Assembly: GCA_026398735.1 (NCBI GenBank)
Contig: JAPLSH010000007.1
Coordinates: forward strand, 24,146 to 88,145
Length of the DNA stretch: 64,000 bases
Source: Pseudomonadota bacterium
Lineage (GTDB): Bacteria; Pseudomonadota; Gammaproteobacteria; Steroidobacterales; Steroidobacteraceae
Reading direction: 5' to 3'
Shown: piece after piece, positions 1 through 64,000 of the stretch
How positions within the stretch are numbered: the stretch's first letter is position 1
Layout of the letters: each line of letters begins with the position of its first letter
Notes under the pieces: generated by a model
The model's input: only the letters and a program-made list of their open reading frames with translations
Database searches by the model: none
Told to the model about the DNA's origin: nothing
Program-made: the position numbers and the translations under genes

Positions 1-86
1 CAGAGTCCATAATCAGCCTTGTTTTAAGCCTATTTCCGACGAATTTTCCTCCCATTGGTTCGCTGGAGTCCGTTAGAATCCATCGA

Positions 87-100
87 AAGAACGTGGGTAG
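87..100. repeat. 14-bp direct repeat, left copy (candidate att or integrase arm site)
   Basis: The sequence AAGAACGTGGGTAG lies just before the integrase start and recurs exactly at 10773-10786, next to the tRNA-Ser gene at the other end of the accessory region. Repeats of this kind near an integrase gene can be attachment cores or arm-type binding sites. No copy of the tRNA 3' end is seen in positions 1-114, so the role as a core site is unproven. Confidence 0.45.
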
Positions 101-114
101 AAACGGGGGTAAAT

Positions 115-1350
115 ATGGCAAGGCTAGTTCAAAAGCTTAGTCCTTTGATGGTCACCAAACTGACCGAGCCGGGCTACTACGGCGACGGAGCAGGCCTATT
201 GCTGCAAGTTTCGCCCTCCGGCTCCAAGAGCTGGCTGTTCCGATTCGCGAAGGCTGGCCGGGAGCGCCAGATGGGTCTTGGGTCCATCCATGCCGTCACG
301 CTCGCACAAGCGCGAGAGTTGGCCAGGGACTGTCGGCGGCACTTACTGGCGGGGCGCGACCCGATCGAGGAGCGCAAGGGAGCACGAGCAGCCCAACATC
401 TGCTGGACAGTCGCCGGGTAACTTTCGACCAGTGCGCCAAGGGGTACATCGCCGCCCACCGGGACAGCTGGAAAAGCAGCAAGCATGCGGCCCAATGGAC
501 CAGCACCTTGGCCGCCTACGCCAGTCCGCTTATCGGCGCCCTGCCGGTCGCAGAGGTCGATACGGCACTGGTGGTCAAAGTCCTCAGCCCGATCTGGCAA
601 AGCAAGACTGAGACGGCATCCCGACTTAGGGGACGCATCGAATGCATCCTAGACTGGGCATCAACCAGCCAGTACCGGCAAGGAGAGAACCCCGCCCGCT
701 GGAGGGGGCATCTTGAGAACCTCCTAGCAAAGCCAGCCAAACTTGCAAAGGTCGTTCATCACCCCGCGCTCCCTTGGCAGTACATAGGCGCGTTCATAGC
801 GGACCTGCGTGAACGCCAAGGCATCGCTGCCCGAGCCGTCGAATTTGCGATCCTGACGGCCACCAGATCCGGCGAAGTACGCGGCGCGACTTGGGAAGAA
901 GTCGAGGGCAACGTATGGACGATCCCCTCAAATAGGATGAAAGCCGGCAAAGAGCATCGCGTCCCGCTATCAAGCGCTGCGATGGCATTGCTGCAAGAAA
1001 CCCCAAGATTGGATCGGCTGATCTTCCCCGGCACGAAGAAGAACGCCCCCCTCTCCGACATGAGCCTTACGTCCGTCCTGCGGCGCATGAATCGCGACGA
1101 CATAACAGTCCACGGATTCCGATCGACTTTCAGAGACTGGTGCGCGGAATCGGTGGCAAACTCTTTTCCGCGAGAGGTCTGCGAACACGCACTCGCGCAC
1201 AGCCTGCCGGACAAAGTCGAAGCAGCGTACCGGCGGGGTGATTTATTGGAGAAGAGAATCCTGTTAATGCAGGCATGGTCTGACTACTGCGCCATTATTC
1301 CTGCAAAAGATAATGTTACGCCGATACGGGGAATTTCAATCGGACGTTGA
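115..1350 (+). CDS. P4-type tyrosine recombinase / integrase
   Basis: This is a site-specific tyrosine recombinase that would integrate and excise the element downstream of it. The N-terminal part (about residues 1-100) matches the arm-binding domain typical of P4-like integrases (DUF4102), with YYGDGAGLLLQV and the RQMGLGS stretch. The catalytic domain shows Arg in TATRSGE (about residue 251), H-x-x-R in HGFRSTFRDW (about 333-336), a further His near 362 and the Tyr nucleophile in EAAYRRGD (about 372). The length of 411 aa is normal for the family. An upstream in-frame ATG exists at position 55, but ATG 115 is preferred because GGGGG lies just before it and family members start this way. The gene reads into the island, and the five following genes run the same way. 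The catalytic set appears complete, so the enzyme could be active. Confidence 0.93.
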   Translation: MARLVQKLSPLMVTKLTEPGYYGDGAGLLLQVSPSGSKSWLFRFAKAGRERQMGLGSIHAVTLAQARELARDCRRHLLAGRDPIEERKGARAAQHLLDSRRVTFDQCAKGYIAAHRDSWKSSKHAAQWTSTLAAYASPLIGALPVAEVDTALVVKVLSPIWQSKTETASRLRGRIECILDWASTSQYRQGENPARWRGHLENLLAKPAKLAKVVHHPALPWQYIGAFIADLRERQGIAARAVEFAILTATRSGEVRGATWEEVEGNVWTIPSNRMKAGKEHRVPLSSAAMALLQETPRLDRLIFPGTKKNAPLSDMSLTSVLRRMNRDDITVHGFRSTFRDWCAESVANSFPREVCEHALAHSLPDKVEAAYRRGDLLEKRILLMQAWSDYCAIIPAKDNVTPIRGISIGR

Positions 1351-1492
1351 CGGGCGCTGACGGCTCCTGCTACCGTTAATTCAACTATTTGGATCCCTGC
1401 TGACCTGTGATCCAGATGCCGCTGAATATGCGGACGGTACCTGTAAGGCGCCCCACCTCGCCGGAAGTGAGGGGCTGGAACGGTTCGAGTGC

Positions 1493-1523
1493 AACTAGAG
1501 ACGGCACAAGCCCATCTCTAGTT
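1493..1523. promoter_or_regulatory. Inverted repeat upstream of the AlpA-like gene (candidate operator)
   Basis: AACTAGAGA (1493-1501) and TCTCTAGTT (1515-1523) form a perfect 9-bp inverted repeat with a 13-nt spacer. The core CTAGAGAC recurs as a direct copy at 1553-1560. The otherwise gene-free stretch 1351-1574 therefore looks like the regulatory region of the operon that begins at 1575. An operator for the AlpA-like protein or another element regulator is inferred. Confidence 0.5.
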
Positions 1524-1554
1524 AGCGCGCCCAATGAGTTCCCGCACGCTGGCT

Positions 1555-1574
1555 AGAGACTTCTTGGAGTCTCT
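1555..1574 (+). promoter_or_regulatory. Hairpin covering the ribosome binding site of the AlpA-like gene
   Basis: AGAGACT (1555-1561) pairs with AGTCTCT (1568-1574), which ends directly at the ATG at 1575. The Shine-Dalgarno-like GGAG (1566-1569) lies in the loop and the 3' arm, so the fold would limit ribosome access. Translational control of the first operon gene is an inference from this geometry. Confidence 0.45.
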
Positions 1575-1787
1575 ATGACCACACCCCTTGGTTTTCTGCG
1601 CTTGCCGCAAATCATCGGCGACGCCGATGCACATCCTCCAATCCCTGCATTAATCCCGATCTGCAAGACGACCTGGTGGGCCGGTGTGAAGTCCGGGCGC
1701 TACCCGAGGCCGGTAAAGCTTTCACCCCGCGTCACGGTCTGGAAGGCCAAGGACGTTTACGCCTTATTCGAATCGGGTGCCGCATGA
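1575..1787 (+). CDS. AlpA-like helix-turn-helix regulator / excisionase-type protein
   Basis: This 70-aa protein has the layout of AlpA/MerR-like small DNA-binding proteins: FLRLPQII at the N-terminus, a central recognition-helix region (KTTWWAGVKSGRYPRP) and the closing strand and helix TVWKAKDVYAL. AlpA of prophage CP4-57 activates integrase expression and excision, and homologues in phage satellites act as switch regulators. It is the first gene of a tightly packed run, and its stop codon overlaps the next start by 4 bp. The role here as the switch of the element is inferred from the family and its position after the integrase. Confidence 0.75.
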   Translation: MTTPLGFLRLPQIIGDADAHPPIPALIPICKTTWWAGVKSGRYPRPVKLSPRVTVWKAKDVYALFESGAA

Positions 1788-2314
1788 ACGTCTATCTGGC
1801 CGGCAAGATAGGCTCGCGGGACTTCCGCTACGACCTGGTACCGGGGCTTCGTGGACGGACTTGGAACGATGGCCCGATCATTTGTCCGGGCTTCACCTAT
1901 GTCGGGCCATTCTTTGTAGCTTGCGACCACCAGTGCGCGCATGGCCCTGCCACACACGGGGCGTTGATCCCGACAGCGAACGGCTGCGGCGCTGACTCAC
2001 TGACCCATAGGCAGATCTACGAGGCGAACCAGGCCGCCCTAGAATCTGCGTCGCTGGTGTTCGCATATATCGACGGGACAGAGTGTAACGGGACGCAGTT
2101 TGAAATCGGATGGGCCACCGCGAAAGGCGTCCCAATAATCATCATCTTCTCGCCCGATATAGACAAGGGTGAGTTCTGGTATTCCACGATGCCGACGGAG
2201 TTCACCGCCGTTGCATCGCGAGAGGAACTGCCCGCTCTCTTCGCTCGATTACTGCACCGTTTCGCCACACGCGATGACCGCCCGGCTGCTCGCAAGCGTC
2301 GGGTGCGCAAATGA
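1784..2314 (+). CDS. Nucleoside 2-deoxyribosyltransferase-like protein
   Basis: This 176-aa protein starts with the Rossmann-like strand MNVYLAGKIG and carries the family signature around FAYIDG..CNGTQFEIGWA followed by KGVPIIII. Glu in FEIGWA is the likely nucleophile by analogy with nucleoside deoxyribosyltransferases. These enzymes move deoxyribose between bases or cleave nucleosides. The start at ATG 1784 is set by a 4-bp ATGA overlap with the preceding gene; a longer open frame upstream (from 1676) only shadows that gene. In a mobile element it could modify nucleotide pools or act in phage competition, but no such role can be read from the sequence. The C-terminus is basic (RKRRVRK). Confidence 0.65.
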   Translation: MNVYLAGKIGSRDFRYDLVPGLRGRTWNDGPIICPGFTYVGPFFVACDHQCAHGPATHGALIPTANGCGADSLTHRQIYEANQAALESASLVFAYIDGTECNGTQFEIGWATAKGVPIIIIFSPDIDKGEFWYSTMPTEFTAVASREELPALFARLLHRFATRDDRPAARKRRVRK

Positions 2315-4497
2315 ACTGGCCCACGCTCCTGGTCATGCTGGTACGCCGTAACGGCGACACCAGAAAAGACAGCGGCAAGTCTTATGACCAAATCTCGCTG
2401 ATGGAGCTGTTTGCTCTGGCAGGCAATCCGTCGGCCGAGGCGAAGGGTGCCGGAAGCGCCATTATCCCTTCCGATTATAATGGCTTTGATGCTCGCGCTT
2501 ATAAGGCCCAGCGCCAACACGGACGTTATACCGCGATCTGCGGGGACATCGACAATGGCAATCACTCTCTGGAGGCACTCGGCGAACTTGTGGACGCATA
2601 CTTCGGACCCGTGGCGACGCTGATCTACAGCACCTCCAACGCGACGCCTGAAAATAAACGGTGGCGCGCAATCGTGCCCCTGGAGCAACCGCTGTCATTT
2701 CAGGAGTGGTATGACGCCTCGATGGCGTTCTACGCTTATATGACGGCCAACGGTGTGCTGATGGATCGGTGCATGGCCAGACCCGCGCAGTTGGTCTACA
2801 CGCCCAACGTGCCGCTCGAACGGCGGGGGCCGGAAGGAAAGCCGCTGTTCTATGAATACGAGGTTACTGACGGACCCGGTGCGGACCCCAGCTTCCCCGT
2901 GTTCAGCAAGTGGACAGCAAAACTCCGCGAGCAGCGGGAGGCCGACGAGCAACTGAGAGATGCCGCACGCGCGGAGGCTTCAGCTGCGCGGCAGGAACTG
3001 GGCACATCCGGCGGGGGTGGCGGGATCGGCGCATTCAATGCTGCTAATGGCATACGGGACCTGCTCGCCAAGTACGGCTACGTTGACTCACCGCAGCGTG
3101 ACGATGACTGGCGCTCACCGCACCAGACCAGCAATAGCTACGCGACGCGCGACTTTGGCGACCATTGGGTGTCGTTATCGGAATCAGACAAGACAGCAGG
3201 GCTCGGCATCGAGACCAAAAGCGGAGCCAGAACGGGCGACGCTTTCGACCTGTACTGTCATTACGAGCACGGCGGGGACTTCATCGCTGCACTACGGGCG
3301 GCTGCCACCACCGCGTTGATAGACCCGGCGCGGCTGCTGCTGGCCAGGCTTGAGGCTGATGCAGCTGCTGCGGCCGGCGCGGGGGCTGATGCTGCTGGCG
3401 CGGAGGCTTCTGCTGATGCGGCTTCCTCGCCACGGTACAAGCTGCTCACCGCGGCTGAAATGGCCGGCCGTCCGCCCGTAGAGTGGTTAGTCAGTGGGGT
3501 GCTGCCCCGCACTGGGCTTGCGGCAATCTATGGCCCTTCTGGCTCCGGGAAGTCATTCCTCGCACTGGACATGTTCTGCGCCATCGACCGTGGTGTCCCC
3601 TGGTTTGGCCGAAAGACCAAAAAAGCCCCGATCACATACATCTGTCTTGAAGGAGCGGCGGGCCTTGGTCAGCGCATGGCGGCGTACCTGAAGCGGTTCG
3701 GTACGCTGTCGAGCCAGATACGGGTAGTCGTACAGCCAATGAACCTGCTGACAGCGGCTGATGTCGCAGATATGGCACACGCGATCCTGACGGCCGGCAT
3801 GGCGGGAGGGGTCGTTTGCATCGACACACTGAACCGGGCTAGCCCCGGCGCTGATGAAAACGCCCCGAAAGACATGGGTCAGATAATCTACGCCGCTCAG
3901 CAGCTACAGTTGCTGGTCGGGGGCGTTGTTGTGCTGGTCCACCACACGGGCAAGGACGAAAGCAGAGGCCTCCGTGGGCACACAAGCCTGGCCGCGTCGC
4001 TCGACGCAGCAATTGGAGTCTCCCGCACGAAGACGGAGCGAACGTGGTTTATCGGCAAATCCAAGGACGGGAACGATGATCTGGAAGGCACGTGGCAATT
4101 GGAGACCATCACCCTAGGCACCGACGAGGACGGCGAGACGATCAGTTCGTGCGTCGTGCAACCAGCCAGCAGCCCCGCGTGGCCATCGCTGCAACCGCTG
4201 TCGGCTTACGCGAAGCAGGCCGTGGCCGCGTACCAGGCCTGTAGCGCAACCGTCGGCGGGAAAGGCGTGCATATAGACCTTTGGCGTGAGGCGTTCTACC
4301 AGAGCACAACAGCCACCACGGATGCCGCCCGAAGGAAGGCCTTCCAACGTGCCCGTGATGAACTGTCTGAGAGAGGACTGCTGGTGGTCGATGGGGACCT
4401 GAACCACCTCACCGACGAGGGAATTGGGGCGTTCACATTCGCGAGTCAAACTCTCAGCAGCATTCTCATCCCCGCCCTCGCCGGGCTCCAATCATGA
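2311..4497 (+). CDS. Primase / RepA-like hexameric helicase fusion (element replication protein)
   Basis: This 728-aa protein is probably the replication initiator of the element. The N-terminal half resembles replication-associated primase-like domains, with an acidic motif in AICGDIDNG (about residue 78) and NKRWRAIVPLEQP. A low-complexity Ala/Gly/Asp linker lies near residues 345-370. The C-terminal half is a RepA-type RecA-fold ATPase, with Walker A GPSGSGKS (about residue 408), Walker B VVCIDTL (about residue 501) and LVHHTGKDESRGLRGH, a typical feature of the group. It overlaps both neighbours by 4 bp (ATGA). A cluster of iteron-like repeats begins about 15 bp after its stop codon and is a natural candidate for its binding site. 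Confidence 0.8.
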   Translation: MNWPTLLVMLVRRNGDTRKDSGKSYDQISLMELFALAGNPSAEAKGAGSAIIPSDYNGFDARAYKAQRQHGRYTAICGDIDNGNHSLEALGELVDAYFGPVATLIYSTSNATPENKRWRAIVPLEQPLSFQEWYDASMAFYAYMTANGVLMDRCMARPAQLVYTPNVPLERRGPEGKPLFYEYEVTDGPGADPSFPVFSKWTAKLREQREADEQLRDAARAEASAARQELGTSGGGGGIGAFNAANGIRDLLAKYGYVDSPQRDDDWRSPHQTSNSYATRDFGDHWVSLSESDKTAGLGIETKSGARTGDAFDLYCHYEHGGDFIAALRAAATTALIDPARLLLARLEADAAAAAGAGADAAGAEASADAASSPRYKLLTAAEMAGRPPVEWLVSGVLPRTGLAAIYGPSGSGKSFLALDMFCAIDRGVPWFGRKTKKAPITYICLEGAAGLGQRMAAYLKRFGTLSSQIRVVVQPMNLLTAADVADMAHAILTAGMAGGVVCIDTLNRASPGADENAPKDMGQIIYAAQQLQLLVGGVVVLVHHTGKDESRGLRGHTSLAASLDAAIGVSRTKTERTWFIGKSKDGNDDLEGTWQLETITLGTDEDGETISSCVVQPASSPAWPSLQPLSAYAKQAVAAYQACSATVGGKGVHIDLWREAFYQSTTATTDAARRKAFQRARDELSERGLLVVDGDLNHLTDEGIGAFTFASQTLSSILIPALAGLQS

Positions 4498-5153
4498 GCC
4501 GCATCAAGCCTGACATGCGGGACATTAGCGAGACATGTCCCGCATTTGTCCCCCGGACTAAGGGGGACATGCGGGACACACCCCTTAAGGGGTGTCCCCT
4601 TGTCCCTGTCCCGCTGTCGGTAACGGATTCTTTTAGCCCAAACCCACCGCTGGTTGAGGGGACCGTCCTTCAACGGGAACGAAGACCAGCCACGGCCCGA
4701 TACGATGCTGCCGCACTCTGGCCCGTCATCCTCCATGACATCGCAAACGGCGCTGCCCTCTCGACGGCATTGCAGCGACTCAGTCCCGCCCCGTCCTACT
4801 GGTGGGCCAAGGACTGGCTCCGTCGGGACGCTGACCTCAAGTCCCGCTATATTCAAGCCGTGGAAGATCGTGCTGACCGTTTAGCCGAGGAACTGATCCA
4901 GCTAGCGGACACGCCCATGCCGGCGGGTCTAGATGGCCCGTCTTCGTCGGCGTGGGTACAACTACTGCGCGTCAGAATCGACGTTCGTAAATGGGCCGCG
5001 TCAAAGCTGAAGCCAAAGGCCTACGGGGAGCGATTGGATGTTTCCGTGACAGAGACCCGCATCAGCATCTCTGCTGCGCTGGGCGAGGCTCAGAGGCGAC
5101 TACAGAATAATGCGACGATTGATGCCCCTACGTTAAAGGATCACGCCCCATGA
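4494..5153 (+). CDS. Phage terminase small-subunit-like DNA-binding protein
   Basis: The 219-aa product has a basic central part resembling small terminase subunits of the Sf6 gp1 type: a helix-turn-helix-like stretch (LSTALQRLS..YWWAKDWL), then EDRADRLAEELIQLAD and the signature RIDVRKWAASKLKPKAYGERL (the family pattern is R-x-R-x-D-x-R-K-W-x-A-S-K). Small terminases recognise packaging sites and hand DNA to the large subunit; no large subunit is present here. Its first 50 codons coincide with a dense set of inverted repeats, giving the odd peptide repeat DMRD. It overlaps its neighbours by 4 bp on each side. In satellites such as SaPIs a lone small terminase redirects helper packaging, and that reading is an inference here. 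Confidence 0.6.
   Translation: MSRIKPDMRDISETCPAFVPRTKGDMRDTPLKGCPLVPVPLSVTDSFSPNPPLVEGTVLQRERRPATARYDAAALWPVILHDIANGAALSTALQRLSPAPSYWWAKDWLRRDADLKSRYIQAVEDRADRLAEELIQLADTPMPAGLDGPSSSAWVQLLRVRIDVRKWAASKLKPKAYGERLDVSVTETRISISAALGEAQRRLQNNATIDAPTLKDHAP
4512..4612. repeat. Iteron-like repeat cluster with nested inverted repeats (candidate origin or packaging site)
   Basis: Eight copies of GGGACA or its complement TGTCCC occur at 4519, 4536, 4547, 4564, 4573, 4593, 4601 and 4607. They are arranged as an 11-bp-arm inverted repeat (ATGCGGGACAT 4515-4525, ATGTCCCGCAT 4535-4545), an 8-bp-arm one (TGTCCCCC 4547-4554, GGGGGACA 4562-4569), and an 18-bp perfect palindrome (ACACCCCTTAAGGGGTGT, 4578-4595). 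A 13-bp direct repeat, GACATGCGGGACA, starts at 4512 and 4566. The cluster lies at the start of the terminase-like gene and right after the primase/helicase gene. Confidence 0.8.
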
Positions 5154-5866
5154 ATATTTTCGAAGGCTCTAGGCGAATTGCCAAGGTTGCTGCGGGAATC
5201 TGGGTGATCGGCTTTGGTATCGCAGCGCTAAACGTGTCCCCAGTAGTTAGCGTGACTTACGCGATCGAAGGGTCTACGCGTCCCCCAACGTTAGCGACGA
5301 AATGTCCGGATGGATCAAAACCAATCTTGGTAGAAGGCAGCACCAAAAAACTGATTCACGTAGATGTAACTGCATGTTATCTGCTCGACAACCCTGTCTC
5401 ACTCCTTAGGGATCCAAATTACGTCAACGCCGACGCCGCAACGAAGCAAGCTATTTTCGACAAGCAAATCGCGCAAGATCCGGACTTCATTAACGCCAAC
5501 ACGGCAACCAAGAATGCAATACGCCAACGGTTCGGCATTTCATCGGCAACGCGACAGAAGACCAATCTCGAACCGAATGTCTTTGACCAATTTGATCCTG
5601 ACGTTTACCTGGCAAAAAAGACCGCAGATTCTGATGCGTATTTGGCAGACATAGAAACCAAGGCGAGCAATTTCAGGATTCCTGAAGGCGACTATCCACA
5701 AATAGATAGCCAATGGCTGCCTGCACTCGGAGTCGCGCTACTACCAGGACTCGCTTGGATGCTCGCAGGCCTTGCTGCTCTCTGGACCTTCTCAGCGGGC
5801 CTAGGCTGGATCGTCCGGGGCTTCATGGGCATACCGCGGGGTCAAGACACAAAGACCAGCGCCTAA
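5150..5866 (+). CDS. Two-segment membrane protein with DPxF/Y-type repeats, unknown function
   Basis: The 238-aa product has a hydrophobic segment near residues 13-33 (AAGIWVIGFGIAALNVSPVV) and a second hydrophobic region near 190-228, leaving about 150 polar residues between them. Two related units, DPNYVNADAATKQAIFDKQI and DPDFINANTATKNAIRQRFG, lie in the middle (about residues 84-126). Units of this kind are known from some large phage and effector-like proteins, but no function follows from them. The start overlaps the previous stop by 4 bp, so this is the last gene of the satellite-like operon. Codon use and GC are lower than in the genes before it. Confidence 0.6.
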   Translation: MNIFEGSRRIAKVAAGIWVIGFGIAALNVSPVVSVTYAIEGSTRPPTLATKCPDGSKPILVEGSTKKLIHVDVTACYLLDNPVSLLRDPNYVNADAATKQAIFDKQIAQDPDFINANTATKNAIRQRFGISSATRQKTNLEPNVFDQFDPDVYLAKKTADSDAYLADIETKASNFRIPEGDYPQIDSQWLPALGVALLPGLAWMLAGLAALWTFSAGLGWIVRGFMGIPRGQDTKTSA

Positions 5867-5970
5867 CGCGCGTATGAGGGTGGACTGAATCGGAACAGAA
5901 CACTTCGCCCAGCTACAAAGCTTTTTGCACCCTCGTTGTTAATGCCAGAGAAATCCAGCAAGGTGAGACT

Positions 5971-6017
5971 GGAAAACTCTAAACTCAAACGCTACTGAAG
6001 GTGGGGGGACGTCGGCA
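5971..6017 (+). repeat. IS3-family end sequence, left copy of a 47-bp inverted repeat
   Basis: This 47-bp segment is the reverse complement of 7853-7899 with one mismatch. The right copy covers the last codons (TGKL, stop) of an IS3 transposase remnant plus the downstream terminal region, so this copy is the 3' end of a related element in the opposite orientation. The transposase body is missing here. Confidence 0.8.
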
Positions 6018-6140
6018 CACCGCTGAGATATTCGGGTCCGTTATCGCAGCGTATGGTCTTGGGTCTGCCGCGCCAGTCGATGATCTGCTCCTAAGACCGG
6101 GTGACCTACTTGCTGGCAATGACAGATCGATTGACCTTCG
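6012..6140 (-). pseudogene. IS3-family OrfB transposase remnant
   Basis: Read on the minus strand, this stretch encodes pieces such as EQIIDWRGRPKTIRCDNGPEYLSG, cut by stop codons. DNGPEYLS contains the second catalytic Asp region of IS3/IS2-type DDE integrases. Only a central fragment survives, with no start, no end and several disruptions. It differs in sequence from the transposase piece at 7888-8337, so at least two IS3-type elements have decayed here. Confidence 0.7.
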
Positions 6141-6178
6141 GAGCTGGTAGCTAGGGATATCTGACGGGTAACCCGGCG

Positions 6179-6565
6179 CTAATTATTCTTGTACCAAGTC
6201 GGCGTTATAACCCTGCCTGGTTCTGTCCCCTTCAGATACGCCGCGTACGTGTCGGGGACATCGGCATACCAGCTGCATGGCAATTTTGGACCGAAAAACT
6301 CCGTTACACAGATGTCGATCCATTCCACTGCTTCCCCGCTCTCCTCGCGGTGGGTAGTCAGCCCCTTTTCTTGCCAGAACTCGACAATCTCCGCGATATC
6401 AGACGGACTCATCGCCCCCTCTCGGTAAAGATGCTCGTCATACCAAGAGCTCATACCAATGTCCCCCTCGGCATCCTTCAGAAATTGATCCCACCCGCCT
6501 GGATACTTCGCGCGGATAGCATCAATCCTGACCAAGACACTTATGAATTGGAGCGCAACTGCCAT
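6179..6565 (-). CDS. Small conserved protein of unknown function
   Basis: The 128-aa product is soluble, acidic and rich in Trp and Tyr (KYPGGWDQFLKD, GAMSPSDIAEIVEFW, LPCSWYADVPDTYAAYLKG). It has the look of a small globular family scattered through accessory regions, and I do not know a function for it. The start is ATG 6565 with AGGA about 7 nt upstream. It sits alone between IS3 remnants and is transcribed away from the lipoprotein gene on the same strand. An immunity-type role is possible for such orphan acidic proteins but nothing here demonstrates it. Confidence 0.65.
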   Translation of the reverse strand: MAVALQFISVLVRIDAIRAKYPGGWDQFLKDAEGDIGMSSWYDEHLYREGAMSPSDIAEIVEFWQEKGLTTHREESGEAVEWIDICVTEFFGPKLPCSWYADVPDTYAAYLKGTEPGRVITPTWYKNN

Positions 6566-6695
6566 ATTTGTATCCTATATCTGCCAAAAGCTGCGTCAGC
6601 CCGCTTTTCCATCAACGAGGCGCCCATGCCACCGACGGAAAGCAATCGGAGAGAGCAGTAAATTTTTTATTAATAATAAAATCTTCATTGATTAT

Positions 6696-7703
6696 CTACT
6701 GAAATGTTGTCCTGGCTCTAAATTGAAAGCAACCTTCAACTGGGTTACCATCAATTGTAGCTGGAGCATAAATTAAGGTTCTAGCATATTTTATAGCGCT
6801 TGTGTCCAAGTCAATATCTCCGCCAGATTCAACTATTGTAGCGGAAGAAAAATTCCCGTTTTTATCTACACAGGCCTTCACAATAACAGCCCCGGAAAGC
6901 TTTAATTTACGCACTCTGGCAGTAATAAATTTCTTCGAGTCAGGCTGGGGACTGCCAGGACGCAGTCCTGCCGAAACAATCAACGGCTGCCTAGTTGCAA
7001 TGGCCGCGGGGTCACTGGCCGGCGTGGTTATCTCAGCAGTGCTCTTATCGGGTACAAATGTCGCCGCAGGACCGGCTGACTTATTTGGCACCCCCCCTTT
7101 TCCAGCCGGCTCCATGCGAGCAGCCTCCGAATCACAGGCACCCCCAGATCTATTGAGCAGATATACGGAAATTCCTCTTATGGCTAGATCAATTGGGTCA
7201 CACACACCGGGAGGCTTATCTATTATATCAAAATATATAGATTGATATTTTTCAGGAAAAGCGACAGACGGGAGCGCGCCACCTAACGGGACATACCCAG
7301 AATTCGAATAGAAAATCTCGCTAGATAAGGCAAAGATCTCACCAACCTCTCTATTAGCTTTTTGCGAAAGGTCATTGATTTTTAAATTGTACTTATCAAG
7401 ATATTGAAATACGCGACTAATGCAAATCGCAGCACCCGCTCGATTCAAGGACATCCTCTCAAATCGCGCCCTCTTCTGATCTTGCTCTGTCTTTGACCTA
7501 AGACTATCCAAAAAGCGCTCTTGAATTTTCACTAACTCGGACTGCACGGTTTTTTGACACAGTTCATATGGCTTTTTGAAATCTTTTTCTACCCCGTCTA
7601 CCAATTCCGAGATTCCTGGGTTTTTCAAATCAGTTCCCGCGCATCCCCCAGAGGCAAAGAGTAGGGCGAATAATGCAAACCCAGCGTTATTTCTATTCTT
7701 CAC
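6696..7703 (-). CDS. AT-rich lipoprotein with TonB C-terminal-like domain
   Basis: The 335-aa product starts with GTG at 7703 behind AAGGA (spacing about 7). The N-terminus is a lipoprotein signal (FALLFASGGC), so the mature protein would be anchored at a membrane facing the periplasm. Residues about 30-180 form a Lys/Glu-rich helical part, followed by a flexible Pro/Ala/Thr linker. The last 75 residues (SGAVIVKACVDKNGNFSSA.., then IDGNPVEGCFQF) match the TonB C-terminal/energy-transducer fold, which binds peptidoglycan or partner proteins. Two Cys flank that domain. No ExbB/ExbD genes are near, so energy transduction is doubtful. The low GC compared with the core genome suggests transfer. 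Confidence 0.7.
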   Translation of the reverse strand: MKNRNNAGFALFALLFASGGCAGTDLKNPGISELVDGVEKDFKKPYELCQKTVQSELVKIQERFLDSLRSKTEQDQKRARFERMSLNRAGAAICISRVFQYLDKYNLKINDLSQKANREVGEIFALSSEIFYSNSGYVPLGGALPSVAFPEKYQSIYFDIIDKPPGVCDPIDLAIRGISVYLLNRSGGACDSEAARMEPAGKGGVPNKSAGPAATFVPDKSTAEITTPASDPAAIATRQPLIVSAGLRPGSPQPDSKKFITARVRKLKLSGAVIVKACVDKNGNFSSATIVESGGDIDLDTSAIKYARTLIYAPATIDGNPVEGCFQFRARTTFQ

Positions 7704-7852
7704 TTGATATCCTTAATAATAATTTTTCGAAAAACAATTAAAACGGATAGCCATTGTTTTAATCTAAATTTTTTATTTGAAATCAAATTCCAAATCTTCG
7801 GCAGTAAAACCTGGCCGTCTACTTATCTGATCTAATCGCGTTATTAGGTGGA

Positions 7853-7899
7853 TGCCGACGTTCCCCCACCTTCAGTAGCGTTTGAGTTTAGAGTTTTCC
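7853..7899 (-). repeat. IS3-family end sequence, right copy of a 47-bp inverted repeat
   Basis: This copy pairs with 5971-6017 in inverted orientation with one mismatch in 47 bp. It contains the true stop codon of the transposase remnant at 7888-7890 and the terminal region beyond it. The two copies bracket the AT-rich segment with the genes at 6179-6565 and 6696-7703. Confidence 0.8.
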
Positions 7900-8337
7900 G
7901 GTCATTGTAAGTGCCTTTTCGGCCATCTGTTTTACGTAAGCGGCGGGCGTCAGCCCGGCGAGTGCTCGTTTGGGTCGCTCTTAGTTATATTCCTGCAGCC
8001 ATTTCTCGATCACCACCCGGGCGTGCGGCAGGCTGGTGAACCAGTGCTCGTTCAGACACTCGTCTCTGAGCCTGCCGTTGAACGACTCGATATAGGCGTT
8101 CTGGTTCGGCTTGCCCGGCTCGATTAGCTTCAACGTCACGCTGTTGCGGTAGGCCCAGTTGAGTATCGCCTTGCCCGTGAACTCCGCTCCATTATCCGAA
8201 CGGATAATCGACGGTCTGCCACGTTGGGCGCAGACTTGATCGAAGATCCGTGTGAGCCGATCGTCAGCGATGCTGTGCTCGGACACAACGGCTACTGCTT
8301 CATGTGTGGCGTCATCGACCACCGAAAAGAGGGGGGA
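7888..8337 (-). pseudogene. IS3-family OrfB transposase, C-terminal part with a nonsense mutation
   Basis: The frame reads VVDDATHEAVAV.. (first catalytic Asp), RSDNGAEFTGKA (second Asp) and NAYIESFNGRLRDECL (catalytic Glu), which is the DDE core of an IS3-family transposase. It then meets a TAA in WLQEYN-stop, beyond which the normal family ending continues in frame (ERPKRALAGLTPAAY ..) to the true stop at 7888-7890. About the first two thirds of OrfB and all of OrfA are missing. The broken 5' edge abuts the end of an integron cassette gene near 8340. Confidence 0.85.
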
Positions 8338-8342
8338 TTACC

Positions 8343-8792
8343 TTAGGTGTCGTTTTGTTCTGCTGGAAGCGGAGGAGGCTGGCGCTTCTTCGCCAGCCAC
8401 CAACACCCGCGAACGCCATAAACCAACATAACGCTGAGGAAGAAATAGAAGAACATCCATCCGAAGTTCGTGGTGCCGCCGACCAGCTTAAACAGGACCT
8501 CGACGATGAGCCAAACTAGAACTAGCGAAGCAACAAGCCAGCCTTTTCCAACGTAAACACGCCAAGCAAAGAACAGGAGAATGGGGATGTTGATGAATGC
8601 GCCGATGAGGTGCTGTTGAACGCCCTGAGCATTGACCGTGGATCCATCCACTGGACTCTTGCTTGCGAAGTACACAAGCACAACGCCCAGAAGGTTCATT
8701 GCTGCAAATAGGAGAACTCCAATTGCCCCCTGCTTCGTGAGCTTCTTGGCGTCTTCCTCCGACTCGATCTTCGGGATCCACTGACTCGTCAC
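8343..8792 (-). CDS. Integron cassette 3: small multi-pass membrane protein
   Basis: The 149-aa product has four hydrophobic segments (GVLLFAAMNLLGVVLVYFAS, LIGAFINIPILLFFAW, WLVASLVLVWLIVEVLFKL, WMFFYFFLSVMLVYGV) and a Pro/Gln-rich cytoplasmic tail. GTG 8792 is preferred as start because AAGGAG lies 6 nt before it; a TTG at 8828 would make the Shine-Dalgarno coding. An attC site lies directly upstream and belongs to the previous cassette. Its own attC should follow the stop at 8343, but only an ACCTAAG-like start is left before IS3 debris begins, so the cassette is truncated. Function unknown. Confidence 0.65.
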   Translation of the reverse strand: MTSQWIPKIESEEDAKKLTKQGAIGVLLFAAMNLLGVVLVYFASKSPVDGSTVNAQGVQQHLIGAFINIPILLFFAWRVYVGKGWLVASLVLVWLIVEVLFKLVGGTTNFGWMFFYFFLSVMLVYGVRGCWWLAKKRQPPPLPAEQNDT

Positions 8793-8844
8793 TGCACTCT
8801 CCTTAGCTGGTGAGCTCTCGACGCCCAATCCTGCTGCGACCGAA

Positions 8845-8932
8845 GCCTAACGGCTTCGCTGAGCGCCGCGCGCACAGTTACATGGGTTGGGCACTTTACG
8901 GATCACGAGAGCGCTCCAGCGATTTGTTAGAC
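8845..8932 (-). other. attC site of integron cassette 2
   Basis: On the minus strand the site begins with R'' GTCTAAC (8932-8926) and ends with R' GTTAGGC (8851-8845), fitting RYYYAAC and GTTRRRY. Inside, CGCTGGAGCGC pairs with GCGCTCAGCG leaving one unpaired G, the extrahelical base typical of attC hairpins. The length is 88 bp. It follows the stop codon of the gene at 8938-9348 within a few bases. Confidence 0.9.
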
Positions 8933-8937
8933 GGCGC

Positions 8938-9348
8938 CTAGTTGCAGTTTGAGCGGACATCTGCGACCGCTGATTCGTAGTCGTACTGAGCGTTTTTAAC
9001 GCGGCGGAACTCCGTGCTGCAATCATCGGACATATCGCCGCTCTCCGCACAGTTCTTGAGCCGGCGTGCGTAATCGGCTAGTTCAGAAGCTGCGGATTTC
9101 GCGCGCTCCCGCGCATCACGGCAATCGCTCGAGTCGTCGTCGGAGCTAGCGCTTCTGGCACGCATAACGCGAGCCATTGCGATCACCTCCTTCTGCTCTT
9201 GCGGAGTGAGCTGCTCCAGCTTCTTTTGGCCTGCAATCACCGCACGATAGTTCGCGACCGCGCGCTGATAATTTAACTCCTGCGCGAGCGTCGGAACTGC
9301 GAACGCCAGGATGATCGCGAGTACCACGTGACGAACCAGTATGCTCAA
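8938..9348 (-). CDS. Integron cassette 2: small exported protein
   Basis: The 136-aa product starts at TTG 9348, which has GGAGGGGG about 7 nt upstream. An ATG at 9369 would overlap the attC site of the previous cassette and would make that Shine-Dalgarno coding. The N-terminus (VRHVVLAIILAFAVPTLAQ) is a cleavable signal peptide. The mature part is helical and highly charged with four Cys (SSDCRDARERAK, LKNCAESGD, SDDCSTEF, C-terminal NCN), suggesting disulfide bonds in the periplasm. It is probably read from a promoter upstream of the array. Function not recognised. Confidence 0.65.
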   Translation of the reverse strand: MSILVRHVVLAIILAFAVPTLAQELNYQRAVANYRAVIAGQKKLEQLTPQEQKEVIAMARVMRARSASSDDDSSDCRDARERAKSAASELADYARRLKNCAESGDMSDDCSTEFRRVKNAQYDYESAVADVRSNCN

Positions 9349-9367
9349 GGTAGCCCCCTCCAGCGCC

Positions 9368-9494
9368 ATCTAACGGCCCGCATCAGCGACTGGGCGCCAC
9401 TCGTGTGGCGCACGGTCGTTGACCTCAAGCCTGCTGTGACAGCCGGGCGCGTGCACTTTATGGTGATCCAGATCGCTGCATGCGGTTGTTAGGC
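9368..9494 (-). other. attC site of integron cassette 1
   Basis: On the minus strand R'' is GCCTAAC (9494-9488) and R' is GTTAGAT (9374-9368). CCGCATGCAGCGA near R'' pairs with TCGCTGATGCGG near R' with one extrahelical G, as expected for a folded attC. A second hairpin (GCGCCAC..GTGGCGC) lies inside. The length of 127 bp is within the family range. Confidence 0.9.
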
Positions 9495-9515
9495 GGCACA
9501 CGAAGGTCGAAGAGG

Positions 9516-9878
9516 CTACACCCATCTCCGGACCGCCTCGGTGCTGTCAGCCGGTGATGAGTTGAAGCATATCTTGGCATTCGGCGCATGGGTATGAACG
9601 ATGTTTAGCAATTTCTCAAACAGAAGCAACTTGTCTGCGGCCCGTAGCCCGGCACCGATTAGCACGCAGTCATAAGACTGCTTAATCAAATATTGCGTGG
9701 TAACAGCTTCGGCCGTCTCACCTAAATCAACCAAGCAGTTTTGCACGATGTAGCCAGAGCTTCGCAGCCGCTCCAACTGCGACTCAATGAAGGAACGGAC
9801 AAGCTCCGGAGTTAGCTCTGGATTGTTTGGAAATTGCACGAAGGCCGGATCGAGACCGAGAGCTAGTACGCTAGGCAT
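9516..9878 (-). CDS. Integron cassette 1: conserved hypothetical protein
   Basis: The 120-aa soluble product (MPSVLALGLDPAFVQF.., VDLGETAEAVTTQYL, YDCVLIGAGLR, AKICFNSSPADSTEAVRRW) has an alternating strand-helix pattern like a small Rossmann-type fold and resembles a widespread uncharacterised family. AGGAG lies 7 nt before ATG 9878. It is the first cassette of the array, next to the attI-like site, so it would be the best expressed one. No catalytic motif was recognised. Confidence 0.65.
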   Translation of the reverse strand: MPSVLALGLDPAFVQFPNNPELTPELVRSFIESQLERLRSSGYIVQNCLVDLGETAEAVTTQYLIKQSYDCVLIGAGLRAADKLLLFEKLLNIVHTHAPNAKICFNSSPADSTEAVRRWV

Positions 9879-9978
9879 ACTTCGACTCCTGTGAAATGAC
9901 CGCTGACGCTAACTTATACATTGGGGACCTGGATTTGTTGGATCGGGCGTCAATCTGATTGCGCAAACGCTTCGTGCC

Positions 9979-10112
9979 GCCTAACTATTAATTGGGCGTT
10001 GGCGATGCAATTGTAAAAATGGGCGAAGACGTCGCATAAGCCGCTCCCCGATCTTGTAGTCCGATGATTCTCTTGTTTCCGACGCTGCGTTAATCACACG
10101 CTGGAGAATCAC
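9979..10112 (-). other. attI-like region of a degraded integron
   Basis: GTTAGGC (minus strand, 9985-9979) is a perfect core for cassette insertion and lies between the intI remnant (start codon at 10113, plus strand) and the first cassette gene. No matching R'' partner with the attC fold is seen on its intI side, only GATTAAC-like sequence at about 10091-10097, which favours attI over attC. The distance of about 130 bp from intI fits known integrons. Confidence 0.6.
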
Positions 10113-10374
10113 ATGGACGACAATTCATTAAAAACGCTGCCGAGTTTGTGGAGCAACGCCACCGCACCGGACCACTCCCCTCCCCCCTTCCGACCCGAAC
10201 CGGCCGCGCAATTTCTCGGGGCGTTCCCCCACCAGATCCGCGCCCGCCCTACAACTATTCCACTGAGGAAGCCCACCAGCAGTGTGTGGCGCGTTATGTC
10301 CGTTTCCACCCGGAATTGGGCGTTGCAGGCCGTAGTCTTGCTGTTTCGCCATCTGCTGAAATCGCCGCTCAATG
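10113..10374 (+). pseudogene. intI: Integron integrase intI, frameshifted and truncated remnant
   Basis: GGAG precedes ATG 10113. Read with frame changes, the sequence gives AAQFLGAFPHQIRARP, then in another frame YNYSTEEAHQQCVARYVRFH (10250-10309), then back in the first frame RNWALQAVVLLFRHLLKSPL (ending near 10370). These follow the order of the N-terminal SAM-like domain of IntI proteins (HYSxRTExxYxxWIxRYIxFH and QALNALxFLYRxVL). The block between them is shortened, and the entire catalytic domain is absent. Its orientation, divergent from the cassettes, is the standard integron layout. The sites can therefore only be mobilised by an integrase supplied from elsewhere. Confidence 0.7.
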
Positions 10375-10772
10375 ACAGACAAATGGAAAGTGGAATTTTT
10401 ACTGATCCACGCCCGATTCACCGGCTGACCGGAGCCAGGCCCAACGCAGCGGTCTGTCATGCGGGAATACGTTCGTCTCGCCGTGGCAACCGCGAAGCAA
10501 CTGGGAAAACGCCCTCGGTGATCCACTGATCGCCGGACGCCTCGAGGCAACCTAGCGGTCAGACCACTAGCTTCTGGCGGAGTGGACCCTCGGATTTGTT
10601 TCGCAAAAAAAATTAAAACTGGTGCGGACCCTGGTAGAGCCATTGGCCCACCTGCAAGGCCCGCCCCCCCTCTACTAGGCTCAGACAATAGTTTCTTACG
10701 TTCTGAGATTGATCTTCGGCATGCCATTCACACCCGAAGAAAAGGCATTGCTGCCCCAAGATCGGCGTGGGT
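10375..10772. other. Gene-free stretch between the intI remnant and the island boundary
   Basis: Several overlapping open frames run through this region on both strands, but none has a recognisable domain, a good start or a consistent composition. A short frame from an ATG at 10372 breaks after 18 codons, and one near 10719 breaks after 17. I see decayed sequence here and nothing I can name. Confidence 0.6.
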
Positions 10773-10786
10773 AAGAACGTGGGTAG
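10773..10786. repeat. 14-bp direct repeat, right copy (candidate att or arm site)
   Basis: This is an exact copy of the sequence at 87-100. The shorter unit CGTGGGTA also occurs just before it at 10766-10773, giving two tandem copies here. It lies 52 bp from the 3' end of tRNA-Ser. Confidence 0.45.
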
Positions 10787-10838
10787 CTTGGTAGTTCCAG
10801 AATAAATCCCTTTAAAATCATTGATTTAATAAAGGAAC

Positions 10839-10929
10839 TGGCGGAGAGAGAGGGATTCGAACCCTCGAAGGGCTTTTGACCCTTACACCCTTAGCAGGGG
10901 TGCGCCTTCGACCACTCGGCCATCTCTCC
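10839..10929 (-). tRNA. tRNA-Ser (anticodon GCT)
   Basis: The minus strand folds into a class II tRNA. The acceptor arm GGAGAGA (10929-10923) pairs with TCTCTCC (10849-10843), followed by the discriminator G and an encoded CCA (10841-10839). The anticodon loop contains CTGCTAA with GCT as anticodon, followed by a long variable arm and the T arm GGTTCGAATCC. It follows csrA on the same strand, the same neighbourhood as serV after csrA in Escherichia coli. Accessory DNA begins just beyond its 3' end, as expected for a tRNA integration hotspot. Confidence 0.97.
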
Positions 10930-11012
10930 GTCTTGCAAGGCCCGGCGCGGAACACCGCGAAGGCCAGACAGGGGCGGGATGATACGGTCCGCACCCGTCA
11001 AAGGCAAAGAAC

Positions 11013-11225
11013 TCAGGTCACATCCGGACCACTAGTCGGCGACGGCGTATCGGCGGCCTCGACACCGGCGCGGATACGCTCCTGGATCTCTTCCCGGTGC
11101 ACCGTAACGTGCTTGGGAGCATTGACACCCAACCTCACCTGAGCGCCCTTCACGCTAAGCACGGTGATGGTGATGCCGCCGTCGATGACGACGCTCTCGC
11201 CCACCCGCCGGGTGAGGATGAGCAT
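11013..11225 (-). CDS. csrA: Carbon storage regulator CsrA / RsmA
   Basis: The 70-aa protein is a post-transcriptional regulator that binds GGA motifs in mRNA leaders. The conserved strand [14 protein letters not shown], the [13 protein letters not shown] core and the [10 protein letters not shown] helix with the key C-terminal Arg (RIR) are all present. GGGAGG precedes ATG 11225 at a good distance, and the gap to alaS is 2 bp, so it can be co-transcribed with alaS as well as from internal promoters. The gene is followed by tRNA-Ser on the same strand. Confidence 0.97.
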
Positions 11226-11227
11226 GG

Positions 11228-13852
11228 CTAGCCTCCCAACTTGGTGCGCACGAAGTCTGCAACGCTAGCCAGCGCTGCAGGCAGCGCGGCAGGAAGGGTG
11301 CCACCGGCTTGGGCAAAGTCCGGGCGACCGCCACCCTTGCCGCCGACCTGGGCTGCCACAGCGCCCACCACCTCGCCGGCTTTGACCTTGCCCACCAGAT
11401 CGGCGGTAACGCCGGCCACCAGCACCACCTTGTCTGGACCCGCCACCGAGGCCAGCACGATGACCGCGGACTTGAAACGGTCTTTGAGCTGGTCGACTGC
11501 CGCACGCAACGCAGTGGCATCGGCCCCGTCGATCACCGTGGCCAGCACCTTGGTGCCTGCCACATCGACGGCCGCAGCGGCCAAGTCTGTGCCTGCACCG
11601 GAAGCGAGTTTGTCTTTGAGGGAGCGCACCTGCTTTTCGAGGCTGCGCAATTGTTCCAAGCTGTCGTGCACCCGAGCACTGACATCGTCGCGGGTACCAC
11701 GCACCAAGGCCGCCACGCTGCGCAGGATGTCGTCGGTCTGACTGATGTGGTCGATCGCGCCCTGCCCGCTGACAGCCTCGATGCGCCGCACGCCGGCGGC
11801 AACGCCACCCTCGGAGACGATCTTGAACAAGCCGATGTCGCCGGCACGCTCGACGTGCGTGCCGCCGCACAGTTCGACCGAGAAACTGCCCAATTGCAGT
11901 ACGCGCACTTCATCGGCGTATTTCTCGCCGAACAGGGCCATGGCACCGGCTGCCACGGCTTGGTCGTAAGGCATAACCTGCGTGTGCGCCGGAGCATTGG
12001 CGCGCACCTGCTCGTTGACGCGCTGCTCTATGGCGCGCAATTCATCTGCAGTAACAGGCTGATGATGCGCGAAGTCGAAACGCAGGCGCTCTGAGGTGAC
12101 CAGCGAGCCCTTCTGCGTGACATGCGTACCCAGTTGCTCGCGCAGCGCTGCATGCAACAAGTGCGTGGCGCTATGGTTGCGACGGATGTGCGCACGACGT
12201 GCGCCATCGACCTGTGCATCCAACGCATCGCCCACTTGCAGACTGCCGCTGTGCAACTGGCCGATGTGCGTGAATGCCGTGCCGCGCTTGCGCGTGTCTG
12301 CCACTGCAAAGCTGACACCTGCCGCCTGCAACAGACCCGTATCGCCGACTTGTCCGCCAGACTCCGCATAGAACGGCGTGTGATCGAGTACCACCTCGCC
12401 CTGCTCGCCGGCTTGCAACTGACTAACCGTGACACCGTCTTTGAGTAGCGCCACAACCTTGGAAGTGGTGGCCAAGTGTTCGTAGCCTTCGAACGTAGTC
12501 ACCGTGCCCAGATCGGCGCCACCGCGCAGATCGACACCAAAGCGACTAGCCGCACGCGCGCGATCGCGCTGCGTCTCCATGGCGGCATCAAAGCCTGCTT
12601 GGTCGAGTGACAACCCGCGCTCACGGCAGATGTCGGCGGTGAGATCGGCCGGAAAGCCATAGGTGTCGTACAGCTTAAAGGCCGTGTCGCCACCCAACAG
12701 CGTGCCGGTGCCCAACGCTGCGATCGCGGTGTCTAGCAGGCCCATGCCATTGGCCAAAGTGCGCGCGAACTGCTCGCCTTCTTTGAAGAGCACGTCGCGA
12801 ATGAACGATTGACGCTCGATCAGCTCGGGATAGGCCTGGCCCATGGCCGACACCAACGCCGGCAACAGCTCTGCGAAGAACGTGGGCTCTGCACCGAACT
12901 TGTGACCGTGGCGCATGGCGCGCCGCATGATGCGTCGCAGCACATAGCCGCGACCTTCATTGGACGGCAACACGCCATCTGCCACCAAAAACGCGCAAGC
13001 GCGAATGTGATCGGCGATGACCCGCAATGACGGACTGGCCAAGTCTGTGGTGCGCACCAACGTAGCCGCGGCGGCGATGAGCCCTTGGAACAGGTCGATG
13101 TCGTAGTTGGTATGCACGCCCTGCATGACAGCGCTGATGCGCTCCAGGCCCATGCCGGTATCGACCGAAGGCTTGGGCAGTGGCGTCATCGTGCCGTCTG
13201 CGGAACGGTCGTACTGCATGAAGACGAGGTTCCACACCTCGACATAGCGATCGCCGTCTTCGTCGGGCGAGCCGGGCGGCCCGCCGGGAATGTGCGCGCC
13301 GTGATCGAAGAAGATCTCGGTGCAAGGGCCGCAGGGACCGGTGTCTCCCATCGACCAGAAGTTGGACTTCTCGCCCAGACGCGTCAGGCGATTGGCCGGC
13401 ACGCCGACTTGTTTGATCCAGATGTCGGCCGCTTCGTCATCGTCTTGGTAGACCGTGACCCACAGCCGCGCCGGATCGATGCCCAGCGTACCGGTGAGGA
13501 ACGTCCAAGCGTGCTTGATGGCGTCGGCTTTGAAGTAGTCGCCAAAGCTGAAGTTGCCCAGCATCTCGAAGAAGGTGTGATGGCGGGCGGTGTAGCCCAC
13601 GTTCTCGAGGTCGTTGTGCTTGCCGCCGGCACGCACACAGCGCTGACTGGAGGTGGCGCGCACATAGGGGCGCTGGTCTTGACCCAGGAAGACATCTTTG
13701 AACTGGACCATGCCGGCATTGGTAAACAGCAGCGTGGGATCGTTGCCCGGCACCAGTGAACTGGAGGCAACGACGGTGTGCCCCGCGGCGGCAAAGTAGT
13801 CGAGGAAGGCACGACGCACATCGGCGGCGCTCATCGGGCTGGCTGCTGTCAT
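11228..13852 (-). CDS. alaS: Alanyl-tRNA synthetase
   Basis: This class II synthetase charges tRNA-Ala. At 874 aa it is full length. The N-terminal catalytic domain ([16 protein letters not shown].., [15 protein letters not shown]), the editing domain with the zinc motif ([11 protein letters not shown] and [13 protein letters not shown]) and the C-terminal oligomerisation/C-Ala domain ([15 protein letters not shown]) are all visible. ATG 13852 overlaps the recX stop (ATGA); a second in-frame ATG six codons later is also a plausible start. It lies in the conserved recA-recX-alaS-csrA order. Confidence 0.97.
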
Positions 13853-14301
13853 AGGTCCGTTTCGTCATCCATGTCGGGTTGCACGACGGAACTGCCCATC
13901 GCGCTGCGGATATGATCGTTGGAAAAGCCTCGGTATTGCAAAAATCGGGACTGGCGCGAGCGCTCGGCCCAATCGGCGGGTGGTTCTTCGCCGAACTTGC
14001 GCTGCCGCGTGTGCTGCGCCAACTGATGCCAATCTGGCCCTTCGGCCAAAGCGGTCTCGATAAGGTCTGCAGGTAAACCAGCGGCACTCATGTCTTGCTT
14101 CAAACGCCGCGGCCCATGCCCCCGCGCTGCATGCGAGCGCACATAGACAGAGGCAAAGCGCACATCGTCAAGAAACCGTTCGTCGATAAGCTCGTCTATG
14201 ACGCCTTGGCAGACCACTGCGTCGTAGCCGCGCTCTGTGAGCTTGGCGAGCAAATCACCGCTGGCGTGCTCTCTGCGCGCCAACATGGCGATGGCCGCCA
14301 A
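13849..14301 (-). CDS. recX: RecA regulatory protein RecX
   Basis: The protein (150 aa) inhibits and modulates RecA filament growth. It shows the tandem three-helix repeats of Rec[54 protein letters not shown] and the C-terminal [15 protein letters not shown]. The frame is open upstream to the recA stop codon without an ATG or GTG. TTG 14301 is chosen because GGGGG lies about 9 nt before it and the family N-terminus aligns there; ATG 14286 is the alternative. The gap to recA is 65 bp, so it is probably co-transcribed from the SOS promoter. Confidence 0.9.
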
Positions 14302-14366
14302 TCGAGCGGCACCCCCATCAACCGCGCGCTGCGGATCGAGCGCGCGACGTGGACGGCGGGAGAAAC

Positions 14367-15395
14367 TCAGTTGAGCTTCTCTTTGTCGTCACCAGCGGCC
14401 TTCTTGGGCAGCAGCAACTTCTCGCGGATCTGGGCCTCGATGTCACGAGCCATATCGGGGTGCTCTTTGAGGAAGTTGCGCACGTTTTCCTTGCCCTGAC
14501 CGATGCGTTCGCCCTTGTAGCTGTACCAGGCACCGGACTTTTCGATGATGGCGTTCTCGCTGCCCAGATCGATGATTTCGCCTTCGCGCGAAATGCCCAA
14601 GCCGTACATGATTTCGAACTCGGCCTCACGGAACGGCGGCGCGACCTTGTTCTTGACGACCTTGACGCGCGTTTGGTTGCCGACCACTTCTTCGCCATTT
14701 TTGATGGCGCCGATGCGGCGGATGTCGAGCCGCACTGAGGCGTAGAACTTGAGGGCGTTGCCACCAGTGGTGGTTTCGGGGCTGCCGAACATGACGCCGA
14801 TCTTCATGCGGATCTGGTTGATGAAGATGACGATGGTGTTGGAACGCTTGATGTTGCCGGTGAGCTTGCGCAGCGCCTGCGACATGAGGCGCGCATGCAG
14901 ACCCATCTGCATTTCACCCATTTCGCCTTCGATTTCCGCCTTGGGGGTGAGTGCAGCGACCGAGTCGACCACCACCACATCTACCGCGCCGGAGCGCACC
15001 AGCATGTCGGTGATCTCGAGGGCCTGCTCGCCGTTGTCGGGCTGCGAGACCAGCAGGTCTTCGATGTTGACGCCCAGCTTGCCGGCGTAGCTGGGGTCGA
15101 GGGCGTGTTCGGCGTCGACAAATGCTGCGGTGCCGCCGGCGCGCTGCACCTCGGCGATGACCTGCAGGGTGAGCGTGGTTTTGCCCGATGACTCCGGGCC
15201 ATAGATTTCGACGACGCGGCCCTTGGGCAAGCCGCCGATGCCCAGCGCGATGTCCAGGCCCAGCGAGCCGGTGGAGATGGCCTCTACGTCGTACAGGGCG
15301 CTGGCGTCGCCCAGGCGCATGACGGAGCCCTTACCGAACTGCTTTTCGATTTGGCCCAGAGCGGCTGCTAGGGCTTTTTTGCGGTTGTCTTCCAT
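14367..15395 (-). CDS. recA: Recombinase RecA
   Basis: RecA forms ATP-dependent filaments on single-stranded DNA, drives strand exchange and triggers LexA self-cleavage. At 342 aa it is full length. Walker [10 protein letters not shown], the MAW-like [23 protein letters not shown], the loop [19 protein letters not shown] and the acidic-basic C-terminus are visible. ATG 15395 is used because AGAGGT is placed 5 nt before it; a TTG five codons upstream would overlap that signal. A consensus LexA box lies 66 bp upstream. Confidence 0.98.
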
Positions 15396-15460
15396 GATTA
15401 ACCTCTGCAAATGCGGTGGAGAATGCGTAGCGGGTATGGGACGCAGTATTCCACAGAGAG

Positions 15461-15476
15461 CTGTATATGTATACAG
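15461..15476. promoter_or_regulatory. LexA (SOS) box of recA
   Basis: CTGTATATGTATACAG matches the gammaproteobacterial SOS consensus CTGT-N8-ACAG and is palindromic except for its centre. It lies between pncC and recA, 66 bp before the recA start, in the 111-bp intergenic region. DNA-damage induction of recA and probably recX follows from established LexA biology. Confidence 0.93.
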
Positions 15477-15506
15477 CTTATCGGGTGCAAAGAGGCAAAA
15501 AGGCCC

Positions 15507-16022
15507 TTAGGCGTCTGCCAGCCAGCGCAGCGCCAGCAGGGCTGCCTGAAGGCGGATGGTGTCGCGGTTGCCGTTGAAGTTTTGCTCCCGCGCCACCACC
15601 GGCACCGGCGCACCGCGCACCGCGCGGGCAAACCAGACGCGGCCCACCGGATTGCGCGCCGTGCCGCCATCGGGCCCGGCCACACCACTGATGGCAATCG
15701 CCACATCGGCGCCACTGCGCTGCAGCGCGCCCAGCGCCATCTCGCGCACCGTGGCCTCGCTGACCGCGCCGTGTTGCTCAAGCGTTGGCGCCAACACACC
15801 TAGCTCACGCATCTTGGCGGTATTGGAATAGGTGATCCAACCGCACTCAAACCACTGGGAGCTGCCGGCTTGATCGGTGAGCAGCTTGGCCAGCAAGCCA
15901 CCGGTGCAGGATTCGGCTGTGGCCACACGCCTGCCCGCCGCCAGCAGCTTGCCGGTAGTGACAAGCAACTGCTCTGCCAGACGCTGATCGATAGGATCAG
16001 CAAATTGCGGTCGTGAAGACAT
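15507..16022 (-). CDS. pncC: Nicotinamide-nucleotide amidohydrolase PncC (CinA C-terminal domain)
   Basis: The 171-aa protein corresponds to the stand-alone CinA C-terminal domain, which deamidates NMN to nicotinic acid mononucleotide in the pyridine nucleotide cycle. The catalytic Ser lies in ATAESCTGGLLA (about residue 38), followed by YSNTAKMRELGV, AVSEATVREMA and the SGVAGPDGGTARNPVGRVW motif. The length is normal for the family. It lies upstream of recA on the same strand, as often seen in gamma- and betaproteobacteria, separated by the SOS box. Confidence 0.92.
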   Translation of the reverse strand: MSSRPQFADPIDQRLAEQLLVTTGKLLAAGRRVATAESCTGGLLAKLLTDQAGSSQWFECGWITYSNTAKMRELGVLAPTLEQHGAVSEATVREMALGALQRSGADVAIAISGVAGPDGGTARNPVGRVWFARAVRGAPVPVVAREQNFNGNRDTIRLQAALLALRWLADA

Positions 16023-16044
16023 CAGGTTAAGGCGTCCTTAATTT

Positions 16045-17346
16045 TTATGACGCAGCAGCCTGGTCAGCCAACTGTTTGGCCTTGCGCTCTTGAGTGCGAC
16101 CCAGCGCCAGCGACAGCGCCACCCACGAACCCGAGATGACCGCAGCCACACCAGCCAGCGCAGGCACGGCCATCAGCGCGTGCAGACCATTGAACACCTG
16201 CGCGTTGACGGCATCCGCTGCACGAAAGACCGAGCCATCGATGATGTTCTTGGCTTTGAATTTCTCTTCGCGGCTGACCACGGTCCACAGCGATTCACGC
16301 GCCAGATTGGCAATGCCGAAGTTGGTGGCGCGCTGCACTGCCTGAAAGCCTGCCACAACCAGCAGCACTGCCGGGTTGAGCGCAATGGCGATAAAGCCCA
16401 CCACAAATACCAGCGGCAGCAACGCAGCGGCAGGACCGGTACCGATTGCTTTGATGATGCGACCAGTGGCCAGCAACTGAATAAGCAGCGACAAAATGCC
16501 GACCCACTTGGCGATCTGCGCAAAGATCTGTGTGCGCGTGGCGGTGTCGGTGGCAGCAGCAGCGACCACATCAGCCTGCACGAAGTACAGCATGGTGCCG
16601 GCGAACGACAGCAGGAACACCCACAGGCCGATACCGCCCAGATAAGGCGATTTGAAGAGCAGCGTAAAGCCATCAAACATGCCGCCGCCCACCGCCTTCT
16701 GACGTCCGGCACTGGCGGCTTTAAAATCTGCCTGCGCTGCTTGGGCAAGGCCCGCAGCACCTTCGAGACGATTGGCACACACGACCGCCAGCACCAGCAA
16801 CAGACCTGCGATGAGCAGCAGATTGGCCACGCCGATGCGCTGTACCAAGGCACCGGTGATCATCGGGCCCAGGATGGAACCGATGGAACCGCCTGCGCCG
16901 ATGAAACCAAACAAGCGTTTGCTCTGCTCGGTCGAATACAGATCGGCCATGAATGACCAGAACACCGACACAGTGAACACCGAGAACACGGTGATCCAAA
17001 TGAAGAAGGCGCGCGCCACGATGACCGGCGCAATCTGCGCACTCATCAAGGCCCAGAAGACCACCATATTGGCGACCAGGAACAGGTACACCACTGGAAT
17101 GAACGTCCTGCGCGGCAGCCGTGCCACCAAGGCGGCTTGAAACGGTGCCGTAACCAACGTGGCGATGAACGTGGCCGCAAACAACCAAGATAGGTTGCGC
17201 GTGCCGCCCTCAATGCCCATGGCATCGCGCAGCGGCAACAACATGTAATAGGTGGACAACAAGAAGAAGAAATATCCGAACGACCAAAGCAGCGCTTTGA
17301 TTTCACCGGACTCGGCTTTGACAGCTTTCTTGATGAGCGTTTCCAT
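16045..17346 (-). CDS. MFS-fold transporter resembling nucleotide (ATP:ADP) exchangers
   Basis: The 433-aa protein has about twelve membrane segments. The N-terminal pattern (FGYFFFLLSTYYMLLPLRDAMGI..NLSWLFAATF) is typical of the MFS branch annotated as Npt1/Npt2-like nucleotide transporters in free-living proteobacteria. A cytoplasmic loop near residues 200-225 separates the halves. ATG 17346 is preferred over the open frame nine codons upstream, which has no signal. The substrate cannot be read from sequence; in free-living relatives the family is uncharacterised. It is the last gene before a strand switch. Confidence 0.75.
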   Translation of the reverse strand: METLIKKAVKAESGEIKALLWSFGYFFFLLSTYYMLLPLRDAMGIEGGTRNLSWLFAATFIATLVTAPFQAALVARLPRRTFIPVVYLFLVANMVVFWALMSAQIAPVIVARAFFIWITVFSVFTVSVFWSFMADLYSTEQSKRLFGFIGAGGSIGSILGPMITGALVQRIGVANLLLIAGLLLVLAVVCANRLEGAAGLAQAAQADFKAASAGRQKAVGGGMFDGFTLLFKSPYLGGIGLWVFLLSFAGTMLYFVQADVVAAAATDTATRTQIFAQIAKWVGILSLLIQLLATGRIIKAIGTGPAAALLPLVFVVGFIAIALNPAVLLVVAGFQAVQRATNFGIANLARESLWTVVSREEKFKAKNIIDGSVFRAADAVNAQVFNGLHALMAVPALAGVAAVISGSWVALSLALGRTQERKAKQLADQAAAS

Positions 17347-17449
17347 GGCGGCAGCATAGCCCCAACTAAGCACAAGTCACCACCGCCGCTTCAAAGCGCT
17401 GCGCACAATCGGTATAAACTCAGCGCACATACTTACAGGAGCTGCCCTT

Positions 17450-17977
17450 ATGTCGCACACCACCGCACGAGCTGCCTTGGCTTTGGCTGCCATCACGCTG
17501 CTGCCGCTCACTGCTACAGCGCAGAACGCCGCCGACATTGCCAACATCGGCCGGCCGCCGTCGCAGATGCTCAACCTGTACATCTTCCCCAAGAATCCCA
17601 AGAGCGATGCCGAGCAACTCAAGGACGACACTGACTGCTTTAACTCAGCGCGCAACCAGTCCAGCTATGACGGCAAGGTGGCCAGCGCTGAAAGCACACC
17701 GGCGCCAGCACAACGTACCGGAGGCACTGTAGATGGCGCGGTCAAGGGTGCACTGGCTGGCACCATTATTGGGGCCATTGCAGGCAATGCCGGCAAGGGC
17801 GCGGCCATCGGTGCGGGCGTGGGCGCAGTAGGCGGCAACTCTAACCAGCGCGAAGGCAATCGTGCGGCACGCGACAACGCCATCGCACAGGAAGAAGCGC
17901 GCAAACAAGCCGCGCTGGCCGATCTTAAGCGCGCTTATTCAGCGTGCATGGATGCCAAGGGCTATTCGGTCAAGTAA
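17450..17977 (+). CDS. Exported glycine-zipper protein
   Basis: The 175-aa product has AGGAG before ATG 17450 and a signal peptide (LALAAITLLPLTATAQ). A central Gly/Ala-rich stretch (VKGALAGTIIGAIAGNAGKG, then AAIGAGVGAVGG, about residues 98-130) is a glycine zipper, a motif that packs helices in outer-membrane or pore-associated proteins. The rest is charged and helical with two Cys (DDTDCFNSARNQ and YSACMDAKGY) that may pair. It stands alone between oppositely oriented genes. The exact role is unknown. Confidence 0.7.
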   Translation: MSHTTARAALALAAITLLPLTATAQNAADIANIGRPPSQMLNLYIFPKNPKSDAEQLKDDTDCFNSARNQSSYDGKVASAESTPAPAQRTGGTVDGAVKGALAGTIIGAIAGNAGKGAAIGAGVGAVGGNSNQREGNRAARDNAIAQEEARKQAALADLKRAYSACMDAKGYSVK

Positions 17978-17990
17978 GGCTGTGGCAAGG

Positions 17991-18009
17991 CCGGCTGCAC
18001 ATCAGCCGG
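17991..18009. terminator. Hairpin between convergent genes
   Basis: CCGGCTG (17991-17997) and CAGCCGG (18003-18009) form a 7-bp stem with a 5-nt loop between the glycine-zipper gene and the convergent PhzF gene. There is no clear T-tract, so terminator function is only suggested by position. Confidence 0.35.
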
Positions 18010-18868
18010 TCAACACACCGTCGATGCAGGTGACGCAAGCGCCGCCCAGCGTCACGGTGTCGCCGCTGGCATCCACCACCACGCGGCCATTGCGCGCCAC
18101 ACACTGACCCTGCGCTGCGACATAGCGCGCACCCACCTGCGTCAGCAAACCACGCTCGCGCAAAAACAACGCCACGCTGGCATTGCCGCTGCCGCAGACC
18201 GGGTCTTCGTTAACGCCGCTGGATGGCACGAACGAACGCACCTGCAACGCACACTCACCAGACTGCTGCGCAAACACGGTCACGCCAGTCACGCCGAGGC
18301 GCCGTTCCAGTTGCGCCAGCCGCAGCCAATCGGGTTGCAAGGCCAGCACTGTGGCAGCCGTAGGCAATTGCGCGATCAGCCATACCGCGCCGATATCCAC
18401 CACCAACGGTGCCACGCCTGGCGACAGTGTTGCGCCCAGGATCAACTCCAGATCGCGCACGGCCTGCTGATCGACACCGCGCAAGCGGGCCGCAGGCACA
18501 TCAAACGCCAGCTGCTGCTGTGCACCTGCACCACTGACATGCAGGGTGACCAGACCCACGCCGCACTGCTGCACCACTCTGCCCTGTGGAGCGCTGATGC
18601 GACCCGCCTCCAGCAGGGCGTGCGCTGTACCCAGCGTTGGATGCCCGGCAAACGGCAGTTCTCCCTGCGGTGTGAAGATACGCAGCTGATAATCGGCGCC
18701 AGCTGCGGTGGGCGGCAGCACAAAGGTGGTCTCGGACAGGTTGGTCCAGTGCGCAATGCGCTGCATAGCGGCCGTATCCAGCCCCTGCGCATCCATCACC
18801 ACCGCCACCGGATTGCCCTGAAACGGCTGGCTGGTAAAGACATCGACTACTTTGTAGGCGCGCGGCAT
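18002..18868 (-). CDS. PhzF-family isomerase/epimerase
   Basis: The 288-aa protein has the two-fold PhzF/diaminopimelate-epimerase-like fold. The catalytic Glu is in NLSETTFVLPP (about residue 45), and further hallmarks are FTPQGELPFAGHPTLGTAHAL and the second-half VCGSGNASVALFL. Start ATG 18868 (MPRAYKVVDVFT) is chosen over an open frame 22 codons longer because family members begin there. Substrates vary widely across the family, and no phenazine genes are near, so the reaction is undetermined. The 5' flank contains one copy of the direct repeat that brackets the toxin-antitoxin module. Confidence 0.88.
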   Translation of the reverse strand: MPRAYKVVDVFTSQPFQGNPVAVVMDAQGLDTAAMQRIAHWTNLSETTFVLPPTAAGADYQLRIFTPQGELPFAGHPTLGTAHALLEAGRISAPQGRVVQQCGVGLVTLHVSGAGAQQQLAFDVPAARLRGVDQQAVRDLELILGATLSPGVAPLVVDIGAVWLIAQLPTAATVLALQPDWLRLAQLERRLGVTGVTVFAQQSGECALQVRSFVPSSGVNEDPVCGSGNASVALFLRERGLLTQVGARYVAAQGQCVARNGRVVVDASGDTVTLGGACVTCIDGVLTG

Positions 18869-18890
18869 ATGGCGGTTCCCGATTGACGTG

Positions 18891-18912
18891 GTTGTTGCGA
18901 TCATAGGCCATG
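18891..18912 (+). repeat. 22-bp direct repeat flanking the toxin-antitoxin module, copy 1
   Basis: This sequence (GTTGTTGCGATCATAG then GCCATG) recurs at 19720-19741 with a single difference. Weaker similarity (ATTG and neighbouring bases) continues upstream of both copies. The second copy ends with the mutS start codon. Confidence 0.85.
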
Positions 18913-18973
18913 CCTGCTGCGGTGAAGTCCGCACTGCGCCGCGCCATGAAGCGTTTGACTTGCACCACCGGAA

Positions 18974-18991
18974 TGTATAAAATTTTATACA
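18974..18991. promoter_or_regulatory. 18-bp palindrome, candidate operator of the toxin-antitoxin operon
   Basis: TGTATAAAATTTTATACA is a perfect palindrome 16 bp before the toxin start codon. Its AT-rich centre can overlap a -10 element. Antitoxins of the HigA/Xre type autorepress by binding such palindromes, so autoregulation is inferred. Confidence 0.75.
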
Positions 18992-19007
18992 AACTGGGGC
19001 TCGCGCG

Positions 19008-19352
19008 ATGCGTGACGAAAAAGAAATCCGCTGGGTAGGCTCCAGCTATGACGATCTGTTGGCCTTTCCGGCAGAACCACGGCGTACGGCCGGGTTCCAG
19101 CTAGGCAAAGTTCAAGCCGGCTTGGATCCCGACGATTTCAAACCATTCGACGAGCTCGGGGCGGGCACCAGAGAAATCCGCATTCGGGAAGCTAACGGCA
19201 TCTATCGGATCATGTACATCGCCAAGTTTGAGGAAGCGTTGTACGTGCTGCACTGCTTCCAAAAGAAGACGCAGACAACCAGCAAGCAGGACAAGGCCGT
19301 TACCGAAGCGCGCTACCGCGCAGTGGTCAACGCGAGAAAGGCAAATAAATGA
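19008..19352 (+). CDS. HigB/Gp49-like toxin
   Basis: The 114-aa protein belongs to the phage-derived Gp49-like group of RelE-fold toxins, which cleave mRNA, often on the ribosome. IRWVGSSYDDLLAFP, TREIRIREANGIYRIMYIAKF, EEALYVLHCFQKKTQTTSKQD and ARYRAVV follow the family pattern; basic residues in the last two strands would contact RNA. It overlaps the antitoxin start by 4 bp, with the toxin gene first, as in higBA loci. The upstream palindrome suggests autoregulation. Activity cannot be judged from sequence alone. Confidence 0.88.
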   Translation: MRDEKEIRWVGSSYDDLLAFPAEPRRTAGFQLGKVQAGLDPDDFKPFDELGAGTREIRIREANGIYRIMYIAKFEEALYVLHCFQKKTQTTSKQDKAVTEARYRAVVNARKANK

Positions 19353-19681
19353 CTATCGACACCGAAATCCGCCATGTAACCAAACCGGGAGCCAATCTCT
19401 TTTTGGAGTTGGGCTTCACGTCAGCAGAAGCCAAACGCTTGCAGGCAGCCTCTCGCAAGCAGATCAACGATACGCGGTTGCTGAAGCAGCAACTGATGGA
19501 AGAGCTAGCGGCTTGGATTAATGAGCATCACCTAAAACAAGCCGAGGCCGCAGCGGTACTGATGGTGTCTCGGCCGCGTGTCTCTGACGTAGTGAACAAA
19601 AAGACCTCGAAGTTCACCATCGACACGCTAGTGGAAATGCTCAGTCGAGTTGGTAAGCCGGTAAAGCTGGCCATCGGTTGA
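19349..19681 (+). CDS. Xre-type antitoxin (HigA-like)
   Basis: The 110-aa protein has a helix-turn-helix (LKQAEAAAVLMVSRPRVSDVV) followed by KKTSKFTIDTLVEMLSRVGKPV, the usual ending of HTH_37/XRE antitoxins paired with Gp49-like toxins. The N-terminal half is likely the toxin-binding part. It would neutralise the toxin and repress the operon through the palindrome at 18974-18991. The overlap with the toxin gene indicates translational coupling. Confidence 0.88.
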   Translation: MTIDTEIRHVTKPGANLFLELGFTSAEAKRLQAASRKQINDTRLLKQQLMEELAAWINEHHLKQAEAAAVLMVSRPRVSDVVNKKTSKFTIDTLVEMLSRVGKPVKLAIG

Positions 19682-19719
19682 CGGCCAAACAGAACAGAAC
19701 ACTGTTCCGCATTGGCCTA

Positions 19720-19741
19720 GTTGTTGCGATCATAAGCCATG
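19720..19741 (+). repeat. 22-bp direct repeat flanking the toxin-antitoxin module, copy 2
   Basis: This sequence matches 18891-18912 in 21 of 22 positions and includes the mutS ATG (19739-19741). The two copies are 829 bp apart and bracket the whole toxin-antitoxin operon. Confidence 0.85.
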
Positions 19742-22381
19742 ACCACAGACCCCACGCCCGCAGCCGACGCCACCCTGGCAGCCCAGACGCCGATGATGCA
19801 GCAATACCTGCGCATCAAGGCACAGCACCCCGACGTGCTGCTGTTCTATCGCATGGGCGATTTCTACGAGATGTTCCATGACGACGCGCGCCGTGCGGCG
19901 GCGCTGCTGGACATCTCGCTGACCAGTCGCGGTCAGTCAGCCGGCGTTCCCATTGCGATGGCCGGTGTGCCGGTGGTCAGCGCCGAGAACTATCTGGCAC
20001 GACTGGTGCGCAAGGGCGAGTCGGTGGCGATCTGCGAGCAGATCGGCGATCCGGCCAAATCTAAGGGTCCGGTTGACCGGCGTGTGGTGCGCATCATCAC
20101 ACCGGGCACGCTGGTTGAGGATGCACTGCTGGATCGCAGCCGCGAGAGTCTGCTGGCTGCGCTGGTCAGCGAGCTGGTCACCGTGCCGGGCGGACGCGGC
20201 ACCACGCGTCGCCGTCATGGCTTGGCCTGGCTGGATCTGGCCAGTGGCCGCTTCACCATCACAGAACTGGAAGACAACACCCAGCTGGCCGCCGAGCTGG
20301 AGCGACTGCGACCGGCCGAACTGCTGTTGCCCGAAGATCAGCGCGCCGATCATGGTGGCTTGGCCACACGCCTGCGTCCACCGTGGCACTTTGAGGCCGA
20401 CAGCGCACTGCGTGCTCTGACCACACAGTTCGGTACTCGTGATCTGGCGGGCTTTGGCGCTGCGGACCTGACGCTGGCGGTACGTGCCGCAGGCGCACTG
20501 CTGCACTACGCACGCGACACACAACTGGCTGCGCTGCCGCACCTGCGGGCACTGTTGGTGCAGCGTCGTGATGAAGGCCTGTCGCTAGATGCTGCTACGC
20601 GTCGCAATCTGGAACTTGATCGCAGTCTGTCGGGTAACGAAGCGGCCACACTGTTTGCACTGCTCGATACCACTACCACCGCCATGGGTTCACGCGAGCT
20701 ACGTCGCTGGCTGGGCAGACCACTGACCGACCGCACAGTGCTGCGCGGTCGCCATGCCGCAGTGGGACTGCTGGGCGAATCGCGGGCCTTTGCACCGTTA
20801 GCGCAGACACTGTCGCCGATTGGCGATTTGGAACGCATTCTGGCGCGCGTTGCACTGCGCTCGGCGCGGCCACGTGACTTGGCACAACTGCGTAACTCGC
20901 TGGCGGCACTGCCGGCACTGCGTGCGCAGCTGGCACAGCTCGACAGCCCACTACTGACGCAGCTGTTGACGCAGATCGGTACCCATGCCGACGCGCAGCA
21001 ACTGCTGGTGTCGGCCATCGCTGCTGAGCCTTCAGCGATGCTGCGTGATGGTGATGTGATCGCTGACGGTTATGACGCCGAGCTCGATCACCTGCGTCAG
21101 CTGTCCACCAACACCGACAGCTTTCTGCTAGAGCTGGAACAACGCGAGCGCGAACGCAGCGGCATCGCCGCACTGAAGCTGGGCTTCAATCGCGTGCAAG
21201 GCTTCTTCATCGAGATCCCGCGCGCCCATGCCGAAAACGTGCCGGCCGATTACCTGCGCCGTCAGACCGTTAAATCTGCCGAACGCTTCATCACACCAGA
21301 GCTCAAACGTTTTGAAGACCAAGTGCTGGGCGCACGCGATGGCGCGCTGGCGCGCGAGAAACAGCTGTACGAAGAGATCCTCACGCAGTTGATCGATCGC
21401 CTGGGTCCGATGCAGGACACTGCCGCTGCACTGGCCAGCCTGGATGCGCTGACGTGTTTAGCTGAACGCGCTGACACGCTGCGCTGGATAGCGCCGCAGC
21501 TGGTCGATGCTCCCGGCATGCTCATCGAAGCTGGCCGCCATCCAGTGGTCGAGCGGTTCATCGATGGCAGCTTCATTCCCAACGATGTGGCCTTTGCTGA
21601 CCAGCGCCGCATGCTGGTGGTGACCGGCCCCAACATGGGCGGCAAGAGCACTTACATGCGCCAAGTGGCACTGATCGCAGTATTAGCGCACATCGGCAGC
21701 TTTGTGCCGGCGCAGCGTGCGCAGCTGGGGCCCATCGATCGCATCTTCACGCGCATCGGCGCCGGCGATGATCTGGCAGGGGGGCGCTCCACGTTCATGG
21801 TGGAGATGACTGAGACCGCCAACATCCTGCACAACGCCACCGATCGCAGTCTGGTGTTGATGGATGAGATCGGTCGCGGCACCAGCACTTTTGATGGCTT
21901 GTCGTTGGCGTGGGCCGTGGCACGGCAACTGGCATTGAAGGCGCGCGCGTTCACGCTGTTTGCCACGCATTACTTTGAACTCACGACGCTGGCCAGCGAA
22001 GTGCCCGGCGTGGTCAACGTGCATCTGGATGCCACCGAGCACGGCGAGTCGCTGGTGTTTCTGCATGCGGTGCGCGAAGGCCCTGCCAATCGCAGCTATG
22101 GCTTGGCTGTGGCGCAGCTTGCAGGTGTGCCACGCGAGGTGATCAGCGCGGCACGACGTTATTTAGAAGCATTGGAAGCGCAGCGCGATGCACTCAGCGC
22201 AGCGGCCAAACCGCAGGCGAGTCTGCCGTTTGATGCACCGCCACCGGTACCGGAACCCTCACTGCCCTCGCCGCGCTCTACGCTCGAAACACATCTGGCA
22301 GCGCTTGATCTGGACTCGCTCAGCCCGCGCGAAGCGCAGACGCTGCTCTATGAACTGCAGCAGGCTGCGCGCGGCGAGTAA
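19739..22381 (+). CDS. mutS: DNA mismatch repair protein MutS
   Basis: The 880-aa protein detects mismatches and starts methyl-directed repair. The N-terminal mismatch-binding domain has the intercalating Phe-x-Glu in GDFYEMFHD (about residue 41). The ATPase domain shows Walker [10 protein letters not shown] (about residue 629), the signature [13 protein letters not shown], Walker [18 protein letters not shown] and ATHYFELT. A short C-terminal tail ([15 protein letters not shown]) resembles the tetramerisation region. ATG 19739 lies within the second copy of the 22-bp repeat and has no strong Shine-Dalgarno, so the toxin-antitoxin insertion may have replaced its original leader. Confidence 0.97.
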
Positions 22382-22387
22382 GCGGTA

Positions 22388-24208
22388 TCAGTGCAACTGC
22401 TCGCGGATCCACGTGGCCACTTCGGTCACGGCCTGATCGTTGAGCAGATCCGGATACAGCTTGGGCATCGGTGCCTTGGGATCTTTGATAGCGGCGATGG
22501 TCTGCGCCAGCGTCTGACGGCCCTTCAGCGTCGCTAGATTGCGATCCGCCACCATCGCACCATCAGTGCCGTGGCAGGCCACACAGACTTGGCTATAGAG
22601 ACGCTGCGCACCACCACTGCTGGATGCCGATGAAACCACTGCCTGCGGCTTTTGCGGGTTCAGCGCCATGATCACCACACTGGGCATGCCCAGCGCACCA
22701 AACGCATTGCGTGAGATGTTGCCATCGGCAAACGCCAGGTACTGCGTACCACCGGCCTCGTAAGTGACCACACCGCCGGCCAACGCACCGCCGGTCTGAT
22801 GCTTGCGCAGCAGCGCGCCGCTCTTGCTGTCGAAGATGAGCAAGTTACCGGCCAAGTCACCGGCAAACGTCACGCCGCCGGCCGTGGGCGTGATGCCGGC
22901 AACCACGGGCTTCTCGGCGTGGTACTTCCAGCGCACCGCGCCGGTCAGCGCATCGACGGCGGTGATCCAGCCCGTGTCTTCGCCCACAGGTTCAATGCTG
23001 CCACCGAAGTCCAACGCGCCTGCCTTGTACTTGGCCTTGCCCAGCTTGACGTTAAAGCACACGTCCACTGCACCGGTGATCAACTGGTTGTTCTGGCGAT
23101 CCAACGCAGGCCCGTTCCACTCCACACCACCGGCATAGCCGGGGCACATCTTGGCGCCCGCCACCGGCGGGTCTTTGGGCGGCGTAATGACCGTGGTGAC
23201 CGGCGTGCGGAACACACTCTTGCGCGTGTCGCGATCGACCGCTGTCACGTAACCGTCCTTGCCGCCGAACACCAGCAGGTCCTGCGTGCCCTCACCGCGA
23301 TACATAACCGGCGGAGCCACCATATCGAGATCCATCCAGTCACCGGGCGACACCTGGTACCACCAGCGCAGCGCACCGGTGCGCGCATCCAGCGACACGA
23401 TCGAGTTGGTGAACAGGTTCGCGCCGGGTCTATAAGCCTTATCGATATCCGGCCAAGGGTTACCCACCGGCACAAACAGCTCGCCCGTGGTCACATCCAA
23501 ACTCATGGCACCCCATACGCCGCCACCGCCGGTCTTGGCCGTGCCGGCGCGCTGCCACGTCTCCGCGCCGGTCTCTTTGCCCATGGGAATGGTATGAAAG
23601 CGCCACAGCTCGCGACCGGTCTGCGCGTCGAGCGCAACCACGCGACCGCGCACGCCCGATTCACTGCCGGCCACGCCCATGTAGACCGTGCCGCCCCAGG
23701 CCAGCGGCGCTGCCGCCGTGGACTCGGCCAGCCGCGGTGCTGCCACCTCGGTCTTCCAAAGCAGCTTGCCGGTGGCCGCATCCAGTGCGATCACCCGGCC
23801 ATCACCGGTGCCACGGAACACCCGGCCATCGAGCACCGCCACACCGCGTGTCGATGACGACACGCGCTCTTCATCAGCGCGGTAGGTGTATTTCCAGCGC
23901 AGCGCGCAGGTGGTGGCATCGACGGCCACAGTCTCACGGCCGGTGGCGGTGTAAATCACACCATCGACCACGATCAGTCCCGAGTGCAGCGACGTCGGGC
24001 CGTCGATCTGAATGCGGCACACCTCGCCCAGCTGCGCCACGTTGGTGGTGTTGATCTGCTTGAGCGGCGAGTAACGCTGACCGTCGAGACGGTTGTTGTA
24101 CGTCAGCCACTGCGAACCCGTGGTGGCGTCCTGCGCCAGCACAGGCTGACAAAACAGACCGCATCCCAACAGCACGGCAACGCCGCGCACAGTTCCGTTG
24201 AAGCCCAT
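22388..24208 (-). CDS. PQQ-dependent quinoprotein dehydrogenase with C-terminal cytochrome c domain
   Basis: The 606-aa protein has a signal peptide (VAVLLGCGLFCQPVLAQ) and would act in the periplasm. An eight-bladed quinoprotein propeller is indicated by repeated W-type motifs (VDATTCALRWKYTYRADEE, LDAATGKLLWKTEV, LDAQTGRELWRFHT, VDALTGAVRWKYHAE). The C-terminus carries a heme-binding CVACHGTDG (about residue 542) and a likely Met ligand in PMPKLYPDLL, so electrons could pass from PQQ to heme c within one chain. The substrate is probably an alcohol or sugar but is not determinable. No vicinal-Cys motif is seen, unlike the second PQQ enzyme at the right end. Confidence 0.85.
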   Translation of the reverse strand: MGFNGTVRGVAVLLGCGLFCQPVLAQDATTGSQWLTYNNRLDGQRYSPLKQINTTNVAQLGEVCRIQIDGPTSLHSGLIVVDGVIYTATGRETVAVDATTCALRWKYTYRADEERVSSSTRGVAVLDGRVFRGTGDGRVIALDAATGKLLWKTEVAAPRLAESTAAAPLAWGGTVYMGVAGSESGVRGRVVALDAQTGRELWRFHTIPMGKETGAETWQRAGTAKTGGGGVWGAMSLDVTTGELFVPVGNPWPDIDKAYRPGANLFTNSIVSLDARTGALRWWYQVSPGDWMDLDMVAPPVMYRGEGTQDLLVFGGKDGYVTAVDRDTRKSVFRTPVTTVITPPKDPPVAGAKMCPGYAGGVEWNGPALDRQNNQLITGAVDVCFNVKLGKAKYKAGALDFGGSIEPVGEDTGWITAVDALTGAVRWKYHAEKPVVAGITPTAGGVTFAGDLAGNLLIFDSKSGALLRKHQTGGALAGGVVTYEAGGTQYLAFADGNISRNAFGALGMPSVVIMALNPQKPQAVVSSASSSGGAQRLYSQVCVACHGTDGAMVADRNLATLKGRQTLAQTIAAIKDPKAPMPKLYPDLLNDQAVTEVATWIREQLH

Positions 24209-24400
24209 TACACACCCCTGTGCGATGCCTGTATGGCTCGCTTGTTATGTATGGAGTGTCGGCTTGGAAGGTCGGGCAACGCAAGCAGAGAGGGCTCTTA
24301 CCGCCGCGCGGATGATGTTGAAACAAGTTTGCAAGAAAAACACAACATCACTGCAACCCGATTTTTCTAACCTGAAAACCCCTCCCCATCGAGATTCCTG

Positions 24401-27178
24401 ATGAGCCCAAATTTCCGCACTTGGCCCATGACGCCGGTCGCTCTGGCTGTATCGCTGCTTTGCTCTGGCGTTGCCGCAGCCCAACAAGCACCCGCCAGTG
24501 AATCTGTCGAAGAGGTGATTGTCACCGGCTTGCGGCCCATCGCTGAGTCCGAGGCAGCCGCACTGCGCGCGCAGAAGAACTCTTTCTCACTGGTCACCAT
24601 CGCCGCAGCAGATGGTGTGGGCCGGTTGCCAGACCAGAACATCGCGCAGGCCACCAGCCGTCTGCCAGGACTTGCCGTCGAGCGTGATCAGGGTCAAGCG
24701 CGCTATATCAGCATCCGCGGCGCTCCCAATTACTGGTCGACCCTGAGCTTCGACGGCGTCAATGTCGTCAGCCCCGAGGGCCGCGACGCGCGTTACGACG
24801 CAGTGCCATCAGCCATCGCCTCACAGATCGTCGTCTCCAAAGCCGTCACGCCCGACATGCCGGGCGAGACGGTGTCGGGCAACGTCAACATCATTACCCG
24901 CTCTGCCTTCGATCAGGCAGGTCGCAGCATTTCGGGCAAGGTCGGCTATGGCTCTGCGGAACTGGGCGATCGCCCGCAGTACGAAGGCTCGCTGGTGTTT
25001 TCAGACCGCTATTCCACTGCCAGCGGCGAGTGGGGCGTGGTCCTGTCAGGCTCGTACTTCCAGCGCGACATGGTCACCGACAATTTCGAGACGGACTATG
25101 AACGCGTAGCGCAGGACCAGCGTCCGGACGCGGCCACACGGTTCTGGGCCCATGAGGCAGAAAACAAACTGTATCGGCTGACCCGCAAGAACTGGTCTGG
25201 CTCAGGGCGTCTGGACTGGAGGCAGGGCGACAACGATGTGTCGTTGCGTTCCATCTATACGATCTTCACCGACGACGAAGCTCGCGATAACTTCCGCTTT
25301 GATCTGGACGACCGGCAGTCGGATCTGGTTGCCAACACTGCCGGCTGCACCATCGCCGCCAACCTGACGCCCACGACCTCCGGCTATGCCGACGTGTGCA
25401 TCGGCAACACGCCGCGCACAGGCACGGTCTATGGCATCGACATCCGCCAGCGCTCCACGCTGCGTGCATTCCGCCAGTCGATCTTCACCAACAGCCTGGA
25501 AGGCAAGCACGGCATGGCCAACGGCTGGAGCGTGAATTGGCTCGCCAATGTCACCGAGTCCAAGGACGATCGCTCTGTAGTGGGAGAGACCACCTGGGAC
25601 AGCCCCAGCACGCGCTCACTGCGGCCTACTGTGTCCTATGACTTCTCTGATCCGAATCGTTCGCGATTGATGCTCTACACCACACAACAGTTAGCCAGCC
25701 CGACCCGCTACCAGGCAGGCACGGCTGTGACAGCCATCGACACATTCAGCAAGCCGCTTGCGTCGCTGACGCTGCTGGATGCGGTGGACACCACGCGCGC
25801 CTACACCGGGCGACTGGTCGTTGCGCGCGAAACTTCACTGTGGGGCGCCGACGCTGTGCTCAAGGCCGGTGTGCAATTTGACCAGCGCACCAAGGTGGTC
25901 GACGAGAACAACATCGTTCTCAACACCGCAGCGCAGTTCACCGCAGTTGGCATAGCTACGGACTACAACCAGTTCTCGTTGGATAAGGCCTTCTTGGGCA
26001 AGATCCCGATGGACTACACGTTCCGCTATTTCGACACCGCCAAGATGCGCGCTGCAGCCAAGACGGCTGCAGGCCTATACACCTTTGCACCGGTGACCAG
26101 CAACATCTATGACGTACGCGAGCAGGTCTATGCCGGATATGTCATGGGCACGCTCAAGTACGGCTGGGGCTCGGTGGTCGGCGGCGTGCGCGTCGAGGAA
26201 CTGAAGAACCGCGGTATTGCGCTAGGTACCATCGGTACCAGCAGCAGCAACATCACCGCAGAGTCTTCGCGTCCATTGGTGTTCCCCAGCTTGCATCTGA
26301 ATTACGACATCGATGACTCACGCAAGCTGCGCCTGTCGTTTAACACGGGTGCGGCGCGGGCCGACTATGACCAGCTGCGTCCCAACGTCACCATCAACGA
26401 TTCCAACCAGTCGATCTCAGGCGGCAACCCAGCCGTTAAGCCCGAGCGCGCACAGGGTGTTGATGCTTACTTCGAGTGGTACATCCAGCCGCAGGGCTAC
26501 GTGATGGCCGGCCTGTTCTACAAGAGCGTCAGCGATGTGTTGTATCGGCAGACGCGTACCTTCGGTTCAGATGCACTCAATAGCAGCAGCATCGACCGCT
26601 CTTCCTATGCCTTCACTGGCATCACCAACGGTGGCGACGGACGCATCTATGGCGTTGAAGCAGCCATTCAGCAGCAACTGGAGCCTTGGGCGGCGCAGCT
26701 GGGGCTACCGGGTTGGATGGGCGGCTTTGGACTCAGCGCCAATGCCACCTACAACGATAGCGAGGCCACCAAGCCCGCCATCGGCGCCATACCCGAGCGC
26801 AAACTGCGTCTGCCAGGTACCTCGGACTTCATCTACAACCTGTCCGCCTATTACGAGAAGTATGGCTTCTCGGTGCGCTTGAGCTATCAGGCTCGCAGCG
26901 AATGGCTTGACGGCTATGCGGACGATCTGACCGATGGCGGTGACACCTACTGGGCCGCGGATGACGAACTGGACTTCTCTGCCCGCTATGCCTTCAACAA
27001 CAAGGTAGAGGTCTTTTTCGACGCCACCAACCTGCTCAACAAGCCGGGTCGCAGGTTCTCGGAGCCAGGCAACCTGCTGACCGCGACGGGCATTCCCACT
27101 GGATTCTCTGACAGCCAGACAATCGAGTGGGAGCGCTTTGGTCGTCGCATGGCAGGTGGTGTGCGAGTGAAGTTCTGA
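24401..27178 (+). CDS. TonB-dependent outer-membrane receptor linked to phytase
   Basis: The 925-aa protein has a signal peptide (VALAVSLLCSGVAAAQQ), a TonB box-like stretch (VEEVIVTG), a plug domain (RLPDQNIAQATSRLPGLAVER, ISIRGAPNYWSTLSFDGV, MPGETVSGNVNIITR) and a beta-barrel ending in GGVRVKF with a terminal Phe. It would import a substrate across the outer membrane using TonB/ExbBD energy. Its stop overlaps the phytase start (TGATG), so the two are translationally coupled. That pairing suggests uptake of phytate or its breakdown products, a link known for beta-propeller phytases; the exact ligand is inferred. Confidence 0.9.
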   Translation: MSPNFRTWPMTPVALAVSLLCSGVAAAQQAPASESVEEVIVTGLRPIAESEAAALRAQKNSFSLVTIAAADGVGRLPDQNIAQATSRLPGLAVERDQGQARYISIRGAPNYWSTLSFDGVNVVSPEGRDARYDAVPSAIASQIVVSKAVTPDMPGETVSGNVNIITRSAFDQAGRSISGKVGYGSAELGDRPQYEGSLVFSDRYSTASGEWGVVLSGSYFQRDMVTDNFETDYERVAQDQRPDAATRFWAHEAENKLYRLTRKNWSGSGRLDWRQGDNDVSLRSIYTIFTDDEARDNFRFDLDDRQSDLVANTAGCTIAANLTPTTSGYADVCIGNTPRTGTVYGIDIRQRSTLRAFRQSIFTNSLEGKHGMANGWSVNWLANVTESKDDRSVVGETTWDSPSTRSLRPTVSYDFSDPNRSRLMLYTTQQLASPTRYQAGTAVTAIDTFSKPLASLTLLDAVDTTRAYTGRLVVARETSLWGADAVLKAGVQFDQRTKVVDENNIVLNTAAQFTAVGIATDYNQFSLDKAFLGKIPMDYTFRYFDTAKMRAAAKTAAGLYTFAPVTSNIYDVREQVYAGYVMGTLKYGWGSVVGGVRVEELKNRGIALGTIGTSSSNITAESSRPLVFPSLHLNYDIDDSRKLRLSFNTGAARADYDQLRPNVTINDSNQSISGGNPAVKPERAQGVDAYFEWYIQPQGYVMAGLFYKSVSDVLYRQTRTFGSDALNSSSIDRSSYAFTGITNGGDGRIYGVEAAIQQQLEPWAAQLGLPGWMGGFGLSANATYNDSEATKPAIGAIPERKLRLPGTSDFIYNLSAYYEKYGFSVRLSYQARSEWLDGYADDLTDGGDTYWAADDELDFSARYAFNNKVEVFFDATNLLNKPGRRFSEPGNLLTATGIPTGFSDSQTIEWERFGRRMAGGVRVKF

Positions 27179-28209
27179 TGAGACGCTGGCTGCTACTGGT
27201 GACTGCCTTGGCATCGTCCGCCATGGCAGTACCACTGCCAACGGCAACCGTGGCAGCCAGAGGTCAGACAGTGCCGGTGGGTACGGCGGCGGACGATGCC
27301 GCCGATGATCCGGCGATCTGGTTCAACCGCCGTACGCCCTCGGCCAGCCTGATTGTCGCCACCGACAAGAAGGCAGGTCTTTATGTGTACGGCCTCGACG
27401 GACAGGTTCGACAGTTTGTACCTGCCGGCCGTGTGAACAACGTCGATCTGATCGACCAGGGCCGCCACGACGTGGTGGTGGTTGCCAGCGATCGCAATGA
27501 CCCCATGCAGGCGCGCCTGCGAATCTACAGACTCGATACTCGCCTTGGGCAACTGCAAGAGTTGGGCGTGGTCGACGCAGGACAGGGCGAGGCCTATGGC
27601 ATCTGTCTGTGGCAGGACAAGGGTAGGCTGCAGGCCTTTTCGGTACTCAAACACGGCGTAACGGTGCAGCTGCAACTGCGCCTGACTCGCAACGGTGTAT
27701 CGGCAACGCAGGTACGCCAGTTCACGCTAGCCACGCAGACCGAAGGCTGCGTCGTGGATGCACGCACTGCGACGCTGTACGTCGGCGAGGAAGATCGCGG
27801 TATTTGGGCGTTCAAACTCAACGCGGCCAACGACGCTGCTGCACCTACTCTAGTAGCGGCCACCGACGGCTCCACTCTGGTGGCTGATGTGGAAGGTTTG
27901 GCTTTGGCGCCACTGGGGCGCCGTCAGGGCTGGTTGGTGGCATCGAGTCAGGGCGATAACGCCTATGTCGTCTACCGTCTACCCGACATGACTGCGGCAG
28001 GCAGGTTTCGCATCAGCGGCGGATCCCTCGGCGGTACCGAAGAAACTGACGGAATCGAGCTGAAGCTGGGTAACTTCGGTCCCGGCTTCGAGCAGGGACT
28101 ACTGGTCATTCAGGATGGCGATAACGCGCCTGCAGCCCAGAACTTCAAGCTGGTGTCCTGGGGCGATGTGCTGCGAGCACTGAATCTGGAATCAACGGGA
28201 ATCAAGTAA
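27178..28209 (+). CDS. Beta-propeller 3-phytase
   Basis: The 343-aa protein releases phosphate from phytate in a calcium-dependent manner in known members. The signature near the mature N-terminus (ADDAADDPAIWFNRR, then LIVATDKKAGLYVYGLDG), GRVNNVDLI, QGEAYGICLW, EGCVVDARTATLYVGEED and the DVEGLAL/EETDGIEL acidic blades fit the family. A signal peptide is present (LLLVTALASSAMA). ATG 27178 shares one base with the stop of the TonB receptor gene; an open frame 17 codons longer is only the receptor's shadow. Its own stop overlaps the next start by one base, so receptor, phytase and phosphatase form an operon. Confidence 0.9.
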   Translation: MRRWLLLVTALASSAMAVPLPTATVAARGQTVPVGTAADDAADDPAIWFNRRTPSASLIVATDKKAGLYVYGLDGQVRQFVPAGRVNNVDLIDQGRHDVVVVASDRNDPMQARLRIYRLDTRLGQLQELGVVDAGQGEAYGICLWQDKGRLQAFSVLKHGVTVQLQLRLTRNGVSATQVRQFTLATQTEGCVVDARTATLYVGEEDRGIWAFKLNAANDAAAPTLVAATDGSTLVADVEGLALAPLGRRQGWLVASSQGDNAYVVYRLPDMTAAGRFRISGGSLGGTEETDGIELKLGNFGPGFEQGLLVIQDGDNAPAAQNFKLVSWGDVLRALNLESTGIK

Positions 28210-29579
28210 TGAGTCTGACGCGTCGGCGCTTCACGGGCCTTGCCCTGACCTCTATGGCCATGGGCTGTCTGGCTGCGGCGGTACGCGCCGCAGACCCACA
28301 GCAGTCACCACCGACAGCGCGAGGTTACGGACCGCTGCTTGCAGACCCCTTGGGACTGCTCGACCTGCCAGCCGGTTTTACCTATCGCGTAATTTCCACG
28401 GCCGGCGAACGCATGAGCGACGGCTTTGTGGTGCCGGATAATTTTGATGGCATGGGCTGTATAGCCTTGGGCAATGGTCAGCTTGCGCTAGTGCGCAACC
28501 ACGAGCTGGGACCGGCAGCGCTAGACAAAGGCCCCTCCGGCGGCGATGGCGCACTGCTGGCACGACTGGCAAAGCTGCCGGCCTTTGACCGCGACAACAG
28601 CGGCCGTGTCTTGCCCGGCGGTACCACCACGCTGGTCTATGACCCCAGCTCCGGGCGCGTGCAGTCGCAATGGCTGTCACTGAGTGGGACAGCGACCAAT
28701 TGCGCCGGCGGCACGACGCCTTGGGGCAGCTGGCTCAGCTGCGAAGAATCGGTAGTGGGGATGCCAGAGGTCGGGCGCCCTCACGGCTGGGTTTTTGAGG
28801 TGGCCGCCACCGCACAGAAACCAGCCGAGCCCATCGCTCTGCAGGGCTTGGGTCGCTTCCGACATGAGGCCGCCACCATCGACCCGGACACAGGGATTGC
28901 CTACCTCACCGAGGACCGTGAGGACAGTCTGCTGTACCGGTTCCTGCCCGAGCGGCCCGGCAATCTTGCTGCCGGTGGGCGACTGCAAGCACTGGCACTG
29001 GTCGATGGTCTGCGTGACAGCCGCAATTGGGTGGCTGCATATCAACGGCAGGGTGCCTGGAACACCGTTCGCTGGATAGACCTCGACGGCGTAGACAGTC
29101 CGCAGGACGATCTGCGGCTGCGCGGTGCCGAACAAGGCGCCCTGATCTTTGCGCGCGGCGAGGGTATCCACATGGGCCGGGATGCCAACGGGCAGCAAGA
29201 ACTTTATTTCTGCTGCACCTCGGGCGGTGCGGGGCGTTACGGCCAGGTGCAGCGTTTGCAACTGGGCGCAGCGGCTGGTGCCGATCGACTTCAACTATTC
29301 CTGGAGTCCACCGATCCACAGCGCTTTGACTACGGCGACAACATCACCGTAGCGCCTTGGGGCCATCTGGTCATCTGCGAGGACAGGACCGGAAAGAAGG
29401 TCAATCACCTGCGCGCTATCACACCCGCCGGTGCGCTCTACACGATCGCACGGCTCAACGCCGACACGGAGCTTGCCGGCGCTTGTTTCTCGCCAGACGG
29501 CACGACGATGTTCGTCAACGCCTATGCGCCCGGCCGTACCCTGGCCATCACCGGTCCGTGGCGCAGCGTCTTGGTATGA
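28209..29579 (+). CDS. PhoX-like (DUF839) secreted phosphatase
   Basis: The 456-aa protein begins with a twin-arginine-type signal (TRRRFTGLALTSMAMG), suggesting Tat export, as for PhoX alkaline phosphatases that fold with metal cofactors in the cytoplasm. It shows ALVRNHELGP, NCAGGTTPWGSWLSCEE (a DUF839 hallmark), GRFRHEAATIDPDTGIAYLTED, and EGIHMGR..ELYFCCTSGG. Its start overlaps the phytase stop by one base. Acting on phosphate esters released around phytate degradation is the likely role; the exact substrate range is unknown. The three genes together look like an organic-phosphate scavenging unit. Confidence 0.85.
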   Translation: MSLTRRRFTGLALTSMAMGCLAAAVRAADPQQSPPTARGYGPLLADPLGLLDLPAGFTYRVISTAGERMSDGFVVPDNFDGMGCIALGNGQLALVRNHELGPAALDKGPSGGDGALLARLAKLPAFDRDNSGRVLPGGTTTLVYDPSSGRVQSQWLSLSGTATNCAGGTTPWGSWLSCEESVVGMPEVGRPHGWVFEVAATAQKPAEPIALQGLGRFRHEAATIDPDTGIAYLTEDREDSLLYRFLPERPGNLAAGGRLQALALVDGLRDSRNWVAAYQRQGAWNTVRWIDLDGVDSPQDDLRLRGAEQGALIFARGEGIHMGRDANGQQELYFCCTSGGAGRYGQVQRLQLGAAAGADRLQLFLESTDPQRFDYGDNITVAPWGHLVICEDRTGKKVNHLRAITPAGALYTIARLNADTELAGACFSPDGTTMFVNAYAPGRTLAITGPWRSVLV

Positions 29580-29658
29580 GGCAGCGAAGCGCGACAAACA
29601 CCGACCTTTTGGCGTAGATTCCGCCCTCCTACAACCTAATTCGACAGGATTGCCTGCC

Positions 29659-30423
29659 ATGGCCACAACCCCGACCGCACCGCGTCAGCCGCTGTTCTAC
29701 GTTGATCCGCAGCCGCTGAACCTGCAGCAGCATCGCGAAATTCGCTTGAAGAACGGCAATTACGCCTTCACCAGCGAAGCGCTGGCCATGCCGGCCGTGT
29801 TTGGCGAATTCGCCGACCTGTCCCGCCACTATCCGGTGCTGTTCGCCGGTGGCGACGATGGCGGCCCGATCGCCCTGCTGGGCGTCGATGCCACCAACGT
29901 GTTTGTCACCGATGGCGTCTGGGCTGCAGACCACTACATTCCCGCCTATGTGCGTCGTCATCCTTTTGGTCTGATGGCGCTGACCCCGGACGCTAAGCCT
30001 GAGGAATATGCCTTGGCGTTAGACGTGGCCAGCCCGCGTGTGACCACCGATGCTACCGAGAGCATCGCGTTGTTCGAGGGCGAAGAGCCCAGCGCGTTTG
30101 TCAAAGAGATGCTGAACTTCTGCAGCGCCTACAGCGCCGACGCGTTGGTCACCATCGAGATGTGCCGGGCGCTGCGCGCCAAGGGCGTACTGGTGGACCG
30201 TCGTTTGGATGGCACGCTGCCCGACGGTCAGAAGATCGGCATCGATGGCTTCCAAGTGGTCGATGCGCAGAAGCTCACCGATCTGGATGCAGAGACCATC
30301 GTGGATTGGCACCGTCGCGGCTGGATGTCCGCATGCTTCTTCCACTTGGCGTCGATGCAGCGCGTGAGCGACCTGATGGGGCTGCGCGCCAAGATCAACG
30401 CGCCGATCAAGAATATCGGCTAA
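29659..30423 (+). CDS. SapC-family protein
   Basis: The 255-aa family (first 254 residues plus the final Gly) is named after SapC of the Campylobacter S-layer locus and is widespread in proteobacteria without a defined function. FYVDPQPLNLQQHREIRLKN, HYPVLFAGGDDGGPIALLGV, VWAADHYIPAYVRRHPFGL, TLPDGQKIGIDGFQVVDAQKL and the closing KINAPIKNI pattern are typical. No signal peptide is apparent. ATG 29659 is chosen because an upstream open frame simply shadows the previous gene. It follows the phosphatase gene by about 80 bp and may have its own promoter. Links to TonB-dependent uptake regulons are known in related groups. Confidence 0.88.
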   Translation: MATTPTAPRQPLFYVDPQPLNLQQHREIRLKNGNYAFTSEALAMPAVFGEFADLSRHYPVLFAGGDDGGPIALLGVDATNVFVTDGVWAADHYIPAYVRRHPFGLMALTPDAKPEEYALALDVASPRVTTDATESIALFEGEEPSAFVKEMLNFCSAYSADALVTIEMCRALRAKGVLVDRRLDGTLPDGQKIGIDGFQVVDAQKLTDLDAETIVDWHRRGWMSACFFHLASMQRVSDLMGLRAKINAPIKNIG

Positions 30424-30428
30424 TACCG

Positions 30429-30449
30429 CCGCAGGCGATCAGCCTGCGG
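30429..30449. terminator. Hairpin shared by convergent sapC-like gene and aspS
   Basis: CCGCAGGC (30429-30436) pairs with GCCTGCGG (30442-30449) around a 5-nt loop. The hairpin sits across the aspS stop codon between two convergent genes. No T-tract follows on either side, so its efficiency is uncertain. Confidence 0.4.
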
Positions 30450-32214
30450 TTGGCAGCTGCCGCACGCGGATGTTGAGTTCCTTCAGCTGACGCTCGCTCA
30501 CTTCGGTGGGCGCGTCAGTCATCGGGCAAGCCGCAGTCTGCGTCTTGGGGAAGGCAATCACGTCGCGGATGCTTTCTGCACCCGCCATCAGCATCACCAG
30601 ACGATCCAGCCCAAAGGCCAGGCCGCCATGCGGCGGTGCGCCGAACTTGAGCGCATCGAGCAGGAAGCCGAACTTCAGACGCGCTTCCTCAGGGGCAATG
30701 CCCAGCAGTGAGAACACCGCTGACTGCATGTCCTCACGGTGGATACGCACCGAACCGCCACCGACTTCCGATCCGTTGAGCACCATGTCGTAGGCCTTGG
30801 CCACGGCAGCGCCCGGATCAGCCGCCAATGCAGCCGGATCGTCGAGCTTGGGTGCAGTGAACGGATGGTGCATCGCGGCCCAGCGCTTCTCATCGCCATC
30901 CCACTCGAACATCGGGAAATCGACCACCCACAGCGGCCGCCAGCCCGGCTCGACCAATTTGAGGTCCTGACCGATCTTCAGACGCAACGCGCCCAGCGCA
31001 TCGCTGACCACCTTGGCGCTGTCTGCGCCGAAGAAGATCAGGTCGTTGTCCTGGGCACCGGTGCGCTCAAGGATGCCGGCCAGTGCGTCGTCGGACAGAA
31101 ACTTGGTGATGGGAGATTGCAGGCCATCGCGACCCTTGGCGCGCTCGTTGACCTTGATGTACGCCAGACCCTTGGCACCGTAACGGCCCACAAAGGCGGT
31201 GTAGTCGTCGATCTCTTTGCGACTCAGCGCAGCGCCACCTGGGGCACGCAGCGCCGCCACACGGCCACTGGGGCTGGCAGCCGGCGCCGAGAACACTTTG
31301 AAGTCACAGCCCGCCACCAGATCTGCCACATCGACCAGCTCCAGCGATACGCGCAGATCTGGCTTGTCTGAACCATAGCGACGCATCGCCTCGGCATAGC
31401 TCATGCGCGGCAACGGATTGGGCAAGGCGACGTCCATCACCTTGGCAAAGACATCACGGATCAGTCCTTCCATCAGCGCCATGATCTGGTCTTGCGACAG
31501 GAAGGACGTCTCGATATCCAGCTGGGTGAACTCGGGCTGGCGATCAGCACGCAGGTCTTCGTCACGGAAGCAGCGCACGATCTGGTAGTAACGGTCGAAG
31601 CCAGCAACCATAAGCAGTTGCTTAAAGATCTGCGGCGACTGCGGCAGCGCAAAGAACTTGCCGTGATGCGTGCGGCTGGGCACCAAGTAATCGCGCGCGC
31701 CCTCGGGCGTGGCCTTGGTGAGCATCGGCGTCTCGATATCGATAAAGCCGTTGTCATCCATGTAGCGGCGCATCGCACTGGTGACGCGATGACGCAGCCG
31801 CAGGCGCTGGTTCATTTCGTCGCGACGCAGATCCAGATAGCGATAGCGCAAGCGCACTTCTTCACTGACATGCTCGTCGAGCTGGAACGGCAGCGGCTCG
31901 CTGCGGTTGAGCACCACCAGCTTGCGCGCCAGCAGCTCGACACCGCCCGAGGCGATGTTGGCGTTGACGGTGCCGGCCGGGCGGGCGCGCACCAGCGCCT
32001 CGACGCTGATCACGTACTCGCTGCGCAGACGCTCGGCATCGGCAAACAACTGCGGCACGTCCGGGTCGAACACCACCTGTACCAGACCCTCGCGGTCGCG
32101 CAGGTCGACAAATATGACTCCGCCATGGTCGCGACGGCGATTCACCCAGCCGGCAAGCGTGACTTGCTGTCCGATGAGGGATTCGTCGACTTGGCCGCAA
32201 TAGTGGCTGCGCAT
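30439..32214 (-). CDS. aspS: Aspartyl-tRNA synthetase
   Basis: The 591-aa class II synthetase has the N-terminal OB-fold ([22 protein letters not shown]), the motif 2 region ([20 protein letters not shown]), the bacterial GAD insertion and the C-terminal motif 3 ([17 protein letters not shown]). The length matches bacterial-type AspRS. ATG 32214 is chosen because family members start with MRSHYCG; an ATG two codons upstream is the alternative. It is divergent from the RIO kinase gene. Whether the enzyme is discriminating or also charges tRNA-Asn was not determined. Confidence 0.97.
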
Positions 32215-32341
32215 GGGCATGGGCTCGTTGGGTAAGGCCGCAGGATGTTACGGAGCCCCTCCAAGCGGCGCAACCGCCGCAGCGTCGGCCCCCCTATACT
32301 GCCGCCCGCCCCACTCCCGGGGCAGCCACAGCAGCCCCCAT

Positions 32342-33199
32342 TTGAAGACTCCCCGCGAACTGCAACCCCTGATGGACGACGGCATCATCGACAGCGTGCT
32401 GCGGCGCCTCAAGAGCGGCAAAGAGGCCACCGTCTATCTGGTGGACTGCGGTGGACAGGTGCGCTGTGCCAAGGTCTACAAGGACAGTCAGCAACGCGGC
32501 TTCCACAAGCTGGCCGAATACCAGGAAGGCCGTACCGTGCGCGGCAGCCGTGATGCCCGCGCCGTAGGCAAAGGCGGCAAGCATGGCCGCAGCGTGCAGG
32601 AAGCGCACTGGAAGAACGCCGAGGTCGAGGCACTGTACCGGCTGTCACGCGCCGGCGTGCGCGTACCGGAACCTTACGGCGTGTTTGACGGCGTGCTGCT
32701 GATGGAACTGCTGCGCGATGCAGAAGGCAACCCGGCACCGCGGCTCAACGATGTCACGTTGACCTATGAGCAGGCTATGGCTTGGCATGCGTTCATGATT
32801 CAACAAGTGGTGTTGATGCTGTGCGCCGGGTTAATCCATGGTGATCTGTCAGAGTTCAACGTGCTGGTGGATGCCGGTGGACCGGTGATTATCGATCTGC
32901 CACAAGCGGTGGACTCCGCGGCCAACAACAATGCCTTCCGGCTGTTTGAGCGCGACGTGGACAACCTGCGCGAGACCTTTGGCCGCGCCGCACCAGAGCT
33001 GCTGACCACTCACTATGCACACGAGATCTGGCAGCACTATCAAGCCGGCACGCTGACGCCCGAGACACGGCTGACCGGTGAGTTTGTATTTGATGAGACG
33101 GTGCCGGATGTGGCCGGCGTGCTGCAGCACATCGAAGACGAGCGCCAGGAAATGCTGGATCGCTTAGAGCGTATCGCAAACGCAGAGGCCGGCGATTAG
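32342..33199 (+). CDS. RIO-type serine protein kinase
   Basis: The protein (285 aa from TTG 32342) has a RIO1-like kinase fold: KSGKEATVYLVDCGG..RCAKVYKD as the nucleotide loop and catalytic Lys, IHGDLSEFNVLV as the catalytic loop with Asp and Asn, and VIIDLPQAVD as the metal-binding loop. Start choice is uncertain: TTG 32342 gives the family-like N-terminus LKTPRELQPLMDDGIID, while ATG 32372 would remove the first ten residues. Bacterial RIO kinases are soluble and have been tied to stress and motility phenotypes in pseudomonads, but targets are unclear. The gene is divergent from aspS. Confidence 0.88.
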   Translation: MKTPRELQPLMDDGIIDSVLRRLKSGKEATVYLVDCGGQVRCAKVYKDSQQRGFHKLAEYQEGRTVRGSRDARAVGKGGKHGRSVQEAHWKNAEVEALYRLSRAGVRVPEPYGVFDGVLLMELLRDAEGNPAPRLNDVTLTYEQAMAWHAFMIQQVVLMLCAGLIHGDLSEFNVLVDAGGPVIIDLPQAVDSAANNNAFRLFERDVDNLRETFGRAAPELLTTHYAHEIWQHYQAGTLTPETRLTGEFVFDETVPDVAGVLQHIEDERQEMLDRLERIANAEAGD

Positions 33200-33208
33200 C
33201 CGGCCTCT
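33184..33208. terminator. Strong hairpin between the RIO kinase gene and a convergent TonB receptor gene
   Basis: AGAGGCCGGC (33184-33193) and GCCGGCCTCT (33199-33208) form a perfect 10-bp stem with a 5-nt loop that contains part of the kinase stop codon. GC-rich and placed between convergent genes, it is a likely bidirectional terminator although the T-tract is poor. Confidence 0.55.
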
Positions 33209-33235
33209 GGTGCTTGTTAGGCAATCAACCCTGGA

Positions 33236-36200
33236 TCAGAACTTGTAGTTCATCCCCAGCACGTAGCGCCGGCCGTAAGCATCATAGTTGTTGCTGACGG
33301 TCTGCGAGCTGCCGCGCGAGTTATTGCTCGGGAAGATCATCGGGTGCTTGTCGAGCAGGTTGGTGACGAAGAACGACACATCCCACACATGGCCCTTGTC
33401 GGTTTCACTGCTGTAACCGACGCGCAAGTTGGTGTTGAAGTAATTCGGCAGCCAGTTCACGTCGACATCCGGCGCCGTCTTGGCCACACCGTTGACCATC
33501 GTGCGGCCGGCATCCCAGTCAGCCTGATCAATATAGGTCGTATTGATCTTGGCGCGGCTGATGTACTCCTCGTTGACCTGCACCGACCACTTGTCGATCG
33601 TGTAGGTCAGGCTCAGGTTGCCCTTCCAATCCGGGTACAACGTGCCGCCGGTGAAGCCACTGGCGAAGTTGTTGACCAGACCGGTGCTGGAGGCTTGGTT
33701 GGAGCGCTCAAGCAGACGGCTGCCAAAGCCACGAATAGTCAACGTCTCGGGCAGCGACGTGAGCAGATCCGGGTGAGCGGTGTACTGCACTTCGTAGTCG
33801 ATGCCGCGCACGGCGGTGTTGGCGATGTTCTGGTACGTATCGAGCACGCGACCGATGACCTTGGTGACAGGGTCACGCTCGACGTACTGGCACAGGCTGG
33901 TCTCACCGTTGAAGCAATCGGTCACGATGCGCTGATAGCCCAGCGTACCGATCGCGTCCTTGACCTGGATGTCGTAGTAGTCGACCGACATCTGCAGACC
34001 CTCAATCCAGCGAGGACGATAGATGGCACCAAAAGTCACGGTGTCCGCCTGCTCAGGCTTGAGGCTGGGGTTACCTGTGGTGACCGGCGTGACGGTGTAC
34101 GCACAGACATCCTTGCCGGTCAGGTAGCGGCAGGCTGCCACCACCGGATCCGGGTTGATGTTGCCGCCGCTGCCCTGGCTGTCAAAGCGCTCCGAGAACG
34201 TCGGCTCACGCACGTCACGCGACAAAGTGCCGCGCACACGCAGGTCATCAAACACCTGGAAGTCCAAGCCGGCCTTGTACGAATTGACGCTGCCAGTCTC
34301 GGAGTACTGCGAGTTGCGCAGCGCCAGATTCAAGCCGACGCGCTGGCCGCTGCTGAGCTTGAGCAACGGGATGTCCAGCTCACCGAATATTTCCTTCACG
34401 TTGTAGTCGCCCTTCATCGGCGGCACAGTCGAGAACGCGAAGATGTTCGGGCTACCGGTGGCATAGCCGGAAGGCACGCCACGGATGCCGATAGTCGGCA
34501 GGTTCAACGGTGGGCCGTTGTGATCCAGATCGATCGGGTAAGCCTGCTGGTTGATGTCCTCGGCGCGGTAGTTGGCACCTGCTGCGGCGTTGATCGAACC
34601 CGCCCAACCCTCGAGCACCTTGCCGGTGAATAGCACTTCACCGAAATGCTGGTGCACGTCGCTGATGCCCCACTTGTCGCCGGTCACATAGGCGTTGGCC
34701 GCCGCCGACACATTGCCCTGACCGAAGATGTTGATGGGCACGCAACCGGAGACGCTGCCATCGAGGCCGATGGGCGACTGCAGCAACTCGCCGTACTTGT
34801 CCCTCTTGCCCGGATACGCAGCCTGCGTGGCAGCAGCGATCTGCGCGGCCGACGGGTTGTACTGCGGCAACTGCACATTGCAGATGATCTTGCCGGTGGA
34901 GTCCTTGACCGCGTCGATAGCCAGGAACAGACGATCCAGACGCACTTCACCGAACACGCCGGTGTACTTGTGCGAACGGCCCGACTGCCAGCTGGCATTG
35001 ACCTGCCAGTTGTCGCTGATGTCGGCCTTCACGCCCGCACTCCACGTGAACATGGTGTGCACGTTGTGGGCGGTCTCGGTCTGGTTGTAGTTGGCCATGT
35101 TCAGGAACTGGCCGAGCTTGTTGACCTTGATGGAGGCCACGCTCTTGGCAGTCATTTCGGTCTGTACTGCGGTAGGCAGATACGGGTTGCCCGAGAAGAT
35201 CGTGGCGAAGTACGGGTCTTCGAGCTCGGGGTTGCCGCGCTGGTTGACCGAGTTGGACTCCGACGAGCCGTACAGCACATGGCCATACACCTGCACGCGA
35301 TCGTTGATCTCGTATTCGCCGCCCAAGAAGGCCGACCTCTCCTTGACCTGCGCACCGAAGGGGCCGGCGCGATGGGCTTGGTTGTGATAGTCGTACTCAG
35401 GACCGCCCTGCATGGTGCCGATGGCGGTGCTGAAGCCCGGCGTCTGGATGAACGGACGCGTGCCGGTGCCATCCTGCGTAAAGGCCGTGTTGATGAACGA
35501 GAAGGTCGGCACCGTCACGCCAGCGGCGTTATAGGCGTTGTCGATACGGCCGAAAGGCGAGAACGTCGGCTGGCTGAGGTTGGGCGCAGTCAAGCGCACC
35601 GGCACGCCCGGGGTAAGCGTGGCGCTCTTGTAGGCCGGGTTGGCAATGTAGCCCCAATGCTGGAACCAATCGCCCAGACGCAACGGGTCACGGCTGATCT
35701 GGTCGATGTTGTTCATATCGACAGAGGCCGTCAGATTGAGCTTGTCGCCGATCCTGGTGCCACCGGTGACCGAGACCTTGTTGTTGAAGCCATCGCCACG
35801 CTCGGTGATACCGGTGCTGGCGCTGGCCTTGAGGCCTTGAAACTTGCGGTCGAGAACGAAGTTGACCACGCCGCCCACAGCGTCAGCGCCGTACTGTGCC
35901 GAGGCACCGCCGGTGATGATGTCGACGTTCTTGATGAGGCCCTGGGGCAGCACACCGATGTTGACAGTGCCGCCGCGGTCATCCGGCACGATACGGGCAC
36001 CGTCGAGCAGCACCAGCGTGCGCTGGCTGCCCAAACCACGCAGGTTCACATAGCTGCCGCCGGCATTGCCGAACAACGCGCCCGAACCGCGCTGCGCGGA
36101 TTCGGTCTGGAACAACTGCGGCAGCTTGTCGAGCTGGTCGGCCAGCGCGGCGCCGGGGTTGCTCAGCTTAAGGTCGGCAGCGACGACTGACGTCACCGGC

Positions 36201-36376
36201 ACCGGGGTCGTCATGCCAGTGACCTGACGGATGCGGGTACCGGTAACGGTCACTTCCTGCACTTCTTCGTCGGCGGCCATGGCGGGCGCACCCACCAACA
36301 TTGCCAGGGTCAGCGCCGGCACGGCACCACGATAAATCGCGCGCCGCACGGCGCGCGACAGAATGCTATCTGTCAT
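33236..36376 (-). CDS. Large TonB-dependent outer-membrane receptor
   Basis: The 1046-aa protein has a signal peptide (VPALTLAMLVGAPAMA), a TonB box-like EVQEVTVTGTRI, a plug domain (NPGAALADQLDKLPQLF, SYVNLRGLGSQRTLVLLDG, VDIITGGASAQYGADAVGGVVNF) and a barrel ending in YGRRYVLGMNYKF. The pattern VTGTRIRQ..TPVPVTSV is typical of the large receptors abundant in Xanthomonadales and sphingomonads, often for oligosaccharides or other complex organics. AGGGGA precedes the ATG at a good distance. No degradative enzyme or regulator sits beside it, so the ligand is unknown. Confidence 0.92.
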   Translation of the reverse strand: MTDSILSRAVRRAIYRGAVPALTLAMLVGAPAMAADEEVQEVTVTGTRIRQVTGMTTPVPVTSVVAADLKLSNPGAALADQLDKLPQLFQTESAQRGSGALFGNAGGSYVNLRGLGSQRTLVLLDGARIVPDDRGGTVNIGVLPQGLIKNVDIITGGASAQYGADAVGGVVNFVLDRKFQGLKASASTGITERGDGFNNKVSVTGGTRIGDKLNLTASVDMNNIDQISRDPLRLGDWFQHWGYIANPAYKSATLTPGVPVRLTAPNLSQPTFSPFGRIDNAYNAAGVTVPTFSFINTAFTQDGTGTRPFIQTPGFSTAIGTMQGGPEYDYHNQAHRAGPFGAQVKERSAFLGGEYEINDRVQVYGHVLYGSSESNSVNQRGNPELEDPYFATIFSGNPYLPTAVQTEMTAKSVASIKVNKLGQFLNMANYNQTETAHNVHTMFTWSAGVKADISDNWQVNASWQSGRSHKYTGVFGEVRLDRLFLAIDAVKDSTGKIICNVQLPQYNPSAAQIAAATQAAYPGKRDKYGELLQSPIGLDGSVSGCVPINIFGQGNVSAAANAYVTGDKWGISDVHQHFGEVLFTGKVLEGWAGSINAAAGANYRAEDINQQAYPIDLDHNGPPLNLPTIGIRGVPSGYATGSPNIFAFSTVPPMKGDYNVKEIFGELDIPLLKLSSGQRVGLNLALRNSQYSETGSVNSYKAGLDFQVFDDLRVRGTLSRDVREPTFSERFDSQGSGGNINPDPVVAACRYLTGKDVCAYTVTPVTTGNPSLKPEQADTVTFGAIYRPRWIEGLQMSVDYYDIQVKDAIGTLGYQRIVTDCFNGETSLCQYVERDPVTKVIGRVLDTYQNIANTAVRGIDYEVQYTAHPDLLTSLPETLTIRGFGSRLLERSNQASSTGLVNNFASGFTGGTLYPDWKGNLSLTYTIDKWSVQVNEEYISRAKINTTYIDQADWDAGRTMVNGVAKTAPDVDVNWLPNYFNTNLRVGYSSETDKGHVWDVSFFVTNLLDKHPMIFPSNNSRGSSQTVSNNYDAYGRRYVLGMNYKF

Positions 36377-36485
36377 GACTAAATCCCCTGAGCTTTATGG
36401 TTATAAGCCGTGTTGCCCACACCGTGAACAACGCGTAGGGCGAAACTACAACAGCAGGCGGCCGAGCGCCAGATACACGAAGAAA

Positions 36486-37130
36486 TCAGGTGTCAGCAGG
36501 AAGCGACACGGGCCGTATCGAAGGGGGTACTACCACTCCCAGTGTCACGATCATTTTCATGGCGGCATCGACACTCATGTCCAGCTCAATGAGCTGCGAC
36601 TGCGGCACCATGAAGATGAACCCAGAGGTGGGATTGGGTGTGGTCGGCACAAATACACAGGCCATCGGTACGCCGGTGTGCGCATCGATGCCAGGCAAGT
36701 CACTGGACGTGACAAAAGCGATGCTCCAAGCCTCGCGACGCGGATATTCGACCAACACGACCTTGTTGAAGGAATCGCCGGAGCTGGACACCAGCGTCTC
36801 GGTAAAGCCTTTGACACCAGAATAGATGGTGCGCACCAGCGGAATGCGGTTGAGCAGGTCTTCCCACCAGCCCACCAAACGTCGGCCAATGAAATTGGCC
36901 GCCAGCACGCCGGTGAGCAGCAACACGATCGCAGCCACCACCAGACCGAAGCCCGGCAGGTCATGGCCGAGCCAGGCATCGGGGCGCCACCGCGCTGGCA
37001 ACAGCGGCAACAGATTGTCCATGACCTCAAACAGGAAGCGGAACGCCAGGTAGGTGACGCCCAACGGCACCCACACCAGCAGTCCGGCCATGAGGTAACG
37101 GCGCAGACGTCGCAGCAGTGCGGCTCTCAC
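36486..37130 (-). CDS. DUF502 membrane protein
   Basis: The 214-aa protein has two membrane helices near the N-terminus (LMAGLLVWVPLGVTYLAFRF and FGLVVAAIVLLLTGVLAANF) followed by IPLVRTIYSGVKGFTETL, VVLVEYPRREAWSIAFVT and VFVPTTPNPTSGFIFMVP, which are hallmarks of DUF502. The function of the family is undefined. The start overlaps the stop of the FmdB-like gene (ATGA), and clpB is just upstream, so clpB, the zinc-ribbon gene and this gene may be transcribed together. Confidence 0.88.
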   Translation of the reverse strand: MRAALLRRLRRYLMAGLLVWVPLGVTYLAFRFLFEVMDNLLPLLPARWRPDAWLGHDLPGFGLVVAAIVLLLTGVLAANFIGRRLVGWWEDLLNRIPLVRTIYSGVKGFTETLVSSSGDSFNKVVLVEYPRREAWSIAFVTSSDLPGIDAHTGVPMACVFVPTTPNPTSGFIFMVPQSQLIELDMSVDAAMKMIVTLGVVVPPSIRPVSLPADT

Positions 37131-37540
37131 TTGCGTGTCTTAGCCTTGGGCTTGGGCTTGGGCTTGGGCTTTGCCGGTGATTTGGCCGGTGATTTGGATT
37201 GCGTGGCGGACTTGCTGGCCGAGGGATTGGCTGCCTCGACTGGCTTGGCAGCCGGCGTGGCGTCAGCAGGCTTGTCTGCGACCGCGGGCTTGTCTGCCTC
37301 GGCCGCTGGTGCAGACGTGTCGGTATCGGCACCGGCAAGGTTGCGCTTGCGGTCGCCCTCGCCCTTGAAGTCGGTCTCGTACCAACCCGAGCCCTTGAGT
37401 CGGAACACGGGGGCCGAGATCAACTTGGTGAGCTGGCTCTTGCCACAGCTGGTGCATTTGCGCAGGGGCGCGTCGGAAATCTTTTGCAGCACTTCGATCT
37501 GCGCGCTACAGGCCTTGCACTGATATTCATAGAATGGCAT
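37127..37540 (-). CDS. FmdB-family zinc-ribbon protein with Lys/Pro/Ala-rich tail
   Basis: The first 45 residues are a FmdB-type zinc ribbon (MPFYEYQCKACSAQIEVLQK, then LRKCTSCGKSQLTKLIS) with two CxxC pairs. The rest of the 137 aa is a disordered tail of Ala, Pro, Ser and Lys ending in KPKPKPKPKAKTRK, encoded by tandem CTTGGG units (plus strand 37145-37168) and a 12-bp direct duplication (37173-37196). ATG 37540 is chosen since MPFYEYQC is the canonical start. The stop overlaps the DUF502 start. The role is unknown; the basic tail could bind nucleic acid. Confidence 0.87.
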   Translation of the reverse strand: MPFYEYQCKACSAQIEVLQKISDAPLRKCTSCGKSQLTKLISAPVFRLKGSGWYETDFKGEGDRKRNLAGADTDTSAPAAEADKPAVADKPADATPAAKPVEAANPSASKSATQSKSPAKSPAKPKPKPKPKAKTRK

Positions 37541-37554
37541 GGCGTCATTATGCA

Positions 37555-40137
37555 TCAGCCACGTTGGCTGCCGAACACCAGTTGCCCGGCTTTTGCTGCC
37601 AGAGTGATCACATCACCAGCCTGCAACTGACCGCGCAGGATGCGCTCGGCCAGCGGATTCTCGACCTGCTGCTGAATGGCACGCTTGAGCGGTCGTGCGC
37701 CATACACCGGATCGAAGCCCGCCTCGCCCAGTAGCGCACAAGCGCTATCGGACAGCTCCAGCGTCATGTCACGCTCGGCCAGCCGCGCCTTGAGGCCGGC
37801 CAGTTGAATTTCGACGATGGCACGGATCTGTGCCGCACCCAGCGGATGGAAGACGATGATGTCGTCGATGCGGTTGATGAACTCGGGCCGAAAGTGCTGC
37901 TCCACCCGCTCCATGACAGCCGACTTCATCTGCTCGTAAGGGCCCTCGCCCGCCATCTGCTGGATGATGTCGGAGCCTAAGTTGGAGGTCATGATGATGA
38001 CCGTGTTGCGAAAGTCCACGGTGCGACCCTGACCATCGGTCAGACGACCGTCATCGAGCACCTGCAGCAGCACGTTGAACACATCTTTGTGCGCCTTCTC
38101 GACTTCATCGAGCAGCACCACCGAATACGGGCGACGACGCACGGCTTCGGTCAGGTAACCGCCCTCTTCATAGCCCACATAGCCTGGCGGTGCGCCGATC
38201 AGCCGTGCCACCGAGTGCTGCTCCATGAACTCACTCATATCGACGCGCACGATGGACTCGTCAGTGTCGAACAAAAACTCTGCCAAGGCCTTGCACAGCT
38301 CGGTCTTGCCTACACCGGTGGGACCTAGAAACAGGAACGAACCGTTAGGACGGCGCGGATCTGAAAGCCCTGCACGCGAACGGCGGATGGCATTGGCCAC
38401 GATGCGCAGCGCCTCGGGCTGCCCCACCACGCGCTTGCCCAGCGCCTCTTCCATGCGCAGCAGTTTGTCTTTCTCGCCTTCGAGCATCTTGGACACGGGA
38501 ATGCCGGTCCATTTGGACACAACCTCTGCGATCTCCTCTTCGGTGACGCTGGTACGCACCAAGGTCGGTGCGGTCTGTTCGGCGGCCTGTGCGGCAACTA
38601 GCTGCTTTTCCAGCTCGGGAATACGGCCGTATTGCAGCTCTGCCATGCGCGCCAGATCGTTGCCGCGACGCGCCGCCTCAAGCTCTGCTTTGAGTTTCTC
38701 GATGGACTCCTTGATGGTGGCAGCGCCCTGCTGCGCGGCCTTTTCAGCCTTCCACACTTCATCCAGGTCGGCGTATTCCTTCTCGAGTCCCTGCAAGGTC
38801 TCTTCAAGCGTTGCTAAGCGTTTACGCGAGGCGTCGTCATCTTCTTTGCGCAGCGCCACCTGTTCGATGCGCAACTGGATGATGCGCCGCTCTAGGCGAT
38901 CCATCACCTCGGGCTTGGAGTCAATTTCCATACGCAGCCGCGAACCGGCCTCATCAATCAGGTCGATGGCCTTATCGGGCAGTTGGCGATCGGCAATGTA
39001 GCGATGCGACAGCTGTGCAGCAGCCACGATGGCCGGATCGGTGATTTCGATGCCGTGGTGCACTTCGTAGCGCTCTTTGAGACCGCGCAAAATGGCGATG
39101 GTGTCTTCGACTGAAGGCTCATCAACCAACACCTTCTGAAAGCGGCGCTCGAGTGCAGCGTCTTTCTCGATGTACTTGCGATATTCATCGAGTGTGGTGG
39201 CACCTACGCAGTGCAGCTCACCCCGCGCCAGCGCAGGCTTGAGCATGTTGCCCGCATCCATAGAGCCTTCGGCTTTGCCGGCGCCCACCATGGTGTGCAG
39301 TTCATCGATGAACAGGATGACCTGGCCTTCCTGCTTGCCCAAGTCTTTGAGCACGGCCTTCAGGCGCTCTTCAAATTCGCCGCGAAACTTCGCGCCGGCG
39401 ATCAGCGCGCCCATGTCCAATGACAGAATGCGCTTGTTTTTAAGGCCCTCGGGCACTTCACCGTTGATGATGCGCTGTGCCAATCCCTCGACGATGGCAG
39501 TCTTGCCCACGCCGGGCTCACCGATGAGCACCGGATTGTTCTTGGTACGCCGCTGCAACACCTGAATGGTGCGACGGATTTCATCATCGCGGCCGATGAC
39601 CGGATCGAGCTTGCCGGCCAATGCCAGCGCCGTCAGATCAACGGTGTATTTGGACAATGCCTCGCGACTCTCTTCGGCATTGGGATCATTGACCGCCTCG
39701 CCGCCACGCACCTCGGTGATGGCTTGTTCCAGCTTGGCTTTACTGATCCCGACGGACTTGAACAACTTGCCCAGTTCGCCCCGGTCCTCACACAGCGCCA
39801 GCGCAAACAGCTCGCTAGAGATGTACTGATCGCCGCGCTGCTGCGCGAGCTTATCGGTGACATTGAGCAGCCGCGACAGGTCGGGCGACACATGCACCTG
39901 ACCCGGTGTGCCCTCGACCTTGGGCAGGCGCTCAAGCAGTGCGACGAGTTCGGTTTTTAGTTTGGGCAGATTGGCGCCCGCCTTCGCCAGCAACGGCCGC
40001 AATGAGCCCCCCTGCTGGTCCAGCAATGCCGACAGCAGGTGTGCCGGATCGAGCATCTGGTTATCGGCGCCCACCGCCAAGGACTGAGCGTCGGCGAGGG
40101 CATTTTGGAATCGGCTGGTCAGTTTGTCGTTACGCAT
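37555..40137 (-). CDS. clpB: ATP-dependent disaggregase ClpB
   Basis: The 860-aa chaperone rescues aggregated proteins with DnaK. The N-domain ([17 protein letters not shown]), the first AAA+ module ([22 protein letters not shown]), the middle coiled-coil (about residues 400-530, rich in Lys/Glu) and the second AAA+ module ([31 protein letters not shown]) are all present. The ClpP-binding tripeptide loop typical of ClpA/ClpX is not apparent, consistent with ClpB. ATG 40137 ([10 protein letters not shown]) is preferred over an ATG three codons upstream. A sigma-32-like promoter lies upstream. Confidence 0.97.
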
Positions 40138-40147
40138 GACACCCATG

Positions 40148-40172
40148 TTGGGGCAAGCGCAACGGGCTTCAA
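40148..40172 (-). promoter_or_regulatory. Candidate sigma-32 heat-shock promoter of clpB
   Basis: On the minus strand TTGAAG (40172-40167) and CCCCAA (40153-40148) are separated by 13 nt, close to the heat-shock consensus (CTTGAAA, 11-16 nt, CCCCATNT). The predicted transcription start would fall only a few bases before ATG 40137, leaving almost no leader, so either the message is nearly leaderless or the match is accidental. Confidence 0.4.
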
Positions 40173-40185
40173 TAGGTATTGACCG

Positions 40186-40989
40186 TCAATGCGGAAACAG
40201 GTGCATCAGTGTGGCAATGACAGCCACGCCAGCCGCCATCAACAGCACCTGCCAGACGCTGGCGCGCAGATCGACACGCCGATGCATGCCGGGGATCAGG
40301 TCGGCCACGGCCACATACAGCAGGCTGGCCGCCGAAACGCCCAGCGCATAGGGCAAAGCCGTCATCGCCTGCGAGAGCGCGAAATAACCAATCAAGCCGC
40401 CCAGAATGGACGTGAAGCTGGTGCCGACATTGGACAGCAGCGCCTGGCGACGGCTCATGCCGCCGTGCAACAGCACGGCAAAGTTACCCACCTCAGCCGG
40501 AATCTCGTGGGTCATCACGGCAAGGCCGGCCACGATGCCCAGCTGGATATCAGTCATGAACGCGGCAGCAATCAGCACGCCATCGAGCGCGTTGTGCACA
40601 CCCTCACCCACCAGCATCATCGTGGCGGAGGCACGATCGCGGGCACCGTGGCCCGGCGTGTGCTGTTCGCAATGGTCTTCGTGGCAATGGCGCCACAACA
40701 CCAGCTTTTCCAGAATAAAGAACAGCGCGATACCACCCAGCAGCGACAAGCCCACGCCGCTGACATCTTGGCCAGGTGAATGCTCGACCGCCTCGGGCAA
40801 CAAGCCCAGCAGCGCTGCACCCAGCAGCGCTCCGGTGGCAAAGGCCACCAGATAGGGCAAGGAGCGCGCACGCGCACGCTCGTTGAGCAACAGGAACAAC
40901 GATGCCACCAGCGCGCTGAGCACGCCGCCGACAAAGGTGAACAGGATGATCCAGGTGAGAGTGTTCAAGCGCGCAAGTGTACCAGCCAA
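40186..40989 (-). CDS. ZIP-family metal transporter
   Basis: The 267-aa protein has about eight membrane helices. The metal-binding helices show GEGVHNALDGVLIAAAF and AVMTHEIPAEVGNFAVLLHGG, where His, Asn, Asp and Glu form the ZIP binuclear site. A His-rich cytoplasmic loop (WRHCHEDHCEQHTPGHG, about residues 98-114) can buffer metal. Members import zinc or other divalent metals into the cytoplasm; specificity cannot be set from sequence. The gene stands 48 bp upstream of clpB on the same strand. Confidence 0.9.
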   Translation of the reverse strand: MAGTLARLNTLTWIILFTFVGGVLSALVASLFLLLNERARARSLPYLVAFATGALLGAALLGLLPEAVEHSPGQDVSGVGLSLLGGIALFFILEKLVLWRHCHEDHCEQHTPGHGARDRASATMMLVGEGVHNALDGVLIAAAFMTDIQLGIVAGLAVMTHEIPAEVGNFAVLLHGGMSRRQALLSNVGTSFTSILGGLIGYFALSQAMTALPYALGVSAASLLYVAVADLIPGMHRRVDLRASVWQVLLMAAGVAVIATLMHLFPH

Positions 40990-41022
40990 CAGCGCCGCAA
41001 CCGGTCACTGCGGGGCAGCGAA

Positions 41023-41778
41023 TCAGGTGGGCGGATCGATCCACACCAGACTTGCCATACGGCCGGTGAGCGCCGCACGCCGATAGGAATAAAAGTCGTC
41101 GGTTTCTGTGTAGGTGCAGCGGTCGCCCCCACTGACCGCGGTCACACCCTCGGCCGCCAGTGCGCGCCGTGCCAGCGCATATAAGTCGGCCAGCCAGCGA
41201 CCCCGAGCATTGGCCGAGAATGCTGCTTCCGCATCGGCGTCGGCAGCACAAAACGCCGCCCGGACCTCATTGCCCACCTCGAACTGCGCAGGCCCGATGG
41301 CCGGCCCCAACCACGCCTGCAGTGCCACACCCGGTGTCGCCTTGCTGCGCAGAGCCCGCACGCTGTGCGAGAGCACGCCACCAGCCAGTCCGCGCCAGCC
41401 GGCGTGGGCGGCAGCCACCGCCGAACCGTCTACTGCGGCCAACAAGACCGGCAGGCAATCGGCCGTCTGAATGGCACACACCACCCCTGCGATGCGCGTC
41501 ACGGCTGCATCGGCACGCCGCGGGCCGGGCTGATCCAGGTCGACAACATCCATGCCGTGTACTTGTTCTAACCACTGCGGCGCCGCGGGCAACTGCACCG
41601 CCGCCGTCAGCCGCAGCAGGTTCTGTAGCAGCGCCGCAGCGTCGTCACCGACGCGCTGACCAAAATTAAAACTGTCGAAGGGTGCGGCACTGACACCGCC
41701 ACGACGCAGCGTACAGACGGCCCGCACGCCGGGCACCGCGGGCCAATCGGGCAGCAACAGGGCCGGCGTTACGGTCAT
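41023..41778 (-). CDS. pgeF: Peptidoglycan editing factor PgeF / laccase-domain protein (YfiH family)
   Basis: The 251-aa protein has the conserved metal-site motifs VCAIQTADCLPVLLA, AAHAGWRGLAGGVL and GGDRCTYTETDDFYSYRR, typical of the YfiH family. Known members remove misplaced amino acids from peptidoglycan precursors or act as purine nucleoside enzymes. Its ATG overlaps the rluD stop by one base (TGATG), the conserved rluD-yfiH pair seen across proteobacteria, so the two are translationally coupled. Confidence 0.92.
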   Translation of the reverse strand: MTVTPALLLPDWPAVPGVRAVCTLRRGGVSAAPFDSFNFGQRVGDDAAALLQNLLRLTAAVQLPAAPQWLEQVHGMDVVDLDQPGPRRADAAVTRIAGVVCAIQTADCLPVLLAAVDGSAVAAAHAGWRGLAGGVLSHSVRALRSKATPGVALQAWLGPAIGPAQFEVGNEVRAAFCAADADAEAAFSANARGRWLADLYALARRALAAEGVTAVSGGDRCTYTETDDFYSYRRAALTGRMASLVWIDPPT

Positions 41779-42731
41779 CAGACCGAGGCGTCACGCAGCA
41801 CTTGCAGCAACCCCAGCAGATCGGCAGGGGCAGGTGTTTGCACCTCGACGGTCTCGCCTGTCACCGGGTGCTCAAAAGCCAGCCGCGTGGCATGCAGCGC
41901 CTGCCGCCGAAACCCTTGCAGCGCAACGCGCACCTGCGGCGGATCGCCCGCCCGCAACTGCCGGCGACCGCCGTAAGCCGGATCACCGACCAGCGGATGA
42001 CCTGCATGGGCCATGTGCACGCGGATCTGGTGGGTGCGGCCGGTTTCCAGATTCACGCGCAGCAGCGTGTGGTTTTGGAAGCGCTCGATCAGACGGTAGT
42101 GCGTGACGGCATTACGACCGTCGGGGCGCACCGTCATTTTCAGGCGGTCGGTCCGGTGACGGCCGATGGGCTGATCGATGGTGCCGCCGCCGGTGGCCTT
42201 GCCGACCACCAGCGCCAGATACTCGCGGTGGATGTCGTGTTCACGCAGCAACTCGACCAGCGCCGTATGGAGCTCGATGGTGCGCGCCACGACCAGCAGG
42301 CCGCTGGTTTCTTTGTCGATGCGGTGCACGATGCCGGCGCGCGGCACGGTGGCCAGCTTCGGATCCCAGGCCAGCAGCGCGTTTTGCAGGGTATTGGAAG
42401 GGTTTCCAGCGCCCGGATGCACCACCAGACCGACGGGCTTGTTGATCACCAGCAGATGCTCGTCCTGCCAGCGCACATCGATGGGGATCGACTGTGGCTG
42501 CACAGTGACGTCTGGCGGCACCTCGGCCTGCACGCTGACCTGCTCGCCGCCGTACATCAGATCCCGCGGCCGCGCGGCCTGACCATTGATGCGCACCGCG
42601 CCGTCGCGGATCCAGCCCGCCAGTCGCGAGCGAGAATATTGGGGCAACGCTACCGCCAGCGCAGCATCCAAGCGCAGACCGGCGGGGGTGGCAGGCAATT
42701 CGATCTGGTGATTACGGAACTCAGCAGGCAT
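41778..42731 (-). CDS. rluD: 23S rRNA pseudouridine synthase RluD
   Basis: The 317-aa enzyme modifies uridines in helix 69 of 23S rRNA. It has an N-terminal S4 domain (LRLDAALAVALPQYSRSRLAGWI), the catalytic Asp in GIVHRIDKETSGLLVVA, DIHREYLALVVG and the C-terminal GRTHQIRVHMAHAGHPLVGDP. ATG 42731 (MPAEFRNHQ) is used; the longer open frame overlaps the bamD promoter region on the other strand. It is divergent from bamD, the same arrangement as in many gammaproteobacteria, and is followed by pgeF. Confidence 0.95.
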   Translation of the reverse strand: MPAEFRNHQIELPATPAGLRLDAALAVALPQYSRSRLAGWIRDGAVRINGQAARPRDLMYGGEQVSVQAEVPPDVTVQPQSIPIDVRWQDEHLLVINKPVGLVVHPGAGNPSNTLQNALLAWDPKLATVPRAGIVHRIDKETSGLLVVARTIELHTALVELLREHDIHREYLALVVGKATGGGTIDQPIGRHRTDRLKMTVRPDGRNAVTHYRLIERFQNHTLLRVNLETGRTHQIRVHMAHAGHPLVGDPAYGGRRQLRAGDPPQVRVALQGFRRQALHATRLAFEHPVTGETVEVQTPAPADLLGLLQVLRDASV

Positions 42732-42764
42732 CAGGGTGTCGCAGTGGTAGCCGGGGGGTTTCGC

Positions 42765-42770
42765 TATACT
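42765..42770 (+). promoter_or_regulatory. Candidate -10 element of the bamD promoter
   Basis: TATACT in the 67-bp rluD-bamD intergenic region is a good sigma-70 -10 hexamer, 29 bp before the bamD ATG. The corresponding -35 is weak. Confidence 0.4.
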
Positions 42771-42798
42771 CTCATGCCCCGAGTCCCAGGATCCCACC

Positions 42799-43620
42799 AT
42801 GACGAGCCTGCCTGTCCCGACGCGCCGCGCCATCTGGCGACTCCTGCCCTTGGCGCTGGCACTGACTGTGCTGGCCGCCTGCACCAGCAACGGCAACAAG
42901 CTGTCGCGCCTGGCCCCCGACTCGCTGTATGAGCGCGCCTCCAAATCGCTGCGCAGCGGCGACTACCTAGAAGCGATCCGCGTCTACGAGGCCCTGACGG
43001 CCCGTTACCCGTTTACCGATCAGGCCCGCCAGTCGCGCCTCGACATCATCTACGCCTACTACAAGAACCGCGAAAAGGAATCGGCCATCGATGCCGCCGA
43101 AACCTTCATCCGTGAAAACCCGGCACATCCGCGTGTCGACTACGCTTGGTACATCAAGGGTCTGGTGGACTTCGAGCGCACGCCCAACAAAGTTGAGCGA
43201 CTGGCCAACATCAATCTGGATGGCCGCCCGCCCAGCACCGCGCGCAAGTCGTTTCTGGCTCTCAAGGTGGTGGTGGATCAATACCCCAAAAGCGCTTATG
43301 CCGCCGATGCACGCCGCCGCATGATCTATCTGCGCAACCGGCTGGCAGATTTCGAGATGCAAGTGGCTCGTTACTATCTGCAGCGCAGCGCATGGGTAGC
43401 TGCCGCACAGCGGGCGCAGGTCTCTATCGAGCAATACGATGGCGCACCGGCAACGCGTGAGGCTCTGCAGATCCTGATCGAGTGCTATGAGAAGCTCGGC
43501 TACACCGAACTGGCTGCCAATACCCAGAAGGTCTATGCAGAGAACTTCCCGGCCGGCTCAACCGACGGCACGGGCGGCAACTCTCGCTGGTGGAAGATCT
43601 GGCAGAAGAAGAACGGCTGA
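42799..43620 (+). CDS. bamD: Outer-membrane assembly lipoprotein BamD
   Basis: The 273-aa lipoprotein is part of the BAM complex that inserts beta-barrel proteins. It has a lipobox (ALTVLAACTSNG), followed by tetratricopeptide repeats (YERASKSLRSGDYLEAIRVYEAL, RYPFTDQARQSRLDIIYAYYK, ESAIDAAETFIRENPAHP) and the family pattern YAWYIKGLVDFER and MQVARYYLQRSAWVAAAQRA. It is convergent with nadE by only 4 bp. The C-terminal tail is short and polar. Confidence 0.96.
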   Translation: MTSLPVPTRRAIWRLLPLALALTVLAACTSNGNKLSRLAPDSLYERASKSLRSGDYLEAIRVYEALTARYPFTDQARQSRLDIIYAYYKNREKESAIDAAETFIRENPAHPRVDYAWYIKGLVDFERTPNKVERLANINLDGRPPSTARKSFLALKVVVDQYPKSAYAADARRRMIYLRNRLADFEMQVARYYLQRSAWVAAAQRAQVSIEQYDGAPATREALQILIECYEKLGYTELAANTQKVYAENFPAGSTDGTGGNSRWWKIWQKKNG

Positions 43621-43624
43621 TCGC

Positions 43625-45337
43625 TTAGCGGCGATAGCCATTGGTGATGGGATAGCGCCAGTCGCGGCCAAACGCGCGGCGGCTGACGCGGATGCCCGGC
43701 GGTGCTTGCCGACGCTTGTATTCATTGCGCTTGACCATGTCCAGCACGCGCCCAACTACAGCGCGATCAAAACCCCGCGCCACAATTTCATCGACCGACA
43801 GGTCATCCTCGATGAACGCCTCGAGGATGGCATCGAGCACTTCGTAAGCGGGCAATGAGTCGGTGTCTTTCTGGTCATGGCGCAATTCGGCAGTGGGCTC
43901 ACGTTCGATGACGCGCCGCGGAATAGCGTCGGCACCGCCGAAGTCGCCGCGCTCGTGTGCCAACACGTTGCGATAGCGCGCCAGCCGATACACCAACAAC
44001 TTGCTGCAGTCTTTGATAGGCGCAAAGCCACCGTTCATGTCGCCATACAAGGTGGCATAGCCCACCGCCATCTCACTCTTGTTGCCAGTGGTCAGCAGCA
44101 TGCGGCCGGTCTTGTTGGAGATGGCCATCAGCAATACGCCACGGCAGCGCGCCTGAATATTCTCTTCGGTAGTGTCTGGTTTAAGGCCGGCAAACTGTTC
44201 AGACAGCGCGCCCAGCGTAGATTCGAACATGCCCTCGATGCTGATCACGCCATGGGCTACGCCCAAGGTGCGCGCCTGTTCGGCTGCATCGTCGATGCTC
44301 ATCTGCGACGTGTAACGCGACGGCATCATCACCACTTGCACGCGGTCTGGGCCAAGCGCATCGCGAGCAATAGCCAATGTAAGGGCTGAATCCACACCGC
44401 CCGACAAACCCATCACAACACCGGGAAAGCCGTGCTTGGCGACGTAATCGCGCACACCCAGCACCAGCGCGCGATACACGCTTTCTTCGGGACCTAGTTC
44501 CGGCGCAATGGGTGACGTGCCAACAGCATGGGCTGTCACGCCGCGACGACCCTCGCGACTGGGCCCTTCACGACGAAACTCAACGCAAACCAGCGCCTCT
44601 TCAAAGGCACCGGCACGCAGCACGATCTCGCCATCGTGATCAAACACCACCGAGCGGCCGTCAAAAACCAGCTCGTCCTGGCCGCCCACCAAATTAACGT
44701 AGGCCAACGGCAGCCCCACTTCACTGACGCGCTGGCGCAGCATGCGCTCGCGCTCGCGTTGCTTACGCTGCTCATAGGGCGACGCATTGATGACCAGCAG
44801 CAACTCAGCGCCAGCAGCCAATGCAGCACGTGCCGGCTCTGGCTCCCAGATGTCCTCGCAGATCAACAACCCAACGCGAAAGCCTTTGATGTCGACCACT
44901 GTGGCGTCGGTGCCCGCAGTGAAATAGCGCTTTTCATCGAACACGCGATAGTTGGGCAGACAGCTCTTGCGATGGCGCGCCGGCTCTTGTCCACGCTGTA
45001 GCAACACTGCAGCGTTATAGATGCGTGGCGCACCAGCACTGCCTTCATATTCGGGATAGCCCACCATCACTGCAGGCAAGCTGGTGTCGCCCTCTGCACT
45101 GACCACTGCCGTGGCCAACTCGGTGAGCGCTGCGTCCACCTGCGCCCGCAGACCCCGATGAAACAGCAGGTCTTCGGGCGGATAACCCGACAAGGTGAGT
45201 TCGGGAAACAGCACTAGATCTGCGCCAAGCCCAGCCGCGCGCCGGCTCTCTGCCAGCACGCGGTCCAGGTTGCCCCGCACATCGCCCACCAACAAATCGA
45301 GCTGGGCGAGTGCGACCTTGAGTGAGCCGGCGCTCAC
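43625..45337 (-). CDS. nadE: Glutamine-dependent NAD+ synthetase
   Basis: The 570-aa enzyme makes the last step to NAD+ by amidating deamido-NAD+ with ammonia released from glutamine. The N-terminal nitrilase-type glutaminase shows the Glu (FPELTLSGYPPEDLL), Lys (RKSCLPNYRVFDEKRYF) and Cys (LLICEDIWEPEPA) triad. The C-terminal synthetase has the P-loop GLSGGVDSALTL and KSEMAVGYATLYGDMNGGFAPI. Only 12 bp separate it from sucD, so it may be the last gene of a sucC-sucD-nadE transcript. It ends convergent with bamD. Confidence 0.96.
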   Translation of the reverse strand: MSAGSLKVALAQLDLLVGDVRGNLDRVLAESRRAAGLGADLVLFPELTLSGYPPEDLLFHRGLRAQVDAALTELATAVVSAEGDTSLPAVMVGYPEYEGSAGAPRIYNAAVLLQRGQEPARHRKSCLPNYRVFDEKRYFTAGTDATVVDIKGFRVGLLICEDIWEPEPARAALAAGAELLLVINASPYEQRKQRERERMLRQRVSEVGLPLAYVNLVGGQDELVFDGRSVVFDHDGEIVLRAGAFEEALVCVEFRREGPSREGRRGVTAHAVGTSPIAPELGPEESVYRALVLGVRDYVAKHGFPGVVMGLSGGVDSALTLAIARDALGPDRVQVVMMPSRYTSQMSIDDAAEQARTLGVAHGVISIEGMFESTLGALSEQFAGLKPDTTEENIQARCRGVLLMAISNKTGRMLLTTGNKSEMAVGYATLYGDMNGGFAPIKDCSKLLVYRLARYRNVLAHERGDFGGADAIPRRVIEREPTAELRHDQKDTDSLPAYEVLDAILEAFIEDDLSVDEIVARGFDRAVVGRVLDMVKRNEYKRRQAPPGIRVSRRAFGRDWRYPITNGYRR

Positions 45338-45349
45338 GGGCGCGGCGAC

Positions 45350-46516
45350 CTACTTCTTACGCGCAGGACGCGAGACCGTGGTCTTGCGAACTGCTTTCTT
45401 GGCGGCCTTTTTAGCGACCTTCTTGGCAGCCTTTTTGGCGACCTTGACCGGTGCCTTCTTCACAGCTTTTTTGGCCGCTTTCTTGGCAACAGGCTTGGCA
45501 GCCTTCTTTGCGGCTTTCTTAGTCGCTTTCTTAGCGGCCTTCTTAGCAGCCTTTTTGGCGGCCTTTTTGGCGGCCGGCTTAGCGCGTGCCACAGGTGCCG
45601 CCGCAGCCACAACTACCGCTTCGCGACGGGCAGCCTTGGCAGCGCGGCGCTTGAGCAGATCGGCCATTGCGCCGCCCAACTCAGCCGGCGACTTAACGGT
45701 GCGGACACCGGCAGCCTCCAGTGCCTTGAACTTGTCTGCGGCAGTGCCCTTGCCACCGGCCACCACGGCGCCGGCATGGCCCATGCGCTTGCCCGGCGGT
45801 GCGGTCACACCAGCGATGTAAGCCACCACCGGCTTGCTGACAAAGCGCGCGATGTGAGCTGCTGCAGCTTCTTCGTCGCTGCCGCCAATTTCGCCGACCA
45901 TGATGATGCCTTCGGTCTGCGGATCGCGCTCAAACAGCTCGATGACGTCGATGAAGCTCATGCCGCGCACCGGATCGCCGCCGATGCCAACGCAGGTGCT
46001 CTGTCCCAGGCCATTCTGGGTGGTTTGGTGCACGGTCTCGTAAGTGAGGGTGCCCGAACGCGACACGATGCCGATGCGACCCTTCTTGTGAATGAAGCCC
46101 GGCATGATGCCGATCTTGCATTCATCGGGCGTGATGATGCCCGGGCAGTTGGGGCCGATCAGGCGCGTGGCCGAGCCGGCCAGTGCCGCCTTGACGCGGA
46201 TCATGTCGTTGACCGGAATGCCTTCAGTGATGCAGACCACCAACTCGATGCCCGCATCGGCGGCCTCGAGGATGGCATCGGCCGCAGCAATAGCCGGTAC
46301 GTAGATCATGCTGGTGGTGGCGCCGGTCTCACGCACGGCGTCGTGCGCAGTGTTGAACACCGGCAGATCCAGGTGAGTGGTACCACCGCCGCCTGGCTTG
46401 ACGCCGCCGACAACACGCGTGCAGTAAGCGATGCACTGCTGTGAATGGAAGGTGCCCTGCTTACCGGTGAAGCCCTGGACGATGACCTTGGTGCGCTTGT
46501 TTACAAGAATGCTCAT
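45350..46516 (-). CDS. sucD: Succinyl-CoA ligase alpha subunit with a Lys/Ala-rich C-terminal extension
   Basis: SucD with SucC interconverts succinyl-CoA and succinate with substrate-level phosphorylation in the TCA cycle. The normal part (residues 1 to about 290) is complete: [68 protein letters not shown] and the phospho-His loop [11 protein letters not shown]. It ends with [19 protein letters not shown]. Beyond about residue 293 follow 95 residues of KKAAKKA-type repeats ending in [12 protein letters not shown], resembling histone H1-like or AlgP tails. The usual length is about 290 aa, against 388 here. No frameshift is needed for the fusion. The tail is basic enough to bind nucleic acids or polyphosphate, but its effect is unknown. 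Confidence 0.93.
45362..45592. repeat. Degenerate tandem repeat coding for the KKAAKKA tail of SucD
   Basis: The plus strand shows recurring CTTCTTGGC/GGCCTTTTTGGC-type units for about 230 bp. Each unit encodes a KKAA-like tetrapeptide on the minus strand. Such repeats can expand or contract, so tail length may vary between strains. Confidence 0.8.
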
Positions 46517-46534
46517 GGGGGATATCCGTGTGTC

Positions 46535-47701
46535 TTACTTGGCGGCTGCGGCAGCGACAACTTTGCGCGCCGCATCGGTGAGGCCTACGGCCGGAATCAG
46601 CGCCAGACCGCTGTCTTTGAGCATCTGCTGGGCTTGGACGGCATTCGTGCCTTCGAGGCGTACCACCACCGGTACCGACACACCCACCTTCTGGAAGGCA
46701 GTGATAACGGCTTCTGCCACGGTGTCGCAGCGCACGATGCCGCCGAACACATTGACCAGAATCGCCTTGACGTCGGGATTGGAGAGGATGAGTTCGAACG
46801 CAGCGATGCCGCGCTCGACCGTCACACCGCCGCCGACGTCGAGGAAGTTGGCCGGCTTGCCGCCGTGCAACTTGATGACGTCCATGGTGGCCATGGCAAG
46901 GCCCGCGCCGTTGACCATGCAGGCGATGTCGCCATCGAGCGAGACATAGTTGAGGTCGTGACGCGCAGCGCGCGCTTCCATCGGGTCTTCCTGCGTCTCG
47001 TCACGCAGCGCGACCAGCTCGGGATGGCGCATCAGCGCGTTGGGATCGATGCCGATCTTGGCATCGAGCGCCACAAGGTTGCCCTCTTTGGTGACGATCA
47101 GCGGATTGACCTCGACCAGGCTGGCATCGTTGTCGATGTACAGCTTGTACAGCGCCTTGAGGATGGCGGTGAACTGCGCGATCTGGTTGCCAGCCAGCTT
47201 CAGGCCAAAGGCCAGATTGCGGGCCTGATAGGCCTCGAGGCCCACAGCAGGGTGAATGGTTTCGCTGAGGATCTGCTCGGGGTGGTGAGCAGCGACTTCT
47301 TCGATGTCCATGCCGCCGGCAGCAGAGGCCACCACCGCGATGCGACCCTTTTCGCGGTTGAGCGTCAGGCTGAGATAAATCTCGCGCTCGATGCCCGAAC
47401 CGCTTTCGACGTAGACCTGATGGATGGGCAGGCCCTCTGCACCAGTCTGCGGGGTGACCAGGCGCTGACCCAGCAGATGAGCGGCTGCGGCACCCACTTC
47501 AGTGGCGCTTTTGACGATCTTGACGCCGCCGGCTTTGCCGCGGCCACCAGCGTGCACCTGCGCTTTAACGACCCACACCGGGCCGCCCAGACGACGCGCC
47601 ACCTCGATGGCCTCCTGAGGGGTAGAAGCCGGCTCACCGGTGGGCACCGGGATGCCATAAGCGGCGAAAATCTTCTTGGACTGGTATTCGTGCAGGTTCA
47701 T
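46535..47701 (-). CDS. sucC: Succinyl-CoA ligase beta subunit
   Basis: The 388-aa subunit has an ATP-grasp N-domain ([38 protein letters not shown]) and the C-terminal ligase domain ([46 protein letters not shown]). ATG 47701 is canonical; a longer open frame upstream has no support. It is 18 bp upstream of sucD on the same strand and divergent from pilS across a 153-bp intergenic region, the arrangement seen in Xanthomonas. Confidence 0.97.
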
Positions 47702-47854
47702 CGAGTGACCTTGAGTTGGCTGGAGGTTCAGCAGGTGAACAGTACCTGCAAATTCGGGCAGACATTGTGGCGAAAACACGCTGCTGCCGCCACTGCTGGC
47801 GGTCATGACGTGATGCGCGTCGCGTTGCGCTTCAGGGGCCGGTGATAGAGTCAA

Positions 47855-49504
47855 ATGTCGATGGCAGCACCCGACAACACCCTCCCGCGGCAACCCGATC
47901 AGGCGCTCACCGACCTGGCTTGGCGCGTCATTGGCCTGATAAACATCTACCGGCTGCTGGTGGCCGCGGCCTTTGTCGCGCTGGGCTCACTGCCGGTGCT
48001 GCGCAGCAGTTTCAATATGACCTCGGGCAACCTGCTGCTGCTGTCTGCAGGATCCTATCTGACCGGCGCACTGGCACTACTGACGTTGCCACAACGCGTC
48101 TGGCCTGGCCTGCGCAGCCTGGCCATCACGCACGCCAGTATCGACTCGCTGGCACTGGGCATCCTGTTGTTTGCGGTCGGCGGCGTGGGCAGCGGCTTTG
48201 GCATCCTGTTGGTGCTGCCCATCGGTGCGATGGCCATGCTGGCAGAGAACCGCGACGCCTATTTCATGACCTCTCTGGCCACTATCGCGCTGTTGGTGCA
48301 GCAGTCACTGGGCGCCAACACCAACGGCGCCGATTACTTGCTGACCGGCATCTTGGGCGTTGTGCTGTTTTTGGTGGCCGCTGCAGTGCGCCCCATTGCC
48401 ACGCGGCTGCGAGAGAGCGAGGCATTGGTGCGGCGGCAGGAGATTGACCTGGCCAACCTGGCGCAGCTGTCGCAGTACATCGTCACCCACCTGCGTGAAA
48501 GCATGCTGGTCATCGACAAGAACGACCGCATTCGCCTTATCAACGACGCAGCGGCCAAAGTGCTGGGCGAAACAGCGGCCCTGCCCGGTGCACGCCTGCT
48601 GGATGTCGCGCCGCGTCTGACGGCGCTGCTGGGCCAGTGGCGCTCTACCAGTGCCCTCAATGCAATGCCAGACAGCCCGCTCACTGCAGCCGATGGCGCA
48701 CGACTGCTGCAGCCGCATTTTGCGCCACTGGGCGGTGACGACCGGCGCGACTTGGTGTTGATCTTCCTGGAAGACACCGCACTGCTGGCAGAGCGCGTAC
48801 AGCAGTCCAAGCTGGCAGCACTGGGCCGCTTGTCGGCCAGCATCGCGCACGAAATTCGCAACCCCATCGGCGCCATGAGTCATGCAGGCCAGCTGTTGGC
48901 CGAATCGCCCTCGCTAAGCCCCATCGAACGACGCCTCACCGGCATCATCCATGCCAACGGCGAGCGCGTCAGCAGGCTCATTGGCAGCATGCTCGAGTTT
49001 TCGCGCCGCGGCAGCAGCAAGCCCGAGCGTCTGCTGCTCTCGCAGTGGCTCACCAGCTTCCGGCAAGAGTTTCTGGCTACGCACGAACTGGCCGCTGGCC
49101 GTTTGCTGATTTTGCCGGCGCTGCAACCGGACGTGGCAGCAGAACTGGAAGTGCGCACAGACCCCACGCAGTTGCATCAAGTGGTGTGGAACCTCTGCCA
49201 TAACGCGATCACCCACGGCGCAAGCAGCAGCCCCTCAGCCGTAGAGCTGCGCTTTGGTCGACTGGGTAGCAACGACCGGCCTTATCTTGAAGTGGCCGAT
49301 CGCGGCCCGGGCATCGACGTACCGGATGTCGAGCGCGTATTCGAACCGTTCTATTCCAAGTCCGACAAAGGCACGGGCCTGGGTCTGTTTCTAGCGCGTG
49401 AACTGGCACAGACCAATGGCGCTACGCTGCTGTATGAGCCGCGCAATGGTGGCGGCAGCGTGTTCCGCTTGGTGTTCAGTGATCCGGTACGTTGGGTACA
49501 GTAA
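47855..49504 (+). CDS. pilS: Sensor histidine kinase PilS
   Basis: The 549-aa sensor controls pilin expression with PilR. The N-terminal third has about six membrane segments (VIGLINIYRLLVAAAFVAL, LLLLSAGSYLTGALALL, LALGILLFAVGGVGSGFGIL and others). A PAS-like domain follows (ESMLVIDKNDRIRLINDAAA), then the phospho-acceptor His in SASIAHEIRNPIGAMSHAG and the ATPase motifs (VVWNLCHNAITHG, VADRGPGIDVPD, SKGTGLGLFLARE-like). Two ATGs two codons apart serve as possible starts. It is 18 bp upstream of pilR. In known systems it senses pilin levels in the membrane. Confidence 0.95.
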   Translation: MSMAAPDNTLPRQPDQALTDLAWRVIGLINIYRLLVAAAFVALGSLPVLRSSFNMTSGNLLLLSAGSYLTGALALLTLPQRVWPGLRSLAITHASIDSLALGILLFAVGGVGSGFGILLVLPIGAMAMLAENRDAYFMTSLATIALLVQQSLGANTNGADYLLTGILGVVLFLVAAAVRPIATRLRESEALVRRQEIDLANLAQLSQYIVTHLRESMLVIDKNDRIRLINDAAAKVLGETAALPGARLLDVAPRLTALLGQWRSTSALNAMPDSPLTAADGARLLQPHFAPLGGDDRRDLVLIFLEDTALLAERVQQSKLAALGRLSASIAHEIRNPIGAMSHAGQLLAESPSLSPIERRLTGIIHANGERVSRLIGSMLEFSRRGSSKPERLLLSQWLTSFRQEFLATHELAAGRLLILPALQPDVAAELEVRTDPTQLHQVVWNLCHNAITHGASSSPSAVELRFGRLGSNDRPYLEVADRGPGIDVPDVERVFEPFYSKSDKGTGLGLFLARELAQTNGATLLYEPRNGGGSVFRLVFSDPVRWVQ

Positions 49505-49522
49505 GGACTTAAGCTGCGCGCC

Positions 49523-50848
49523 ATGGCCAAACCCCGCATCCTCATCGTCGATGACGAGCCCGATCTGGTCGAACTGATCGAGCTGACGCTCAGTCGCATG
49601 GACTTGACCAGTGCCGCGGCCTATACGTTGGCCGATGCGCGTAAGCAGTTGCAAAGCGGCAGCTTCGAGCTATGCCTGTGCGACATGCGTCTGCCCGATG
49701 GCGATGGCCTCGACCTGCTCGAATGGGCGCAGACCCACAAGCCCACGCTGCCACTGGCCATCATCACCGCCCACGGCAACGTTGAAACCGCGGTGCGTGC
49801 GCTCAAGGGCGGCGCCTTTGATTTTGTCTCCAAGCCACTGGACTTAGGCGTGCTGCGCCGGCTGGTGATGCGTGCGCTGAAGATCAGCGATGCGCCCTCT
49901 GCAAACAGCGCCACCCTGCGCGGCCCGCTGCTGCTGGGCGACTCGGCTCCCATGCAGCAACTGCGCAGCATGATTGCCCGCGTCGGTCGCAGTCAGGCGC
50001 CGGTGCACATCGCTGGCGAATCGGGCACTGGCAAAGAGCTGGTCGCACGACTCATCCATCAATCAGGTCCACGTGCCGAAGGTCCCTTCACTGCGGTCAA
50101 CTGCGGCGCCATCCCCAGCGAGCTGATGGAAAGCGAATTCTTCGGTCATAAGCGCGGCAGCTTTACCGGTGCCGTCAGTGACAGTCGCGGCCTGTTGCAG
50201 TCTTCTGAAGGTGGCACGCTGTTTCTCGACGAAGTCGCCGACCTGCCACTGCACATGCAGGTCAAGCTGCTGCGCGTTATCCAGGAAAAAAGCGTACGGC
50301 CGATTGGCGAGTCACAAGAAGTGCCGTTGGATATACGAGTGTTGTCAGCGACGCACCGGGACCTGCGCGCACTGGTGGCCGAAGGGCGCTTTCGCGAAGA
50401 CCTGTATTACCGCATCAATGTCATCGAACTGAAGGTGCCCGCGCTGCGGGAGCGCCCCGGCGACATCCGCGAACTGGCCGAACATCTGCTGGAACGGCTC
50501 GCGCAGCGGGCCGGCACCACGACACCGTTGCTGACCACCGCCGCACTGCAGGCCCTGCAAGCGCATGGCTTTCCGGGCAACGTGCGCGAATTAGAAAACA
50601 GCCTTGAACGCGCCTTTACGCTCAGTGACGGCCAACAGATCGATACCGGTGACTTACAGCTACGCACCGACGGCAGCGAGGACGATGACGGTGGAGATGA
50701 TCTGGACGATCAGCTCTCCTCAGTAGAGCGCGATGCCATCGTGCGCGCACTGCAGCAGAGCCGCTACAACAAGACTGCAGCGGCCAAGCTGCTGGGCATC
50801 AGCTTTCGTACGCTGCGCTATCGCATAAAGAAGCTGGGTATCGAGTGA
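49523..50848 (+). CDS. pilR: Sigma-54-dependent response regulator PilR
   Basis: The 441-aa regulator has a receiver domain ([15 protein letters not shown], phospho-Asp in [16 protein letters not shown]), a sigma-54 AAA+ domain ([43 protein letters not shown]) and a Fis-type helix-turn-helix ([21 protein letters not shown]). The sigma-54 contact loop reads GSFTGA, a variant common in PilR. It acts at the pilA promoter just downstream, where a perfect -24/-12 element is present. Confidence 0.96.
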
Positions 50849-50855
50849 CCATTTT

Positions 50856-50879
50856 TGTCACTCACTGACCTGCTGTGTC
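50856..50879. promoter_or_regulatory. Candidate PilR binding region upstream of pilA
   Basis: TGTC motifs at 50856-50859 and 50876-50879, with CTGAC and GTCAG as inverted neighbours, lie about 80-100 bp before the sigma-54 promoter. Pseudomonas PilR sites contain (C/G)TGTC repeats at a similar distance, so this is a family-based inference. Confidence 0.4.
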
Positions 50880-50956
50880 AGCCATGCCTACTCTGAGCAA
50901 TTTAACCAAACCTGTTCGCAGTCTCGAATCAATCACTTGCAAAGGTGGGCAGATGT

Positions 50957-50972
50957 TGGCACAGCGTTTGCT
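50957..50972 (+). promoter_or_regulatory. Sigma-54 (-24/-12) promoter of pilA
   Basis: TGGCAC (50957-50962), five bases, then TTGCT (50968-50972) matches the sigma-54 consensus TGGCAC-N5-TTGCW exactly. It lies 61 bp before the pilA ATG and directly after pilR, consistent with PilR-dependent pilin expression. Confidence 0.93.
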
Positions 50973-51032
50973 TTGAAAGGCTCAGGCATCTGCCGACCGT
51001 TTTACTCATTGCATCCCCCCAGGAGAATTGTC

Positions 51033-51506
51033 ATGAAGTCTGTGCAAAAGGGTTTCACCCTGATCGAACTGATGATCGTTGTGGCCATCGTCGGCATCCT
51101 TGCCGCTGTTGCTATCCCCGCTTATCAGGACTACACCATTCGCGCCCAGGTCACCGAGGCCATGAGCCTGTCCAGTGCCGCCAAGGCTGCTGTGGCCGAA
51201 ACATTTGCCAACACTGGCGCGTTCCCCACCTCAAACGCTGCAGCTGGTTTGAGCGCCACCATCAGCGGCAAGTACGTCTCTGACCTGACCGTGGGCGCAG
51301 GTGGCGTGATCACCGCCACGTTCGGCACCGCCGCCAACGGCAAGCTCAACGCCAAAAAGCTCACCTTGGTTCCGGGCACGTCGGCGAGCAACGACATTGT
51401 TTGGCAGTGCGGCCTGAAGCGCCTTGGCGCCTCAGTGTTCACCGCCACCGGCGCTGATGCCACGGACGTTGATTCCAAGTATCTGCCGACTGAGTGCCGT
51501 GCCTAA
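51033..51506 (+). CDS. pilA: Type IV major pilin PilA
   Basis: The 157-aa prepilin has a short basic leader (MKSVQKG) cleaved by PilD before Phe in the canonical [20 protein letters not shown], with Glu5 of the mature protein present. The C-terminal region has a Cys pair (IVWQCGLKR and LPTECRA) that would close the D-loop. AGGAGAA precedes ATG 51033; a longer open frame back to 50937 crosses the promoter and is not used. It is expressed from a sigma-54 promoter and ends in a strong terminator, so it is monocistronic. Confidence 0.97.
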
Positions 51507-51544
51507 GCCTGCGCAGCATCGAGCCTAAGTGCTCGATCTGCTGA

Positions 51545-51575
51545 CAAGCCCCTCCTAGTGAGGGGCTTGTTTTTT
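51545..51575 (+). terminator. Intrinsic terminator of pilA
   Basis: CAAGCCCCTC (51545-51554) pairs with GAGGGGCTTG (51560-51569) around the loop CTAGT, followed by six T residues. This is a textbook Rho-independent terminator 38 bp after the pilA stop. Confidence 0.95.
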
Positions 51576-51745
51576 GTGGGGTCAGAATCGCTGTGACTCA
51601 CTGCCGTTATGACAAGCCCCAATTGGGACGTCGGTCACGCGCACCACAGCCCTGCTATGTGACGATCCGACCAGTTATGACCCCTTGTCGCAGTACCGTA
51701 CGCGCGTAGCGTTGGCCTGCAGCATTTTGCAGGGCACCGGATGAC

Positions 51746-53491
51746 ATGAACGACAACCTGAACATCGCCACGTCCGCGCCTGCGCGCAACGCCTTAAGCG
51801 GCCTACCCCAGCGACTGGTCGCCGATGGCGTTGCGGAACAGGCGGCTGTCGAGGCAGCGTTGGCCGCAGCTCGTGATGATGCCGGTGGCTTCGTCTCGCA
51901 ATTGGTGCGCTCGGGCGGTGTGTCGGCACGAGACATCGCCACCGCGGCGTCGGCCGAGTTTGGCGTACCGCTACTTGACCTGGATGCAGTAACCGTCGAC
52001 CCGGACATCATCCGGGTGGTCAACGACAAACTGCTGCTCAAATTCCGTGTGCTGCCGCTGTTTCGTCGCGGCAACCGCCTGTTTGTGGGCGTGTCGGACC
52101 CGACCAACCTGCAGGCGCTGGACGAGATCAAGTTCCAGACCGGCATGATGGTTGAGGCCATCGTCTGCGACGAAGACAAACTGCAGCGCACAGTGACCAC
52201 GCTGCTTGAACAAGTCGACAACCAGATGCCCATCATCAACGAGGACGAGGGCATCGAGCTCGACGGCCTCGAACTGGGCAACACCGACGACGATATCGGC
52301 GAGAACATCAGCCGTGATGACATCGAAGACGCGCCCATCGTGCGCTTCGTCAACAAACTGATGCTCGATGCCATTCGCCGTGGCGCTTCAGACATCCATT
52401 TCGAGCCGTTTGAGAAAATGTACCGCGTGCGCATGCGCGTCGACGGCGTACTGCGAGAGGTCACTCAGCCGCCCGTGCAACTGGGCGGCAGATTGGCAGC
52501 ACGCATCAAGGTCATGTCGCGCATGGACATCGCCGAACGGCGCGTCCCACAAGACGGTCGCATCAAGCTGCGCCTGAACAAAGCGCGCGCCATCGACTTT
52601 CGTGTCAGCACTTGCCCGACCTTGTACGGCGAAAAAGTAGTGATGCGTATCCTCGATGCCTCGCAGGCCATGCTTGGCATCGACGCGCTGGGCTATGAAG
52701 GCTTCCAGAAAGACCTGTATCTGGCGGCACTGGCCAAACCACAGGGCATGATCCTGGTCACCGGCCCCACTGGCTCGGGTAAGACCGTGTCGCTGTACAC
52801 CGGCTTGGGCATTCTCAATCGTGGGGATCTAAACATCTCCACTGCCGAAGACCCGGTCGAGATCAACTTGCAGGGCATCAATCAGGTCAACGTCAACAAC
52901 AAGGTTGGCCTGAGCTTTGCCGCGGCGCTGCGCGCCTTCCTGCGTCAGGATCCGGACGTGGTGATGGTGGGCGAAATCCGCGACTTGGAAACTGCCGAGA
53001 TCGCACTCAAAGCGGCCCAAACAGGGCATTTGGTGTTATCCACACTGCACACCAACGATGCGCCGCAGACGCTGACGCGGCTGATAGACATGGGTGTCAA
53101 ACCCTATGCATTGGCCACCTCGATGAGCCTGATCATCGCGCAGCGCTTGGCACGGCGGCTGTGCCAGAACTGCCGTGAACTGCTCGACATCCCCGCCGAC
53201 GCACTGCGCAAAGAAGGCTTTCCCGAAGAGGCTATCGCCAACGGTCTGCGCGTGTTCGGGCCGCGTGGCTGCGATAGCTGTACAGACGGCTACAAGGGAC
53301 GCATCGGCGTGTACCAGGTGATGCCAGTCACCGATGAAATCGGCCGCCTGATCATGGCCGGTGGCAATGCGCACGACATCGCCGATGCCGCCAAGCGCAA
53401 CAACATCTGGGATCTGCGCCGCTCGGGTCTGGCCAAAGTGATGTCGGGCCTCACCAGCATCGAAGAAATCAACAGCGTGACCATCGAATAG
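51746..53491 (+). CDS. pilB: Type IV pilus extension ATPase PilB
   Basis: The 581-aa hexameric ATPase drives pilus assembly. It has an N-terminal GSPII_E_N/MshEN domain (about residues 20-160), the C-terminal ATPase with Walker A GPTGSGKTVSLYTG, Asp box, Walker B DPDVVMVGEIRD and His box LVLSTLHTNDA, and a Cys-rich zinc motif (CQNCRELL and GCDSCTDGYKGR). The order pilA-pilB-pilC-pilD is conserved. The 170-bp gap after the pilA terminator probably holds its own promoter. Confidence 0.96.
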   Translation: MNDNLNIATSAPARNALSGLPQRLVADGVAEQAAVEAALAAARDDAGGFVSQLVRSGGVSARDIATAASAEFGVPLLDLDAVTVDPDIIRVVNDKLLLKFRVLPLFRRGNRLFVGVSDPTNLQALDEIKFQTGMMVEAIVCDEDKLQRTVTTLLEQVDNQMPIINEDEGIELDGLELGNTDDDIGENISRDDIEDAPIVRFVNKLMLDAIRRGASDIHFEPFEKMYRVRMRVDGVLREVTQPPVQLGGRLAARIKVMSRMDIAERRVPQDGRIKLRLNKARAIDFRVSTCPTLYGEKVVMRILDASQAMLGIDALGYEGFQKDLYLAALAKPQGMILVTGPTGSGKTVSLYTGLGILNRGDLNISTAEDPVEINLQGINQVNVNNKVGLSFAAALRAFLRQDPDVVMVGEIRDLETAEIALKAAQTGHLVLSTLHTNDAPQTLTRLIDMGVKPYALATSMSLIIAQRLARRLCQNCRELLDIPADALRKEGFPEEAIANGLRVFGPRGCDSCTDGYKGRIGVYQVMPVTDEIGRLIMAGGNAHDIADAAKRNNIWDLRRSGLAKVMSGLTSIEEINSVTIE

Positions 53492-53503
53492 GACTGCTGA
53501 TCG

Positions 53504-54733
53504 ATGGCCAAAGCGACTACAGCACCGCGAAAACTCGTCCAGGACATTACCTTCCTGTGGCAGGGCCGCGATAAGCGTGGCCGGCGTGTCACCGGCAAAT
53601 CAACCGCGCGCGACGATAAAGCGCTGCGCGTTACCCTGCGCACCCAAGGCATCGCGCCGCTCAGCGTACGCAAGCAGTCCACCAGTGGCAGCCGCGGCAA
53701 AGTCACTCCCGAAGACATCGCAGTATTCAGCCGCCAAACAGCAACCATGCTGGCTGCCGGCATTCCGCTGGTGCAGGGCTTTGAGATCGTCGGCTCTGGC
53801 CTTGAAAAAGCCAGCATGCAAAAGCTGGTGCAGGATCTGCGCCTCGACATCGAAGGCGGATCATCACTGCGCGAGACTCTGGCCCGTCGGCCACAGCATT
53901 TCAGCGACTTGTATGTAAACCTGGTAGCTGCCGGCGAACAGGCAGGCGCGCTCGATACACTGCTTGAAAAGATCGCCACTTATCTGGAAAAGACCGAAGC
54001 GCTAAAAAAGAAAGTTCGCAAGGCCCTGGTCTACCCAACGATGGTGTTGCTCGTTGCCATCGTGGTCACCATCGGCCTGCTGGTCTATGTCATCCCGCAG
54101 TTCGAGAGCCTGTTCGCAGGATTTGGTGCCGAGCTGCCAGCCTTCACACAGTTCGTCATCACCCTGTCGCGCGGCGTGAACAACCATTTGTTTTTGGTGC
54201 TGCTGACCTTGATCGGCGGGCCATGGGCTCTGATGACCTGGATCAAGCGCTCGGCACCGGTGCGCGAAACCCTGTCACGCTGGGCGCTGGACATACCCGT
54301 CATTGGCCCGATCTTGCGCAACTCGGCGCTGGCACGCTATTGCCGCACCTTGTCCACGCTGTTCAGCGCGGGTGTGCCGCTGGTGGAGGCGCTGGAGTCG
54401 GTGGCCGGTGCCACCGGCAATACGGTTTATCGGGATGCGGTCATGCGCATTCGTGAAGAGGTGGCCACGGGTCAGCGACTGCAACGCGCCATGGATAACA
54501 CCGGCCTATTCCCCAACCTGATCGTGCAGATGATCGGCATAGGCGAAGAAGCCGGCGCACTCGACACCATGGCAGGCAAAGTGGCCAGCTTCTACGAAGC
54601 GGAAGTCGATGCTGCCGTCGATGCGATGGCCAGTCTGCTGGAACCGATTATCATGGCCATCCTGGGCGTGCTAATAGGTGGTTTGGTCATGTCGATGTAT
54701 TTGCCCATCTTCAAGCTCGGCGGAGCGGTCTGA
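53504..54733 (+). CDS. pilC: Type IV pilus inner-membrane platform protein PilC
   Basis: The 409-aa protein has two homologous T2SSF domains (FSRQTATMLAAGIPLVQGFEI and YCRTLSTLFSAGVPLVEALES) and membrane helices after each (VYPTMVLLVAIVVTIGLLVYVIP; LFLVLLTLIGGPWALM; IIMAILGVLIGGLVMSMYLP). It forms the platform that links PilB to the growing pilus. It follows pilB by 12 bp and precedes pilD by 7 bp, so pilBCD is an operon. Confidence 0.96.
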   Translation: MAKATTAPRKLVQDITFLWQGRDKRGRRVTGKSTARDDKALRVTLRTQGIAPLSVRKQSTSGSRGKVTPEDIAVFSRQTATMLAAGIPLVQGFEIVGSGLEKASMQKLVQDLRLDIEGGSSLRETLARRPQHFSDLYVNLVAAGEQAGALDTLLEKIATYLEKTEALKKKVRKALVYPTMVLLVAIVVTIGLLVYVIPQFESLFAGFGAELPAFTQFVITLSRGVNNHLFLVLLTLIGGPWALMTWIKRSAPVRETLSRWALDIPVIGPILRNSALARYCRTLSTLFSAGVPLVEALESVAGATGNTVYRDAVMRIREEVATGQRLQRAMDNTGLFPNLIVQMIGIGEEAGALDTMAGKVASFYEAEVDAAVDAMASLLEPIIMAILGVLIGGLVMSMYLPIFKLGGAV

Positions 54734-54740
54734 CGCCGCC

Positions 54741-55631
54741 ATGACAGTAGGCGCCCTGCTGGCCGATTCACCCCTGCTGCTGCAGGCCAGCTGCCTGTTA
54801 CTGGGCCTGCTGGTCGGCAGCTTCCTCAACGTCGTGGCGCATCGGCTGCCGCGAATGCTCGAACGTCAGTGGCAGCGCGAAGCTGCGCAGCTGCAAGGCC
54901 AAGAGCCGGCAGCCTTGCCGCGCTACGACCTGATACAGCCGCGCTCTGCCTGCCCGGCCTGCCAAACACCCATCGCCGCGCGACACAACATTCCGGTGCT
55001 GGGCTGGCTGTGGCTGCGCGGACGTTGCCATCAGTGCCGGGCGCCCATCAGCGTGCGTTATCCACTGGTCGAATTATTCACCGGGCTGGCCTCTGTAGTG
55101 GTGGCCTGGCGCTTTGGCTATGACATGGCCACCGTGCTGGCCTTGCTATTCACCTGGGCCCTGATCGCCCTCAGTTGCATAGACCTGGACACACACCTGC
55201 TGCCCGATGACATCACGCTGCCGTTGTTGTGGCTGGGATTGGCCAGTGCCGCTTGGCTGCCCACTGCACTGCCCGGTGCGTTACCGGTCGATCTGTCCTC
55301 GGCAGTCATCGGCGCACTAGTCGGCTACCTCAGTCTGTGGAGCGTCTATCACCTGTTTCGGCTCGTTACCGGCAAAGAAGGCATGGGCCATGGCGACTTC
55401 AAGTTGCTGGCCGCGCTGGGCGCTTGGCTCGGCTGGCAAATGCTGGTGCCGATCATTCTGGTGTCGGCTGGCGTCGGCGCGATTGTCGGCATAGCGCTGA
55501 TCCTGCTGGGTCGCCAGCAGCGCGATACGCCCCTGCCTTTCGGCCCCTTCCTTGCGGCCGCTGGCTGGCTCATGCTGCTATGTGGCCATGAACTCGTCGA
55601 CCGATACCTCGCGCTCTACCCGTCGCACTAA
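54741..55631 (+). CDS. pilD: Prepilin peptidase / N-methyltransferase PilD
   Basis: The 296-aa bifunctional membrane enzyme cleaves and methylates prepilins. The N-terminal domain contains GSFLNVVAHRLP and the two zinc CxxC pairs (CPACQTPI and CHQCRAPI). The peptidase has catalytic Asp residues in CIDLDTHLLPDDITLP and GMGHGDFKLLAALGAWLG. About eight membrane helices are present. ATG 54741 is preferred over a frame that starts inside pilC. The coaE start probably lies within its 3' end. Confidence 0.96.
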   Translation: MTVGALLADSPLLLQASCLLLGLLVGSFLNVVAHRLPRMLERQWQREAAQLQGQEPAALPRYDLIQPRSACPACQTPIAARHNIPVLGWLWLRGRCHQCRAPISVRYPLVELFTGLASVVVAWRFGYDMATVLALLFTWALIALSCIDLDTHLLPDDITLPLLWLGLASAAWLPTALPGALPVDLSSAVIGALVGYLSLWSVYHLFRLVTGKEGMGHGDFKLLAALGAWLGWQMLVPIILVSAGVGAIVGIALILLGRQQRDTPLPFGPFLAAAGWLMLLCGHELVDRYLALYPSH

Positions 55632-56262
55632 GCGGCCCGTCCGTCCGCCATTGTTGGTGGGCCTGACCGGGGGCATCGCCAGCGGCAAATCCACTGTGGG
55701 CGCACTGTTCGCCGTGCTTGGCGTACCTGTCATCGACACCGATCAAGCGGCGCGGGAAGTGGTGGCACCAGGCTCCGCGGTGCTGCAGCACATCGTCGCG
55801 CGTTTCGGTCCGGCCGTGCTGCAAGCCGACGGCAGCCTCGACCGTCGCCGGCTGCGCGAGCTGGTATTCGCCGATGCAGCGGCGCGCGCCGACCTTGAGG
55901 CGCTGACCCACCCTGCCATTGCGGCAGCCACCGCTGCCCACAGCGCTGCTGCCGGTGGGTCCTATCAACTGATCGCGGTACCTCTGTTGACCGAAAAAGG
56001 CCTGGCCCATCGCTATGACAGAGTGCTGGTGGTGGACTGCGACCCGGCGGTGCAGCGCTTAAGGCTGACGCTGCGCGATGGCATCGAACCAGCTGTAGCC
56101 GATGCGATGTTGGCGGCCCAAGCCACTCGTGCGCAGCGCCTTGCGGTAGCCAACGACGTCATTCAAAACACCGGTGCACTGACTGCTTTGACCAAGCAAA
56201 TAGAGACACTGCACCGGCGTTACCTCGAGCTGGCCGCGGCGGACCGACCCCTTCGGATCTAA
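55588..56262 (+). CDS. coaE: Dephospho-CoA kinase
   Basis: The 224-aa kinase performs the last step of coenzyme A synthesis. It shows the P-loop GLTGGIASGKST, VIDTDQAAREVV, and EKGLAHRYDRVLVVDCDP. The start is uncertain: ATG 55588 overlaps pilD by 44 bp and adds a basic N-terminal stretch, while the family usually starts only a few residues before GLTGG, where TTG or GTG codons (about 55650-55660) exist. It follows pilD as in Pseudomonas and Xanthomonas. Confidence 0.94.
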   Translation: MNSSTDTSRSTRRTKRPVRPPLLVGLTGGIASGKSTVGALFAVLGVPVIDTDQAAREVVAPGSAVLQHIVARFGPAVLQADGSLDRRRLRELVFADAAARADLEALTHPAIAAATAAHSAAAGGSYQLIAVPLLTEKGLAHRYDRVLVVDCDPAVQRLRLTLRDGIEPAVADAMLAAQATRAQRLAVANDVIQNTGALTALTKQIETLHRRYLELAAADRPLRI

Positions 56263-56304
56263 AACACGTTTACGACAGTTACCGTGCTGCGCCATCATAG
56301 GGCG

Positions 56305-57111
56305 ATGGTTCAACCGGAAAATGTAGCCGCGGCCTTGGCGCCAGAGCCCGCCATCCTCGTTTTTGAGCAGCCGCTCAACGAGCGCATGCGCACTTTCCTG
56401 CGACTGGACTACCTCTACAGCCAGGCCCTGCACCACAACGAAAAGGCCAGCCAGTGGGGCAGCCGCGCCGCCGTGGCCAGCCTCATCGACATCCTTGCCA
56501 TCTCCGGCCGCAGTGATATCCGCTCTGATGTTCTCAAAGAACTCGAGCGTCATCTGACGCTGATGCAGGACTTTCAGAACCGACCAGGTGTCGATACCGC
56601 ACGCCTGCGGGCACTGGTGGCCAACCTCACGCGCTTACGCGCGGCACTGGCTGCAGCCGGCAACAGCTACCTGCAGCCGCTGCGTGATTCAGAGTTTCTG
56701 GCTGCCATCCGCCACCGCAGCGCCATCCCCGGTGGTACCTGCGAGTTTGACCTGCCCGACTACTTCTACTGGCTCAACCAAGATGCAGAGTCGCGGGTGC
56801 AAACCTTCAACGAATGGCTGGGCATGCTGCGACCGCTGTGCGATGCCATCGCTGAGCTGCTGTGGCTCACTCGGCAAAACGGTCGCTCGCGCATCGAAAC
56901 TGCGCAAGACGGCTGCTTCAACATCAGCTTTGAACGCGATGCGCCCGTGCAGATGCTGCGCGTCAGTGTCAGCGCCGATGCACGTATCTATCCCGAGATC
57001 AGCGGCAACCAGCACCGCTGCAGCGTGCGTTTTCTGACTTGGAACGGCCTGATGACACGCGCCACCCAGGCCCAGGGCACGCAAAGCTTTACGCTGACCT
57101 GCTGCAACTAA
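56305..57111 (+). CDS. zapD: Cell division protein ZapD
   Basis: The 268-aa protein cross-links FtsZ filaments. The family pattern [63 protein letters not shown] and the late [26 protein letters not shown] is clear. ATG 56305 gives a somewhat long N-terminus; a GTG at 56284 is also open. It lies between coaE and yacG, the conserved coaE-zapD-yacG order of gammaproteobacteria. Confidence 0.95.
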
Positions 57112-57118
57112 GTGCGCT

Positions 57119-57298
57119 ATGCAGGTCAGCTGCCCCACCTGTAATCGCCCTGTCGTCTGGTCGCAAGAGAGCCCATCGCGGCCGTTCTGTAGCGAACGCT
57201 GCCGCTTGATCGACCTAGGTCAGTGGCTGGCGCCAGACGAACCCGAAGACGATAACGGCACCCGCATCCCCAAGGCCGACGCCGCAAACGACCACTGA
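57119..57298 (+). CDS. yacG: DNA gyrase inhibitor YacG
   Basis: The 59-aa protein begins [14 protein letters not shown] and has the C-x2-C (CPTC) and C-x3-C (CSERC) zinc ligands followed by RLIDLGQWL, the YacG signature. Known YacG binds GyrB and blocks gyrase. It follows zapD by 7 bp. The last 79 bp overlap the 3' end of the convergent S9 peptidase gene in antisense, and its acidic tail (PDEPEDDNG) ends in DANDH-like residues. Confidence 0.9.
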
Positions 57299-59406
57299 TC
57301 CGCCAGCTGCTCCACCTGCATCCAGGTGGGCTTGCCCGCACCATGACCGGCACGCGTTTCAACGCGAATCAGCGTCGGCTGTGCACAGCGCTGCGCAGTC
57401 TGCAGCGCCGCTGCAAACTTAAAGCTGTGCCAAGGGACCACGCGATTGTCCTGTGCCGCCGTAGTCACCAAGGTCGGCGGGTAGCAGGTGTTGCGCTGTG
57501 CATTGTGATACGGCGAATAGGCCAGCTGCGCTTTGAAGTCGCCCGCATTCTCAGACAAGCCAAAATCATCGCCCCACTGCCGCGCGTTAGCGCTAGCCAG
57601 GTGATAGCGCAACATGTCGAGCACGCCCACATCCGGCAGTGCCGCACCAAACAGCTCGGGCCGCTGCGTGAGCACTGCGCCAACCAGCAGACCGCCGTTG
57701 CTGCCGCCGCGGATCACCAGCCTTGCAGGCTGCGTCCAGCGCTGCGCGATCAGATATTCGGCGGCAGCAATAAAATCATCAAACACGTTTTGCTTGCGCT
57801 CGCGCGTGCCGGCCAGATGCCACTGACTGCCGTACTCGCCGCCGCCACGCAGGTTGGCCACCGCGTACACGCCACCCATTTCAAGCCAAGCCACAGTGGC
57901 CGGCGAGAATGACGGTGTGAGCGAAATATCAAAGCCACCGTAGCCGTAGAGCATCACCGGATTGCGGCCATTGAGCACCGCATCACGACGGTGCACCAGA
58001 AACATGGGCACGCGCGTGCCATCGCGACTGGGATAGAACACTTGCTCGGTGACATAGGGGGACAGGTCGGCTGCAAACACAGGCGTGCGCAACACGCTGA
58101 CCGCACCACTGCCCGCATCGTGACGATAGATGCGCGTCGGCGTGAAGAAGTCTGTGTAACCAAAGAACGCCTCCGGCGAACTGCTGTCACCACTGAACGC
58201 GCTGACCGTGCCCAGGCCCGGCAGCGACAACTCGCCCAAGCTGGCACCGCTGCTGGCATCGTGGCTGCGCACCACGGCATGTGCATCGTGCAGATAGCTG
58301 GCAATCACACGCGTGCCAATCAAGGCCGCCTGCTCCAGTACACCGGCTGTCTCTGCCACCACCACGCGCTGGCGCGTGGCCGCCGGCTTGCCCAGATCCA
58401 CTGCCACCACACGTCCGCTCGGTGCCCCGGCGGTGGTGCGGAAGAACAGCTCTGTGCCTGCGGCCGAGCTGCGTGAGCCGATATAGGTCTGCATGCCGTC
58501 GTAGCGATCGAATAGCTTTTCGAGACGGCCGCTGCCGTCCAGCGCCAAGGCGTTAACCCCATTGGCTACCGTGCCATCGTCCAACAGGATGACCAGCCAC
58601 TTGCCATCTTCGGTCACCACGCCATCGGGGATGCGCGTCGGGTGATCGCTGACCGCATACACCTGTTGATCCTCGGCCTGCGGCTGACGCAGCCGGTGAA
58701 AACGAATCACTGGTTGGCGTTGATCATCGCCACTGGGGTAGCTGCTGTAGTAGAAGCCACTGCCATCACGGGCCCAAGAGGGCTGCGTGAACTTGGTATC
58801 GCGCAGCACTTCGGGCAGATCGGTTCCCGTAGCGACATCGCGGATATGCCAGGTTTTCCAATCCGAACCTGCATCGGTCAATGCATAGGCCAGCAGATTG
58901 CCATCAGGCGACGGCTCGTATTCGGCCAGCGCCACGGTTGAATCACCGCGCAATGAGGCCGGGTCGAGCAACGTACGACCGGGCCCGCTGGGCGAATCAG
59001 CCACCTGCAAGGTCGATTGGTTCTGCCGACCGTCGTTATACAAATAAAAATATTGTTTGCCGGCGCGACGCGGCACACCCGAGCGTTCATAGGCATACAA
59101 CTGCGTCAGTCGGGTCTGCAGCCATGGGCGCTGCGGCAGCGCTGCCAGATAGGGAACAGTCAGGCGGTTTTGCGCTTGCACCCAATCAGCCGTGCGCGGC
59201 GCATCAAGGGATTCGAGCCAACGCCAAGGGTCTGCCACCGTGGTGCCGTGATAGCTGTCAGTGACGCGCTCTTGCGGCGATGCCGGATAGGCCGAGTGAT
59301 GCAGTCGCAAGCCGCCGCTGACACACCCTGCCAACAAAATAACTGCGGCCAACGACACGCCCAGTGCTTGGATGACGCCCGAGACCCGGCCTACACTGGT
59401 ACGCAT
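57220..59406 (-). CDS. Prolyl oligopeptidase family (S9A) lipoprotein
   Basis: The 728-aa serine peptidase has a lipoprotein signal ([12 protein letters not shown]), so it is probably an envelope enzyme, unlike cytosolic homologues. The N-terminal beta-propeller begins with [17 protein letters not shown]. The alpha/beta-hydrolase domain shows the nucleophile Ser in [36 protein letters not shown], and a late His in [10 protein letters not shown]. It cuts short peptides after proline. ATG 59406 has GGGGGTG 5 nt upstream and shares bases with the divergent DPP-IV start. The 3' end overlaps yacG by 79 bp. Confidence 0.9.
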
Positions 59407-61693
59407 GAACACCCCCAACTGGTTTTTTCGGCATTCTAGGGCACTGGCGTCATCACTGTTGGCTGCGATATTGATCACCCCTGTGGCTCAGAGCGAACAG
59501 CTCACCCTGCAACGACTGTTCAACGGCCCCGATCTGGCAGGCCAAAGCCTGCGTTCGGCGCGCATCGCGCCCGATGGGCAGTTGGTGGCCTATCTGCGCG
59601 GCGCAGAGGATGACAAGGACCGCTTGGATCTGTGGGCCTTTGACCTGCGCACACGCAGTCACCGGCAACTGATCGATGCCCGCAAACTGCTGCCTCCTGG
59701 TGGCGAAACGCTGTCGGCCGAAGAGGCCGCACGTCGCGAACGCCAGCGCAGCTCCGCGCTGTCGGGCATCGTCGACTATGCGTTTGCCGCCGACTCGCGC
59801 CGCTTGCTGGTGCCGCTGGGTGGAGACCTGTATCTGTATGACCTGGCCGCAACGCCCGACAAGGCACTGCGTCGCCTGACGCAAACTACTGCCTATGAAA
59901 CCGATGCGCGTTTTTCGCCGCGCGCCACTTATGTCAGTTTCATTCGCGACCAGAACCTGTGGGTCATCGACTTGGCCACCGGCCGCGAGAGTGCAATCAC
60001 CACCGCAGGTGGCGGCCTGATCAGCGAAGGCATGGCCGAGTTCATTGCTCAGGAAGAGATGGACCGGCAGACCGGCTACTGGTGGGCACCGGACGACAGC
60101 CGGCTGGCCTGGGCACGGGTCGATGAGTCGCCCGTTGCAGAGACTCAGCGTTTTGAAATTAACGCCACCGACGTGAAGGTGGTGACGCAGCGCTATCCCT
60201 ATGCCGGCACGCCCAATGCCCGCGTGCAGTTGTTCACCGCAGCAGTGGCCACTCCACAGCAGGCGGTACAAATAGACCTGGGCAGTAACACCGACATCTA
60301 CCTGGCACGCGTGCAGTTTCTGCCCGATGGCAAGCGCCTTGCGGTGCAGCGCCAGAGCCGGGATCAGCGCACGCTGGACTTGCTGCTAGCCGACAGCGCC
60401 AGCGGCAGCACGCGCACGCTGCTCACCGAGACCAGCACCCATTGGGTGCCCTTGCACGATGACCTGCGCTTTCTCAAACAGTCCTCGCGGTTTGTGTGGG
60501 CTTCGGATCGTGATGGTTGGCGGCACCTGTACCTGTACGACCTGCAAGGCAAGCTGCTGCGCAAGCTCACGCAGGGCGAGAGCATGAGCATCGGCGACAA
60601 CAGTCAATCCGGGCTGCGCGGCATCGATGAGAAAAACGGCTGGGTCTATTACATGTCCAACGCTATATCGCCGGTCCAGCGCCAGCTGTATCGCGTGCGG
60701 CTGGACAAAGACAGCGCTCCGCAACAGATCACCCAGGCAGCAGGCTGGCACTCGGTGCGCATGTCCGACGACGCCAGCGTGTTCCTCGACTATCACTCCA
60801 GCCATACGCAACCGCAGTCGGTCACGTTGCGCGCAGCAGAGGGTCGCGAGCTGCAACCGCTAGTACGCAATCCACTCGATGCCACGCACCCTTACTTTCC
60901 CTACCTTGATCATCACGCCACACCCGAATACGGCACGCTTGCGGCCAGCGATGGCCAGACCATGCATTGGCAGATGCTCAAGCCGCGCAGCCTGCAGCCG
61001 GGCAAGCGCTATCCGGTGATCTTCTCGCTGTATGGCGGACCGCACGCACAGAACGTGCAAGACAATTGGGGTGCAGGTCAGGGTTTCAATCAAGTGCTGG
61101 CCAATGCCGGCTTCATCGTCTTCACACTCGACAACCGCGGCACCGGCCAGCGGGGTGAACGCTTTGAGTCCGCCTCCTGGCATCGCTTGTCCGATGTGGA
61201 AGTAGAGGATCAGGTTGCCGCAGTGGCGTGGCTGCGTACCCAGCCCTATGTGGATGGCGCACGTATCGGCGTGTGGGGCTGGAGCTATGGCGGCTATATG
61301 GCACTGCAGACCATCTTGCGCGCGCCCGACAGTTTTGCTGCTGCGGTCTCTGGCGCGCCGGTCACCGACTGGCGGCTCTACGACACGCACTACACTGAGC
61401 GCTACATGGGCACGCCCGAGAGCAACCCTGCCGGCTACAAGTCTGCCAACGTGCTCACTTATGCGCCGTCACTTAAGCGGCCGCTGTTGTTGATCCATGG
61501 CATGGCCGACGACAACGTGCTGTTCCAGCACAGCACGCTGCTGATGCAGTCACTGCAGGCTGCCAACCGGCCATTTGATCTGATGACCTATCCCGGCGCC
61601 AAGCACGGACTCACCCGTCGTGCGGACCAAGGTCCGCATGCACTCAACGCGGTGCTGCGGTTCTTTGAGCGGGAGCTGCGACCGGAGCAGTAA
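59405..61693 (+). CDS. Dipeptidyl peptidase IV-type (S9B) exopeptidase
   Basis: The 762-aa enzyme has a signal peptide (ALASSLLAAILITPVAQS) and would act in the periplasm or outside. The N-terminal propeller contains the substrate-amino-binding pair in GMAEFIAQEEMDR. The catalytic domain has GWSYGGYMALQ (Ser), LLLIHGMADDNVLF (Asp) and YPGAKHGLTR (His). It removes X-Pro dipeptides and may work together with the divergent prolyl oligopeptidase. No clear Shine-Dalgarno precedes ATG 59405. The 3' end overlaps the convergent PQQ dehydrogenase gene by 50 bp. Confidence 0.93.
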   Translation: MNTPNWFFRHSRALASSLLAAILITPVAQSEQLTLQRLFNGPDLAGQSLRSARIAPDGQLVAYLRGAEDDKDRLDLWAFDLRTRSHRQLIDARKLLPPGGETLSAEEAARRERQRSSALSGIVDYAFAADSRRLLVPLGGDLYLYDLAATPDKALRRLTQTTAYETDARFSPRATYVSFIRDQNLWVIDLATGRESAITTAGGGLISEGMAEFIAQEEMDRQTGYWWAPDDSRLAWARVDESPVAETQRFEINATDVKVVTQRYPYAGTPNARVQLFTAAVATPQQAVQIDLGSNTDIYLARVQFLPDGKRLAVQRQSRDQRTLDLLLADSASGSTRTLLTETSTHWVPLHDDLRFLKQSSRFVWASDRDGWRHLYLYDLQGKLLRKLTQGESMSIGDNSQSGLRGIDEKNGWVYYMSNAISPVQRQLYRVRLDKDSAPQQITQAAGWHSVRMSDDASVFLDYHSSHTQPQSVTLRAAEGRELQPLVRNPLDATHPYFPYLDHHATPEYGTLAASDGQTMHWQMLKPRSLQPGKRYPVIFSLYGGPHAQNVQDNWGAGQGFNQVLANAGFIVFTLDNRGTGQRGERFESASWHRLSDVEVEDQVAAVAWLRTQPYVDGARIGVWGWSYGGYMALQTILRAPDSFAAAVSGAPVTDWRLYDTHYTERYMGTPESNPAGYKSANVLTYAPSLKRPLLLIHGMADDNVLFQHSTLLMQSLQAANRPFDLMTYPGAKHGLTRRADQGPHALNAVLRFFERELRPEQ

Positions 61694-63752
61694 CCGCTGC
61701 CTGCGCCGCCTTGCCATCAATGGCACGGCGCACCAGATAAGCACGCACCGCCTCGGCATCTGCCGGGGTGATGCGATCGCGGAACGACACCATACCGCGC
61801 GCTTCCAAGACGCCATCCATCACGATGGTGCGAAAGCTATCGGCACTATTGATCATCGGCGACACGCGCAGGTCGGGGAACAGACCCCGATTTCCAAACT
61901 GCGTTTCATGGCACATCACGCAGTGCACTTGATAGGTGTCGGCTCCGCGTGCCAACAGCGCCTCATCACCAAAGGCTGGTGGCGGATTGAACGTGCGCGC
62001 AGGCGGCAACTCACCGGTCGGCGGCAGCGTGTGTTTGCCACCGAGCTTGTAGACCAGCAAGCGCGAGCGGTTGCCCGTGTAGTAATCGCGTGAACCATAG
62101 CCAGCCAGCTGAGCAATGTATTGCACGCCCTTAATCTCGTAACTGATCGGCGCAGCTACCACGCCAGTTTGCGGATCAGCAGACCAGAGCTTCATGCCGT
62201 CGCTGTCGCGAAACGCAGCGAACTCGCCCTTTTGTGCACCTTGAAACACCAAGCCACCGGCCGTACTGAGTACGCCTGACGCAATAGTGCCGCGATTCTC
62301 TGAACGCCAGAGCTCACGGCGCGCCACCGGATCCCAAGCCACCAGATAGGCACGTGAGGTGCGCGGCGCATCCGAATGCAGATCGTTATAGATAGTGGGC
62401 GAGGTGCGGCCCATGGCGGTGTTGGCCGAACCCGGACGCGCAACATAATTGGGATCGGGTGCAAAGGCCGTGCTGGTCTCGACCACTGGCATATACACCA
62501 GCCCCGTGCGCGGGCTGAACGAATACGGATGCCAGCTGTGTGCACCCTGCCCGCCCGGCTGCACGATAGCCGGCTTACCGGTCTTACCAAAGCGCGCCTC
62601 GGCAATCTCCACCGGACGACCGGTCGCCATATCCACATGGCTGGCCCAGGTCACTGTGGTGTACTTGTCTGCCGACAGCAGCTGACCGCTGGCGGCGTCC
62701 AGTACGTAGAAGAATCCGTTCTTGGATTCCTGCATCAACACATGCCGACGACCTGCGGGCAGATCCAGATCAGCCAGCATCACCGGACTTGTGGCATCAA
62801 AGTCCCAGGTCTCTGCAGGTGTGGTTTGGTAGTGCCACACGTACGCGCCGGTGTCAGCATTGACCGCGATGATGGAATTAAGAAACAGGTTATCGCCGCC
62901 ACCGGGGCTGCGCGCCTCGGCCACCCACGGTGTGCCGTTGGCCGTGCCGAAGTAGACAAGGTTGGTGCGCGCGTCATAGGCAATGCCGTCCCAGACCGTG
63001 CCGCCGCCCAGCTTCCAATACAGATCACCGTTCCACGTTGCAGCAGCCTTACGCAGCTGCTCATTTTCGTAAGGCTTGGAAGGATCGCCGGGCACCGTAT
63101 AAAAGCGCCACAGCAGCGTCCCGTCCTTGGCGTCATAAGCAGACACATAACCGCGCACACCGATCTCGGAGCCGCCGTTACCGATGATCACCTTGCCGTT
63201 GGCAATGCGCGGCGCACCAGTGCTGGTATAGGGTTTGGTTTGATCAACCGTGACCACCTGCCACACCACTTTGCCGGTCTTGGCATCCAGCGCAATCAAG
63301 CGACCGTCATAGCTGCCCACATAGATACGACCGCCCCAAGCCGCCACACCGCGGTTGACCACATCGCAGCAGCCTTTAATACCGGTGCCACCGGGAACCT
63401 TGGGGTCGTACTGCCACAGTGCCTTGCCGCTGACGGCATCAAAGGCATACACCTTGCTCCAAGCAGTGGTGACATACAGCACGCCATCAATCATCAACGG
63501 CGAGGCTTCCTGGCCGCGATTGGTATCAAAGTCGGCGTGCCAAGCAAGACCTAATTGCGAGACGTTGTCGGTGTTGATGCGCGTCAGCGGACTGAAGCGC
63601 TGTTCATCGCGATTGCGGCCCACCGACAACCACTGGCCTGGCTCGTTATCGGCGTTGGCCAAGCGCGCATCGGTTACGGGGGCGGCCTGCACCGCCTGTG
63701 CAGTCCATGAGCACAGCAGTGCGGTGCAAACCAATCGCAGCATCGGATGCAT
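61644..63752 (-). CDS. Quinohemoprotein alcohol dehydrogenase (PQQ plus cytochrome c)
   Basis: The 702-aa protein has a signal peptide (LVCTALLCSWTAQAVQA). The PQQ propeller shows LTRINTDNVSQLGLAWHADFD, the vicinal-Cys ring over PQQ in GIKGCCDVVNRG, and W-motifs (LDAKTGKVVWQVVTV, YDAKDGTLLWRFYTVPGD). A C-terminal cytochrome c domain carries CVMCHETQFGNRGLFPDL with a Met ligand near SPMINS. It would oxidise alcohols in the periplasm and pass electrons through heme c. ATG 63752 is chosen since the signal peptide begins there; the open frame upstream shadows the next gene. It is distinct from the PQQ enzyme at 22388-24208. Confidence 0.93.
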   Translation of the reverse strand: MHPMLRLVCTALLCSWTAQAVQAAPVTDARLANADNEPGQWLSVGRNRDEQRFSPLTRINTDNVSQLGLAWHADFDTNRGQEASPLMIDGVLYVTTAWSKVYAFDAVSGKALWQYDPKVPGGTGIKGCCDVVNRGVAAWGGRIYVGSYDGRLIALDAKTGKVVWQVVTVDQTKPYTSTGAPRIANGKVIIGNGGSEIGVRGYVSAYDAKDGTLLWRFYTVPGDPSKPYENEQLRKAAATWNGDLYWKLGGGTVWDGIAYDARTNLVYFGTANGTPWVAEARSPGGGDNLFLNSIIAVNADTGAYVWHYQTTPAETWDFDATSPVMLADLDLPAGRRHVLMQESKNGFFYVLDAASGQLLSADKYTTVTWASHVDMATGRPVEIAEARFGKTGKPAIVQPGGQGAHSWHPYSFSPRTGLVYMPVVETSTAFAPDPNYVARPGSANTAMGRTSPTIYNDLHSDAPRTSRAYLVAWDPVARRELWRSENRGTIASGVLSTAGGLVFQGAQKGEFAAFRDSDGMKLWSADPQTGVVAAPISYEIKGVQYIAQLAGYGSRDYYTGNRSRLLVYKLGGKHTLPPTGELPPARTFNPPPAFGDEALLARGADTYQVHCVMCHETQFGNRGLFPDLRVSPMINSADSFRTIVMDGVLEARGMVSFRDRITPADAEAVRAYLVRRAIDGKAAQAAVTAPVAAPAQRTAAPR

Positions 63753-63783
63753 GATCGAGCCCCCCAACGGTGACGTTGCTCTG

Positions 63784-64000
63784 CTAGAGCTGGATGCGAC
63801 TACCCAGGCCGGCACCGGCCTCAGGTACGACGATGCGCGACTGCTGTTCACGGCGCATTTCACGCGCTTCTTCGATGGCATTTTCCAGCGCCTGGCGCAC
63901 CGCCGCAGGGAACTGCGCGATAGCTTCGGCCAGCGTTTCGACTTCCATCTCGAAGCCCAGCGGCAGCACGCCACCCGGAGTCATCAGCTGCGTCTGACCA
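63784..64000 (-). CDS. C-terminal part of a small protein of unknown function, cut by the window edge
   Basis: The frame is open to the window edge and gives ..GQTQLMTPGGVLPLGFEME, VETLAEAIAQFPAAVRQALE, NAIEEAREMRREQQSRIVVP and a short tail. An ATG at 63984 exists but the frame continues upstream without a stop, so the true start is probably outside. The sequence is helical and charged; I do not recognise a characterised family. It lies 31 bp upstream of the PQQ dehydrogenase start, on the same strand. Confidence 0.6.
   Translation of the reverse strand, partial: GQTQLMTPGGVLPLGFEMEVETLAEAIAQFPAAVRQALENAIEEAREMRREQQSRIVVPEAGAGLGSRIQL

Follow-up and report, generated by a model that had tools for sequence, protein, structure and literature searches.

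The locus described here raises the question of how gene cassettes outlast the integrase of their integron and how integron fragments reach other mobile elements. Decayed integrons are in general common and well described. Nearly one third of intI genes were found to be pseudogenes (PMC2426708); Xanthomonas integrons are often inactivated, with one lineage carrying a truncated intI amid transposases (PMC12444791); clusters of attC sites lacking an integron integrase (CALINs) are a defined and common class (IntegronFinder 2.0, PMC9024848); and phages and prophages can carry integron fragments (PMC9892861). In the window, by which we mean the whole 64-kb stretch of DNA that was analysed, we found an intI that is truncated and frameshifted, followed by the leader and attI and by an array of three cassettes with two attC sites. 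This locus is almost certainly the surviving attI-proximal part, or stump, of a sedentary chromosomal integron that lies within a tRNA-Ser integrative island of approximately 10.9 kb and whose distal array was cut by insertion-sequence (IS) debris. It represents a clean case of integron decay: a sister species carries the intact orthologue, the closest relative shows the site unoccupied, and the stump itself retains three uncharacterised cassettes. A sequence-only reading of the same DNA had proposed a degraded integron of the standard layout, and all of its structural elements (the pair of attC sites, the site of attI type, the remnant of a divergent intI and the minus-strand cassettes) were recovered in our analysis; what that reading lacked were the tRNA-Ser island, the truncation of the array by an IS and the intact orthologue in the sister species. 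None of the tests run yielded an observation that contradicted the integron assignment.

The attC sites were evaluated using two independent covariance models, from both of which the window was excluded: R1, consisting of 30 attC sites from family and genus members, all in arrays that adjoin an intact intI gene, and R2, consisting of 11 long-type attC sites from two congeners. Both sites are oriented on the minus strand, so that their bottom strand is the plus strand of the window. The 88-bp attC2 (8845-8932) scored 82 bits on the plus strand with R1 (E=4e-20), compared with 13.3 bits for the best unrelated match within the window, and the 127-bp attC1 (9368-9494) scored 103 bits on the plus strand with R2 (E=4e-22). 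The genome-wide covariance search that the sequence-only reading had proposed thus placed both sites far above background, and scans of the 2.77-Mb genome with R1 and R2 revealed no further convincing attC, the next R2 match having an E value of 1. Additionally, a scan of the 64 kb for RYYYAAC/GTTRRRY motifs plus a stem gave these two sites alone as top scores, against a background of 0.05 expected per shuffled window at a score of at least 26. DNA comparison showed that attC2 shared 72-78% identity with approximately 17 array attC sites of a family member (G018) and others, and that the 127 bp of attC1 matched an array attC of the congener G007 at 81% identity along their whole length. The folding z-score was -3.7 for attC1 and -0.7 for attC2; because the fold energy of attC2 is by itself thermodynamically unremarkable, hairpin energy was dropped as support for this site, for which the evidence is homology. 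The extrahelical base occupies a conserved position (unpaired column 78 of alignment A1). A single extrahelical G had been claimed, and one unpaired base is indeed present, which is a G on the cassette-coding strand but a C on the bottom strand, the attC strand expected to recombine.

On the other side of the array, blastn aligned window positions 9976-10309, leader included, with 84% identity over 336 bp, together with a second block, to the integron of a congeneric metagenome-assembled genome (contig CANGMU010000107.1, loci L024 and L089) that encodes an intact 349-aa IntI. The cassette-side end of this homology was located exactly at GTTAGGC (9985-9979, minus strand), the expected crossover; from this motif the homology runs into intI, whereas the cassette-side DNA differs, as expected at G^TTRRRY. 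The attI-like site noticed earlier was also read directly in our analysis and is upheld by homology to the attI region of the congener and by the break at the crossover. The attI/promoter leader (9986-10112) is followed by the intI remnant (10113-10360, plus strand; blastn and tblastn), which comprises the N-terminal third of the gene, frameshifted and with a large internal deletion. In particular, tblastn resolved it into three out-of-frame pieces corresponding to IntI residues 1-48, 23-80 and 87-116, without the whole catalytic C-terminal half, and neither the R-H-R-Y catalytic residues nor the IntI-specific patch of a functional integron was found here. Mismatches were distributed over the three codon positions as 16/84, 16/82 and 25/81, along with the frameshifts and the large deletion. 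The broken plus-strand intI, divergent from the array, was correctly recognised in the sequence-only reading insofar as IntI pieces align, but it ends at approximately 10360 and not at 10374. That reading had also named its own refutation, namely attC sites at background level together with a frame that does not align to IntI, and this combination did not occur. The search for a functional intI elsewhere, which it had likewise suggested, found no intact IntI in the genome, where the catalytic C-terminal region matched Xer-type proteins only; an IntI HMM search was blind to the remnant, and most of its matches were Xer C-termini.

Cassette limits were set with crossovers at G^TTRRRY. Cassette 1 (9374-9984, minus strand), bounded by the attI and attC crossovers, contains a 120-aa ORF (9516-9878); cassette 2 (8851-9373, minus strand), bounded by attC crossovers, contains a 143-aa ORF (8938-9369) with four Cys residues and, by eye, a signal-peptide-like N-terminus; and the truncated cassette 3 (8343-8850, minus strand), which starts at the attC2 crossover, contains a 161-aa ORF (8343-8828) that by eye resembles a membrane protein. 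These boundaries agree with the earlier description of three minus-strand cassettes pointing away from attI, and all three ORFs are open. The protein of cassette 1 has homologues of 56% identity in one family genome and 53% in a Bradyrhizobium plasmid; its homologues, spread over a few proteobacteria and actinobacteria, do not lie in recognisable integrons, and no attC was found at their loci. Homologues of cassettes 2 and 3 were found in none of 98 relatives, and Pfam, PHROGs, NCBIfam and PADLOC gave nothing informative for the cassette proteins.

IS debris truncates the array at 8342/8343. The stop codon of cassette 3, in CACCTAA, abuts an IS-end-like sequence, and the cassette has therefore lost its own attC; ACCTAA could be the first six bases of the R'' box of that lost site. 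The abutting 26-bp sequence (8317-8342; GGTAATCCCCCCTCTTTTCGGTGGTC on the minus strand) is 25/26 identical to a second copy elsewhere in the genome, where it lies at a synteny breakpoint between the present genome (G000) and its closest relative, G002. We also observed that the 26-bp sequence GGTAATCCCCCC(T/G)CTTTTCGGTGGTC recurs at rearrangement breakpoints, namely at window positions 8317-8342, L027:5739-5764 and L056:5574-5599, and it is probably the end of an IS. Next to it lies the C-terminal part of an IS3-family transposase with a premature stop (7981-8322, minus strand; NCBIfam transpos_IS3, E=2.6e-29, profile positions 239-352 of 369).

The surroundings of the stump had been taken to be simply gene-poor; in fact, they form a mobile island at a tRNA-Ser gene, with an integrase and phage-satellite-like genes. 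The tRNA-Ser that served as the integration target (10842-10929, minus strand; anticodon GCT by reading) scored 60.5 bits with the Rfam tRNA model, and the Rfam search of the region gave this tRNA alone, plus a sub-threshold plastid family overlapping it. The 15-bp repeat CTGGCGGAGAGAGAG, which corresponds to the tRNA-Ser 3' end, is present as an exact right copy at 10838-10852 and as a left copy outside the window, at C18:24076-24090, 70 to 56 bp ahead of its first position. The closest relative is 97% identical to the window from 10832 on and, on the left, 96.7% identical to the sequence that precedes the window as far as C18:24090, and the two flanks are contiguous in that genome, which thus carries the empty site. 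Since the flanks are joined there and the repeat occurs once there and twice here, approximately 10.9 kb has been inserted; a run of 27 N separates the left repeat from the window start, so that island continuity on this side rests on scaffolding. From left to right, the island contains a tyrosine integrase (55-1350, plus strand; Pfam Arm-DNA-bind_3, Phage_int_M and Phage_integrase), a primase/helicase-like gene (2311-4497, plus strand; Pfam AAA_25, E=2.3e-34; PHROG 906 DNA polymerase/primase, E=1.4e-40), a small-terminase-like gene (4494-5153, plus strand; Pfam Sf6_terminase, E=8e-20; PHROG 1482), and then the IS debris and the integron stump. In every other congener examined, the DNA next to this tRNA-Ser is different, which marks the site as an insertion hotspot. 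The segment 55-5866 as a whole has the appearance of a small integrative element with phage-satellite-like gene content that includes a deoxyribosyltransferase-like protein, and an A+T-rich segment of the island (47% G+C) encodes a 335-aa protein with a TonB C-terminal domain (6696-7703, minus strand). The stretch of approximately 480 bp that separates the intI stump from the tRNA-Ser (10361-10837) lacks recognised homology; its 20 bp adjoining the tRNA-Ser resemble sequence beside the same tRNA in the congener G003 and are a possible attachment arm.

Chance inverted repeats resembling attC, combined with a spurious intI frame, would be an almost inconceivable origin of this locus. The fold energy of attC2 alone is not unusual, as noted above, but the independent covariance models, the homology to array attC sites and the intact platform of the congener refute this explanation. 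A more substantial alternative is that the integron stump arose independently of the tRNA-Ser insertion, either because an integron already beside the tRNA-Ser was trapped by a satellite or because two elements accreted. The tRNA end of the island is occupied by the integron and the opposite end by the integrase, and the G+C content of successive island segments is 59%, 47%, 56% and 53%, as independent origins would allow; however, the repeat core occurs in only two copies, at the outer ends, the intact integron of the congener adjoins chemotaxis genes and not tRNA-Ser, and no congener with available sequence has an integron beside this tRNA. We therefore regard independence as unlikely, although the island and its stump may be two elements stacked by successive insertion.

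The leader of the integron stump poses a separate problem. Over attI and leader (9979-10112, attI core included), the window differs from L024:5994-6128 of the congener G005 by 5 mismatches in 134 bp (129/134, 96.3% identity), whereas the adjoining intI remnant has 57 mismatches over the next 247 aligned positions (77% identity; Fisher p=1.7e-7); the alaS region of the same two species is approximately 75% identical. The same leader was found in no other genome among 217 family genomes and not in viral_contigs. This contrast suggests either that the leader remained constrained once the integrase was lost or that the ancestry is mosaic, and because only one genome pair carries the leader, selection and mosaic ancestry are inseparable. 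If the leader, with the cassette promoter Pc, were under purifying selection after the loss of the integrase, the frozen cassettes would be expressed and useful and the dead integron would be domesticated. We consider this a tentative possibility: in a control pair of the same genus with intact integrons and intI genes 74% identical, the leader was not alignable, in a second intact pair it was only slightly more conserved than the coding sequence (89% versus 84%), and the three open cassette ORFs fit as well, but the leader is confined to a single genome pair, a consensus scan gave no match to Pc within it, it forms no stable fold, and recombination could produce the same contrast. Neither a structured RNA (z-scores of 0.55 and 0.05, no stable fold) nor a short minus-strand ORF, open in both genomes but with most differences changing the amino acid by reading, was retained as an explanation of the leader. 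Recombination mosaicism, in which leader and intI remnant differ in age and selection is not implied, is plausible, though we would not call it probable. Recombination beside integron platforms is documented, as in Xanthomonas, where identity changes abruptly between ilvD and intI (PMC12444791), and the integron sits in mobile DNA; nevertheless, identity falls without a sharp junction, intI is still approximately 88% identical by eye over its first 25 bp or so, and we found no donor whose intI is similar. The fullest version of the constraint reading, in which the integrase-less integron is kept as a fixed expression platform, with approximately 134 bp of attI/leader under strong purifying selection and the three frozen cassettes domesticated as cargo of a satellite-like tRNA-Ser island, appears improbable to us. 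The conserved leader beside a decayed intI nonetheless provides a concrete test of whether a cassette promoter outlives its integrase.

Compared with known systems, the relic belongs to a known kind: it is a CALIN plus a truncated intI, with a frozen cassette array. Attributes of the ancestral integron are all present, including attC sites, attI adjoining intI and a divergent gene of the IntI family, of which only the N-terminal remnant is left. As in the sedentary chromosomal integrons of Xanthomonas (PMC12444791), there are a divergent intI, an attI and an attC array, with inactivation of intI (there frequent, through frameshifts, stop codons or deletions) and relocation associated with IS; in contrast to them, intI is here reduced to its N-terminal third, two attC sites are left, and the locus is a tRNA-Ser island and not a fixed locus such as ilvD. 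As in CALINs (PMC9024848), two attC sites, the threshold number, accompany cassettes with no functional intI nearby, but here attI, the leader and the intI stump persist, and they make it possible to orient the array and to assign it to its parent platform. As in the integrons and CALINs of prophages and phages (PMC9892861), an integron fragment lies inside a phage-type integrative element, although the carrier, judged from its genes alone, resembles a small satellite or island (integrase, primase/helicase and small terminase) and not a full phage. A further counterpart is the integron of the congeneric metagenome-assembled genome Jr-28jun17-52 (CANGMU010000107.1, L024), which shares the 96% identical leader, the same attI, an orthologous intI and the same two attC types, but has an intact intI and other cassettes and lies beside chemotaxis genes.

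Judging from intact relatives of identical architecture, the lost IntI would once have inserted cassettes one by one at attI. Without it, the array would be unable to gain or shuffle cassettes and thus frozen. Transcription of cassette 1, and perhaps of cassettes 2 and 3, may continue from the predicted leader promoter, and the attC sites are probably still usable by an IntI supplied in trans, because their sequence and hairpin are kept.

Within the genus, intact intI was found in two of nine members (G005 and G007), and attC sites without an intact intI in four genomes (G000, G003, G004 and G006), to which contig breaks contribute. No full-length match to cheB was found in the present genome or in G002, and the chemotaxis neighbourhood of the congener's integron appears to be missing in the present genome. 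G007 carries a large integron of at least 17 attC sites in two length classes (approximately 88 and 127-135 bp; loci L080-L084 and L025), spread over contigs C259, C402, C136, C44, C394 and C176. In G006, contig C43 (L087) contains a tRNA-Thr (5256-5331), a decayed phage-type integrase (approximately 5561-6439) and a solitary attC (6639-6726). No repeat of the tRNA-Thr end was found near this attC, which, lying beside a decayed tRNA-adjacent integrase, is possibly a second integron fragment in a tRNA island.
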